Source: a bacterium (GTDB taxonomy: Bacteria > Sysuimicrobiota > Sysuimicrobiia > Sysuimicrobiales > Segetimicrobiaceae). From it: 43,273 bases of DNA. Below are positions 1 through 43,273 of this stretch, in pieces. Position 1 is the first letter of the stretch. Each line of letters starts with the position of its first letter. A program made the position numbers and the translations under genes. The notes beneath the pieces are model-generated. The model made no database searches, had not been told where the DNA came from, and was given only the letters and a program-made list of their open reading frames with translations. The DNA lies in NCBI GenBank assembly GCA_035691305.1, contig DASSJF010000018.1, positions 1 to 43,273 on the forward strand. Direction: 5' to 3'.

Positions 1-241
1 GCGTCACGGTGACCGCCCGCGCGGCGCGGGCGCGCGCCGCCTCGCGAACGGCGGCCGCGGAGCCGTCCGCGGCGGCCTCCTCGGTGAGGAGCAGCACGTC
101 GAGCCGCACGCCGGCCGCGAGCGCCGCGTCAAGCAGCCGCCACCCTTCGATCGCGCACACGCTCGACCGCCGGCCCGGCGCCCGCAGGGCGGCGCGCAGG
201 TCGCGAATGAGCGAATGGTGCCGGCTCGAGATGATCGGCAC
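1..241 (-). CDS. TrmH/SpoU-family RNA 2'-O-methyltransferase, N-terminal part (cut by window edge)
   Basis: An open frame starts at GTG 241 and runs off the left edge of the window, giving about 80 residues. It opens with PIISSRHHSLIRDLRAALR and continues with IEGWRLLDAALAAGVRLDVL. This is the usual start of SpoU/TrmH-type enzymes: an S-R-x-N/H-x-L-I-x-x-L motif, then the E-G-x-R/W-L-x-x-A-L substrate-binding subdomain. The family transfers a methyl group from SAM to a ribose 2'-OH in rRNA or tRNA. The catalytic knotted domain lies outside the window. The gene follows rplT on the same strand, a very common position for this family. GTG is preceded by a GGGGGTGG stretch that can serve as ribosome binding site. 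The exact RNA target cannot be told. Confidence 0.8.
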   Translation of the reverse strand, partial: MPIISSRHHSLIRDLRAALRAPGRRSSVCAIEGWRLLDAALAAGVRLDVLLLTEEAAADGSAAAVREAARARAARAVTVT

Positions 242-261
242 GTCCACCCCCGCAGACGAAT

Positions 262-287
262 CGGGCCCTCCCTTCGGGGAGGGCCCG
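262..287 (-). terminator. Strong GC hairpin between rplT and the methyltransferase gene
   Basis: A perfect 11-bp inverted repeat (CGGGCCCTCCC and its complement) closes a 4-base loop. The loop reads TTCG on the plus strand and CGAA in the minus-strand transcript. It lies 35 bases after the rplT stop and 20 bases before the next start. There is no T-run after it, so it may be a processing or attenuation hairpin instead of a full terminator. Confidence 0.5.
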
Positions 288-322
288 CCGCTCACCGCCT
301 GCTCAATTGAAGCTCGTGCGGG

Positions 323-676
323 CTAGCCGTCCGAGCGCGAGCGCTTGACGAGCGCTTCGAAGGCGCGGTCGTCGCGAACGGCGAGATCGGCGAGCACCTT
401 GCGGTTGACCTCGATCCCCGCGCGGCGGAGACCGAAGATCAGGCGGCTGTACGACGTCCCGTGAATACGCGCCGCGGCGTTGATGCGCGCGATCCACAGC
501 CGCCGGAACTCCCGCTTCCGGGCGCGCCGGTGGTTGAACGCCTGTTGGAGCGCGCGGTGCACCGTCTGGTTCGCGAGCTTGAACCAGCGGCTCTTCTTGC
601 CCCAGTACCCCTTGGCGAGCTTTAGAACTTTGTGGTGCCGGCGACGGGTCGTGACCCCTCGCTTTACGCGTGCCAT
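323..676 (-). CDS. rplT: 50S ribosomal protein L20
   Basis: The 117-residue product is the normal length for L20. It has the family start [20 protein letters not shown], the basic RxxxR-rich extension that binds 23S rRNA (to about residue 60), and a C-terminal globular domain with the [20 protein letters not shown] core. L20 is needed early in assembly of the large subunit. In several bacteria it also represses its own operon by binding the leader mRNA or the rpmI translation start. The ATG at 676 has AAGGTGAG just upstream. It follows rpmI after 41 bases and belongs to the infC-rpmI-rplT operon. Confidence 0.98.
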
Positions 677-717
677 CTCACCTTCCCCCCTGTCCGTCCC
701 GGGGCGCGGCCGCGCCT

Positions 718-915
718 TTACCTGTAGGGCAGCAGCGCCGCCACCCGCGCGCGGTCCGTCCCCTCGATCTCCCGCCGCTGGCGCAGCGACCGCCGGCGCT
801 TCGGCGACTTGCCCACCATCAAATGGCCGCCGAGCTGGCGACCGCGCAGCAGACGCTTCCGCGCGGTCACGCGGATCCGCTTCGCCGTCCCCTGGTGCGT
901 CTTGAGCTTCGGCAT
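718..915 (-). CDS. rpmI: 50S ribosomal protein L35
   Basis: The 65-residue basic protein starts [20 protein letters not shown], the L35 signature, and contains the [11 protein letters not shown] segment. It is a structural protein of the large ribosomal subunit. The ATG at 915 lies 10 bases after the infC stop, and its likely ribosome binding site (GGGGGACGAG) runs from the infC stop codon, so translation of the two may be coupled. Length and order (infC, rpmI, rplT) are typical. Confidence 0.98.
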
Positions 916-925
916 CTCGTCCCCC

Positions 926-1438
926 TCAGTTCTTCTTCGGCGCCAGAATCATGATCATGTTCCGGCCTTCCATAAGCGGCGGCCGTTCGACGACGCCGAC
1001 GTCGGCGAGCTGCGCCGCCATCCGCTTCAGAATCTGCTCGCCGACCTGCGGATGTGCCATTTCGCGCCCGCGAAACCACATCGAGACCCGCACCTTGTCG
1101 CCGTCCTTCAAGAAGCTCGTGACGGCGCGCGTCTTGGTGTCGAGATCGTGCTGCCCGATCTTCGGGCTCAACCGCATGCCTTTGAGCCCCGACGTCTTCG
1201 ACTTCTTGTGGGCAACCCGCTCGCGCTTCGCCTGTTCGTACTTGTACTTGCCGAAGTCCATGATCCGGCACACCGGCGGGTTGGCGGTCGACGCCACCTC
1301 GACCAGATCAAGCCCGGCGTCCTGCGCGCGCGCGAGCGCGTCGCGCGTCGGTACTACGCCGAGCTGTTCGCCACCGTCCCCGATCAGCCGCACCTCGCGG
1401 GCCCGAATGCGCTCGTTGATTCTGATCTCTCTCTCGAT
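926..1438 (-). CDS. infC: Translation initiation factor IF-3
   Basis: IF-3 binds the 30S subunit, keeps it apart from 50S and proof-reads start codon choice. The N-domain is seen in INERIRAREVRLIGDGGEQL and the C-domain in RLSPKIGQHDLDTKTR and later KVRVSMWFRGREMAHPQVG. The conserved INERIRAREV start shows that the gene begins upstream of the first GTG-coded Met of the frame (1393). There is no in-frame ATG. An ATC codon at 1438 sits 9 bases after AAGGGGG, a good spacing; a TTG at 1447 touches that purine run and is too close. Rare start codons (AUU, AUC, AUA) are well known for infC and allow IF-3 to repress its own synthesis. I place the start at ATC 1438 and keep TTG 1447 as the alternative. 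It is the first gene of the operon. Confidence 0.93.
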   Translation of the reverse strand: MEREIRINERIRAREVRLIGDGGEQLGVVPTRDALARAQDAGLDLVEVASTANPPVCRIMDFGKYKYEQAKRERVAHKKSKTSGLKGMRLSPKIGQHDLDTKTRAVTSFLKDGDKVRVSMWFRGREMAHPQVGEQILKRMAAQLADVGVVERPPLMEGRNMIMILAPKKN

Positions 1439-1466
1439 AAACGCTCAACCCCCTTGGCTGCCCAAA

Positions 1467-1491
1467 CAAAAAAGGGGCGGCATTGCCACCC
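1467..1491 (-). terminator. Attenuator-like intrinsic terminator in the infC leader
   Basis: On the minus strand GGGGTGGC and GCCGCCCC pair over 8 bp around a 3-base loop, directly followed by six T. One pair is G-U in the minus-strand RNA but would be a C-A mismatch on the other strand, which fixes the direction. It lies between the promoter at 1580-1608 and the infC start, so it would stop transcription of infC-rpmI-rplT before the first gene. This is the layout of leader attenuation known for this operon in Gram-positive bacteria. Confidence 0.75.
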
Positions 1492-1579
1492 CCTCGCACA
1501 ATCTCGATCGTGCCGACCTCATCGGCAGCGCCCGGCGCGCCATGAGGTGAGAAGCGGATGGCTTCTGCTTGGCACGAGC

Positions 1580-1608
1580 ACTATACCACGTGCCGAGCGG
1601 ACCGTCAA
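1580..1608 (-). promoter_or_regulatory. Sigma-A type promoter of the infC operon
   Basis: TTGACG (1603-1608) and TATAGT (1580-1585) are separated by exactly 17 bases. Each box matches the vegetative consensus at 5 of 6 positions. Transcription would start near 1573, giving a leader of about 130 bases. In that leader, CGTGCC near the 5' end can pair with GGCACG further down, just before the terminator hairpin. Confidence 0.8.
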
Positions 1609-1630
1609 CGAAAAGCGGGCCTCGATGGCC

Positions 1631-2977
1631 TCATGCGCCCAGCCGCGGACCCGGCCGCGACGTCACCGCGTACGTCGCCAGGTTGACGCCGAACCCGTCG
1701 GACACTCCCGCCCTGCCGGTGGCCTTGTCCACAGCCACGAACTCGCAGGAGAGCGTCCCGAGATCGACCGCGAGCCGCAGATAGCCGTAAAGGGTGTCAG
1801 AAAACGCCTCGAGTGTGAGCGGATTGCCGTTCGCGTCGGTGCCTGTCACCGGAGGCTTCGGCTTCTGCCCGCCGGCGCCGGGCTTGAAGCCTGATAGATT
1901 GAAGTAGCCGCCGCTCCCGGCGACGACGTACGGGATCTGGCGGCCGGCGACCGTCCGCGTGTACCGCTCGTACAGATGGGCGTGGCCGGAGAGCACGACG
2001 TCCGGGTAGATGCCGGCCTTCCGGCACGCGGCGTCGATGTCACCCAGCATCGCCGGATTCGGCGTGTGGCTGCCGCTGCCGGTAAACGGCGGATGGTGCA
2101 CGGCGATGACGACGGCGCGCCGGTCGTTCTGCGCGCGCCGCACGGCCGCGGCTTGCAGTTGGGCTTGCAGAAAGTTGAGTTGGTCCGGGCCCACCTTTGG
2201 ACCGCTGAGCAGACCCTGGGTCGCGCCCTCGCTCGTGTTCGAGTACAGGCCGATGATCTTGACGAACGGCGCGTCGAGCGTAAAGTACACGCCGGGCTGC
2301 GTCATCGTCGTCCGCGCGCAGCCCTGTGCGACGACGTGGTGCACCGGCTTGGCTGTGCAGAAGTTGTTGCAGAACGGCTCCAGCGAGTACTTGACCGGCT
2401 CTCCGGGAAAAAGCACGCCGTCGTGGTTGCCCGGCACGGCGAAGATCGGCGCATCGTAGTCGCGGTACGGATCGTAGAACTGATCGTAGTAGTAGCGCTC
2501 CTGACCATAGTAGTAGACCACGTCGCCGAGGTGGAAGAAGAACGTCGGTCGCCCGCCCGCGTAGGTCGCGCCTGCGATCTCGGCCGCCATCGCATCCGCC
2601 ACCTTGAACTGGCTGTCCGGTTGCTTGATGCCGCCGGTGTCGCCGACGGCGTGAAACACGATCTTGCCCGCCCGCTGAATTTGAGAGACGACGCCGGCGC
2701 CGACGACGTCCGCGAGTGCGAGCACGGGCGGCGTGCGCCGCGGCACCGGCACCGGCTCGGGTGTGGGGGTCGACTTGATGCTGGCGTCGGCGAAGACGTT
2801 CTTAGGGTCAAAGGTGTCGTAGTTGTCCCGCGTCGCGTGCGGATTGGCGAACGCGAAGCCGAGCGGCGACGTCGTGCCGGCGGGCTGAGGATTGGCGGAT
2901 GGCGAGCCGCGGGCGACGGGCCCACGTTTGACCGCACCGGCCGGGCGCACCGGGACGCGCGTGCCGCGGCGCCGCAC
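1631..2977 (-). CDS. Calcineurin-like metallophosphoesterase
   Basis: The 448-residue protein carries all five blocks of the metallophosphoesterase fold: GDTG (112-115), GDVVYY (151-156), GNHD (183-186), HHPPF (304-308) and GHAHLYER (341-348). These supply the Asp, Asn and His ligands for a two-metal centre that hydrolyses phosphate mono- or diesters. The spacing is like the purple acid phosphatase/3',5'-cyclic AMP phosphodiesterase-like group. The first 80 residues are rich in Pro, Arg and Ala and show no clear signal peptide, so the location is uncertain. GTG 2977 has GGGGGGAT upstream. The gene stands alone, divergent from tetR. A TATAAA at 3031-3036 may be its -10 box, but I find no convincing -35. 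The substrate is unknown. Confidence 0.85.
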   Translation of the reverse strand: MRRRGTRVPVRPAGAVKRGPVARGSPSANPQPAGTTSPLGFAFANPHATRDNYDTFDPKNVFADASIKSTPTPEPVPVPRRTPPVLALADVVGAGVVSQIQRAGKIVFHAVGDTGGIKQPDSQFKVADAMAAEIAGATYAGGRPTFFFHLGDVVYYYGQERYYYDQFYDPYRDYDAPIFAVPGNHDGVLFPGEPVKYSLEPFCNNFCTAKPVHHVVAQGCARTTMTQPGVYFTLDAPFVKIIGLYSNTSEGATQGLLSGPKVGPDQLNFLQAQLQAAAVRRAQNDRRAVVIAVHHPPFTGSGSHTPNPAMLGDIDAACRKAGIYPDVVLSGHAHLYERYTRTVAGRQIPYVVAGSGGYFNLSGFKPGAGGQKPKPPVTGTDANGNPLTLEAFSDTLYGYLRLAVDLGTLSCEFVAVDKATGRAGVSDGFGVNLATYAVTSRPGPRLGA

Positions 2978-3094
2978 GAGGATCCCCCCAGTCTGATGGT
3001 GCGGACTCGCTGTTCGAGCACAGAGAGGCTTTTATATTGCACGGCTGTACTCCTCGTTTCGTACTCAAACTTCACGAAACTCATCTAGAGAGGG

Positions 3095-3114
3095 TAGACC
3101 GACGCGTCGGTCTA
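3095..3114. promoter_or_regulatory. Perfect 20-bp palindrome, likely operator of the TetR regulator
   Basis: TAGACCGACGCGTCGGTCTA reads the same on both strands. It lies 17 bases before the tetR start and between the two divergent genes. TetR-family dimers typically bind palindromes of this size near their own gene. Its place so close to the tetR start would let the regulator block its own operon, and it could also affect the divergent metallophosphoesterase gene. Confidence 0.75.
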
Positions 3115-3131
3115 ATCTACCTCTGAAGGCT

Positions 3132-3758
3132 ATGTCCATCCGAACCGTCCGGCGGTCCACGGCCGCCACCGACACGAGGGACCGTCTACTCCAGGCGGCG
3201 ATGGAGGTCTTCGCCGAGCAGGGGTACCACGGCACCACCGTCGACGACGTTGTCGCGGTCTCGGGCACATCAAAAGGGGCCTTCTACCACTACTTCTCGA
3301 GTAAACAGCACGTGTTCCTCACGCTTATGGACACCCTCGCGGGCCTCGTCGAGGCCGGCGCAGAGTCGGCGATCGCCGGCGAACCCACCGCCCTCCGCAA
3401 GGTCGAAGGCGCGTTGCGGGTCGTGCTCGAGACCGCCGAGACGCGGCGCGACCTCGCGAAGATCCTGCTCGTCGAAGCGGTCGGCCTGGGCCCCGCCCTG
3501 GAGGAGAAACGCCTTGAGATCCACCGCCGCTTCGCGCAGGTGATCCAGCGGCACCTCGACCGTGCCGTCACCGAACGGGCGATCCCCGCCCAGAACACGG
3601 CGCTCGCGGCTCAGGCGTGGCTCGGCACGCTCAACGAGGTGATCACGCAATGGCTCGTGGCCGGCGACGGACGCGTGACCGATCGCCTTCCCGACCTTCG
3701 GCTGCTGCTGCTGCGCAGCATCGGCGCGTCGGACGCGCGAAAGGAGATCGAACAGTGA
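3132..3758 (+). CDS. TetR/AcrR-family transcriptional regulator
   Basis: The 208-residue protein has the TetR DNA-binding domain at residues 14-60: TRDRLLQAAMEVFAEQGYHG, then the helix-turn-helix TTVDDVVAVSGTSKGAFYHYF and SSKQHVF. The C-terminal helical part (about 75-200) would bind a ligand and dimerise; it is too variable to predict the ligand. ATG 3132 has GAAGG just before it. Its stop overlaps the start of the binding-protein gene by one base (TGATG), so it is the first gene of the importer/menA operon and probably controls it through the palindrome at 3095-3114. Confidence 0.93.
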   Translation: MSIRTVRRSTAATDTRDRLLQAAMEVFAEQGYHGTTVDDVVAVSGTSKGAFYHYFSSKQHVFLTLMDTLAGLVEAGAESAIAGEPTALRKVEGALRVVLETAETRRDLAKILLVEAVGLGPALEEKRLEIHRRFAQVIQRHLDRAVTERAIPAQNTALAAQAWLGTLNEVITQWLVAGDGRVTDRLPDLRLLLLRSIGASDARKEIEQ

Positions 3759-4795
3759 TGAACCGGCGGACCTTCTTCACCATGGCGCTCGGCGCGGCGT
3801 CGCTCGGCGCGGGGTCGAGCCTTTGGACGCCCGCGCGCGTGCGCGCGCAGACGCGGTCCGTCCTCCACATCCGCGTCGTGCACGTTCCCGTCCTGATCTT
3901 CGCGCCGCTCTACGTAGCGATCGAGCGGGGCTATTTCACCCGCGAAGGCCTCGACGTCGAACTGATCAGCACGCCGGGCGGCACCTCCGCGTTCGTTGTG
4001 CTGGCTAGCGGCCGGGCGGAAGCGGTGATCGGCGGCCTGGGCGCCGGCGTCTTCAACGCGGCGGCGCGCGGGCTCGACTTCAAAGTCGTCGGCCCCGTTC
4101 ACCTCGAACGGCCGCCGGTAAGCACGCCGCTGGTCATCAGCCGCCGTGCCCGCGACGCAGGCGAGATCCGTACCGTCCGCGACCTCCGCGGCAAACGCGT
4201 GTCCATCAACGTGCTGGGATCCGCCACCGAGTTCTGGCTCAACGCCGCGATGCTGCACGGCGGGCTGACGATGGTCGACATCCAGCCGGTGGAGGTAAAC
4301 TTTCCCGAGGTGCCGGCCGCCCTCACCAACGGCGCGATCGCCGCGGGCCTCCTCGGTGAGCCGCTCGCCACCCTCGCGGAGGACCGGGGGCAGATCTCGG
4401 TCTTGAGCGACGACTTCATCAACGGCGTCCAGGTTACCGCGGCGTATTTCGGCGGCGAATTCATGCGCGGCCACCCCGACTACGCGGTGGGCTTCATGGT
4501 GGCGTGGCTCCGCGCGTGCCGGGACCTGTACGGGGCGGGGTTCCGCCGGCCCGACGTCGCGCGGATCGTGCAGAAGTACACCGGCGTGCCGGCGGACGTG
4601 GTGGCGCGGGCGCGGCGTCCGTACTACGAACCGAACGGCGCGATGAACTTCAACGACTTCGTGCGGCTCGAGGAGTTCTTCCGGACGCGCGGCGAGCTGA
4701 CCTACACGAAGCCGCTGCCGCCGCAGGCCTATGTCGACACGTCGTTCGTGCGGCGGGCGCTCGCGCTCGCGGGACCGTTCACGCCGGCGCCGTGA
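3758..4795 (+). CDS. ABC transporter substrate-binding protein, NMT1/SsuA-like
   Basis: This 345-residue protein opens with a Tat-like signal: NRRTFF, a hydrophobic stretch, and probable cleavage after ARVRA near residue 30. The mature part has the NMT1/SsuA pattern: PLYVAIERGYFTREGLDVEL, then GRAEAVIGGLGAG and the DLRGKRVSINVLGSATE hinge region. Such proteins capture nitrate, sulfonates, taurine, pyrimidine or thiamine precursors, or aromatic acids. The sequence does not tell which. ATG 3758 is chosen because AAGGAG lies 11 bases upstream and the signal peptide starts there. An upstream in-frame ATG at 3617 would only add translation inside tetR. It overlaps the ATPase gene by 4 bases. Confidence 0.9.
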   Translation: MNRRTFFTMALGAASLGAGSSLWTPARVRAQTRSVLHIRVVHVPVLIFAPLYVAIERGYFTREGLDVELISTPGGTSAFVVLASGRAEAVIGGLGAGVFNAAARGLDFKVVGPVHLERPPVSTPLVISRRARDAGEIRTVRDLRGKRVSINVLGSATEFWLNAAMLHGGLTMVDIQPVEVNFPEVPAALTNGAIAAGLLGEPLATLAEDRGQISVLSDDFINGVQVTAAYFGGEFMRGHPDYAVGFMVAWLRACRDLYGAGFRRPDVARIVQKYTGVPADVVARARRPYYEPNGAMNFNDFVRLEEFFRTRGELTYTKPLPPQAYVDTSFVRRALALAGPFTPAP

Positions 4796-5667
4796 GTACC
4801 GCCATCCTCACCGGGCCCGCCGCGCTCGCCGCGTCGGCGGTGACGCACGGCTACCGCACCGAGCGCGGCGAGATCGCGGCGCTGCGGGACGTGTCGCTGC
4901 GTATCGCGCCGGGCGAATTCTGCGCGCTCATCGGACCGTCGGGCTGCGGCAAGACGACACTGCTGCACGTGCTGGCAGGGCTGCTGCGCCCGTCGGCGGG
5001 CCAGGTCGCGGTCCCGCCGGCGGGGCCCCGGCGGCTCGCCGCGGCGGTCGTATTCCAAGGCGTCAGCACCTTTCCGTGGATGACGGTCCTCGGCAACGTC
5101 GAGTACGGACTGCGCATGCTCGGCGTCCCGCGCCCCGAGCGGTCCCGGCGCGCCGAGGCCGAACTCCGCCGTGTCGGGCTCGCGGCGTTCCGCGACACGT
5201 ATCCGCGGCAGCTTTCCGAGGGGATGCGCCAGCGCGTCAGCATCGCGAGGGCGCTGGCTACGGATCCGACGGTACTGCTGATGGACGAACCGTTCGCGAG
5301 CCTCGACGAGCAGACGCGGCTCGTCCTCCAAGACCAGCTGCTCGCCCTGTGGGAGGAGCGGCGCCCGACGGTGCTGTTCGTGACGCACAGCCTGGACGAG
5401 GCCGCACGGCTTGCCGACCGCGTGCTCGTGATGAGCGCCCGGCCCGGCCGCATCAAAGCCGACATCCCGGTGCCGTTCGCGCGTCCTCGTGAATACCGTG
5501 AGGTGCGGCGCGATCCGGCCTACGGCGCGTTCACGGCCCGCCTGTGGGACGAGCTCGAAAACGAGCTCGCTGCGAGTACATCGCTGCCCGCTCAAATTTC
5601 AAGTTTGCGCGCCGCGGAGTCGCCGCGCGGCCCGGCGTCAGCCGGGCCCCCGACGGGAAAGCGGTGA
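4792..5667 (+). CDS. ABC transporter ATP-binding protein, SsuB/TauB-like
   Basis: The 291-residue subunit drives import by the adjacent permease. Walker A is GPSGCGKT (48-55), the Q-loop is VVFQG (Q89), Walker B is VLLMDEPFASLDEQ (from 161) and the H-loop is VTHSLDEA (H199). The signature motif is LSEGM (141-145), where most relatives have LSGGM, so the second Gly is Glu. The C-terminal 70 residues after RPREYREVRRDPAY are family-like, then degenerate into a Ser/Pro/Gly-rich tail. GTG 4792 overlaps the previous stop by 4 bases (GTGA). The 3' end overlaps the permease start in the same way. Confidence 0.93.
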   Translation: MSTAILTGPAALAASAVTHGYRTERGEIAALRDVSLRIAPGEFCALIGPSGCGKTTLLHVLAGLLRPSAGQVAVPPAGPRRLAAAVVFQGVSTFPWMTVLGNVEYGLRMLGVPRPERSRRAEAELRRVGLAAFRDTYPRQLSEGMRQRVSIARALATDPTVLLMDEPFASLDEQTRLVLQDQLLALWEERRPTVLFVTHSLDEAARLADRVLVMSARPGRIKADIPVPFARPREYREVRRDPAYGAFTARLWDELENELAASTSLPAQISSLRAAESPRGPASAGPPTGKR

Positions 5668-6419
5668 TCCCCCGCCGCGCCGATCGCGCGCTCACCCTCC
5701 TCTCGCCGATCGTGTTCCTGGCGGTCTGGGAGGCCCTCAGCCGGGCCGGCGTCCTCGACGCCCGCTACGTGCCTCCGCCGAGCGTCGTGCTCGGCACGCT
5801 CGCCGCGATGACCCGGAGCGGCGAGCTGCCGTACAACGTGGCGGTGAGCGTACAGCGCATCGTGATCGGCTTCCTGCTCGGCGCAGCGCCGGCCGTCGCG
5901 CTCGGACTGTCGATGGGGCTCAGCCGGTCCGTGCGCGCCGCGATCATGCCGCTCGTCTCCGCGATCTATCCCATTCCGAAGATCGCGGTCTACCCGCTCA
6001 TCATCTTCTACCTCGGGATCGGTGAGGCGTCGAAACTCAGCATCGTCGCGCTCAGCATCTTCTTCCTGGTGCTGCTCAACACGATGGCCGGCGTCCTCGG
6101 GCTCGACGAATCGTACGCCCGCGTCGCGCGCGCCTACGGCGCCCGCCGGTCCGCGCTCGTCACGACCGTGGCGCTTCCGGGCGCGCTCCCGTCGATCTTC
6201 ACGGGGCTCAAGCTCGGAATGGGCTTCGCGCTGATCGTCATCGTCGGCGCCGAGCTGCTCGGGTCCGACGCCGGCATCGGGCATCTGATCTGGCGCGCGT
6301 ATCAGATCTTCGCGATCGACGTGATGTTCGCAGGGCTGCTCGTCACCGCCGCGCTGGGGTGGATTGCCACGGCCGCGCTGGACTGGCTCGAGCGGCGCGT
6401 CATTCCGTGGCGGGCATGA
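5664..6419 (+). CDS. ABC transporter permease, SsuC/TauC-like
   Basis: The 251-residue integral membrane protein has about six hydrophobic segments and the EAA loop that contacts the ATPase: ARVARAYGARRSALVTTVAL, then PGALPSIFTGLKLGMG. It belongs to the binding-protein-dependent transport group used by SsuC, TauC and NrtB. GTG 5664 is chosen because it overlaps the ATPase stop by 4 bases (GTGA) and gives the usual length. An ATG at 5544 would add about 40 residues of poor quality. Its stop overlaps the menA start (ATGA). Confidence 0.93.
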   Translation: MIPRRADRALTLLSPIVFLAVWEALSRAGVLDARYVPPPSVVLGTLAAMTRSGELPYNVAVSVQRIVIGFLLGAAPAVALGLSMGLSRSVRAAIMPLVSAIYPIPKIAVYPLIIFYLGIGEASKLSIVALSIFFLVLLNTMAGVLGLDESYARVARAYGARRSALVTTVALPGALPSIFTGLKLGMGFALIVIVGAELLGSDAGIGHLIWRAYQIFAIDVMFAGLLVTAALGWIATAALDWLERRVIPWRA

Positions 6420-7369
6420 CGCGGGCCGCAGAGCCGCCCGCGGTGGAAGAACGGCCCGCGGGCGCAGCGGTGCGCCGCGGCGGACGGCCGGCCTTGTGGT
6501 GGCGCGCCGCGCGACCCTACTCGCTCACCGCATCCGTCACGCCGGTGCTACTCGGAACGGCCGCGGCGGCGCGCGACGGTCACTTCACGGCCCTCATCTT
6601 CCTCGCCGCGCTCGGCGGGGCGGCGGCGATCCAGGCCGGCACCAACATGACCAACGATTACTACGACTACGTGCGCGGGGTGGATACCGGCGAGTCGATC
6701 GGGCCGGGCGGCCTGATTCAGCACGGGCTGCTGTCGCCGCGCGCGGTGCTGGCCGGCGGCCTCGCGCTGTTCGCGGCCGGAAGCGCGTTCGGGCTGTGGC
6801 TCGCCGCCGTCGCCGGGTGGCCGGTACTGGCCGCGGGGGTCCTGAGCGTGCTGGCCGGGTACGCGTATACCGGCGGTCCCCTGCCGCTCGGCTACGTCGG
6901 TCTCGGAGACCTCGTGGTCTTCGTGTTCATGGGGCCCGTGATCGTCCTCGGGGCGTACTTCGTGCAGGCGCGCGGGCTCGGCCCGACCGCCTGGTGGCTG
7001 TCGCTTCCGATGGCCGCGCTCGTCACGGCCGTGCTCGTCGTGAACAACCTCCGCGACATCGACGGCGATCGCCGGAGCGGAAAGCGCACGATGGCCACGC
7101 TGATCGGCCCGCGCGCGACGCGCGCCGAATACACGCTGCTCGTCGTACTGACCTACGCGGCGGTCATCGCAGGCGTGGCCGTCGGGGCGTCGCCGCCGCT
7201 GTGTCTTGCCGCGCTCCTCACCGCGCCCGCGGCCGTGTCCCTGTGCCGCCGCCTCGCCCGGGACAGCGATCCGGTCGCGCTCAGCCTCGCCCTCCGCGGC
7301 ACCGCACAACTGCACCAGCGCACCGGCGTCCTGCTCGCCGCAGCCCTCCTGCTTTCCCGCCGGCCCTGA
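6416..7369 (+). CDS. menA: 1,4-dihydroxy-2-naphthoate polyprenyltransferase (UbiA family)
   Basis: The 317-residue membrane enzyme joins a polyprenyl chain to dihydroxynaphthoate to make demethylmenaquinone. The first Asp-rich motif is N-D-Y-Y-D-Y-V-R-G-V-D (80-90), which binds the diphosphate through magnesium. The second is NNLRDIDGDRRSGKRTMAT (about 215-233). The GTNMTNDYYDY and NNLRDIDGD forms are characteristic of MenA among UbiA proteins. Around eight to nine transmembrane helices are visible. ATG 6416 overlaps the permease stop by 4 bases, so MenA is co-transcribed with the TetR-controlled importer, which is unusual. Another UbiA activity is possible but less likely. Confidence 0.85.
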   Translation: MTRAAEPPAVEERPAGAAVRRGGRPALWWRAARPYSLTASVTPVLLGTAAAARDGHFTALIFLAALGGAAAIQAGTNMTNDYYDYVRGVDTGESIGPGGLIQHGLLSPRAVLAGGLALFAAGSAFGLWLAAVAGWPVLAAGVLSVLAGYAYTGGPLPLGYVGLGDLVVFVFMGPVIVLGAYFVQARGLGPTAWWLSLPMAALVTAVLVVNNLRDIDGDRRSGKRTMATLIGPRATRAEYTLLVVLTYAAVIAGVAVGASPPLCLAALLTAPAAVSLCRRLARDSDPVALSLALRGTAQLHQRTGVLLAAALLLSRRP

Positions 7370-7385
7370 CCTTCGTTCTGTCCGC

Positions 7386-9671
7386 TCAGGAGGCCGTAGT
7401 CGCGGCCTGATCCGGCGGCACCGCCGCGGGTGCGCCGACCGGCAGCAGGTGCACGACGGCCAGCGCACGGTCGTCGCGCGGACCGGGACCTGCCCAGTCG
7501 GTCACCGCCCGCATCACGGTGTCGGCCACGTCTTCCGCGGTACCGTCCCGCGCCGCCGTGACGACCGCGGCCAGGTGCGGCTCGCCGAAGAGCTCGCCGT
7601 CCGACCGGCGCGCCTCGGTCACCCCGTCCGTGTAGAGGACGATGAGGTCGCCGGGGTCGACCGCGGTTTCGTGCGAGACGTACCGTGCGTCCGGCAGAAT
7701 ACCAAGCAGCAGACCTGTCACGTCGAGCAACCGGCCCTCCGGCTCGCCGGCCCGCAGCAGCACCGGCGGCACGTGCCCCGCGCTCGCGTACCGGAACGTC
7801 CCAGCCGCGGGCATCAGCACGCCGTAGAACAGGCTCACGAACAGCGACGAGGCCGAGTCCCGCACCAGTGCCGCGTTCAGCCGGGACAGCACGTCGGCGG
7901 GATCGCGGCCGTCCTGCGCGAGCGCCTCCAACAGATATCGGGTGCGCGCGGCGAGAGTTGCGGCGGGAATGCCCTTGCCCGCCACGTCGGCGATGCCGAG
8001 GCCGACGCGCCCGTCGTCGAGCGGCAGCACCGCGTAGAAGTCGCCGCCGACCTCACGGCTCGGTTGGTACCGCCCCGCCACCGCGAGCCCGGGCAGCCGG
8101 ACGGTGGGCGCCGGCATCAGCGCCTGCTGAATGATCCGGCCGATCTCCTGCTGCCGTTCGTAGGCGCGGGCGTTGCTGACGGCCAGCGCGACACGGTCCG
8201 CAAATGTTTCGACGAGGCGGATCTCCGCCGGCCCGAACTCGCGCGGACTGCGCGCGAGGACCTGCATCACCCCGATCGTCGCGCCGCCGGCGCGGAGCGG
8301 CACGCTGAGCGCCGCCTGCACGCCGTGGTCGGCGAGGTCGGGATCGACGGCCCGCAACGAGGCTCGGTCGACAACCTGCACGGCGCGGTAGCCGCGCGCC
8401 GTGCGCCCGGCAAGCCCCTCTCCGGGGCTGAGACGCCGCACCGTTCCCGGGATGGCGTGAAATCCCTCGGGCACGGCGAGCTCGCCCGTCGTGTCGTCGA
8501 CAAACCAGATCACGCCGCTGTCGCCGTCGAGCGCCGAGACGATGCGCTGCACGAGCGGCGGCAGCAGGTCGTCCACGCGAACCGTGGAGAGCGCGACGTC
8601 GCTCACGGCCTGCACGGCGCTCATCTCGCGGACGTACCGCTCCAACTGCGCGCTCATATCGTTGAAAGCGGCCGCCAGGTCTCCGAGCTCGTCGGTGCGC
8701 CGGACGGGCACGCGGTAGCCCACCTCCCCGTGCCCCACCCGTTCCGAGGCGCGCGCCAGCGCCTGAATCGGCCGGCTCAGCTCGCCGCCGAGCACCCACG
8801 CCAGCCCAAGCCCGACGATGACGTAGGCCGAGAGCCAGATCGCCTCGGTCGCCGTCTCGCGCCGGACCGGGTCGAAGGCGGACGATTCCGGCGCCAGGAC
8901 AACGGCCGCCCACCCCAGCGACGAGATCGGCACCGCCGCGCCGATGTCGCGCCGGCCGGTCTGCGGATCCTTATAGGCGGTGATGTCGCCCACGCGGCCC
9001 TGCAACGCCGCGGCGACGGCCGGCGCCGCCCGGAGCGAGTCCGCCGGCCGCGCACCGGCCCGCAGGTCGAACATGATGCGCCCGTCGCGGTCCAGCACCA
9101 CGGCGTCCGCATCGGGCGTGGTGGCGCTTGGCGCCGACGCCGGCAGCAGCGTCAGGTCGACGACGCCGTCGACGAGCGCCACCCGTCGGTCGCCGCTCAT
9201 GATCGCGGTCGTGACTTCCACGAGCGGATGTCCGCCGACGGACTGCGGCTGCCCGACTGCCCATGGCGCGCCGTCCCGCACCTGCTCGTACGCCGCACCG
9301 CTGAGCCGCGTTCCGGGGGCCGGCGGCGGATCGCCCGCCTCGACCCGCCCGGAGAGATCGGCAAGCGTCAGGCGGCGGAACGCCGGCTCCGCGCGGCGGA
9401 TCCCGGCGAAGAGCTGCGCAATGCCGCTGACGGGGTACGGCTGCGCGGTAACCGCCGCGCCGGCGAGGCGCTCGGTGTGGACGGCGTTTGAGAAAAATGC
9501 GGTGACCTGCTCGGCAAGCGCACGGGCGAGGTCTTCTTGTGAGCGCACGACGGTGTTCCGCAGGTCCGCGGTGCGCTCGGCGTAGAGCACGATCGCGAGC
9601 ACCAGCACCGGGATCATGCAGATCAGGATCACCGCGGCGATCTTGCCGCGGATCCTGCTGCCCCGCCTCAT
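7386..9671 (-). CDS. Membrane-bound SpoIIE/RsbU-type serine phosphatase with sensor, HAMP and GAF domains
   Basis: The 761-residue protein has a transmembrane helix at about 10-28, an extracytoplasmic sensor region (about 35-270, Cache-like) and a second helix near 278-298. A HAMP domain (RPIQALARASERVGHGEVGY) comes next, then a GAF domain (about 355-510) and a C-terminal PP2C/SpoIIE phosphatase. Metal-binding signatures are GGDFYAV, GIADVAGKGIPAA, LIVLYTDGVTEAR and DDRALAVV. Such enzymes dephosphorylate a STAS-domain antagonist in partner-switching pathways. The likely substrate gene lies 15 bases upstream on the same strand. No RsbW-like kinase is nearby. Convergent with menA, with 16 bases between the stops. 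Confidence 0.92.
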   Translation of the reverse strand: MRRGSRIRGKIAAVILICMIPVLVLAIVLYAERTADLRNTVVRSQEDLARALAEQVTAFFSNAVHTERLAGAAVTAQPYPVSGIAQLFAGIRRAEPAFRRLTLADLSGRVEAGDPPPAPGTRLSGAAYEQVRDGAPWAVGQPQSVGGHPLVEVTTAIMSGDRRVALVDGVVDLTLLPASAPSATTPDADAVVLDRDGRIMFDLRAGARPADSLRAAPAVAAALQGRVGDITAYKDPQTGRRDIGAAVPISSLGWAAVVLAPESSAFDPVRRETATEAIWLSAYVIVGLGLAWVLGGELSRPIQALARASERVGHGEVGYRVPVRRTDELGDLAAAFNDMSAQLERYVREMSAVQAVSDVALSTVRVDDLLPPLVQRIVSALDGDSGVIWFVDDTTGELAVPEGFHAIPGTVRRLSPGEGLAGRTARGYRAVQVVDRASLRAVDPDLADHGVQAALSVPLRAGGATIGVMQVLARSPREFGPAEIRLVETFADRVALAVSNARAYERQQEIGRIIQQALMPAPTVRLPGLAVAGRYQPSREVGGDFYAVLPLDDGRVGLGIADVAGKGIPAATLAARTRYLLEALAQDGRDPADVLSRLNAALVRDSASSLFVSLFYGVLMPAAGTFRYASAGHVPPVLLRAGEPEGRLLDVTGLLLGILPDARYVSHETAVDPGDLIVLYTDGVTEARRSDGELFGEPHLAAVVTAARDGTAEDVADTVMRAVTDWAGPGPRDDRALAVVHLLPVGAPAAVPPDQAATTAS

Positions 9672-9686
9672 GCTGGGCTCGCCCGG

Positions 9687-10043
9687 CTAGGTCCCGGCCG
9701 CCGGGTGAACCTTCGCGAGGGCTTCGCGCTCAGTGGGGTAGAGCGGCAGCACCTGGTCGAGGCCGGTGAGCGTGAACAGTTTAGCGATCTTCGGCTGGAC
9801 CTCCGCAATCGCCATCTCCCCCCGCCGTTCGCGGACGCGCTTGAAGACGGCGGTCAGCACGCGCAGCGCCGTGCTGTCGAGATAAGTGGTGCGGCCGAGG
9901 TTGACGACGATCAGCGGCGGCGTCCGCCCGGCGGCTTTGGTCAGCGCCTCTTCGAGGCGGGGCGCCGTGTACAGATCCACCTCGCCCGCCACGTCGACGA
10001 CCGTTACATCGCCGTTGGTACGCACTGCCACATCGAGTTCCAT
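9687..10043 (-). CDS. STAS-domain anti-sigma factor antagonist
   Basis: The 118-residue protein is a single STAS domain (SpoIIAA/RsbV type): VTVVDVAGEVDLYTAPRLEE, then VNLGRTTYLDSTALRVL. The Ser in LDST (SpoIIAA has DSSG) is the position phosphorylated by the partner kinase and freed by the SpoIIE-type phosphatase, whose gene follows. Unphosphorylated antagonists bind anti-sigma kinases. ATG 10043 has GGAGG five bases upstream and is preferred over an in-frame GTG at 10055, which has no ribosome binding site. The regulated sigma factor or other target is not in the window. Confidence 0.92.
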   Translation of the reverse strand: MELDVAVRTNGDVTVVDVAGEVDLYTAPRLEEALTKAAGRTPPLIVVNLGRTTYLDSTALRVLTAVFKRVRERRGEMAIAEVQPKIAKLFTLTGLDQVLPLYPTEREALAKVHPAAGT

Positions 10044-10069
10044 CTTCGCCTCCACACGGCGCGCCGTCG

Positions 10070-10342
10070 TTAGCCGGCGTCCTGCCCCCCGGCGGCCTGA
10101 TAGAACGCGATCCCCTTATTGGCGATCGCCGACGCGACAAACCCCAGCACGAAAAGAAAGAGTCCCTTCGCCGCCACAAACAGCGCCATGTCGCCCGCCG
10201 ACCGGCCGCCCGCCGTGCCGGCCAGCGCGCCGGACGCGACCAGCTCGATGTAGGCAAGGTAGAACACGGCCACCAGCAGCAGCACGCCGAGCGCAAACAC
10301 CAGGATCCCGCTGATCCGCCCGGCCCGATCCCGCACCATCAC
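10070..10342 (-). CDS. Small membrane protein of unknown function
   Basis: The 90-residue product has two clear hydrophobic helices (about 11-34 and 52-74) separated by a Gly/Ala-rich loop, and a short polar tail. I do not recognise a family. It sits 21 bases after the phosphorylase stop and 26 bases before the STAS gene, so it is probably transcribed with the partner-switching pair. A GTG at 10342 and an ATG at 10339 are both possible starts. A role as membrane anchor or sensor for the STAS/SpoIIE module would be pure inference from position. Confidence 0.7.
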   Translation of the reverse strand: MMVRDRAGRISGILVFALGVLLLVAVFYLAYIELVASGALAGTAGGRSAGDMALFVAAKGLFLFVLGFVASAIANKGIAFYQAAGGQDAG

Positions 10343-10363
10343 CGCCGCCGTCCGCCCGACCCT

Positions 10364-11164
10364 CTATTCGATCCGCGCGGTGGCCAGCGCGTGCCCGCAC
10401 GAACAGTCCCGCGTCTTCGGCACGCGCTCGATCAGGGCCACCAGCAGGTGGCGCAGCCGTTCGTTGTTCTCCCGGAACACCCGCAGCACCGACTCGTGGC
10501 TCACCGGGTCGACCGACGGATCGCCTTCCACCCCGACGTCGTAGTCCGTGATCAACGAGATGTTCACGTAGCAGAGCTCGAGCTCGCGCGCGAGAATACA
10601 CTCGGGATAGTTGGTCATGTTGATAACCTCCCACCCCCGGTCGCGGAACCACCGGCTCTCCGACCGCGTGCTGAACCTCGGCCCCTGGATCACGACGACC
10701 GTGCCGCGGTCGCGCACCGGAATGCCCACCGCCTTCGCCGCGTCCACCGCGAGCCGGCGCAGCGTCGGACAGTACGGGTCCGCCGCCGACACGTGCGTTG
10801 TCACCGGCCCGTCGTAGAACGTGTCCGCGCGGCCCCATGTCCGGTCGACGAACTGGTCGCACACCACGAAGTCGCCGGGACGTACGGCCGCCTGCAGGCT
10901 CCCGGCCGCGCAGGGGCCGACCAGCCACTGCACCCCGAGCGATTTCATTGCCCAGACGTTCGCGCGATAGTTGATGCGGTGCGGCGGTAGGCGGTGCGTC
11001 CGGCCGTGGCGCGGCAGGAAGGCGACCGAACGCCCGGCCAGTTCCCCGACTGTCACCGTGTCGGCGGGCTCGCCGTAAGGCGTTTCGATTTTCACCTCGC
11101 GCGCGTCATCGAGGAGAGAGTAAAAGCCCGACCCCCCGAAAATACCGATCTCGGCCTGCGCCAC
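10364..11164 (-). CDS. mtnP: S-methyl-5'-thioadenosine / purine nucleoside phosphorylase
   Basis: The 266-residue enzyme cleaves methylthioadenosine (or another purine nucleoside) with phosphate to adenine and methylthioribose-1-phosphate. Family blocks are IGIFGGSGFYSLLD (phosphate loop), PRHGRTHRLPPHRINYRANV, GPRFSTRSESRWFR and VINMTNYPECILARELELCY, then ITDYD. It belongs to the PNP/MTAP trimeric class. The N-M-T and D-Y-D residues fit adenosine-type substrates, but MTA versus other 6-amino/6-oxo purines cannot be decided by eye. GTG 11164 has AAAGGAGG 8 bases upstream, one of the best ribosome binding sites in the window. It heads the four-gene minus-strand operon. Confidence 0.9.
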   Translation of the reverse strand: MAQAEIGIFGGSGFYSLLDDAREVKIETPYGEPADTVTVGELAGRSVAFLPRHGRTHRLPPHRINYRANVWAMKSLGVQWLVGPCAAGSLQAAVRPGDFVVCDQFVDRTWGRADTFYDGPVTTHVSAADPYCPTLRRLAVDAAKAVGIPVRDRGTVVVIQGPRFSTRSESRWFRDRGWEVINMTNYPECILARELELCYVNISLITDYDVGVEGDPSVDPVSHESVLRVFRENNERLRHLLVALIERVPKTRDCSCGHALATARIE

Positions 11165-11177
11165 CCGCTACGCCTCC

Positions 11178-11206
11178 TTTACCCCATGCCGACCCGATGG
11201 TATCAT
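11178..11206 (+). promoter_or_regulatory. Promoter of the alcohol dehydrogenase gene, probably giving a leaderless mRNA
   Basis: TTTACC (11178-11183) and TATCAT (11201-11206) are 17 bases apart. The -10 box ends only 7 bases before the GTG start at 11214, so the first transcribed base would fall on or next to the start codon. No ribosome binding site is visible upstream of GTG, in keeping with leaderless translation. Confidence 0.55.
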
Positions 11207-11213
11207 CCCGTTC

Positions 11214-12431
11214 GTGTCCGCGCCATCGACGCCCGCCGGCGTCCGCCCGTTCCGCGGCCCAAGCCGTGTTTGGTACGGCGAGGACGCCGCCGGACGCATC
11301 GGCGAGTGCCTGGCGGAGCTCGCCGTCGCGCCGGGTACGGCGCTGCTCGTGACGGACGCTGTGGTCGACAACCTGGGACTCGCGCAGCCGGTCGCCGACG
11401 GGCTCGCGGCCGCCGGCTTTTCGATCGAACGCTTCGCGGACATCCCGGGAGAGCCGAGCGCCGAGGTCGCGGATCGCGCGGCGGCGGTCGCCCGCCGCGT
11501 TTCTCCGGTCGTGGTCTGCGCGGTGGGCGGCGGCAGCGTGATGGACGTCGCCAAGCTCGCGGCCGCCCTCGTCCGCAACCCGGGCGGCGTCCTTCTGTAC
11601 ACCAACGCGCCCGGCGGAAACCGCCGCTTTGCCGAACCCTCGGTCCCGACGGTGCTCGTGCCCACGACCGCGGGCACGGGTGCGGAGGCCAGCCAGAACG
11701 CGGTGATCATCCACAACGGCCAGAAGGCCTTCGCGAACAATCACCCCAACCTGCTGGCCGCGGGGGTACTGCTCGATCCCCGTCTGACGTACTCGCTCCC
11801 GAAGACCGTCACGGCCCACACCGGCCTCGACGCGCTGAGCCACTGCGTCGAAGGGATGCTGTCGGCGGGCGCAACCCCGCTGACCGACCTCACCGGATCG
11901 CAGGGCGTCGGGTTGATCTTCGCGGCGCTGCCGCGCGCCTACGCCGACGGCGGCGACGCGCGGGCCCGGGCGCAGATGATGCTGGCCGCGTACCTCGGCG
12001 GCCTCACGCTCAACGCCGGCATGATCCTGGGGCACTCCATCGCCTACACGATCGCGAACCGGCTGCATCTGCCGCACGGGTTCTCGTGCGCGCTCGCACT
12101 CCCGTACGCGATGGCGTACAACCGCGACGCCGCGGCGGACCGGCTGCGGCGCATCGCCGCGGCGGCCGGAGGAAACGGAGGCGACGGAGCATTCGGCGGG
12201 CCGGCAGGCGGCGACGCGGTGCGGCGCGTGCAGTCGCTCGGCCTCGACGTCGGCATGCCGGAGGCGCTGCGTACGCTCGGCCTCGAGCGCGAGCGGCTGC
12301 CCGAGCTCGTCGACGAGTGCCTCGCCCGCTATCCGCGTCCCAACAACCCGCGGCCGCTGGCCGGCGAGCCGCTGCTTTCCCTCTACACGGCGATGTGGGA
12401 AGGCCGCCCGGCCGACGCCTGGCGCGGATGA
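11214..12431 (+). CDS. Iron-containing alcohol dehydrogenase
   Basis: The 405-residue protein is a group III (iron-type) alcohol dehydrogenase. NAD(P)-binding blocks are VGGGSVMDVAK (104-114) and PTTAGTGAEAS (150-160). The metal ligands are D206 and H210 in HTGLDALSHCVEG, H274 in LGHSIA and H288 in LPHGF. The spacing between them matches the family exactly. It interconverts an alcohol and an aldehyde or ketone with NAD(P)H; the substrate is unknown. A Gly-rich stretch at about 320-336 (AAAGGNGGDGAFGG) looks like a loop insertion. GTG 11214 is the only good start, and the ATG of the next gene overlaps its stop by 4 bases. Confidence 0.93.
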   Translation: MSAPSTPAGVRPFRGPSRVWYGEDAAGRIGECLAELAVAPGTALLVTDAVVDNLGLAQPVADGLAAAGFSIERFADIPGEPSAEVADRAAAVARRVSPVVVCAVGGGSVMDVAKLAAALVRNPGGVLLYTNAPGGNRRFAEPSVPTVLVPTTAGTGAEASQNAVIIHNGQKAFANNHPNLLAAGVLLDPRLTYSLPKTVTAHTGLDALSHCVEGMLSAGATPLTDLTGSQGVGLIFAALPRAYADGGDARARAQMMLAAYLGGLTLNAGMILGHSIAYTIANRLHLPHGFSCALALPYAMAYNRDAAADRLRRIAAAAGGNGGDGAFGGPAGGDAVRRVQSLGLDVGMPEALRTLGLERERLPELVDECLARYPRPNNPRPLAGEPLLSLYTAMWEGRPADAWRG

Positions 12432-13078
12432 CCGCCGCCCCGAAACCTTACCGGGCCGTCCTGTTCGACATGGACGGCACGCTCCTCGACAGCGCCGACC
12501 TGATCGTCACGTCCTTCGTCGAGACCTGCCGGACGCTGCTCGGGCGGACGCTCGACCGCGAGGAAACGCTGCGGACGTGGAGCTGGCCGGTGCGCGCCAA
12601 GTTCCACGCCATCGCGCCGGCCCGCGCCGACGAGCTGACGAAGGAATACCTGCGGCGGTACATAGAGATGCACGACGAGCGCGCGCGGCTGTTTCCCGGC
12701 GTGCCGGCCGTGCTCGACGCGCTCGGCGCGCGCGGCTACCTGCTCGGCATCGTCACGTCTAAGCGCCGCGCCACCACCGGCGCCGCGGTGCGCGCGTTCG
12801 GCCTCGACCGGTGGTGCCGCGCGATCGTCGTCGACGAGGACGTCTCCCGGCACAAGCCCGATCCGGAACCGGTAACGCTCGGGGCGCGGCTGCTCGGTGT
12901 CGCCCCGGCCGAGGCGCTCATGGTCGGGGACAGCGTCGAGGACATGGCGGCCGCGCGCGGAGCGGGCGCCGGCGCCGGCGCCGCACTCTGGGGCACGATG
13001 CGTCGCGCCGAGTTGCTGGGAACGGAGCCGGATCACCGGTTCGAGAGTCCGGAGACGCTGCTGACGGTCTGCGGCTGA
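12428..13078 (+). CDS. HAD-family hydrolase, phosphoglycolate phosphatase/PpaX-like
   Basis: The 216-residue protein has the four HAD motifs. Motif I is VLFDMDGTLLDS (nucleophile D14, acid/base D16), motif II is GIVTSK, motif III is the Lys in SRHKPDPEPV, and motif IV is MVGDSVEDMAAARGAG. A helical cap lies between about residues 20 and 90. This fits small-molecule phosphatases such as phosphoglycolate phosphatase or pyrophosphatase PpaX. ATG 12428 overlaps the dehydrogenase stop (ATGA), so the two are translated together. The dehydrogenase and phosphatase may act on related metabolites, but nothing in the sequence proves it. Confidence 0.9.
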   Translation: MTAAPKPYRAVLFDMDGTLLDSADLIVTSFVETCRTLLGRTLDREETLRTWSWPVRAKFHAIAPARADELTKEYLRRYIEMHDERARLFPGVPAVLDALGARGYLLGIVTSKRRATTGAAVRAFGLDRWCRAIVVDEDVSRHKPDPEPVTLGARLLGVAPAEALMVGDSVEDMAAARGAGAGAGAALWGTMRRAELLGTEPDHRFESPETLLTVCG

Positions 13079-13137
13079 GCCGGCGCGCGTTGGCCGCGCC
13101 CTAAACCCGGACCGGCCGAGCGATCCGCGCAAAGACG

Positions 13138-15888
13138 CTAGTCCCGGCGCCCGCCGCGCAGCCGCGCGACGTACAACCGCGCGGCGTGCTCCATGGACGA
13201 TGCCCGCAGCGCGTCCTCCTCCGCGTGCGCCGCCTCGTCCGCCGCCCACCGGTCCGCCGCTTCGTAGGCCGCGTCGTCTCCGGCGCGCGCGGCGGCGGAG
13301 CCTTCACGCCACCGGATGAGCGCCGCGGCCGCCAGCGCGAGACGATCCGCGAGCGCCGGCACGCGCCGCACCGCCACCTCGCCGACGAGCAGCACGAGCG
13401 AGGCGGCGACGAGCGGCGGCCACGCGTCGCGGGATCCGCTGCCGCGTCCCGGCCGGAAGGCGTCGGCGGGATCGGAGAGAAACGTCCCGCCGCCGGTCTC
13501 GGCGATACGGCTCAGCAGCGCGGGGCCGCCCGGCGCCGGGCGCAGCTCCGGCGAGTACGGGACGACGAGCCCCGCGATGCGCGTTCCGACGGGCGCGGCG
13601 CGCGCCGGATCCCGCGCGGCCACCACGACCTTGTAGGTGCCCGGCGCCGCGGCGGGCCAGGCACCTTCATACCGTCCGGGGACGGTTTCCGGCAGCGTGA
13701 TCGCCCGCTCCGCACCGTCCGGCGCCGACACCCGGCCGGTGACCCCGAGGCCGCTCCACGGCGCGCCGTCGGCGCGGCGCACGTCCAACACGACATGGCC
13801 CTCGCCCCCGTCCGCCACGGTCTGAGCGTAGAGCCCGCTCCCCTCGTCGCGCAGCATCCATCGGACGGCCTGCGACCAGAACCGCGCCGTGTCCGGCCAC
13901 GTTCGCCATCCCGACGTCCAGCGAAGGCCGTCGTCAGACGTGAACGCGACGGCGCGGCCGAGGCCGTACTGCCAGGTCGCGAGGACGGGGTCGCGCCGCG
14001 GGCTCACGAGCGCCACGTCGGCTGCCGGTTTGGGCACGGTTGCCACGTAGCCGTCGACCGGCGGAGGCGCCGGCAGACCCGCCAGCGTCGGCGCCGCGCC
14101 CGAGCGGCTCAACGGCGAGCGCGTCTCGATCAGGTACGACCGCGTCGCGAGAAACGCCTCGGTGGTGAAGATCTCGGGGATCGCGTAGAGATTCTTCGCG
14201 AAGTAGCTGCGGCCGAGGCCCCACGCCGCGAGATTGCGCATGAAGGGCCGGTCCGCGTCGTTGCCGATCGCCACGGTGCTCAACGTGACCCGGTCGCGGG
14301 CCATGCCTGTCGCGAGCGCGCGGAAACTCGTGCCCGGCGGCCCGGGATCGGTGAGCCCGTCGCTCATCACGATCACGTGCCGGAGACGCGCCGGCGAATT
14401 GCGCAGCGCGGCGTGCGCCGCCTCGAGCGGCTGATACATGAGCGTGCCGCCGCCGGCCTGCAGCCGCGAGATCTCATCGAGCACCCGGGCGCGGTACTGC
14501 GCCTCGGTCATCGGGACGAGCCAGCGGTACTCCTGATCGAACGTGATCACGCCGATGAGATCGTGCTCGCCCAGGTGGTCGATCACGGACGCGGCGACCT
14601 CTTTCGCGAGTTCTTCCTTGGCCAGTTCTGTCCCGAACGCTTCCATGCTGCCCGAGGAGTCGATGATGAGCACGACCGCTACGGTCGGGAGCGTCGCGGT
14701 CTGGCGGACGTCCATCTTGACGGGGAGCGCATCTTCGACGGGCGTGCCGGCGTAGCCGCCGACGCCGAATGCGTGCGGGCCGCCGATCGCGGCCAGGCCG
14801 CCGCCGGCCTCTGCGACGAACGTGCGGAGCGCTTCCTGCTGCGCCCGGCTCAGCGCGGTGGCCGGCACGTCGTCCAGCACGACGCCGGCGTACGGGGCGA
14901 GACCGAGCGGTGATGCCGGCACCCCGTCCGGCGACCGCACGTCGACTTCCAGTGCCTGCCGGCGAAGCCAGTCCGCGACCGGCCGCGGGCCGTCGGCGAC
15001 GAACAGGACGCGCGGCCGTCCCCGAACGACGACGAGTGCCTCGCCCCGCTTGTTGCCTGCGAGCGCGCTCGGCGAGGCGTCGACGTCGACGGTGTAGCGG
15101 ATGGGTCCCGGGGTGAGCGCCACCTCGGGGAACCGCACCGCGGTCTCGCCGACAGGAAGCGACAGCGATCGCACGGCGCTTACCACACCGTTCCGCCGGA
15201 GGGTGACGGCCGCCGTCGCGGACGCCGTCGCCTGCAGCACGGCGCGCACCTCATAGGTCTCGCCGGGCCGCACCTCCGCCGGGGCGACGACGTCGTCGAC
15301 GTACACGTCGGGTGCCGGGGGGGCGCCGACCGGCACGACGTCGATCGGAATCCCGGCCGCGGCCGCCGCGCGCGCCGCGGATGCCGCATCTCCCGCGTTC
15401 TGTCCGCCGTCACTCAGCAGCACGATCCGCCGCGCGCCCTGGGCCGGGAGGACGCTGCGCGCGAGATCCAGGGCGGCGCCGATGTCGGTCGCATCGGGCT
15501 CAGGCCCCACGCCGAGGTCGCCCGCCGCGATGCGCGGCGCGACCGACGCCCGCAGCGCGGGGCGGCCGCCGAAGGTCACGATACCGGCGCTGTCCTGCGA
15601 ACGCATACGGGCAAGGGCACCCCGCACGAACGCGGCTTCCGCGTCCCTTGCGCCCGAGGCCGTCACGCTGAGCGAACGATCGACCGCGAACACGACGGAC
15701 GCGCCGGTGGCCGGCACGCGGACGGCCGGACCGGCCGCCGCCAGGATGAGGCAGGTCAGCATCGCCGCGCGCAGCGCCGACGCGAGGCGCCACCGCCGCC
15801 CGGGGCGGCGGCGGCCGAGCCGCAACGCGAGGACCACGCACGGCAGGAACAGCAGCGCGAGCGGCCGGGCAAAGGTGACAAGCGGCAT
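13138..15888 (-). CDS. Large membrane protein with two von Willebrand A domains
   Basis: The 916-residue protein starts with two hydrophobic helices (about 5-22 and 38-54). A first VWA domain follows with an atypical MIDAS site DRSLS (70-74) and LLSDGGQN (about 158). Next come a beta-sandwich-like region (about 190-290) and a glutamine-amidotransferase-like fold (about 290-390, LFVADGPRPVADWLR and GGGLAAIGG). The second VWA domain has the classical DSSGS (410-414) and VMSDGLTDPG. The C-terminal third has another beta-rich region and a helix near 845 (WPPLVAASLVLLVGEVAV), then an acidic tail. It is the last gene of the MoxR/VWA operon. ATG 15888 overlaps the previous stop by one base. It resembles Bat-type proteins associated with MoxR ATPases; function unknown. 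Confidence 0.85.
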   Translation of the reverse strand: MPLVTFARPLALLFLPCVVLALRLGRRRPGRRWRLASALRAAMLTCLILAAAGPAVRVPATGASVVFAVDRSLSVTASGARDAEAAFVRGALARMRSQDSAGIVTFGGRPALRASVAPRIAAGDLGVGPEPDATDIGAALDLARSVLPAQGARRIVLLSDGGQNAGDAASAARAAAAAGIPIDVVPVGAPPAPDVYVDDVVAPAEVRPGETYEVRAVLQATASATAAVTLRRNGVVSAVRSLSLPVGETAVRFPEVALTPGPIRYTVDVDASPSALAGNKRGEALVVVRGRPRVLFVADGPRPVADWLRRQALEVDVRSPDGVPASPLGLAPYAGVVLDDVPATALSRAQQEALRTFVAEAGGGLAAIGGPHAFGVGGYAGTPVEDALPVKMDVRQTATLPTVAVVLIIDSSGSMEAFGTELAKEELAKEVAASVIDHLGEHDLIGVITFDQEYRWLVPMTEAQYRARVLDEISRLQAGGGTLMYQPLEAAHAALRNSPARLRHVIVMSDGLTDPGPPGTSFRALATGMARDRVTLSTVAIGNDADRPFMRNLAAWGLGRSYFAKNLYAIPEIFTTEAFLATRSYLIETRSPLSRSGAAPTLAGLPAPPPVDGYVATVPKPAADVALVSPRRDPVLATWQYGLGRAVAFTSDDGLRWTSGWRTWPDTARFWSQAVRWMLRDEGSGLYAQTVADGGEGHVVLDVRRADGAPWSGLGVTGRVSAPDGAERAITLPETVPGRYEGAWPAAAPGTYKVVVAARDPARAAPVGTRIAGLVVPYSPELRPAPGGPALLSRIAETGGGTFLSDPADAFRPGRGSGSRDAWPPLVAASLVLLVGEVAVRRVPALADRLALAAAALIRWREGSAAARAGDDAAYEAADRWAADEAAHAEEDALRASSMEHAARLYVARLRGGRRD

Positions 15889-17675
15889 CAGGCGTCTCCG
15901 CCGTGACGGCGCGTCGCGAGCGCCCACTCGCCGAGCGCGACCGCGGCGGCCCCCAGGACGAACCACGGCCACAGCGCAAGCCGCGCCAGCGCTTGGGAAC
16001 CCGTCGCGGACGGCCCGGGCCCGGGCACCGCCGCCCCCGGCGCGATCAGCCCCGCGCGCTCCGATCCGAGCGCGACCGGCAGCAGTCGCTCCCCGGCCGC
16101 GGATACCAGCCGGTACATGCCCGCGCGCGGCAGCGGAATCGAAAACACGCCGTCCCGGGCCGTCACGGCACTTTGCGTGCCGTCCGGCCGCAGGAGTTCG
16201 GCGCGGTCCATCCCCGCCGCGGAGATATCGACCGTCTGTCCGGCCCGGAGATCCGCGGTGTCGCCGCCGAGCCAGGCGAGGGCATTGACGAAGAGCACGG
16301 GAAACGCGACGTGCTGCGGCAGATCCGAGTCCGCGAGGCCGAAGGCCAGAACGACGGCGCGGATGCCGCGTTCGTCGTAGGCCCACACGAGCGGCGTCGG
16401 ACCGGCCGCGAGCACGCGCCCGCCCTCGGGCTCGAGACGCAGCGCCTGGCGGATGTGCACGTCCGCAAAGTCGACGAAGCGCAGCATCGGATCACGGCGG
16501 TCCCACGCGGCGATCTCGGGCGCCACGACGGTGCCGGAAGGGTTGGCGGGCAGGTTGGGCGGCACGGCGCCGATCGCGAGATAGCGGCCCGGCGGCACCG
16601 CGCCGGTCGCCGCGCGGTCGAGAATCACGACGTCGTAGCCGCGCCACGCCGCGGGGTCGGTGTCGCGCGTCACGGCCGCGCGCGACACCGGCGCGACGCG
16701 CAGCAGCCGCTCGAGCGGCGGATCGTCGGGTCCTACGACGAGCACGGCCGGCAGCGGCGCCGGCGCAAGCGGCGTCTCGGCGGTCTTATCGTCCGGCAGC
16801 GCATCCTGCACGTCGAGCTGCGCGCGGAGCACTCCGGCGCCCGCGGCCGCGACCGGAAACACCACCGTGCGCGATTCGCCTCCGGCGAGCGCGAGCGTCA
16901 CGGCGTAAACGTCGGCGCCGTCCCGCGTGATCCGGAGCGGGGCGCGCACGGCCGCGCGGCCGAAGTTGGTCACACGCACGAGCGCCTGGGCGCGCTGCCC
17001 GTCCCGCAGCACGCGCAGCGCGACGATGCCGGTGTTGGCGTCCGCCGTGCCGAGGATGCGTGCGGCGACGTTCGGAAGCGCCGGCACGGACGTCCGCGCG
17101 GCGTCCGTCCACACGACGATGCGCCCCCGCGACCCCGGCACGAGCTGCGCCGCGAGGGTCACGGCCGCGCGAATGTCGCCCGCGACGTCCCACGGCCGGG
17201 CATCGGCGAGCGCCGCCGCGACGCGGCCGCGATCCTCCGTCGGCGGCACGAGCACGATGGGCCGGTCCGCGGCGAGGACCAGCGCGGCGCGGTGGCCCGG
17301 GCCGAGGCGCGCCAGCACGTCGCGTGCCTCGGCCCGGGCCCGGTCGAACCTCGTCGGGGCAACATCCCGCGCCCGCATCGAGAGCGACGCGTCGAGCACC
17401 AGCGCGACGTCGCCGCGCTCGGCGGTCCAGCCGAGCAGCGCCGGCTGCGCGAGCGCCGCGGCCAAGCCCGCCGCGGCGACGATCTGCAGCAGCAGGAGCA
17501 GGCTGCGTTCGATGCGCCGCGACGGGCGGAACGCCGACGCCGACGGCTGCGACTTCACCCACAAGAGCACGCTGCTCACGACCTGCTCGCGGCGCCGCAC
17601 GCGCAGCAGGTAGAGGACGACGAGCATCGGAATCGCGGCCAGCGCCCAGAGCGCCGCGGGAACGCCGAAGCTCAC
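15888..17675 (-). CDS. BatA-like membrane protein with VWA domain
   Basis: The 595-residue protein begins like BatA: SFGVPAALWALAAIPMLVVL, then YLLRVRRREQVVSSVLLWV. A second helix lies at 58-78. A VWA domain follows with MIDAS DASLS (95-99), Asp/Thr partners in DIRAAVTLAAQL, and IVVWTDAA. The middle part (about 210-400) is beta-rich, and a C-terminal helix (about 565-585, LWPWFVLGAAAVALGEWAL) anchors the protein again. VWA proteins with a metal site bind partner proteins; with MoxR ATPases they are thought to act as chaperone-like complexes. GTG 17675 overlaps the DUF58 stop by 4 bases. Confidence 0.87.
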   Translation of the reverse strand: MSFGVPAALWALAAIPMLVVLYLLRVRRREQVVSSVLLWVKSQPSASAFRPSRRIERSLLLLLQIVAAAGLAAALAQPALLGWTAERGDVALVLDASLSMRARDVAPTRFDRARAEARDVLARLGPGHRAALVLAADRPIVLVPPTEDRGRVAAALADARPWDVAGDIRAAVTLAAQLVPGSRGRIVVWTDAARTSVPALPNVAARILGTADANTGIVALRVLRDGQRAQALVRVTNFGRAAVRAPLRITRDGADVYAVTLALAGGESRTVVFPVAAAGAGVLRAQLDVQDALPDDKTAETPLAPAPLPAVLVVGPDDPPLERLLRVAPVSRAAVTRDTDPAAWRGYDVVILDRAATGAVPPGRYLAIGAVPPNLPANPSGTVVAPEIAAWDRRDPMLRFVDFADVHIRQALRLEPEGGRVLAAGPTPLVWAYDERGIRAVVLAFGLADSDLPQHVAFPVLFVNALAWLGGDTADLRAGQTVDISAAGMDRAELLRPDGTQSAVTARDGVFSIPLPRAGMYRLVSAAGERLLPVALGSERAGLIAPGAAVPGPGPSATGSQALARLALWPWFVLGAAAVALGEWALATRRHGGDA

Positions 17676-18661
17676 CGCACGAGCCCTCCCTGCCGGAGGT
17701 ACCGCAGCACGAGCGCGTCGGCCGGCACGCCGGACGTCGTCCGCAGGTAGTCGATGCCGTGCCGGAAACAGAAGCGCTGAACGTCCTCGAGGTACGCGTC
17801 GCGGGCGACGGCGTACGCCCGCAGCGCCTCGGCGTCGACCGTCACCTCCACCGCCCGGCCGGTCTCCGCGTCCACGAGCCTGAGCTCGCCGGCGAGACGC
17901 GGGGACAACTCCTCCTCCGCGAGCACGTGGATCACGAACGTCTGCATGCCGTGGTGACGCGCGCGGAGGAACCCGTCCTCGTAGCCGAGAGGGTCGAGGA
18001 GATCCGAAATCACGACGAGCAGGCCGCGCCGCGGCGACTCCTCGAGTGCGCGCCGCAGCGCATGGCCGAGATCGGTCGTCCCCCCAGGCCCGATTCCGTC
18101 CAGGAACCGTAGCAGGTCGAAGGCGCGGTCGCGGCCGCGCAGCCGGCTCAGCTTCGGGCCGGGCCCGGACGAAAATGCGCCGACTTCCACGCGGTCGAGG
18201 TTGACGAGGCCGATGTAACCGATCGCCGCGGCGAGCTGCTTCGCGAGCCGCAGCTTGCTCGGCGACCCGGCCGCCATCGAGCGGCTCGTATCGACGAGCA
18301 GCCGCACGTCGAGATCCTCTTCCTCGCTAAAGAGCTTTACGAAGAGGCGGTCGAGACGGGAGGCTATGTTCCAGTCGATGTACCGGTAGTCGTCGCCGGG
18401 TTCGTACGCGCGGTAATCGTCGAACTCGATGCCGCGCCCCCGCACCAGGCTGCGCCGCTCGCCGTGCTGCCTGCCGCGGACGCGGCGCCGGCTGACGAGG
18501 CTGAGGGCCTCGAGCCGCTGCAGAAACGCCGGATCGAGCAGCCCGGCGCTTTCCTCCCCGGCGGTGATTGCCACGTGGCCGGCCAGTCCGCCGGCAGACG
18601 GCCGGTCGCCGGGCCGGACGGGGGACGCGGACCCGGGGATCGGACGGTCGGAGGCCATCAC
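17672..18661 (-). CDS. DUF58-domain protein
   Basis: The 329-residue protein has the DUF58 signature GRGIEFDDYRAYEPGDDYRY, followed by IDWNIASRLDRLFVKLFSEE. Next comes a VWA-like core with LLVDTSRSM and VVISDLLDP. It has no membrane helices and should be cytosolic. DUF58 proteins are nearly always next to MoxR ATPases and VWA proteins; their role is unknown but tied to that complex. The first Met is GTG 18661, followed directly by ATG, either of which may start it. It lies 13 bases after the moxR stop and overlaps the next gene by 4 bases. Confidence 0.93.
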   Translation of the reverse strand: MMASDRPIPGSASPVRPGDRPSAGGLAGHVAITAGEESAGLLDPAFLQRLEALSLVSRRRVRGRQHGERRSLVRGRGIEFDDYRAYEPGDDYRYIDWNIASRLDRLFVKLFSEEEDLDVRLLVDTSRSMAAGSPSKLRLAKQLAAAIGYIGLVNLDRVEVGAFSSGPGPKLSRLRGRDRAFDLLRFLDGIGPGGTTDLGHALRRALEESPRRGLLVVISDLLDPLGYEDGFLRARHHGMQTFVIHVLAEEELSPRLAGELRLVDAETGRAVEVTVDAEALRAYAVARDAYLEDVQRFCFRHGIDYLRTTSGVPADALVLRYLRQGGLVR

Positions 18662-18674
18662 GAAAGCCGGCGCC

Positions 18675-19709
18675 TCAGGCGTTGAGGGCCCCCGCCGTCT
18701 CCGCCTCGGTGCGCCGCAGCGCGTCCTCGATGACGCGCTCGGCGTCGATCCCCTGCGCTTCGCCCTCGAAGTTCAGGAGGATGCGGTGGCGCAGCGACGG
18801 TACGGCGAGCGCCCGCAGATCGTCCGCCGACACGTGCGCCCGGCCCGCGGCGAGCGCGCGCACCTTGCCCGCGCGGATCAGCGCCTGCAGGCCTCGCGGG
18901 CTCGCGCCGTACCGCACGAACCGCCGGGCCGTATCGGTAGTGCGCTCGGGCTCCGGATGCGTCGCGAGCACGAGCCGCGCGGCGTACTCCTGCACGTGAG
19001 ACGCGACCGGCACCTCGCGCGCCACCGCCTGCAGCCGGCGGAGCGTCGCGCCATCGACGACCCGGCGCGCTTCGGGTGTCTCGGGCCCCGTCGTGCGCTC
19101 GGCGATCTCGCGAAGGTCGTCGAGTCCCGGAAAGACGACGCGCAGCTTGAACAGGAAGCGGTCGAGTTGCGCTTCGGGCAGTGGGTACGTACCCTCCATT
19201 TCGATCGGGTTCTGCGTGGCCAGCACGAAGAACGGCTCGTCGAGCGCCCGCGATTCACCGGCGATCGACACCGCGTGCTCCTGCATCGCCTCGAGCAGCG
19301 CCGATTGCGTCTTCGGGGTCGCCCGGTTGATCTCGTCGGCGAGCACAATCTGCGCGAAGATCGGGCCCGGCTGAAACTCGAACCGGCGTCGCCCGGCGTC
19401 GTCCTGGACGACGAGGTTTGTGCCGAGAATGTCCGCCGGCATCAGGTCAGGCGTGAACTGGATGCGGGCGAAGCGCAGATCGAGCGCCTGCGCGAGCGCG
19501 CGGACGAGCAGCGTCTTGCCGAGGCCCGGCACGCCCTCGAGCAGCACGTGCCCGCCGGCGAAGAGTGCGACGACCACGAGATCGAGCAGTTCCTGATGGC
19601 CCACGATCACGCGGGCCAACTCTCCGCGCACGAGCCCGAACGTGCGGCGGAACTCCTCCACGGCCTGGACGGCCTGGTCGGCTGCGGGACGATCGGCGAG
19701 ATTGCTCAC
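18675..19709 (-). CDS. MoxR-family AAA+ ATPase
   Basis: The 344-residue ATPase has Walker A GVPGLGKT (59-66), Walker B IVLADEINRA (about 121-130), the sensor-1 region FFVLATQNPIEMEGTYPLPEAQLDRF, and the C-terminal lid with SPRGLQALIRAGKVRALAAGR, then LRHRILLNFE. MoxR proteins are chaperone-like ATPases that work with VWA-domain partners on enzyme activation, metal insertion or envelope stress. Here the partners are the DUF58 and two VWA proteins that follow. GTG 19709 overlaps the stop of the preceding gene by 4 bases. The symbol is left empty because the subfamily is not certain. Confidence 0.95.
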   Translation of the reverse strand: MSNLADRPAADQAVQAVEEFRRTFGLVRGELARVIVGHQELLDLVVVALFAGGHVLLEGVPGLGKTLLVRALAQALDLRFARIQFTPDLMPADILGTNLVVQDDAGRRRFEFQPGPIFAQIVLADEINRATPKTQSALLEAMQEHAVSIAGESRALDEPFFVLATQNPIEMEGTYPLPEAQLDRFLFKLRVVFPGLDDLREIAERTTGPETPEARRVVDGATLRRLQAVAREVPVASHVQEYAARLVLATHPEPERTTDTARRFVRYGASPRGLQALIRAGKVRALAAGRAHVSADDLRALAVPSLRHRILLNFEGEAQGIDAERVIEDALRRTEAETAGALNA

Positions 19710-21301
19710 GGTGTACCTCCGAGCGTATCGAAATACCGGCGGATCAGTGTGACGTAGTCCGCCGGCAGCGGGTCCTGCGAGAGCGCGCGGTCGATCTCGT
19801 GCGCCACGCCGGCCGGCGGGCGAACCGCCGCGCGTTGCGAGGGCGCGGCGCGTCCCGGTCCGACAATCTCCCGAACGTGAGTCGACCCTGGTCCGGACAA
19901 GCCCTGGAGACGGCTCTGTGTTCTGGTCCCTCCGAGCCGCGGCATCGGCGCGCCGAGGCCCGGGCCCGTGCCCCGGCCGGGCAGGCTTCCCTGGTTCGGC
20001 CCGGGCGGCGGCGGCGGCGCCTCTTCGCCGCCGGGAGTGATGGGATTCGCGCCCGGCGCCGCCTGTGACGTCGTGTCTGACCCGGACTGCTGCGCGGACT
20101 GCGCCGATCCGCCGCCGGCGGCCCGCGCAATGCGGTCGGCGGACCGTTGCACCTGCCGGCGCGCGTCCCCGAGCGCCTGCTCGTCGCCGATCATCCGCTC
20201 AAGACCCTGCAAGTCTTGGAGGGCGTCGCCCAGCGCGGCCTGCGCGGCGTCGCGCCGTCCGCTGTCCGCGGCGCGCCGGGCGCGGTCGACCCCCGCGCGT
20301 ACTCCGGACGGGGCGCCCAACTGGTCAAGCGACTCCGACAACGCGGCCAGCCGGCGCGCGAGCTCCCGCTGGGACATGGCGCTGCCGTTGCCCTGCCGCA
20401 GCGCGCCGGCGAGATCTTCGAGCGCCAGCCGCGCCGCGTCGAGCCGCTGCGCTTGATCGGCCCGCCGGGCCGCCTCGTTGCCGGCCGCGCCGGTTCCGGA
20501 ACGGTCGCTTCGGCCGGGTGACATCGCTTGGTCGATCTGGCGGCGGGTGTTGTCCTGCGCGGTCTGCAACTGCCGCACGACATCGCGCACCCGTCCGATC
20601 GCGTCGTCGTAGCCGACGCGAGGGGCTTCAAGACGTCGGCCGGCGTCCTGCACGGCGGGCGCACTGCGCAGGGCCGCCGGCAGCTGACCCGCGCGGGCCG
20701 CTTCATCCAGCCGGCGGCCGACGTCGACGAGCACGCGGCCTTCGCGGCGAATCGTCGCGACCATCCGGCCGGCTGGCGTCCCCGGCACGGCGAGCCCCGC
20801 GCCGAACACAGCCCACGCGGCGAGCACGGCGCACAACGCGACCGCGAGCCCCGCATCCTTGGGGGCGCGGAGCGGCGCCACGGCGCGCGCGTCGAGGTTC
20901 GCCGCGGCGGTGAGCGCGTCGCGGATCTGCAGGCGCGCGAGACCGACGGGACGCCCAGAACGTCCCAAGAGGTCCACCGCCGTGCCGAGCCTGTCGGCGA
21001 GTCCCGCGCGGCGGTCGGCAATGCGCGCCGCGACCAGCACGGACGGCCGGCACAGCCGCCCGGCGATGACGCCGGCGGCCGCGACCGCCGCGCCAACCCA
21101 GGGAAGCAGGCGATGCAGCGGAAACGGCACCGGAACGATCGCGGTGGCGAGCGCCCAGGCGAGCAGGCCGGCGGCCGCAGCGGCCACCGCGCGCGCGAAC
21201 CACCGCTCCGCCGCGGCCGCGGTGAGCCGGCGAACGACGGGTTCGAGGAATCGTTCGAGCTCGCGGGCTTCCGGCGCGGCGAACGCGGGCGGCGCGCTCA
21301 T
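19706..21301 (-). CDS. Membrane protein with helical and disordered C-terminal region (DUF4175-like)
   Basis: The 531-residue protein has an N-terminal pair of hydrophobic helices (about 38-60 and 66-82) and a third at about 153-172. A long Ala/Arg/Gln-rich helical stretch (about 190-390) is likely coiled coil. The following Gly/Pro/Ser-rich segment (about 395-480) contains a PPPPPGPN run and is probably disordered. The arrangement resembles the DUF4175-type proteins found beside MoxR/VWA genes, but I recognise it mainly from context. ATG 21301 overlaps the preceding stop by 4 bases. It may act as a scaffold on the membrane. Confidence 0.65.
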   Translation of the reverse strand: MSAPPAFAAPEARELERFLEPVVRRLTAAAAERWFARAVAAAAAGLLAWALATAIVPVPFPLHRLLPWVGAAVAAAGVIAGRLCRPSVLVAARIADRRAGLADRLGTAVDLLGRSGRPVGLARLQIRDALTAAANLDARAVAPLRAPKDAGLAVALCAVLAAWAVFGAGLAVPGTPAGRMVATIRREGRVLVDVGRRLDEAARAGQLPAALRSAPAVQDAGRRLEAPRVGYDDAIGRVRDVVRQLQTAQDNTRRQIDQAMSPGRSDRSGTGAAGNEAARRADQAQRLDAARLALEDLAGALRQGNGSAMSQRELARRLAALSESLDQLGAPSGVRAGVDRARRAADSGRRDAAQAALGDALQDLQGLERMIGDEQALGDARRQVQRSADRIARAAGGGSAQSAQQSGSDTTSQAAPGANPITPGGEEAPPPPPGPNQGSLPGRGTGPGLGAPMPRLGGTRTQSRLQGLSGPGSTHVREIVGPGRAAPSQRAAVRPPAGVAHEIDRALSQDPLPADYVTLIRRYFDTLGGTP

Positions 21302-21999
21302 GTGAGATACCGCCGCAGCGTCAGGCGCGCCGCCCCATCACAGCCGAGTCCGAACGCCGTGTACACGGCGTAGACCACCGCGGGGAGCGCCCCGTGCTGC
21401 GCGGCGGCGATACCGAGGACGGGATTGACCACGCGCACCGGCGCCGGCAGCCCGAGCGTTCCGACGAACACCACAAGCAGGCACCCCCAGTGGACGAGCG
21501 TCCGCGAGAAGTCCGACTCGACGGCGATGCGGAGCCACAGCGCCAGTTGTCCCACGCTCCACGCTACCACGGCGATCAGAGCTCCTGCGCCCGCGAGCCC
21601 GGACGCCGAATCGTGACGGATGCCGGCCGACAGCACGACGAGCGGCGCGCCCAGCAGCAGCCAGTAGCCGGCCGTCGTCAGCGTCGCGGCGCTTTTGCCG
21701 ACGACGATCGTCCGCGGCGCGAAGGGCGCGAAGACGAGATCGACCGGAGACTTTTCACTCTCGACGGCGATCTCCTGGGCCGCGCAGGCTGAGGCGAAAT
21801 AGGTGACGAGGATCGCCTGCACGGCCAGCAGCGCGGTCGTCAGGCTTGCGGTCCGCTCCGCGGTCTGCGCGCTGAGCTCCGCAGGCATCCCGAGCCACAC
21901 CAGCACGCCGAGCACGCCGAGATAGAAGAGCTCGATCGCCAGGAGTTTGCGGCTGCCGGCGCGCGCGCGGAGGTCTCCGCGGAGGACCGGATTGGTCAC
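21298..21999 (-). CDS. ABC-2-type membrane protein (permease-like)
   Basis: The 233-residue protein starts NPVLRGDLRARAGSRKLLAI and has about six hydrophobic helices. The segment AAQEIAVESEKSPVDLVFAP with RTIVVGKSAATL matches the loop of ABC-2 permeases (usually E-K-x-x-G-x-x-x-x-L-L-x-x-P-x-S). ABC-2 permeases normally export polysaccharides, drugs or proteins with an ATPase partner. No ABC ATPase gene is present anywhere in this operon. GTG 21999 is chosen because it overlaps the preceding stop by 4 bases (GTGA) and starts exactly at the conserved NP-L-R motif; a longer reading would run through the neighbouring gene. Confidence 0.75.
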   Translation of the reverse strand: MTNPVLRGDLRARAGSRKLLAIELFYLGVLGVLVWLGMPAELSAQTAERTASLTTALLAVQAILVTYFASACAAQEIAVESEKSPVDLVFAPFAPRTIVVGKSAATLTTAGYWLLLGAPLVVLSAGIRHDSASGLAGAGALIAVVAWSVGQLALWLRIAVESDFSRTLVHWGCLLVVFVGTLGLPAPVRVVNPVLGIAAAQHGALPAVVYAVYTAFGLGCDGAARLTLRRYLT

Positions 22000-23804
22000 G
22001 GCTGCCCGTCCCGCGCCGTCGGCGCCGGGCCGTCGATCGGAATCACGAGCACCACGTGCTCGGCCGTCTCCCCGCCCCGCTCCGGCAACACAAAGACGGG
22101 CGCCGGGCCGGACCATTCGCCGACCAGCAGCGGCCGCGGATACCGCGCGATCGCGCCGGGATACTGCTCCCCGGGCTCTCTGAAAAACCGCGCGGGCGAC
22201 CGGTCGTCCGAGACCGCCTCCGCCGCGCGGCGCCACCCGGTCGCGGGTACGTGGCGCGTGGACCGCCCCGCCGGGAGATCGCCGAGCGGGTAGACAAGGC
22301 CGCGCGACCACACCGCCGCGCTGCGCAGCCCGGCGGCGCCGAGATCGGTCGCGAGTGTCTGCGCGTCCAGGTCGAACCGGGCCGACGTCGCGAGCGGGAC
22401 CGCGGTCAGCGCCTGAAATACCCACGGCGCCTCCGGTCGCGCCGATCCCGCCAGCACGGCGGTCGCGTCCCGCCAGTCGATTCGCAGGTCGCCGGTGATG
22501 GCTTCCGGCGCGGCGACCGCGCCGGTCGGGGCGGCAACGTCGACGGGCCCGCCGTAAGGCACGGCCGCCGCGGCCACGGTGACCGCGCGCGCGAGCGGCG
22601 CGCCCGCGGCCCGCTGCAACACGACAACCTGGGTCAGCGCGGTCGAGCGCCCCCGCGCACCGACGGCGAACGTCGCAAACACGGCGACGGCCAGCACCGC
22701 GGCCGCCGCCGCCGACGACGCGCCCGCCGCGGTGGGACGCCGGCGCCGCACGGCGGCCACGCCGGCGATGTACAGCGCGATCAGCAGCCCCGCGGCGATG
22801 TGCGAGAACCGGTCCACCGGGGCGCGCGGCACGAGGCGCTCGGCGAGCGCGGTCGGTTCAACGAGCGTGGAAGGCGGCGCGCCGAGCGCGGCCGCCCACA
22901 GCCGTGAACGACCGTCCCATTCCGCGAGCGGCGGCACGGTCGGATCGATGCCCCAGACGCTGACGTAGCCGTCGCCTTCGGCGTGGCCCGCGATCACGGT
23001 CAGACCACCCGCGTCCACGACCGCCGCGCCCGGCTCCGGGACGAGCGCGACCGCGGCGACGGGCCCTGCCGGCGCCGTCCCACCGAAGCGCGCGACGAGA
23101 TCGGCGGCCGGCGCCGGCATCGGCACCGGGCCGAGGCGGGCCGGAAGCACGGGTCGCAGGAACGCCGGCAGCGGCACGCCGGGCCGCGCGATCACGAGCA
23201 GGCGCCCCCCGAGACGGACCCACGTCACCACGGCGGCGCGCTGCGCGTCGCTGAGCCGGGCGGGATCGAGGTCCCGCAGCACGAGGAGATCGACGCCCGT
23301 GTACTCCTGCCAGCGCGAGGGCAGCGCGTCGGCGCCCACGTAGGCATCGACGGCGCGCTCATCGACACGCCGCAACGCTCCGAGGCCGGCGCGAACGTCG
23401 GAGACCAGCACGACGAGGCGGCCGCCGACGCGCGCGGGAGCGACCGGCACCTCGGCGCGGGCGATGACGCGGCCGCCGAGGGTGAGACGCACACGCACCG
23501 GATGCCGGACGTCGCGGATCACGATCGGCACGCGCCGCCGCTCTACGACCCCGGCCGCGGCCTGAAACGACACCACCGTAGAAACGGTCGCCCGGCCGGT
23601 TTGCGGCGCGAGCGCCGGCGTGTCGACGATAAGTTCGGCCGATCCGCCCGCCGGCATCGGCGGCGTCCGCACGTCGAGGGCGACGGGCGCGCCCGGCCGC
23701 ACGGCGCCGTCGAATCCGAGGGTTACCGCGAGCGCCGGCGCGGCCGGCGGGGGCTGCGCCCCTCCCGGCGCGGGCCCGGCCGCGAAGAAGGCCAGAGATA
23801 GCAC
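21996..23804 (-). CDS. Exported membrane-anchored protein of the MoxR/VWA operon
   Basis: The 602-residue protein begins with a short signal-like sequence (LSLAFFAAGPAPGGAQ). Two beta-rich domains follow, the second with a Rossmann-like or amidotransferase-like pattern (VGGRLVVLVSDVRAGLGALR, VDLLVLRDLDPARLS and LGGRLLVIARPG). Two membrane helices lie near 370-390 and 400-425, and a C-terminal beta-rich domain follows. I do not recognise a named family, but similar proteins accompany MoxR and VWA genes. GTG 23804 is the only plausible start that yields a signal peptide; no good ribosome binding site is visible there. It starts 43 bases after the fmdB stop. Confidence 0.6.
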   Translation of the reverse strand: MLSLAFFAAGPAPGGAQPPPAAPALAVTLGFDGAVRPGAPVALDVRTPPMPAGGSAELIVDTPALAPQTGRATVSTVVSFQAAAGVVERRRVPIVIRDVRHPVRVRLTLGGRVIARAEVPVAPARVGGRLVVLVSDVRAGLGALRRVDERAVDAYVGADALPSRWQEYTGVDLLVLRDLDPARLSDAQRAAVVTWVRLGGRLLVIARPGVPLPAFLRPVLPARLGPVPMPAPAADLVARFGGTAPAGPVAAVALVPEPGAAVVDAGGLTVIAGHAEGDGYVSVWGIDPTVPPLAEWDGRSRLWAAALGAPPSTLVEPTALAERLVPRAPVDRFSHIAAGLLIALYIAGVAAVRRRRPTAAGASSAAAAAVLAVAVFATFAVGARGRSTALTQVVVLQRAAGAPLARAVTVAAAAVPYGGPVDVAAPTGAVAAPEAITGDLRIDWRDATAVLAGSARPEAPWVFQALTAVPLATSARFDLDAQTLATDLGAAGLRSAAVWSRGLVYPLGDLPAGRSTRHVPATGWRRAAEAVSDDRSPARFFREPGEQYPGAIARYPRPLLVGEWSGPAPVFVLPERGGETAEHVVLVIPIDGPAPTARDGQP

Positions 23805-23847
23805 GAGGGCGCGGCCGGCCGGCCGCGCCCACTCACCACCGCGACTC

Positions 23848-24189
23848 CTACGACGCGCCGCCGCCACCGGAGCGCGACACGGACTTGCTGCCCGACTTCT
23901 TCCCGTCGGGTGAAGCGGCGCCCGACGGCTTGTCCGCCTTCCCGCCGTCGCCGGACTTCTTGTCCGCGGAGGCGGTCTCGCTCTTCTTGGCCTCCCCGTC
24001 GACCGGCGGCGGCGTCTTGCGGTAATCCGTGATGTGCCAGCCCGAGCCTTTGAAGATGATGCCCACCGGCGTGAAGACGCGCCGCACATCGCGGCCGCAG
24101 CGCTCGCACTTCGGCGGCTTTGCGTTCACCGCGTGCATCGTCTCGAACCGATGCCCGCAGTGCGGACACTGGTATTCGTAGGTCGGCAC
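23848..24189 (-). CDS. FmdB-family zinc-ribbon regulatory protein
   Basis: The 113-residue protein begins PTYEYQCPHCGHRFETMHAV and continues with KPPKCERCGRDVRRVFTP and IFKGSGWHITDYR. This is the complete FmdB zinc ribbon (CxxC at 8 and 11, second CxxC at 27 and 30). The last 45 residues are a Lys/Ser/Asp/Gly-rich, probably disordered tail, common in this family. FmdB proteins are named after a putative regulator of formamidase/amide genes, but their real role is unclear. GTG 24189 is preceded by GGGGGTGA. An in-frame ATG at 24261 overlaps the -10 box of the promoter and cannot be the start. Confidence 0.9.
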   Translation of the reverse strand: MPTYEYQCPHCGHRFETMHAVNAKPPKCERCGRDVRRVFTPVGIIFKGSGWHITDYRKTPPPVDGEAKKSETASADKKSGDGGKADKPSGAASPDGKKSGSKSVSRSGGGGAS

Positions 24190-24211
24190 TGACGTCACCC
24201 CCGCGCGTGCC

Positions 24212-24240
24212 GCGGCCCCGCCGGGTGTCCGCGGGGCCGC
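24212..24240 (-). other. Perfect GC hairpin in the fmdB leader
   Basis: GCGGCCCCG and CGGGGCCGC form a 9-bp stem around an 11-base loop. It lies in the untranslated leader, about 12 bases before the fmdB ribosome binding site. There is no T-run. It may protect the mRNA 5' end or slow initiation. Confidence 0.5.
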
Positions 24241-24259
24241 CGCCCACACATTACAACTC

Positions 24260-24288
24260 ATTGTCTCCCCGGTCCGAGATTGTGTCAA
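24260..24288 (-). promoter_or_regulatory. Promoter of the fmdB-MoxR/VWA operon
   Basis: A consensus TTGACA (24283-24288) is followed after 17 bases by GACAAT (24260-24265, 4 of 6 matches to TATAAT). Transcription would begin near 24253, giving a leader of about 65 bases. No other convincing promoter was seen within the 10-kb gene block, in which most genes overlap or are only a few bases apart. Confidence 0.65.
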
Positions 24289-24335
24289 GGCGAGCGCGCC
24301 GGCTGCGGTCAACGACCGCGGGTAACCGCGCCGGC

Positions 24336-25427
24336 CTACCGCCGCTCGAGCGTTGCGATCCAGACGAAGCCGGCGTTCGTGCCCGTGTCGAAGGCGAGGC
24401 GCGAGCCGTCGGGCGCCCACACGATTGCAATCGGCGTGGGTGACGCGGCGGGTTCCGACCGGTGATCGCCGAGCCACAGCCGTTCGCCTGTGAGCACATC
24501 GGCGATCTCGATCGCCGTCCGGCCCGCCTCCTGTCGCGCGTACGCCAGCACGGTACCGGCGGGTGACCACGCAAGGCTGCTGTAGCGGCCCGGCGGCGTC
24601 AGCACGCGGCGCCCGGATCCGTCGGCGCGCATCACGGCGATCTGGACCGTGTCCCCGGCGCTTCCGCCCGGCGCGGGCCCGCCCGCGTTTTGGAGATAGG
24701 CGATGAAGCGTCCCTCCGGCGAGGGGACCGGGTCTCGGCCGCCGGCCGGCAACATCTGCGTGCGCGGCGCCGCCCGCGCGCCGGAACGCAGGTAGAGCAC
24801 GCGGTCGGCGCGGCCGCCGGGCGGGGCTGCGCTCACCGCCAATCCCGTGTCCGCCGCCAGCCACGTAATCGCGCGAACCTCGAGGTCCGACGCGAGCGAT
24901 GCGACGCGAGCCGCGCGCCCGCCGGCACGCACCGTCCACAGCGTGGTCGGACCCGCGCCGGTCGCGTACGCGGGTCCGGCGCCGGCGTCCGTGCTTCGCT
25001 CGAAGACCCTCCGGCCGGTGGGAGGCCACGCCGGATCCCGCACGCCGCGGGCGGCCACGAGTGGGCGCGGCGTGGGATCGTCGAGGGCCACAACGAACAG
25101 CCGCCCGCCGGCGAGCGCGACGAGGGCGCGGCCGTCCGGCGACCAGGCCACACGTTCGACGCCGGCGAGCGACGCGACGCGCCGCCGGTCAAGGTCCCCC
25201 GGCGCCGCCCGGACGCTCCACACCGCATCCGCCGTGCTGAACGCGAGGAGGCGGCCGTCCGGCGCCCAGGCGGGAGGGCTCACCGCGTGCAGATCCGACA
25301 CGCGCGCGAGCCCGGCGGCGCGGAGGAACGGCGGGCCGGCTCCAACGGGCACGCGCTCGACCGCGCACCCCGCACAAATGAACACGGCCGCCAGGATCGC
25401 TCCCGGCAGCCGTGCCTGACGACTCAC
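24336..25427 (-). CDS. Lipoprotein with WD40/TolB-like beta-propeller repeats
   Basis: The 363-residue protein has a lipoprotein signal: basic start, hydrophobic core LPGAILAAVFI and lipobox CAGC, with modified Cys near residue 21. The rest is built of repeats of the TolB/PD40 type: SPPAWAPDGRLLAFSTAD, VERVAWSPDGRALVALAGG, SSLAWSPAGTVLAYAR and AIVWAPDGSRLAFDTG. Such propellers bind protein or peptide partners outside the membrane. No enzymatic motif is visible. It follows metK after 59 bases and may share its transcript, or start separately. The substrate or partner is unknown. Confidence 0.8.
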   Translation of the reverse strand: MSRQARLPGAILAAVFICAGCAVERVPVGAGPPFLRAAGLARVSDLHAVSPPAWAPDGRLLAFSTADAVWSVRAAPGDLDRRRVASLAGVERVAWSPDGRALVALAGGRLFVVALDDPTPRPLVAARGVRDPAWPPTGRRVFERSTDAGAGPAYATGAGPTTLWTVRAGGRAARVASLASDLEVRAITWLAADTGLAVSAAPPGGRADRVLYLRSGARAAPRTQMLPAGGRDPVPSPEGRFIAYLQNAGGPAPGGSAGDTVQIAVMRADGSGRRVLTPPGRYSSLAWSPAGTVLAYARQEAGRTAIEIADVLTGERLWLGDHRSEPAASPTPIAIVWAPDGSRLAFDTGTNAGFVWIATLERR

Positions 25428-25450
25428 CGGCCGGCTGCAATTACATCGTT

Positions 25451-25472
25451 GCCGGCGGCGGAATCCACCGGC
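25451..25472 (-). terminator. Hairpin downstream of metK
   Basis: In the minus-strand transcript GCCGGTGG pairs with CCGCCGGC over 8 bp (one G-U) around a 6-base loop. The other strand has a C-A mismatch, so the hairpin fits minus-strand RNA. No T-run follows, so it is only a possible terminator or processing site between metK and the lipoprotein gene. Confidence 0.35.
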
Positions 25473-25486
25473 GGCGGCCGCCCGGA

Positions 25487-26707
25487 TCAGCAGACGCTGT
25501 ACTTGCCGGCGGCGAGGTCGCGGCAGAAGACGTTGATCCCGGCCAGCTCGCGATCGACGACGTCGCGCACCCGCCGCTCAACGGCGCCGCGGCGCACGCC
25601 CTTCGCGAGAATGATCTGCGCGGCCGTAATGGGCTGGTCGATGGGCTTGCCGATCTGGCTGACCATCCAGACGTACACTTCGCGGATGCCGGAGACTTCC
25701 TCGTAGACCTTCTGCGCGACCTGGTGGGTGAAGACCGAATAGATTTTGCCGACGTGCGACACTGGGTTCTTGCCGGCCGCCGCCTCCGTGCCCATCGGTC
25801 GGTTGATCGCGATCACGCCGTTCACCTTGTTGCCGCGTCCGACCTGCCCGCTGTCGCCCGACTCCGCGGACGTACCCAGTACCGACAGGTACACGCCGTT
25901 CTGCCCGCGGCCCGGCTCGTCGAGCGTGTTGACATCGAAGTGCACGCGCTCGAGCGTCGAGCGCTTCTTCAAGAACTGGACGACGTTTTCGTGCAGCTGT
26001 CGCTTGCGCCGGAAATACTGATCCTCGCCGTCGACAAACCGATCGACGAAGGCGACGGCCGCGGTCAGGCGCAGCTCCGGGCCGAGACGCACGCCCATCA
26101 CCTTCACATCCTCGCCGGCTTCCGGGAACTCTTCCTTGAACGTCCGCGAGTTGATGTACTGCTCGGTCTCCCGGACGAGGCGCTCGGTCTCCGTCATCGG
26201 CCAGTAGCCGACCGCCGCCGAGGTGTCGTTCGCGCCGGTGGTGTCGCGGCTGAAGATGTCGACCAGCTCCGCGGAGCCGGGCTTCAGCTCAAGCTGGTAG
26301 GTGACGTGGGGACCGTCCTGGTCGTCCGCGGCGCCCGGATCGACGAAGCGCAGGTTCTCCCGCATCCAGTGCTTCGCCGTCCGGATCGCGATCTCCCGAA
26401 TCGGCAGCTCCTTGCCGTTGATCCCGTAGGTAGCGCGGTCGCCGAAGATGAGCCGCATCGGCTCCGTGATCTTCCCTCCGCCGAAGCGCGTGTCGGCGTC
26501 GCCGGCGACGAGGAAGGCCTTGTCGATGTTGTGATGGAGAATGTGCCCGAACTGGCTGATGTACTCCTTGCTCAGTTCGACGGACACGCGATCCATGATC
26601 GCGTCGCAAATCGAGTCGGGATGACCGACGCCCTTGCGCTCGACCATCTCGACCTGGAGTTCGCCGACCGGCACCCCCGGCAACGTTTCGACCTTGATAT
26701 CGCGCAT
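25487..26707 (-). CDS. metK: S-adenosylmethionine synthetase, archaeal type
   Basis: The 406-residue enzyme makes S-adenosylmethionine from methionine and ATP. Its sequence is that of the archaeal-type MAT family, not the usual bacterial MetK. It has [80 protein letters not shown] and [20 protein letters not shown]. The length of about 400 also fits that family. ATG 26707 is chosen because GGAGG lies 8 bases upstream and MRDIKVETL is the typical archaeal start; an upstream start at 26791 is weaker. I saw no bacterial-type metK elsewhere in the window. It follows ispG after 187 bases and has no recognisable SAM riboswitch in front. Confidence 0.95.
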
Positions 26708-26894
26708 CGCGATGGCCTCCGCCCAGTCAGATTCGTTCGCGACCATGCGAGATCGCGAGATTCGACCTTGCAGGTTCGCCGCACTCCCCACAACCCCTGC
26801 GGGGCGCAGGCGCGCCGCGACCGGTACCGACTGCGCGGGGATCGGGTTGCGAAACGGGCGGCGCGAACGCGACGCGAGCGAGGTGCGGTCCGGT
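26708..26894. other. 187-base gap between ispG and metK
   Basis: No open frame of note, no SAM-riboswitch pattern that I recognise and no clear promoter. Short hairpin-forming sequence occurs around 26793-26803 (CCCC-TGC-GGGG on the plus strand). The metK ribosome binding site is GGAGG at 26716-26720. Confidence 0.5.
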
Positions 26895-27974
26895 CTAGCT
26901 CTCTTCCGCCACCTGCTTCTCGCGCGCCACGACCTCGACTTCCTTCATCACGGCCTCGAGCAGATCCGCTTCGGGCAGGCTCGCGACGATCCGGCCGCGC
27001 TTGAAGATCAGACCCATGCCTTTACCGCAGGCCACGCCCAGATCCGCCATCCGGGCCTCGCCGGGCCCGTTGACGGCGCAGCCCATCACCGCGACCTTGA
27101 TCGGCACCGGGTAGGCGGCGAGGCGCCGCTCGACTTCCTCGGCGAGCGCTACGATGTCCACGTCCGCCCGGCCGCACGAGGGACAGGCGACGAGAATCGG
27201 TCCGCGCATTCGCAAGCCGAGGGCCTTCAACACTTCGAAGCCGGCCTTGACCTCTTCGACCGGATCCGTGGCGAGCGAGACCCGAATGGTGTCACCAATC
27301 CCGCGCGAGAGAATCGCGCCGAGCCCGACGGCCGATTTCACCGTACCGGCCCACGTCGTCCCGGCCTCGGTGATACCGACGTGGAGCGGGTACGGCATCC
27401 GCTCCGCGATCGTCGTGTATGCCTCGAGGGCCATCTCGACGTCGCTCGCCTTGACCGAGACCACGATATCGTGAAAGTCGAGGTCCTCGAGAATCCGGAT
27501 CTCGTCGAGCGCGCTGTCGACGAGCGCGGCGGCGCAGGGTTCCCCGTACTTCCGCAGCATTTCCTTGGAAAGGGAGCCGATGTTGGCGCCCACCCGGATC
27601 GGCACGCCCCGACCCTTGGCCTCGCGGGCGACCGCGCGCACGCGGTCCTCGCTGCCGATGTTGCCCGGATTGAGCCGAAGCTTGTCCACCCCGGCCTCCA
27701 GCGACGCCAGCGCGAGCCGGTAGTCGAAGTGGATGTCGGCGACGAGCGGCACGTGAATGCGGGCCTTGATCGCCGGCAGCGCGTCCGCCGCCGCGCGGTC
27801 CGGCACCGCCACCCGCGCGATCTCGACGCCGGCCTGTTCGAGGGCGAGAATCTGGGCGACCGTCGCCTCGGGATCCCGGGTGTCGGTCGTGGTCATCGAC
27901 TGGACGGCGATCGGCGCGCCTCCGCCCACCGGCACGCGCCCGACCATCACCCGCCTTGTCTTCGTCCGATGCAT
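26895..27974 (-). CDS. ispG: 4-hydroxy-3-methylbut-2-enyl diphosphate synthase
   Basis: IspG (GcpE) converts methylerythritol cyclodiphosphate to HMBPP in the MEP isoprenoid pathway, using a 4Fe-4S cluster. The 359-residue protein has the TIM-barrel start PIAVQSMTTTDTRD, ADIHFDYRLALASLEAGVDKLRLNPGNIG (positions about 79-107) and the cluster ligands: two Cys in CPSCGR and one in MGCAVNGPGE. The length matches the standard bacterial short form. The gene begins with ATG 27974 and follows rseP by 24 bases. It works with dxr upstream in the same block. Confidence 0.98.
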   Translation of the reverse strand: MHRTKTRRVMVGRVPVGGGAPIAVQSMTTTDTRDPEATVAQILALEQAGVEIARVAVPDRAAADALPAIKARIHVPLVADIHFDYRLALASLEAGVDKLRLNPGNIGSEDRVRAVAREAKGRGVPIRVGANIGSLSKEMLRKYGEPCAAALVDSALDEIRILEDLDFHDIVVSVKASDVEMALEAYTTIAERMPYPLHVGITEAGTTWAGTVKSAVGLGAILSRGIGDTIRVSLATDPVEEVKAGFEVLKALGLRMRGPILVACPSCGRADVDIVALAEEVERRLAAYPVPIKVAVMGCAVNGPGEARMADLGVACGKGMGLIFKRGRIVASLPEADLLEAVMKEVEVVAREKQVAEES

Positions 27975-27998
27975 CGGCGTTATTGTAGCACGCGCAGG

Positions 27999-29042
27999 TT
28001 ACGGCAGCGGTAAGTGCACGGGATGCATGACGTCGCGCACGGTGAGCGCGAGAATCAAGCACAACAACAGCGCCAGCCCGACGAGATGGATGTAGCCCTC
28101 GCGGCGCGGATCGACGGGGCGCCGCCGGAGGCCCTCGATCACCAGGAACGCCGCGCGTCCGCCGTCGAGCGCGGGCAGCGGGAACAGGTTGAACAGCCCG
28201 ATGATGATACTGAAGAACGCCGTAAAGTAGAGGAACGTCTCCCCGCCGGCGTGCGCCGCCTGCCCGAGCACGTTGACCGCCGTCACGGGCCCGCCGAGCT
28301 CGCCGAGGAGACGCCCGGACTGGATCAGATTGCCGAGCGCGGCGAGGTACGCGCCCGCGTCGCGGAACGTCGTCGCGGCACCCCAGCCCACCGCGCGCAC
28401 GGGGTCGAGGCGCCCACGCACCACGGTCGGGGAGAAGCCGGTGATCCACACCTTCTGCCGCGGATCGAACCGCGTCGGCACGTGCAGAATGAACCTCCGC
28501 CCGTCGCGCTGGACGAGAATCGCCAGGGTGCGGTCCCCGCTGCGGTGGATGAGGTCGATCATCTGCTGGCCGTCGCGCATCAGCCGGCCGTCCACGGAGA
28601 TGATCGTGTCGCCGGTCTTGAGTCCGGCCTGCGCCGCGGGATAGTCCGGGACGAGCGTCCCAACCTGGGTGCTCACGCGTAGCGGCACGCCGTACGACAT
28701 GGCCACCGCCGCCAGCAGCACGATCGCCAGCACGAAGTTCATCGCCGGCCCCGCGAGCACGATGGCGAGCCGCCACCCGACCGACTTGCCGCGGAACGTA
28801 CGCTCGGACGGCACGCCGGGGCTGTCGCTGTCTTCGCCGGCCATGTTCACGTAGCCGCCGATCGGCAGCAGGTTGAGGCTGTAGGTCGTCTCGCCGCGGG
28901 TCACCGCGAAGAGGCGCGGCCCGAACCCCATCGCAAACGCCTGCACGAGGATCCCGGCCCGCTTCGCCACCACGAGATGCCCCAGCTCGTGGACCAGGAT
29001 CATGAGTTCCAAGGCCAGCACGGCCAGGATTATCGTCGACAC
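27999..29042 (-). CDS. rseP: Site-2 intramembrane zinc metalloprotease (RseP/RasP)
   Basis: The 347-residue membrane protease has the zinc motif HELGH (18-22) in the first helix and a PDZ domain in the middle (about 120-200, GLKTGDTIISVDGRLMRDG). The second signature is FNLFPLPALDGG (third zinc ligand Asp). Site-2 proteases cut membrane-bound regulators such as anti-sigma factors. In this genomic block (dxr, rseP, ispG) its order is the classical one. GTG 29042 is the start. The 77 bases before it hold a hairpin (see the entry at 29063). Confidence 0.96.
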   Translation of the reverse strand: MSTIILAVLALELMILVHELGHLVVAKRAGILVQAFAMGFGPRLFAVTRGETTYSLNLLPIGGYVNMAGEDSDSPGVPSERTFRGKSVGWRLAIVLAGPAMNFVLAIVLLAAVAMSYGVPLRVSTQVGTLVPDYPAAQAGLKTGDTIISVDGRLMRDGQQMIDLIHRSGDRTLAILVQRDGRRFILHVPTRFDPRQKVWITGFSPTVVRGRLDPVRAVGWGAATTFRDAGAYLAALGNLIQSGRLLGELGGPVTAVNVLGQAAHAGGETFLYFTAFFSIIIGLFNLFPLPALDGGRAAFLVIEGLRRRPVDPRREGYIHLVGLALLLCLILALTVRDVMHPVHLPLP

Positions 29043-29062
29043 TTCCCGTCCCCCTGTCTTAC

Positions 29063-29091
29063 GCAGGACTGCCGGCCTTGCGGCCTCCTGC
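29063..29091 (-). other. Hairpin with GCAA tetraloop between dxr and rseP
   Basis: On the minus strand GCAGGA pairs with TCCTGC, and inside it GGCC pairs with GGCC around GCAA, a GNRA loop, with a five-base bulge on one side. It lies shortly after the dxr stop, about 20 bases before rseP. No T-run follows, so it probably marks a processing or stabilising element instead of a terminator. Confidence 0.45.
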
Positions 29092-29119
29092 CCATTTCGT
29101 GCCTCGTCTCAGAACTCCA

Positions 29120-30280
29120 TTATGCCGCGCACACCGCTTCTACAGCGGCGCGCGCCTCCCGATCCGCGGCGAGCACGTCCGCGAGCGAGCCGACCGGCCG
29201 CGGCACGTGTGCGTCGAGCGCGCGGCGCACCGCCTGGGCGATGTCGGTAAAACGGATGCGTCCGTCGAGGAATAAGCGCACGGCCGCCTCGTCGGCGGCG
29301 TTGAGGGCCGCGGGCGCGGTGCCGCCCCGCCGCAGCGCCTCGCGCGCAAGCTCCAGGCACGGGAACCGCGCGTCGTCCGGCGCTTCGAACTCGAGCGCGC
29401 CGAGCGCGCGCAGGTCGAGCCGGGCGATGCCCTGCGGTACGCGGCGCGGATACGTCAGCGCCGCCTGGATCGGCAGACGCATGTCGGCCGGTCCGAGCTG
29501 CGCCAGGATCGAGCCGTCTACGAGCTCGACGCAGGAGTGCACGATGCTCTGCGGATGGACCACCACCTCGATCCGCTCGGGCGCAACCCCGAACAGCCAG
29601 TGCGCCTCGATGATCTCGAGCCCTTTGTTCATCAAGGTGGCGGAGTCTACGGTCACCTTCGGCCCCATCTGCCACGTCGGGTGGCGCAGCGCGTCCTCGC
29701 GGGTGACCGCGACCAGCGCCTCCGCCGGCGTGCGGCGAAACGGCCCGCCGGACGCGGTCAGCCACAGCCGCGCGACGTCCCCCGCGGACCGTCCCTCCAA
29801 GCACTGCAGGATAGCCGAGTGCTCGCTGTCGACCGGCAGCAGCCGCCGGCCCGCGCGCGCGGCGGCCTCGACGACCAGCGCGCCGCCCGCGACGAGCGCC
29901 TCTTTCGTCGCCAGCGCGACGTCCGCGCCGGCGCGCAGCGCGGCCAGCGTAGGCGCCAGGCCGACGACGCCCTCGACCGCGACCACCACAAGATCGGCCC
30001 CGCCGGCGGCCAGGCGGTCGAGTCCCTCCGGTCCGGAGAACACCTCGCCGTCCCATCCCGGCACCGCGGCGCGCAGGGCTTCGGCGTCCTCGGGACGCTG
30101 CAGTGCCGCGGCCGCGGGACGGCATACCCGGATCTGCGCGGCGAGCGCCGCGACGTCCCGGCGCGCGGCCAGCGCGGCCACCTCGATCTCGACACCGGCG
30201 GCGCGAAGCCGCCCGACGACGTCGAGCGTCGCGCGCCCAATGGAGCCGGTCGATCCGAGGAGCGCGATTCGCCGCGTCAC
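29120..30280 (-). CDS. dxr: 1-deoxy-D-xylulose 5-phosphate reductoisomerase
   Basis: DXR makes methylerythritol phosphate from DXP with NADPH, the committed step of the MEP pathway. The 386-residue protein has the NADPH loop LLGSTGSIGRATLDV, the metal/substrate motifs VDSEHSAILQCL and LTASGGPFR, the flexible loop HPTWQMGPKVTVDSATLMNK and VVHPQSIVHSCVE, and the C-terminal domain. The usual LANKE block reads LATKEALVAGG, so the Asn is replaced by Thr while Lys-Glu are kept. GTG 30280 overlaps the cdsA stop by 4 bases and starts at the conserved RRIALLGSTGS. Confidence 0.97.
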   Translation of the reverse strand: MTRRIALLGSTGSIGRATLDVVGRLRAAGVEIEVAALAARRDVAALAAQIRVCRPAAAALQRPEDAEALRAAVPGWDGEVFSGPEGLDRLAAGGADLVVVAVEGVVGLAPTLAALRAGADVALATKEALVAGGALVVEAAARAGRRLLPVDSEHSAILQCLEGRSAGDVARLWLTASGGPFRRTPAEALVAVTREDALRHPTWQMGPKVTVDSATLMNKGLEIIEAHWLFGVAPERIEVVVHPQSIVHSCVELVDGSILAQLGPADMRLPIQAALTYPRRVPQGIARLDLRALGALEFEAPDDARFPCLELAREALRRGGTAPAALNAADEAAVRLFLDGRIRFTDIAQAVRRALDAHVPRPVGSLADVLAADREARAAVEAVCAA

Positions 30281-31167
30281 GACCCGAGCCACCAGCGCAT
30301 TACGAGATACCCCGTCACCGCGGCGAAGAGCAGTCCGTCGAAGCGATCGAGCATGCCTCCGTGCCCGGGCAGCACCCAGCCCGCGTCTTTCACGCCGACC
30401 TCGCGCTTGATCGACGACTCCCACAGGTCTCCGACGATGCTCGCGCCCGCGCAGAGGCCGCCGACGGCGAGGGCGACCCCGGGCGCCATGCCCGTCGCCC
30501 ACGCAAACGCGAGGCCCACGAGCACCCCGGCCGCCACGCCGGCGGCGGCGCCCTCGCGGGATTTGTGCGGGCTCACGCGCGGCAACAGCTTGTGGCGGCC
30601 GATCGCAAGCCCGACGAAGTACGCGGCGCTGTCGGCCCCCCACACGGCGCAGATGACGAGCAGCGCCGGCACGGCGGTGTGGGGACCGCCCGGCGCCATC
30701 GGCAGCGCGCGAAGCCGGATCAAGAACGTCGCCAGGTAGGCGACGTAGAGCACGCCGAGCAGCGTGAGGCCGGTGTTGACGAGCGAGCGGTCGGGATGAC
30801 CGCGCCGCAACTGTGTCAGGATCGTGTAGAACAGGAGCGCCGGCAGCACGAGGTCGGCCCACCCGGCCGGCCACGCCCCCGGCCACGCCGCCGCGATCGC
30901 GAGCCACAGACCGGCCGCCAGGCCGGCCTCCCAGATCGGCTGGTACCCTGCCCGCGCGACCATGCGGTAGAACTCGAGCAGCCCGACCACGATCAGCGCG
31001 CCGACGCCGGCCAGCAACCATGGCCCGCCGGCCAGCACGAGCGCGAGCACGAGCGGCACGCCCCAGATCGCCGTGAGCGCGCGCTGCGCGAGCGTGCGCC
31101 TTCGCTCGGCGGGGACGGCGGCGTCTCTGCCGCGCACCGTCGCCGCGACGTCCTGCACGCTATCCAC
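30277..31167 (-). CDS. cdsA: Phosphatidate cytidylyltransferase
   Basis: CdsA makes CDP-diacylglycerol from phosphatidic acid and CTP, the entry to phospholipid synthesis. The protein of about 296 residues has some eight membrane helices and the full CDS signature near the end: SSIKREVGVKDAGWVLPGHG, then GMLDRFDGLLFA. The start is uncertain: GTG 31167 overlaps the uppS stop by 8 bases, GTG 31158 lies just after it. The first 35 residues are polar, as usual for the family. Order uppS-cdsA-dxr is conserved in many bacteria. Confidence 0.95.
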   Translation of the reverse strand: MDSVQDVAATVRGRDAAVPAERRRTLAQRALTAIWGVPLVLALVLAGGPWLLAGVGALIVVGLLEFYRMVARAGYQPIWEAGLAAGLWLAIAAAWPGAWPAGWADLVLPALLFYTILTQLRRGHPDRSLVNTGLTLLGVLYVAYLATFLIRLRALPMAPGGPHTAVPALLVICAVWGADSAAYFVGLAIGRHKLLPRVSPHKSREGAAAGVAAGVLVGLAFAWATGMAPGVALAVGGLCAGASIVGDLWESSIKREVGVKDAGWVLPGHGGMLDRFDGLLFAAVTGYLVMRWWLGS

Positions 31168-32002
31168 GGTCCACGCCGCCGAATCGCCGCTCCCGCGCCT
31201 GATAGGCCGCCACCGCCGCCAGGAGATGCTCCGGCGTGAACTCCGGCCACGGCACGTCGGTAAAGTAGAGTTCCGTATATGCGGCCTGCCACAACAGGAA
31301 GTTGCTGAGACGCTGCTCGCCGCCCGTGCGAATGAGCAGATCCGGATCCGGCAGGTCCGGCGCGAAAAGATGGCGCGCGATCGTCTGCTCGTCGATCGCG
31401 TCCGGCGCAAGGACGCCGGCGGCCACGGCGCCCGCGATCCGGCGAACCGCTTCGGTCAGCTCCCGGCGGCTGCCGTAGTTGAGCGCGAGGTTGAGGATGA
31501 TCGTCCCGTTGTCCCGGGTGAGCGCCGTGACCCGGCGGATCGCGTCCTGGACCTCCGGCGGCATCTCACCCACCAGCCCCGAGGCACGGAAGCGCACCCC
31601 GTTCGTGTGCAGCTCCTGCGCCTCGCCCTCGAGAGACTCGAGTAGCAACGCCATGAGCGCGTGCACTTCGCCCGCGGGGCGCCGCCAATTCTCGGTGCTG
31701 AACGCGTACAGTGTGAGCACCTCGATGCCGTACTCGCAGGCCCCGCGGAGCACGCGCCGCAGCGCCTCGCGCCCGGCACGGTGCCCTTCGACGCGGGACA
31801 GCCCGTGGCGCTCCGCCCACCGGCCGTTGCCGTCCATGATGATCGCCACGTGGCGCGGCATGCGCGTCCGATCGACGGCGTCCGCGCCGCGCGGCGCGTC
31901 CGACGCGGCGGGTGGGGCGCCCCCCGGCTCGGGCCCCTGAGAGTCGGCCTCCCCGTCGCGAGGAGGCCGAGTCCGGGCCGCGCCAAACCGCTCCGCGGTC
32001 AC
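31160..32002 (-). CDS. uppS: Undecaprenyl diphosphate synthase (isoprenyl transferase)
   Basis: UppS extends farnesyl diphosphate to the C55 carrier lipid used for peptidoglycan. The signatures are complete: HVAIIMDGNGRWAERHG, LTLYAFSTENWRRP, LILNLALNYG-like IILNLALNYGSRRE, and RTGGEQRLSNFLLWQAAYTE with WPEF. From GTG 32002 the protein is 280 residues, with about 47 extra residues rich in Pro, Gly and Arg before MPRHVAIIMDG. That GTG overlaps the stop of the PASTA gene by 4 bases. An internal ATG at codon 48 would give the usual length (about 233), so the N-terminal extension may not be real. Confidence 0.95.
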   Translation of the reverse strand: MTAERFGAARTRPPRDGEADSQGPEPGGAPPAASDAPRGADAVDRTRMPRHVAIIMDGNGRWAERHGLSRVEGHRAGREALRRVLRGACEYGIEVLTLYAFSTENWRRPAGEVHALMALLLESLEGEAQELHTNGVRFRASGLVGEMPPEVQDAIRRVTALTRDNGTIILNLALNYGSRRELTEAVRRIAGAVAAGVLAPDAIDEQTIARHLFAPDLPDPDLLIRTGGEQRLSNFLLWQAAYTELYFTDVPWPEFTPEHLLAAVAAYQARERRFGGVDRG

Positions 32003-32205
32003 GTCTGCGCGCGCTCGCCGCTGACCACGAGGGCAACGCGGGTCCCCGAGGTCCGCTGCCGGAGCACGCGATACGGCGGCACGAGGGTGCGGCGCGGCGG
32101 ACGCGTCTCGGACGTCTCGACGTCCGTCCAACCTGCCTCGGCGAGCGCGGCGCGGGCGTCGTCGAGGAGGTACCCCACCACGTTCGGCGGGGCGGCGGCG
32201 CGCAT
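31999..32205 (-). CDS. Stand-alone PASTA-domain mini-protein
   Basis: The 68-residue protein is a single PASTA domain: PPNVVGYLLDDARAALAEAG, then VPPYRVLRQRTSGTRVALVV. The normal pattern is V-P-x-(V/L)-x-G-x-x-x-x-x-A-x-x-x-L and a late V-x-x-Q-x-x-x-G-x-x-(V/L). PASTA domains of serine/threonine kinases and penicillin-binding proteins lie outside the membrane and sense peptidoglycan precursors. Here there is no signal peptide, membrane helix or kinase. ATG 32205 overlaps the frr stop by one base and its own stop overlaps uppS by four, so it is tightly embedded in the operon. Its role is unknown; a link to lipid-carrier or cell-wall supply is suggested only by position. Confidence 0.75.
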   Translation of the reverse strand: MRAAAPPNVVGYLLDDARAALAEAGWTDVETSETRPPRRTLVPPYRVLRQRTSGTRVALVVSGERAQT

Positions 32206-32759
32206 CAGACCTCGGTGATCTCCTTTTCCTTTGCCGCCAGCAGCGTGTCGACATCCTTGATGAACTGGTCGGTAAGCTTCTGCAGTTCGTCCTGATGGCG
32301 GCGCGCGTCGTCCTTCGAGAGGTCGCCCGCTTTCTCGAGCCGCTCCAGTTTTTCGCGGTTGTCGCGCCGGACGTTGCGGATGGCCACCCGGCCCTCTTCG
32401 GCCTGCTTGTGGACCACCTTGACGAGCTCCTTGCGCCGGTCGCCGGTGAGCGGCGGGATCGGCAGGCGGATCACCGCGCCGTCCGTCGAGGGCGTGAGAC
32501 CGAGTTCGCTCTTCTGAATCGCCCGCTCGATCTCTTTGATCAGCTGCTTATCCCACGGCTGGATCACGAGCAGCCGCGCCTCCGGCACCGACACGTTGGC
32601 GACCTGAGTGATGGGCGTCGAGACGCCGTAGTAGTCGACGCTCACGCGCTCGAGCAGTGCCGGGCTGGCACGGCCGGTCCGAACCCCCGCGAACTCGCGC
32701 TTCGTGGCGTCCACGGCCTTCTGCATGTGGCTCTTCGCATCAGCGACGACCGCGTGCAT
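32205..32759 (-). CDS. frr: Ribosome recycling factor
   Basis: The 184-residue protein has the normal length and the motifs of [63 protein letters not shown] and [19 protein letters not shown]. It dissociates ribosomes after termination with EF-G. ATG 32759 lies inside the end of pyrH; the two genes overlap by 20 bases in different frames. Confidence 0.98.
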
Positions 32760-33498
32760 CGGGGTTCCCTCCCCCTACCAGCGTCCCGATTTCCTCGCCC
32801 AGCACCGCGCGGCGGAGATTGCCCGGCCGCGAGATATCGAAGACGATGATCGGCATGCCGTTATCCATGCAGAGCGAGGTCGCGGTGGCGTCCATGACTT
32901 TGAGGCCGCGGTTGAGGACCTCCATGTAGTCCAGCCGGTTGAACCGGACGGCGTTCGCGGACTCGCGCGGGTCTTTGTCGTAGACGCCGTCCACGCCCCG
33001 CTTGGCCATCAGAATGGCGCCCGCTTCGATTTCGATCGCCCGCAGCGCCGCGGCGGTGTCCGTAGTGAAATACGGGCTGCCGGTGCCGCCGGCGAAGACC
33101 ACGACCCGGCCTTTTTCCAGGTGGCGGATCGCGCGGCGTCGGATGTAGGGCTCGGCGACTTGGTGCATCTCGATCGCAGTCTGCACGCGCGTCTCGAGCC
33201 CCTCGCGCTCCATCGCGTCCTGCAGCGCGAGCGCGTTGATGACCGTCGCGAGCAGGCCCATGTAGTCGGCGGTGACCCGCGCCACGCCGGTCCGCGCCGC
33301 CACCTGCACGCCGCGCGCGATGTTGCCGCCGCCGACCACCAGCGCCACGTCCGCGCCGGACTCGCGGACGGCGCGGACCTCGCGCGCCACCAAATGCAGC
33401 ACGTCGGGATCGAGGCTCCGTTCCCCGGAACCGCCGAGGGCCTCCCCGCTCAACTTGAGGAGGACGCGGCGGTACCTGGGCGCCGGCGCCTCGGTCAT
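32740..33498 (-). CDS. pyrH: Uridylate (UMP) kinase
   Basis: The 252-residue amino-acid-kinase-family enzyme phosphorylates UMP to UDP. Motifs are [63 protein letters not shown] and [12 protein letters not shown]. Most PyrH proteins have D-H-M-G before LATVIN; here it is D-Y-M-G. ATG 33498 overlaps the tsf stop by 4 bases and gives the standard length. The 3' end overlaps frr by 20 bases. Confidence 0.97.
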
Positions 33499-34124
33499 GC
33501 TTCGCCGAGCTTGAACCGGGCGAACCGGCGGACTTTGATGTTCTCCTTGGTCCGGGAGATGGCGTCGTGCACGACCTCGCCTATCGTCCGCGGTTTCGAG
33601 CCCTCGTCGCGGATGAACGGCTGGTCGAGCAGGCACACGGTCGCGAAGTACTTCTCGAGCTTGCCCTCGGCGATGCGCGCGGCGACCGCCTCGGGCTTGC
33701 CGTCCTGGATCGCCTGGGCCACGTAGGCGGCCCGCTCCGACTCGAGGGCGTCGGCCGCGATCTCCTCACGGGACACGTACCGCGGATCCGTCGCGGCGAT
33801 CTGCATCGCGATGTCCCGCGCGAGCGTCTTGAACTCCTCGGTCCGCGCGACGAAATCGGTCTCGCAGTTGATCTCCACCAGCACGCCGAGCCGGCCGCCG
33901 GCGTGAATGTACGACGTCACGACGCCGTCGTTCGCGACGCGGCCGGTGCGCTTCGCGGCCGCCGCGAGCCCCTTGGCCCGCAGCACCTGCACGGCCTTCT
34001 CGATGTCCCCGCCGCACTCGGCCAACGCGTTGCGGCAGTCGATGATGCCGGCGCCGGTCCGCTCGCGCAGCGCCTTGACCTGCGCGGCGGAAATCTCTGT
34101 TGACGTTCCCTTGCGGTCCGGCAT
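33495..34124 (-). CDS. tsf: Elongation factor Ts, short form
   Basis: The 209-residue factor exchanges GDP for GTP on EF-Tu. The N-terminal UBA-like domain and signature ([20 protein letters not shown]) are followed by the core [20 protein letters not shown] and the C-terminal part with [16 protein letters not shown]. It is shorter than the 283-residue E. coli protein and matches the short form known from Thermus and many Gram-positives. ATG 34124 overlaps the rpsB stop by one base (TGATG). Confidence 0.97.
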
Positions 34125-34933
34125 CAGGCCTGGACCTCCTCCTCCTCCGCGGGCTCCTCCACCACTTCCTCTTCGCCCGGCAGCGGCGCCATCGGCGCGG
34201 GCTCGACGCCCTCCGCGGCCGCCTCTTCTTCGATGATCTCCGCCTTGCGGTGCTCCTCGTAGCCTTCGAGCGCCGCGTTCGCGACCCGGTTGGTGATGAG
34301 CCGCACCGCGCGGATCGCGTCGTCGTTGCCCGGGACCGGATAGGCGGCCTCGTCGGGGTCGCAGTTCGTGTCGATGATCGCGACAACCGGAATGCCGAGC
34401 TTCCGCGCTTCCGCGATCGCGATGTGCTCCTTGCGCGTGTCGACCACGTACACCGCCGACGGGATGTTTCGCATCGTCGCGATGCCGCCGAGGTACTTCT
34501 CGAGCCGCGCGAGCTCGTCCATCAGCCCGGTCTGCTCGCGCTTCGGCAGGATCTCGAGGGTACCGTTGTCCCGCATGTCGACGAGCTCGTGCAGCCGCTC
34601 GATCCGGGCCTTGATCGTCGCGAAGTTCGTCAGCATCCCGCCAAGCCACCGCTGGTTGACGTAGAACTGGTGGGCCCGGGTCGCCTCTTCGCGGATCGCG
34701 TCCTGCGCCTGCTTTTTCGTACCGACGAACAGCACGGTACCCCCCTGCGCGACGGTGTCGCGCACGAAGCGATACGCCGCGTCGATCAACGGCACGGACT
34801 TCTGCAGGTCGATGATGTGGATCCCGTTACGCTGGGTGAATATGAACGGGGCCATCTTCGGGTTCCACCGGCGCGTCTGGTGCCCGAAGTGCACCCCGGC
34901 TTCCAGCAACTGCTTCATTGTCACAACTGCCAC
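34124..34933 (-). CDS. rpsB: 30S ribosomal protein S2
   Basis: The 269-residue protein has the S2 core: [53 protein letters not shown] and [20 protein letters not shown], with a C-terminal tail of about 35 residues rich in Glu and Ala. S2 is a late-binding protein of the small subunit. GTG 34933 is chosen because GGGAGGT lies about 7 bases upstream. It heads the rpsB-tsf-pyrH-frr-uppS-cdsA-dxr-rseP-ispG block. Confidence 0.98.
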
Positions 34934-35061
34934 AATGCTACCTCCCGTCCGGTTTTGGCCTCCGCCCGGATCATCCCGCGCCGGAACCCCGAAGCGCGCC
35001 TGGCGCGTCGCTTGCTGGGCACCGCCGGCGCCGTCACGCGGGCGTGTGATAGTGCCATGAC

Positions 35062-35070
35062 AGTATAGCA
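35062..35070 (-). promoter_or_regulatory. Extended -10 promoter of the rpsB operon
   Basis: TGCTATACT (35062-35070 on the minus strand) is an extended -10 element (TGn before TATACT, 5 of 6 matches). I see no good -35 box at 17 or 18 bases upstream. Transcription would start near 35055, leaving a leader of about 120 bases before the rpsB GTG. Confidence 0.6.
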
Positions 35071-35145
35071 CACCACGGCGCGGGGCCGGGTTGCAGGCCC
35101 TGCGAGCGGTCCGCACCGCCGGACCCGGCGTGACAACGGCGGCGA

Positions 35146-35165
35146 GCCGGGCGGGGACGCCCGGC
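35146..35165. terminator. Possible terminator hairpin between the secreted unknown gene and rpsB
   Basis: GCCGGGCG and CGCCCGGC form a perfect 8-bp stem with a 4-base loop, starting 25 bases after the stop of the gene at 35190. No T-run follows. It may end the upstream transcript before the rpsB promoter. Confidence 0.4.
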
Positions 35166-35189
35166 GAACGCGCTTCCGGAGAGCCGGGG

Positions 35190-35669
35190 CTACACCTGCA
35201 GAGCGAAGACGACGACGAGGTTGTTGATGGGCGTACCGACCACCGTAATTGAGAGCCGCGTGCCGGTATCCTGGATCTCGGCCGCGACGAGCCGAACCGT
35301 GTTCACCGGTGCCAGAAAGGAGTAGGTGCGGATCGGGACGAGGAACAGCCGTCCCCTGAGCTTTGGGCCGGCCGGTGTGTCCAAACGCATGAGCTGCCCG
35401 GGCGGAATGCGAGAATCCTCAGGCGCGAAGGCGAGAAACATCCCCGTGTCGTCGTGGAGCACCGAGATCAGGTAACACCGTCCCGCGGGAATGACGACGG
35501 CGCCGTAGACGAGGGCGACGGCCGGACAGAACACCTCGCCGGCCTTGCGCGACGTGATTTCCATGGGTCGTGGAAACCCGCCGGGCCGCGAGGCCGGACC
35601 GGCGGAGGCCGGAAGCACCCCGACTGCTAGAATGACGACCGCAAGCCACAGTGCGCGAAGTCGCGGCAT
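35190..35669 (-). CDS. Small secreted protein of unknown function
   Basis: The 159-residue protein has a classical signal peptide: basic start PRLR, hydrophobic core [15 protein letters not shown], and cleavage after ASA near residue 23. The mature part is beta-rich, with one Cys pair (in [11 protein letters not shown] and [11 protein letters not shown]) that may form a disulfide. I do not recognise a family. AGGAGG lies upstream; an in-frame TTG (35672) just before ATG 35669 is the alternative start. It is flanked by hslU and rpsB, two housekeeping loci, and has its own putative terminator hairpin. Confidence 0.7.
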
Positions 35670-35795
35670 CAACGCCCTCTCCTCCTGCGATCAGGATCGG
35701 AAACATTGTGCCCGCGGCGGCCGCCTAGCCCGACATCTCCGCCCGTAGGTCCCGGTACGCGAACGAGTGGCGGACGAGAGCAATCCCCGAGAGGA

Positions 35796-37250
35796 CTAGA
35801 GGACGTACCGACTGAGGTCGCGGCTGTCGAGAATGCCTTTGAGGCGCCCGCGCACGTAGGCAGCGTCGATCACGACGCGCGCCGGGGCTTCGGGCGCGGC
35901 GAAGGACAGGTCCTCCGTCACCTTCTCAAGGACGGTGTGCAGGCGGCGCGCGCCGATGTCCTCCGTCTCGCCGTTCACCTCTTGGGCGATGCGGGCGAGC
36001 TCGCGGACGCCGTCGTCCGGGAACTCCACCGTGACGCCCTCGGTCGCGAGCAACGCGGCGTACTGCTTGGTCAGCGCGTTGTGCGGCTCGACGAGAATCC
36101 GGACAAAGTCCGCCTCGGTCAGCGGCGCGAGCTCGACGCGGATCGGCAGCCGGCCCTGCAGCTCCGGGATCAGGTCGGCGGGCTTGCTCACGTGAAACGC
36201 GCCGGCGGCGATGAACAGGACGTGGTCGGTGCGGACCGGCCCGTACTTGGTCGTGACGGTCGAGCCCTCGATGATCGGCAGGATGTCACGCTGCACGCCT
36301 TCCCGGGACACGTCCGGCCCGACGGACGGGCCCCGCCCGCCGGCGATCTTGTCGAGCTCGTCGATGAAGATGATCCCGTGCTCCTGCGCCCGCCGGATCC
36401 CCTCGCGCACGACCTCCTCCATGTCGATCAGCTTCTGCGCCTCTTCCGCGGTCAGGATGCGCAGCGCCTCGCCGACGGTCGTCCGCCGGCGCTTCCGGCG
36501 CTTCGGCAGGAGCGTGCCGAAGAGGTCCTGGAGGTTGACGCCCATCTCCTCGACGCCCTGCCCCGAGAACACCTCGACCGTCGGGGTCGCGGTCTCCTCG
36601 ACGTCGAGCTCGACCGGATCCCCATCGAGCTCGCCCCGATCGAGCCGTGTGCGCGCCGCCGCCCGGCGCACCGCGAGATCACCCGCCTCGGGCGCGGGCG
36701 GCGTCATCCCGGGCTGCGGCTCGGCGGGGGGGCTCTGGCCCGGCCGCGCCCCGAACAACATCTCAAGCGGATTGCCGAGGACGGCTTCGCGGCGGGGCGC
36801 CGGCACGAGGATCTCGACGAGGCGGTCGCGCGCGTGCGCCGCCGCCCGTTCCTGCACGGACTCCACGCGCTCGGCCTTCACCATTTGCACCGCGGTCTCG
36901 GCGAGGTCGCGCACCATCGAGTCGACGTCGCGGCCGACGTAGCCGACCTCGGTGAACTTCGTCGCCTCGACCTTCACGAACGGCGCGCCGGCGAGCCGGG
37001 CGACCCGCCGGGCGATCTCAGTCTTACCGACGCCGGTCGGGCCGATCATGAGGATGTTTTTCGGGATGACCTCGTCGCGCAGCTCCGGGCCCAGACGGCT
37101 GCGGCGGTACCGGTTGCGGAGGGCAACCGCGACCGCCCGCTTGGCGGCGGTCTGGCCGACAATATATCTGTCGAGCTCCGCGACGATCCGGCGCGGCGTA
37201 AGCGCCTCGATGGAGAACGCGGACTCGAGACCCCCGGTTGTGACGCTCAT
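35796..37250 (-). CDS. hslU: ATP-dependent protease ATPase subunit HslU
   Basis: The 484-residue AAA+ ATPase unfolds substrates for HslV. Motifs: [20 protein letters not shown], Walker [14 protein letters not shown], the pore loop GYVGRDVDS, Walker [10 protein letters not shown], sensor region [12 protein letters not shown] and the C-terminal tail SRDLSRYVL that docks into HslV. The I-domain (about 140-280) is about 40 residues longer than in E. coli and has a Pro-rich insert near 173-190 ([16 protein letters not shown]), probably disordered. The ATG at 37250 lies 19 bases after the hslV stop. Confidence 0.98.
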
Positions 37251-37269
37251 CGACGTTTCAGGACCCCGC

Positions 37270-37836
37270 CTAGTCCAGGACTTCGACCGTCACCTGATCG
37301 TTCGTGTAGACGCAGATCTCGGCGGCGACGCGCAGGGCTTCGCGCGCCACCGCCTCGGCGTCGAGCGACGAGTGCGTGAGGAGCGCGCGCGCCGCGGCGA
37401 GCGCGTACGGACCGCCCGAGCCGATCGCGGCCACGCCGTCGTCCGGCTCGATGATGTCGCCGCTGCCGGACAGCACGAAGAGGTGGGCGCGGTCGGCGAC
37501 CACGAGCAGCGCTTCGAGCCGCCGCAGCACGCGGTCCGAGCGCCAGTCTTTGGCCAGCGCCACGACGGCGCGGGTGAGATCGCCGCGCGTCTCGCGGAGC
37601 TTCTCTTCGAGGCGGTCGTAAAGCGTCAACCCGTCCGCGGCGGAGCCGGCGAACCCGAGCAGCACGCCGTCGCCGGCGCGGCGGACCTTCCGCGCGCCGT
37701 GCTTGAGGACGGTCGACCCTACGGTGACTTGTCCGTCGCCGGCCACGGCGACCCGGCCGTCACGGCGCACGGCGACGACGGTCGTCGAGCGAATCGTACC
37801 GTCGGGGCGGCTAACGCCGGACTCGCCGGCACCCAT
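37270..37836 (-). CDS. hslV: ATP-dependent protease peptidase subunit HslV
   Basis: The 188-residue proteasome-like peptidase has [20 protein letters not shown] with the N-terminal Thr of the mature enzyme at residue 18 (or 19). From ATG 37836 there is thus a propeptide of 17 residues ([17 protein letters not shown]). E. coli HslV loses only its Met. Other motifs are [40 protein letters not shown] and the C-terminal [18 protein letters not shown]. The gene begins 20 bases after topA, with which it is probably transcribed. The common neighbour xerC is absent between topA and hslV. Confidence 0.97.
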
Positions 37837-37856
37837 GTGATGAACGCCGGCCTCGT

Positions 37857-39992
37857 TCAGGGTCGGGCGCCGGCGTGCTCCGGCTCGCGGGACTGCGGGG
37901 CTTCCTTGTACGGGCACTGCTTGTTGCTGCAGACGATCGTCGGCGGAGTCCCCCGACGGGCGCGCTTCGCGACCAGCATCGAGCCGCAGGTCGGGCACAT
38001 CCGCCCGGTCGGCCGGTCCCACGACACGTACGTGCAGTTGGGATAGTTCGCGCAGCCGTAGAACACCCGGCCCTTGCGCGTCCGGCGCTCGACGACCTCG
38101 CCGTTGTCCACCGGGCAGCGCACGCCGATGCCGACGGGCCGGGTGTACGAGCACTCCGGATAGCCCGAGCAGGCAATGAACTCCCCATACCGTCCGCGCC
38201 GCTTGACGAGCGGCTTGCCGCAGCGGGGGCAGGGCTCGCCGATCTCCTCCGGGGTCATCTCGACCTCTTGGATCTCCTGCTCCGCCTTCACGAGCTCGTC
38301 CGAGAACGGCCGGTAGAAACCGGCGAGAAGACCGACCCAGTCCTCGGCCCCCCCCTCGACTTTGTCGAGGTTCTCCTCCATCCGCGCCGTGAACTCCACA
38401 TCCACGACGTTGGGAAAGTGCTCGACGAGCAGCGCGTTCACGAGGATCCCGAGGTCGGTCGGATACAACCGCCGGTCCTCGAGCTCGACGTAGCCGCGGT
38501 GCTTGATCGTCTCGATGATCGGCGCGTAGGTGCTCGGCCGGCCGATCCCCCGCTCCTCGAGCGCGCGCACGAGCGTCGCCTCGGTGTAACGGGGCGGCGG
38601 CTGCGTGAAGTGCTGCTGCGGATCGAGCCCGAGCAGGCGAAGCTTTTCGCCGGCGGTGAGGTCGGGCAGCCAGCCTTCCGGCGTCTCCTCCTCGCCGTTG
38701 TCACGGCCCTCCAGATACACGCGGAGGAACCCCGGAAACTTCACGCGCGATCCGGTTGCCCGCAGGAGGTACGGCCCGGCGTTGATGTCGACGGCCAGAG
38801 TGTCCATCACCGCCGACGCCATCTGGCTCGCCACGAACCGCTCCCAGATCAGCTTGTACACCTTGTACTGATCGGCCTTGAGGCGGGACCGGACCGCGTC
38901 GGGCGTCCGGGTCACGGACGTGGGCCTGATCGCTTCGTGCGCCTCCTGCGCGTCGCGCCGTGAGGTGTAGCGCCGCGGCTTCTCCGGCACGTAGTCCGCG
39001 CCGTAGGTCGCGCCGATGTACTCGCGCGCCTGCTGCTGGGCCGACTCCGCGATGTTCACCGAGTCGGTGCGCATGTAGGTGATCAGACCGACGGTTCCCT
39101 CCGGCCCGACGTCGAGGCCCTCGTACAGCTGCTGGGCCACGACCATCGTGCGCGCCGCGGAGTAGCCGAGCTTCCGGTTCGCCTCCTGCTGCAGCGTGCT
39201 GGTTGTGAACGGCGCCGCCGGATTCCGCTGCTGATCCCGCCGGCGCACCTCGCCGACGACATAGGGCAGCCGCTCCAGTTCCGCGACGAGCGCTTTGGCC
39301 TCCGTCTCATTGCCGATCGAGATCTTGTCGGAGCCCTTGCCGATGAACTTGGCGAGGAAGGACGCGTCCGCGACCTGGGGCGCCGCGCCGCCCTGCTGGA
39401 TGAGGCGCGCGGCGATCGACCAGTACTCCTGGGGAACGAACGCGTCGATCTCCTTTTCGCGTTCGACGATCAGGCGCACAGCCACCGACTGCACGCGCCC
39501 TGCGCTCAGGCCGCCGCGCACTTTGCGCCACAGTAGAGGGCTCAGCTTGTAGCCGACGAGTCGGTCGAGGATCCGGCGCGCCTGCTGTGCGTTGACGAGG
39601 CTGGTCTGAATCTCGCGCGGGTGCTGCAGGGCGCGGCGCACCGCGTCACGCGTCACCTCATGAAACTCGATCCGCTTGATCTTGTCGTTGACCGGCGTGA
39701 GAATGTTGGAGAGGTGCCACGAGATCGCCTCGCCCTCCCGGTCCGGGTCGGTGGCCAGGTATACCGTCGATGCTTTCTTGGCCGCCGACTTGAGCTCTTT
39801 GATGATCGGGCCCTTGCCCTTCGGCACCAGATACTTGGGCGCGAACGCGTGTTCTACGTCCACGCCGAGCTGGCTGCGCGGAAGGTCCTTCACATGTCCC
39901 ATCGAGGCCATGACGTCGTACCGGCCGTCGAGGAGCTTCTTGAGCGTCCTCGCCTTGGTCGGTGATTCGACGACGACCAGTGATCTCGCCAC
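37857..39992 (-). CDS. topA: DNA topoisomerase I (type IA)
   Basis: The 711-residue enzyme relaxes negative supercoils. The TOPRIM domain is at the start: [19 protein letters not shown], then [17 protein letters not shown] with D82, D84 and E86. The active-site Tyr is in [16 protein letters not shown] near residue 305. Three C-terminal zinc ribbons follow: [41 protein letters not shown] and [16 protein letters not shown] with [11 protein letters not shown] 39992 is preceded by GGGAGGGA. It has its own promoter and an unusual leader (see 40055-40149). Confidence 0.98.
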
Positions 39993-40054
39993 GCTGTCCC
40001 TCCCAGCAATTTGCCGCGCGGCCCGTGGCCGGACGACGCCCGCCGTTCGTTCCC

Positions 40055-40086
40055 TGACGATTGCGCGTTTCTGACGATTACGCGTT
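40055..40086. repeat. 15-bp tandem direct repeat in the topA leader
   Basis: TGACGATTGCGCGTT (40055-40069) and TGACGATTACGCGTT (40072-40086) differ at one base and repeat with a period of 17. They lie in the untranslated leader, about 65 bases before topA. A related GACGAT core recurs in the opposite orientation at about 40111-40116. Confidence 0.7.
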
Positions 40087-40106
40087 ACTTCAATAATATT
40101 AGTAAC
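40084..40106. repeat. Inverted repeat in the topA leader
   Basis: GTTACT (40084-40089) and AGTAAC (40101-40106) flank an AT-rich 11-base centre (tcaataatatt). It sits just downstream of the predicted start of transcription, in the most AT-rich stretch of the window. It may be a hairpin or a repressor site. Confidence 0.55.
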
Positions 40107-40120
40107 GGCATCGTCGGAGG

Positions 40121-40149
40121 ATTCTATACCCCTCCCTTTCTATTGTCAA
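40121..40149 (-). promoter_or_regulatory. Strong sigma-A promoter of topA
   Basis: A perfect -35 TTGACA (40144-40149) and TAGAAT (40121-40126, 5 of 6) are spaced by exactly 17 bases. The -35 box overlaps the dprA stop codon. Transcription would start near 40114. This is the best consensus promoter in the window and suggests topA-hslV-hslU can be expressed apart from the comM-comF-dprA genes. Confidence 0.8.
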
Positions 40150-41273
40150 ATTTGTCGCTTCCAAGACCTGGCCGACGCGACGTAGAGGCCGCCCGGCATG
40201 CGGTGGACGAGACCGCGCACCTCGAGCGCCACGAGCGCCGCCGCGGCGTCCGCGACGCGCACGCCGGCCGCCGCGGCAACGCCGTCCACGGCGCGAGCCT
40301 CGCCTCTGTCGAGCGCGGCGACCACGGCCTGTTCGGCCCGCGTGAGTCCGGGCGGAACGCCGGGGTGGCCGGCGCCCGGCGAATCGCCGGGAGACGCCCG
40401 CTCGAGCACCGCCAGGAGGTCGTCCGGATGCGTGAGAACCCGGGCGCCTATCGCCAGCAAATGGTGCGGGCCCGCGCTGCCGCGCGCGTATACGCTGCCG
40501 GGTACCGCGAAAACCGGCCGGCCCTGAGTTTCCGCCTGACGCGCAGTGATGAGCGCCCCGCTGTCCAGGTCGCCCTCGACCACCACGACCGCATCGGCGA
40601 GCCCGCTGATGAGGCGGTTGCGCGCCGGGAACGCCCCGCGCTCCGGCGGCGCGCCCATCGGGGCTTCCGCGAGGAGGGCCCCGCGCGCGAGCATCGCGGC
40701 CATGAGCGTCCGGTGCTCCGGAGGATAGGCGACGTCGACGCCGCACGCGAGGACCCCGACCGTGCACCCGCGGGCACGGACCACCGCCGCGTGGGCCGCC
40801 GCGTCGATGCCGCGCGCGAGCCCGCTCACGACGGCCACCTGAGACTCGGCGAGGGCGGACGCGAGACGCTCGGCGACGGTGAGACCATACGGCGTGGCCC
40901 GGCGCGTCCCGACGATCGCCGCCGCGGGCGCATCGTCCGGCCACCCGCCGCGCACGTAGAGCACCGGCGGCGCCGCGGCAATCTGCCGCAGCCGCACAGG
41001 GTAGGCCGGGTCGGAGCGGGTGATCACCCGCGCGCCGGCGCGTGCGGCGCACTCGAACGCGCGCGACGCGCGGCCGTCGCCGCGTGCCGCGGCGACGGCC
41101 TCCGCAAGGCCCCGCCCGATCCCCGGGACCCCGGCGAGGGCGACCGGGTCGGCGGTCGATGCGGCCTCCGCCGACCCGAAGTGCGCCAGCAGCCTCGCCA
41201 CACGAACCGCGCCGAGCCCCGGCACGAGCGATAGCGCAACGAGGCAGTGCCGCTCGCGCTCGGAGTCCGTCAC
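40146..41273 (-). CDS. dprA: DNA-processing protein DprA
   Basis: DprA binds incoming single-stranded DNA and loads RecA during natural transformation. The 375-residue protein has an N-terminal helix-hairpin-helix region (LVPGLGAVRVARLLAHFGSA and GVPGIGRGLAEAV). The Rossmann-like core shows AIVGTRRATPYG, VSGLARGIDAAAHAA, LACGVDVAYPPEHR and FPARNRLISGLADAVVVVE. A C-terminal winged-helix domain (about 310-370) follows. GTG 41273 overlaps the comF stop by 4 bases; an alternative GTG at 41285 adds four residues. Confidence 0.96.
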   Translation of the reverse strand: MTDSERERHCLVALSLVPGLGAVRVARLLAHFGSAEAASTADPVALAGVPGIGRGLAEAVAAARGDGRASRAFECAARAGARVITRSDPAYPVRLRQIAAAPPVLYVRGGWPDDAPAAAIVGTRRATPYGLTVAERLASALAESQVAVVSGLARGIDAAAHAAVVRARGCTVGVLACGVDVAYPPEHRTLMAAMLARGALLAEAPMGAPPERGAFPARNRLISGLADAVVVVEGDLDSGALITARQAETQGRPVFAVPGSVYARGSAGPHHLLAIGARVLTHPDDLLAVLERASPGDSPGAGHPGVPPGLTRAEQAVVAALDRGEARAVDGVAAAAGVRVADAAAALVALEVRGLVHRMPGGLYVASARSWKRQI

Positions 41274-42019
41274 GGCTCCCGCCACGGCTGGCGGGCGAGG
41301 ACAACGGCGTCGACCGTCGCCGCGCCGCCGTCATCGAGGATGACGCGCGCGCACTCGGACAACGTCGCCCCGCTCGTCAGCACGTCGTCGACGACCAGAA
41401 CGCGGGCGCCGCGCAGGAGCCGCGTGGGATATCCGAGCCTCACCGCACCGCGGGCGGCGCGCCACCGCTCGCGCTCGGACCGCGCCCACCGTCCCGACGA
41501 GGGTCGCCGCCGCACCAGCAGCGGAGGCGCGAGATCGTCGAGCGGCAGGCGGGGCCTCGCCGCCGGGCGCGCGTCGAGATAGATGGCGGTCAACGGATGG
41601 GCCGGCCGCCCGCCGAGATTCGCGCGGTGAAACGGTACAGGGAGCACGACGTCGTACCGCCGGCGGACGCCGGTCTCGAGTAACCACCCGGCGAGCGCGC
41701 GGCCGAGCGCCACGATCGCCCAGACCTCCACCCGCTTGGCGGCGAGGACCAGCCGCTCGACGTCGCCGCGCTTGTAACCGAGCACCACGTCCGCACGCCC
41801 GAGGCGCGACCACGCGCGCGCGCAGCCGAGACCGCGGCACCCCGGGCCGCTGCGGGGCTGCGCGCAGCGCGGGCACGCGTCCGGCCCGATGGGCACGACG
41901 GCAGGGGCGAGGCAGCCGGGCGCGATCGGATAGCCCGTTCCGCAGCACAGGCAGGGGCGAGCCTGCGGCGTCGCGTGCGCGCGAAGCACCCGCCAGAGCG
42001 CCCCCGGCGCGGGTTCCAC
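41270..42019 (-). CDS. comF: ComF-family phosphoribosyltransferase-like protein
   Basis: The 249-residue protein has an N-terminal region with paired Cys (CLCCGTGYPIAPGC, then CPRCAQPRSGPGCRGLGC), likely zinc ligands. A type I PRTase core follows: VVLPVPFHRANLGGRPAHPL and the PRPP loop VLVVDDVLTSGATLSECA. In Bacillus, ComFC is needed for DNA uptake; its exact reaction is not known. GTG 42019 starts GEPAPG-like MEPAPGALW and lies 12 bases after the comM stop. The dprA start overlaps its stop. Confidence 0.93.
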   Translation of the reverse strand: MEPAPGALWRVLRAHATPQARPCLCCGTGYPIAPGCLAPAVVPIGPDACPRCAQPRSGPGCRGLGCARAWSRLGRADVVLGYKRGDVERLVLAAKRVEVWAIVALGRALAGWLLETGVRRRYDVVLPVPFHRANLGGRPAHPLTAIYLDARPAARPRLPLDDLAPPLLVRRRPSSGRWARSERERWRAARGAVRLGYPTRLLRGARVLVVDDVLTSGATLSECARVILDDGGAATVDAVVLARQPWREP

Positions 42020-42031
42020 CGGTCGGGCCCG

Positions 42032-43000
42032 TCAGAACGGCGCCGCCGCGCCGGACTGCATCGCGCGGTCCAACGTCCGGTAGCCGATCGCCTCGGCCAC
42101 GTGCGGCGCGCCGATGGACGCGTCGCCGCCGAGATCGGCGATCGTGCGGGCCACGCGCCCGAGACGGTGGTACGCGCGTGGACTCAGCCCGAGACGGTCG
42201 ACGGCCTGCCGGAGCAGCGCGCGGGACTCCGGCCCGAGGACGCAACACGCCCGGGCCGCGGCCACGGGCATCGTGGCGTTGACCGCGTCCGCGAGTCCCA
42301 GAGCCGCGGCGCGCGCCGATTGCGCCGCCCGGGCGCGCGCCACGCGGGCCCGCACATCCGCGGTCCGCTCCGCCGGCCCCGCCGCGGCCAGCTCGGCGCC
42401 GCTGAGCGCGGGCATCTCGACGTGGAGGTCGATGCGGTCGAGCAGCGGCCCCGAAACCCGCGCGCGGTAGCGCGCCCGCTGGGACGGCGTGCAACCGCAG
42501 GCACGGCGCGGGTCGCCGAGATACCCGCACGGGCACGGGTTCATCGCGGCGACGAGCATGCACCGCGCCGGAAGGGCTACCGCGCCGGCGGTCCGGACTA
42601 TGACGATCCGGCCCTCCTCGAGCGGTTGGCGAAGTGATTCCAGCGCGTCGTGGTGAAACTCCGGGACTTCGTCGAGAAACAGCACCCCGAGGTGGGCAAG
42701 GCTCACTTCTCCGGGCGATGGCGGCGAGCCGCCGCCGACAAGCCCCTGCACGGTCGTCGCGTGGTGCGGCGCCCGGAACGGACGCAATGCGATCAGCGGC
42801 GCGGACGACGGCAGCCTGCCGGCCGCGCTGTAGACCCGCGTGACCTCGAGGGCCTCGTCTCGCGACAGCGGCGGCAGGATCGCCGGCAGCCGTTGCGCCA
42901 GCATCGTCTTGCCGGTGCCGGGCGGGCCGATCAGCAACAGATCGTGGGCGCAAAGTAACGTGCTCGGGAAGGCCAAATGAGCGGCTTCCCGCCGATTCAC
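42032..43000 (-). pseudogene. comM: 5'-truncated comM (YifB/ComM AAA+ ATPase)
   Basis: The frame has 322 residues, about 190 fewer than normal ComM/YifB (about 510). It begins MNRREAAHLAFPSTLLCAHD, and only from about AHDLLLIGPPGTGKT (Walker A) does it match the family. It continues with RPFRAPHHATTVQGLVGGG, LGVLFLDEVPEFHHDALESL, MNPCPCGYLGDP, RYRARVSGPLLDRIDLHVEM and SPRAYHRLGRVARTIADLGG. The N-terminal Lon-S16-like/ChlI domain is missing, and the upstream DNA does not encode it on either strand. ComM is a helicase for branch migration in transformation and is unlikely to work without that domain. The match stops sharply near 42945, so this looks like an insertion or rearrangement. Confidence 0.8.
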
Positions 43001-43053
43001 TTAGTGGACCCGAGGGCGTCGACGCTCGATCTGTTCTATCGGTCCGCTAAGTG
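42998..43053. repeat. Inverted repeat beside the comM junction
   Basis: CACTTAGTGGACC (42998-43010) and GGTCCGCTAAGTG (43041-43053) are inverted copies that agree at 12 of 13 positions, separated by 30 bases. The repeat lies between the truncated comM and the new plus-strand gene. It could be the end of a mobile element, a recombination site, or an operator/hairpin for the plus-strand gene. I saw no transposase in the window. Confidence 0.7.
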
Positions 43054-43091
43054 TCGTCACATGGCGCAGGATCGTTGGGAGGGATTCCGGC

Positions 43092-43273
43092 ATGACAGGT
43101 GAGGCGGCAGAGCGGGAAACGGTCATCCGCTGGAGTGACGCCGACGACGGGATCGCGGTCGTCTGGACCGCGCAGCGTCCGATGATCACGCGGCTCCAGC
43201 GCATCCGGGGCGCCGAGCGGGCAGAGGTTCACCGGACAGACGGAGGCGCCTGGACCGGAGAGACGTGGCGGGT
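43092..43273 (+). CDS. Hypothetical protein, 5' part (cut by window edge)
   Basis: An open frame starts at ATG 43092 and is still open at the window end (60 residues). It has GGGAGGGA 7 bases upstream, a strong ribosome binding site. The protein reads MTGEAAERETVIRWSDADDG, then IAVVWTAQRPMITRLQRIRG and a Trp-rich part (GGAWTGETW). I do not recognise its family; the V-W-T-A-Q-R-P pattern recalls short hypothetical proteins seen in phage-like or mobile regions, but this is weak. It runs opposite to all genes from 13138 to 43000, which marks a break in gene order. Confidence 0.6.
   Translation, partial: MTGEAAERETVIRWSDADDGIAVVWTAQRPMITRLQRIRGAERAEVHRTDGGAWTGETWR

Follow-up and report, generated by a model that had tools for sequence, protein, structure and literature searches.

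What interrupted the comM gene at the end of this contig, and what kind of DNA was it joined to? The window, meaning the whole stretch of DNA analysed, is the complete contig C18 (43273 bp), one of 87 contigs in a draft genome (G000) that is 96% complete, and dprA, comF and a truncated comM are adjacent on its minus strand. The initial annotation had read the locus as a comM gene broken by a foreign element, possibly a Tn7-like island of the AbaR/Tn6022 type.

The comM fragment and the intact gene in relatives

40146..41285, minus strand: dprA, an intact neighbour (DNA_processg_A and DprA_WH domains)
41270..42019, minus strand: comF, an intact neighbour (Pribosyltran domain)
42032-43000, minus strand: truncated comM open reading frame of 322 aa, whose frame continues past 42951 through element DNA
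42032..42951, minus strand: C-terminal part of comM from Walker A onward, severed from the ChlI domain (Pfam profiles and identity to intact ComM)

Residues 19-312 of the truncated ComM are intact (running from 42951 down to 42032 in plus-strand numbering) and Pfam matched both Mg_chelatase, at profile positions 20-206/207, and Mg_chelatase_C, showing that the ATPase core is complete from Walker A on and the C-terminal domain retained, with nothing left of ChlI. The fragment is 76-77% identical to the intact ComM of two genomes of the same genus (G001 and G002), and the similarity stops at 42951 when compared with G002, or at about 42946-42951 when compared with G001, in good agreement with the earlier claim that the C-terminal half was kept and ended abruptly near 42945. 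A simple frameshift was ruled out because comM similarity ends at the break in the DNA as well. The N-terminal domain had been reported as absent upstream, and indeed no ComM-type ChlI domain was found in the window or in the whole G000 assembly, where the only ChlI matches were a RadA-like ORF (C86) and an 838-aa ORF (C30) which we read as putative Lon-like. A full-length ComM query against G000 returned only the 42032-42951 fragment, and these two whole-assembly searches rule out an intact second copy of comM in this genome. The break in comM is thus confirmed as real.

The initial annotation had also proposed a search for the missing N-terminal half and a comparison with the comM loci of close relatives. 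The missing half is nowhere in the G000 assembly. In both same-genus genomes comM is intact, with an open frame of 538 aa in G001 and of 547 aa in G002. The gene order dprA-comF-comM in G002 is that of the window, and the genes next upstream of comM in G002 match another contig of G000 (C12), collinearly and with 79-87% identity. C12 ends about 2.5 kb before the expected start of comM, so the assembly contains the chromosome on either side of the insertion point and brackets it; judging from this alignment, what is absent from the bin is the N-terminal half of comM, about 2.5 kb and the element. Elsewhere, no comM was found in G004, G006, G013, G021 and G034, several of which are more than 95% complete, and comM may therefore be lost repeatedly in this lineage.

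DNA beyond the break

42952..43273, no strand assigned: terminal part of the inserted element, as far as the contig runs, without comM similarity (GC 65.5%)
42998..43053, no strand assigned: inverted repeat CACTTAGTGGACC / GGTCCGCTAAGTG within the element (12/13 match)
43092..43273, plus strand: first part of a small phage-type gene that runs off the contig (60 aa, open; about 100 aa in relatives)

The contig ends at 43273, and only about 320 bp of foreign DNA are visible past the break. The GC content here is 65.5% compared to 72% for the window, a value matched or undercut by 8% of equal-sized window tiles, which gives mild support to a foreign origin. The plus-strand gene that had been described as foreign is present at 43092, with the description resting on these few hundred bases up to the contig end. 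It is 73% identical to a gene on contig C26 of G002, which stands near integrases, and its relatives in G006 share about 40% identity with that G002 gene; the family occurs in 3 of the 43 genomes of the order, and each relative lies near integrase or serine recombinase genes. A match to phrog_1709 was clear for one G006 member and weak for the window fragment (E = 0.005), and tblastn with the 43092 protein against IMG/VR, GTDB r220 contigs and INPHARED gave no relatives at the thresholds used, so that the phage link of this gene comes only from the relative genomes and the PHROGs profile. These comparisons support the DNA past the comM break belonging to a phage-like pool.

The surroundings of these relatives are as follows. 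On C26 of G002 (L055, 5318-6043) a gene for a short protein similar to the sliding clamp of DNA polymerase III is flanked by a serine recombinase and a tyrosine integrase, in what is apparently a mobile element. On C34 of G006 (L085, 9040-11213) the 43092-gene relative immediately precedes the gene for a 516-aa large serine recombinase (LSR).

The 13-bp inverted repeat was exactly as claimed, with arms at 42998-43010 and 43041-43053 that match at 12 of 13 positions around a 30-nt spacer. The arms start 47 and 90 bp past the break, both of them within the element, and this position rules out the repeat as a transposon terminus. Inverted repeats of equal quality were found in 13 of 306 equal-sized window tiles, making the repeat weak evidence when taken alone. 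The arm motif CACTNAGTGGAC recurs in G001, on contig C8, at the same distance from the junction DNA described below, and the repeat is most simply read as a possible operator, or a hairpin in the leader, of the 43092 gene.

Interruptions of comM at the same codons

42925..42957, no strand assigned: putative hybrid attachment site, made up of a comM half-site and an element half-site (17-bp identity to G001:C8; same register as the G024 junctions)
G024:C23 (L099), 8491-10721: N-terminal half of comM and an LSR gene
G024:C31 (L100), 1-300: junction of the C-terminal half of comM

G024, a genome of the same order that belongs to a different family, also has a split comM, with both junctions present and the break no more than a few bp from that in the window. 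The N-terminal half on C23 ends ...GGHNVLMV, and the C-terminal half on C31, preceded by about 270 bp of unrelated DNA, starts ...VHTILMVGPPG. Directly past the N-terminal half is a gene for a 562-aa LSR, read towards comM, with Resolvase, Recombinase and zinc ribbon domains; it matches the phrog_95 integrase, is related to SPbeta YokA and the TP901-1 integrase, and is 43% identical to the LSR on C34 of G006. The last 40 or so residues of its open frame come from antisense comM DNA, which places the end of the recombinase gene at the attachment site or very close to it. Alignment to intact comM shows a short core common to the two G024 junctions, read as ATGGT, and no long direct repeat of comM sequence was seen at them. 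With both junctions and the LSR beside the N-terminal half, G024 is a cleaner example of a split comM than the window.

Among 80 comM loci surveyed across bacteria, one, from a Syntrophaceae genome, is interrupted at these same codons, so that the break point is common, within a few bp, to the window, G024 and this genome. The interrupting element in the Syntrophaceae MAG (PLMV01000069.1, L140, 1-3030) encodes a 482-aa protein matching phrog_4756. Contig C54 of G038 starts about 25 bp before the same comM point, and this may be another interruption of the gene or chance.

Only one hybrid junction is present in G000, and it is in the same register as both G024 junctions. The 17 bp at the junction (42941-42957) are identical to G001:C8:724-740, and the next 55 bp or so also match there with 75% similarity as far as 43009. 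As this copy stands away from comM in G001, it is probably a remnant of the element's end or a further copy of it. Two exact 17-bp matches in virus contigs were discarded, both being within unrelated coding sequence and not extending further, as were matches with 1-2 mismatches in relatives other than G001:C8, which look like chance in unrelated sequence; no copy of the junction was found at the LSR loci of G001, G002, G004, G005, G009, G011 and G038. The element half-sites of the window and G024 (TTTGCGCCCACGAT and TTTCGTCCACACC) resemble each other and also the codons of intact comM that they replace (GGCGGGCACAAC); by analogy with G024, the exchange point is expected at about 42930-42934. 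The likeness of element and comM half-sites around the exchange point, the position of the inverted repeat 47 bp inside the element and the LSR adjoining comM in G024 give the junction the character of a recombinase attachment site and not of a transposon end.

Probable site-specific integration and its alternatives

Given the observed break, the intact gene in relatives, the junction DNA shared with G001 and the same-site interruption beside an LSR in G024, we favour, with a probability of about 80%, the reading that the contig ends in a phage-like element integrated at comM by a site-specific recombinase, most likely an LSR of the phrog_95 / SPbeta-YokA type. The chromosomal attachment site would have been the stretch of comM that codes for H-N-x-L-x-[VI], immediately 5' of Walker A, and the recombinase would have joined the element's site to it, leaving the C-terminal half of comM and a hybrid site on C18. 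The other hybrid site, with the N-terminal half of comM and probably the recombinase gene, would then lie on unbinned or unassembled DNA, and ComM would presumably be off while the element is integrated. No recombinase gene was found on C18 and no PF07508 recombinase in the bin, and the enzyme of the window element is therefore inferred; by analogy with G024 the element would carry an LSR, and it is presumed to be a prophage and not an integrative conjugative element.

A tyrosine integrase could instead have driven this kind of event, as two of the 43092-gene relatives (on G002:C26 and G006:C44) are near tyrosine integrases, and the bin has seven Phage_integrase matches and no LSR. However, the sole case here with an enzyme beside a split comM is the LSR of G024, whose junctions lack a long direct comM repeat, and the third relative of the 43092 gene (on G006:C34) adjoins an LSR similar to that one, so we regard this variant as unlikely. 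A chimeric contig end, with comM joined to unrelated DNA by the assembler, might be suspected from a break about 330 bp from a contig end in an 87-contig assembly. Chance joining would hardly be expected to place the break no more than a few bp from the interruption in two other genomes, or to bring in DNA of the genus's mobile pool in the G001:C8 register, and the N-terminal half of comM is nowhere else in the assembly; an artefact of this kind is very unlikely.

Of the initial interpretation, the insertion of foreign DNA into comM has held up, given the intact relatives, the two genomes cut no more than a few bp from this point and the phage-like DNA past the break, while the Tn7-like kind of element has not. 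AbaR/Tn6022 islands of Acinetobacter insert in comM by Tn7-like transposition, and they share their target gene with the window, where an inverted repeat does lie near the junction. The likeness goes no further than the target gene, as there is no sign of Tn7-like transposition here: the repeat is internal and no better than those elsewhere in the window, there is no terminal repeat at the junction, the visible 320 bp or so of element contain no tni or tns gene, and the half-sites are alike, as in site-specific recombination, with an LSR at the same site in G024. We consider such an island extremely improbable.

The splitting of a competence gene by an LSR prophage has a parallel in the Listeria A118-type prophage, which lies in a different gene, comK, and undergoes regulated excision. 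By analogy with what is reported for comK, the comM site could act as a reversible switch, with the element leaving when conditions are favourable to DNA uptake, so that ComM is restored and competence is coupled to the state of the prophage, but we think this improbable.

Integration at this gene has been described elsewhere. Among predicted site-specific LSRs, 12.4% have magnesium chelatase/ATP-dependent protease genes as their target (Durrant et al. 2022, PMC10083194); the target gene family (a common annotation of yifB/comM), the splitting of the gene and, in G024, the LSR at the site are shared with that set, whereas the host lineage differs, and no recombinase is seen in the window; the likeness is one of target gene. 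Wolbachia sr1WO prophages also target the magnesium chelatase gene (PMC9203015); they are serine-recombinase prophages flanked on both sides by parts of that gene, in an unrelated host. The comM/yifB gene is thus already known as a widely used insertion site and the window is a fairly ordinary case of it. The loci described here add independent cases of mobile elements landing in a natural-transformation gene, at conserved codons beside the ATPase loop, and they indicate that a draft-genome contig ending at comM can signal an integrated element and not assembly noise.
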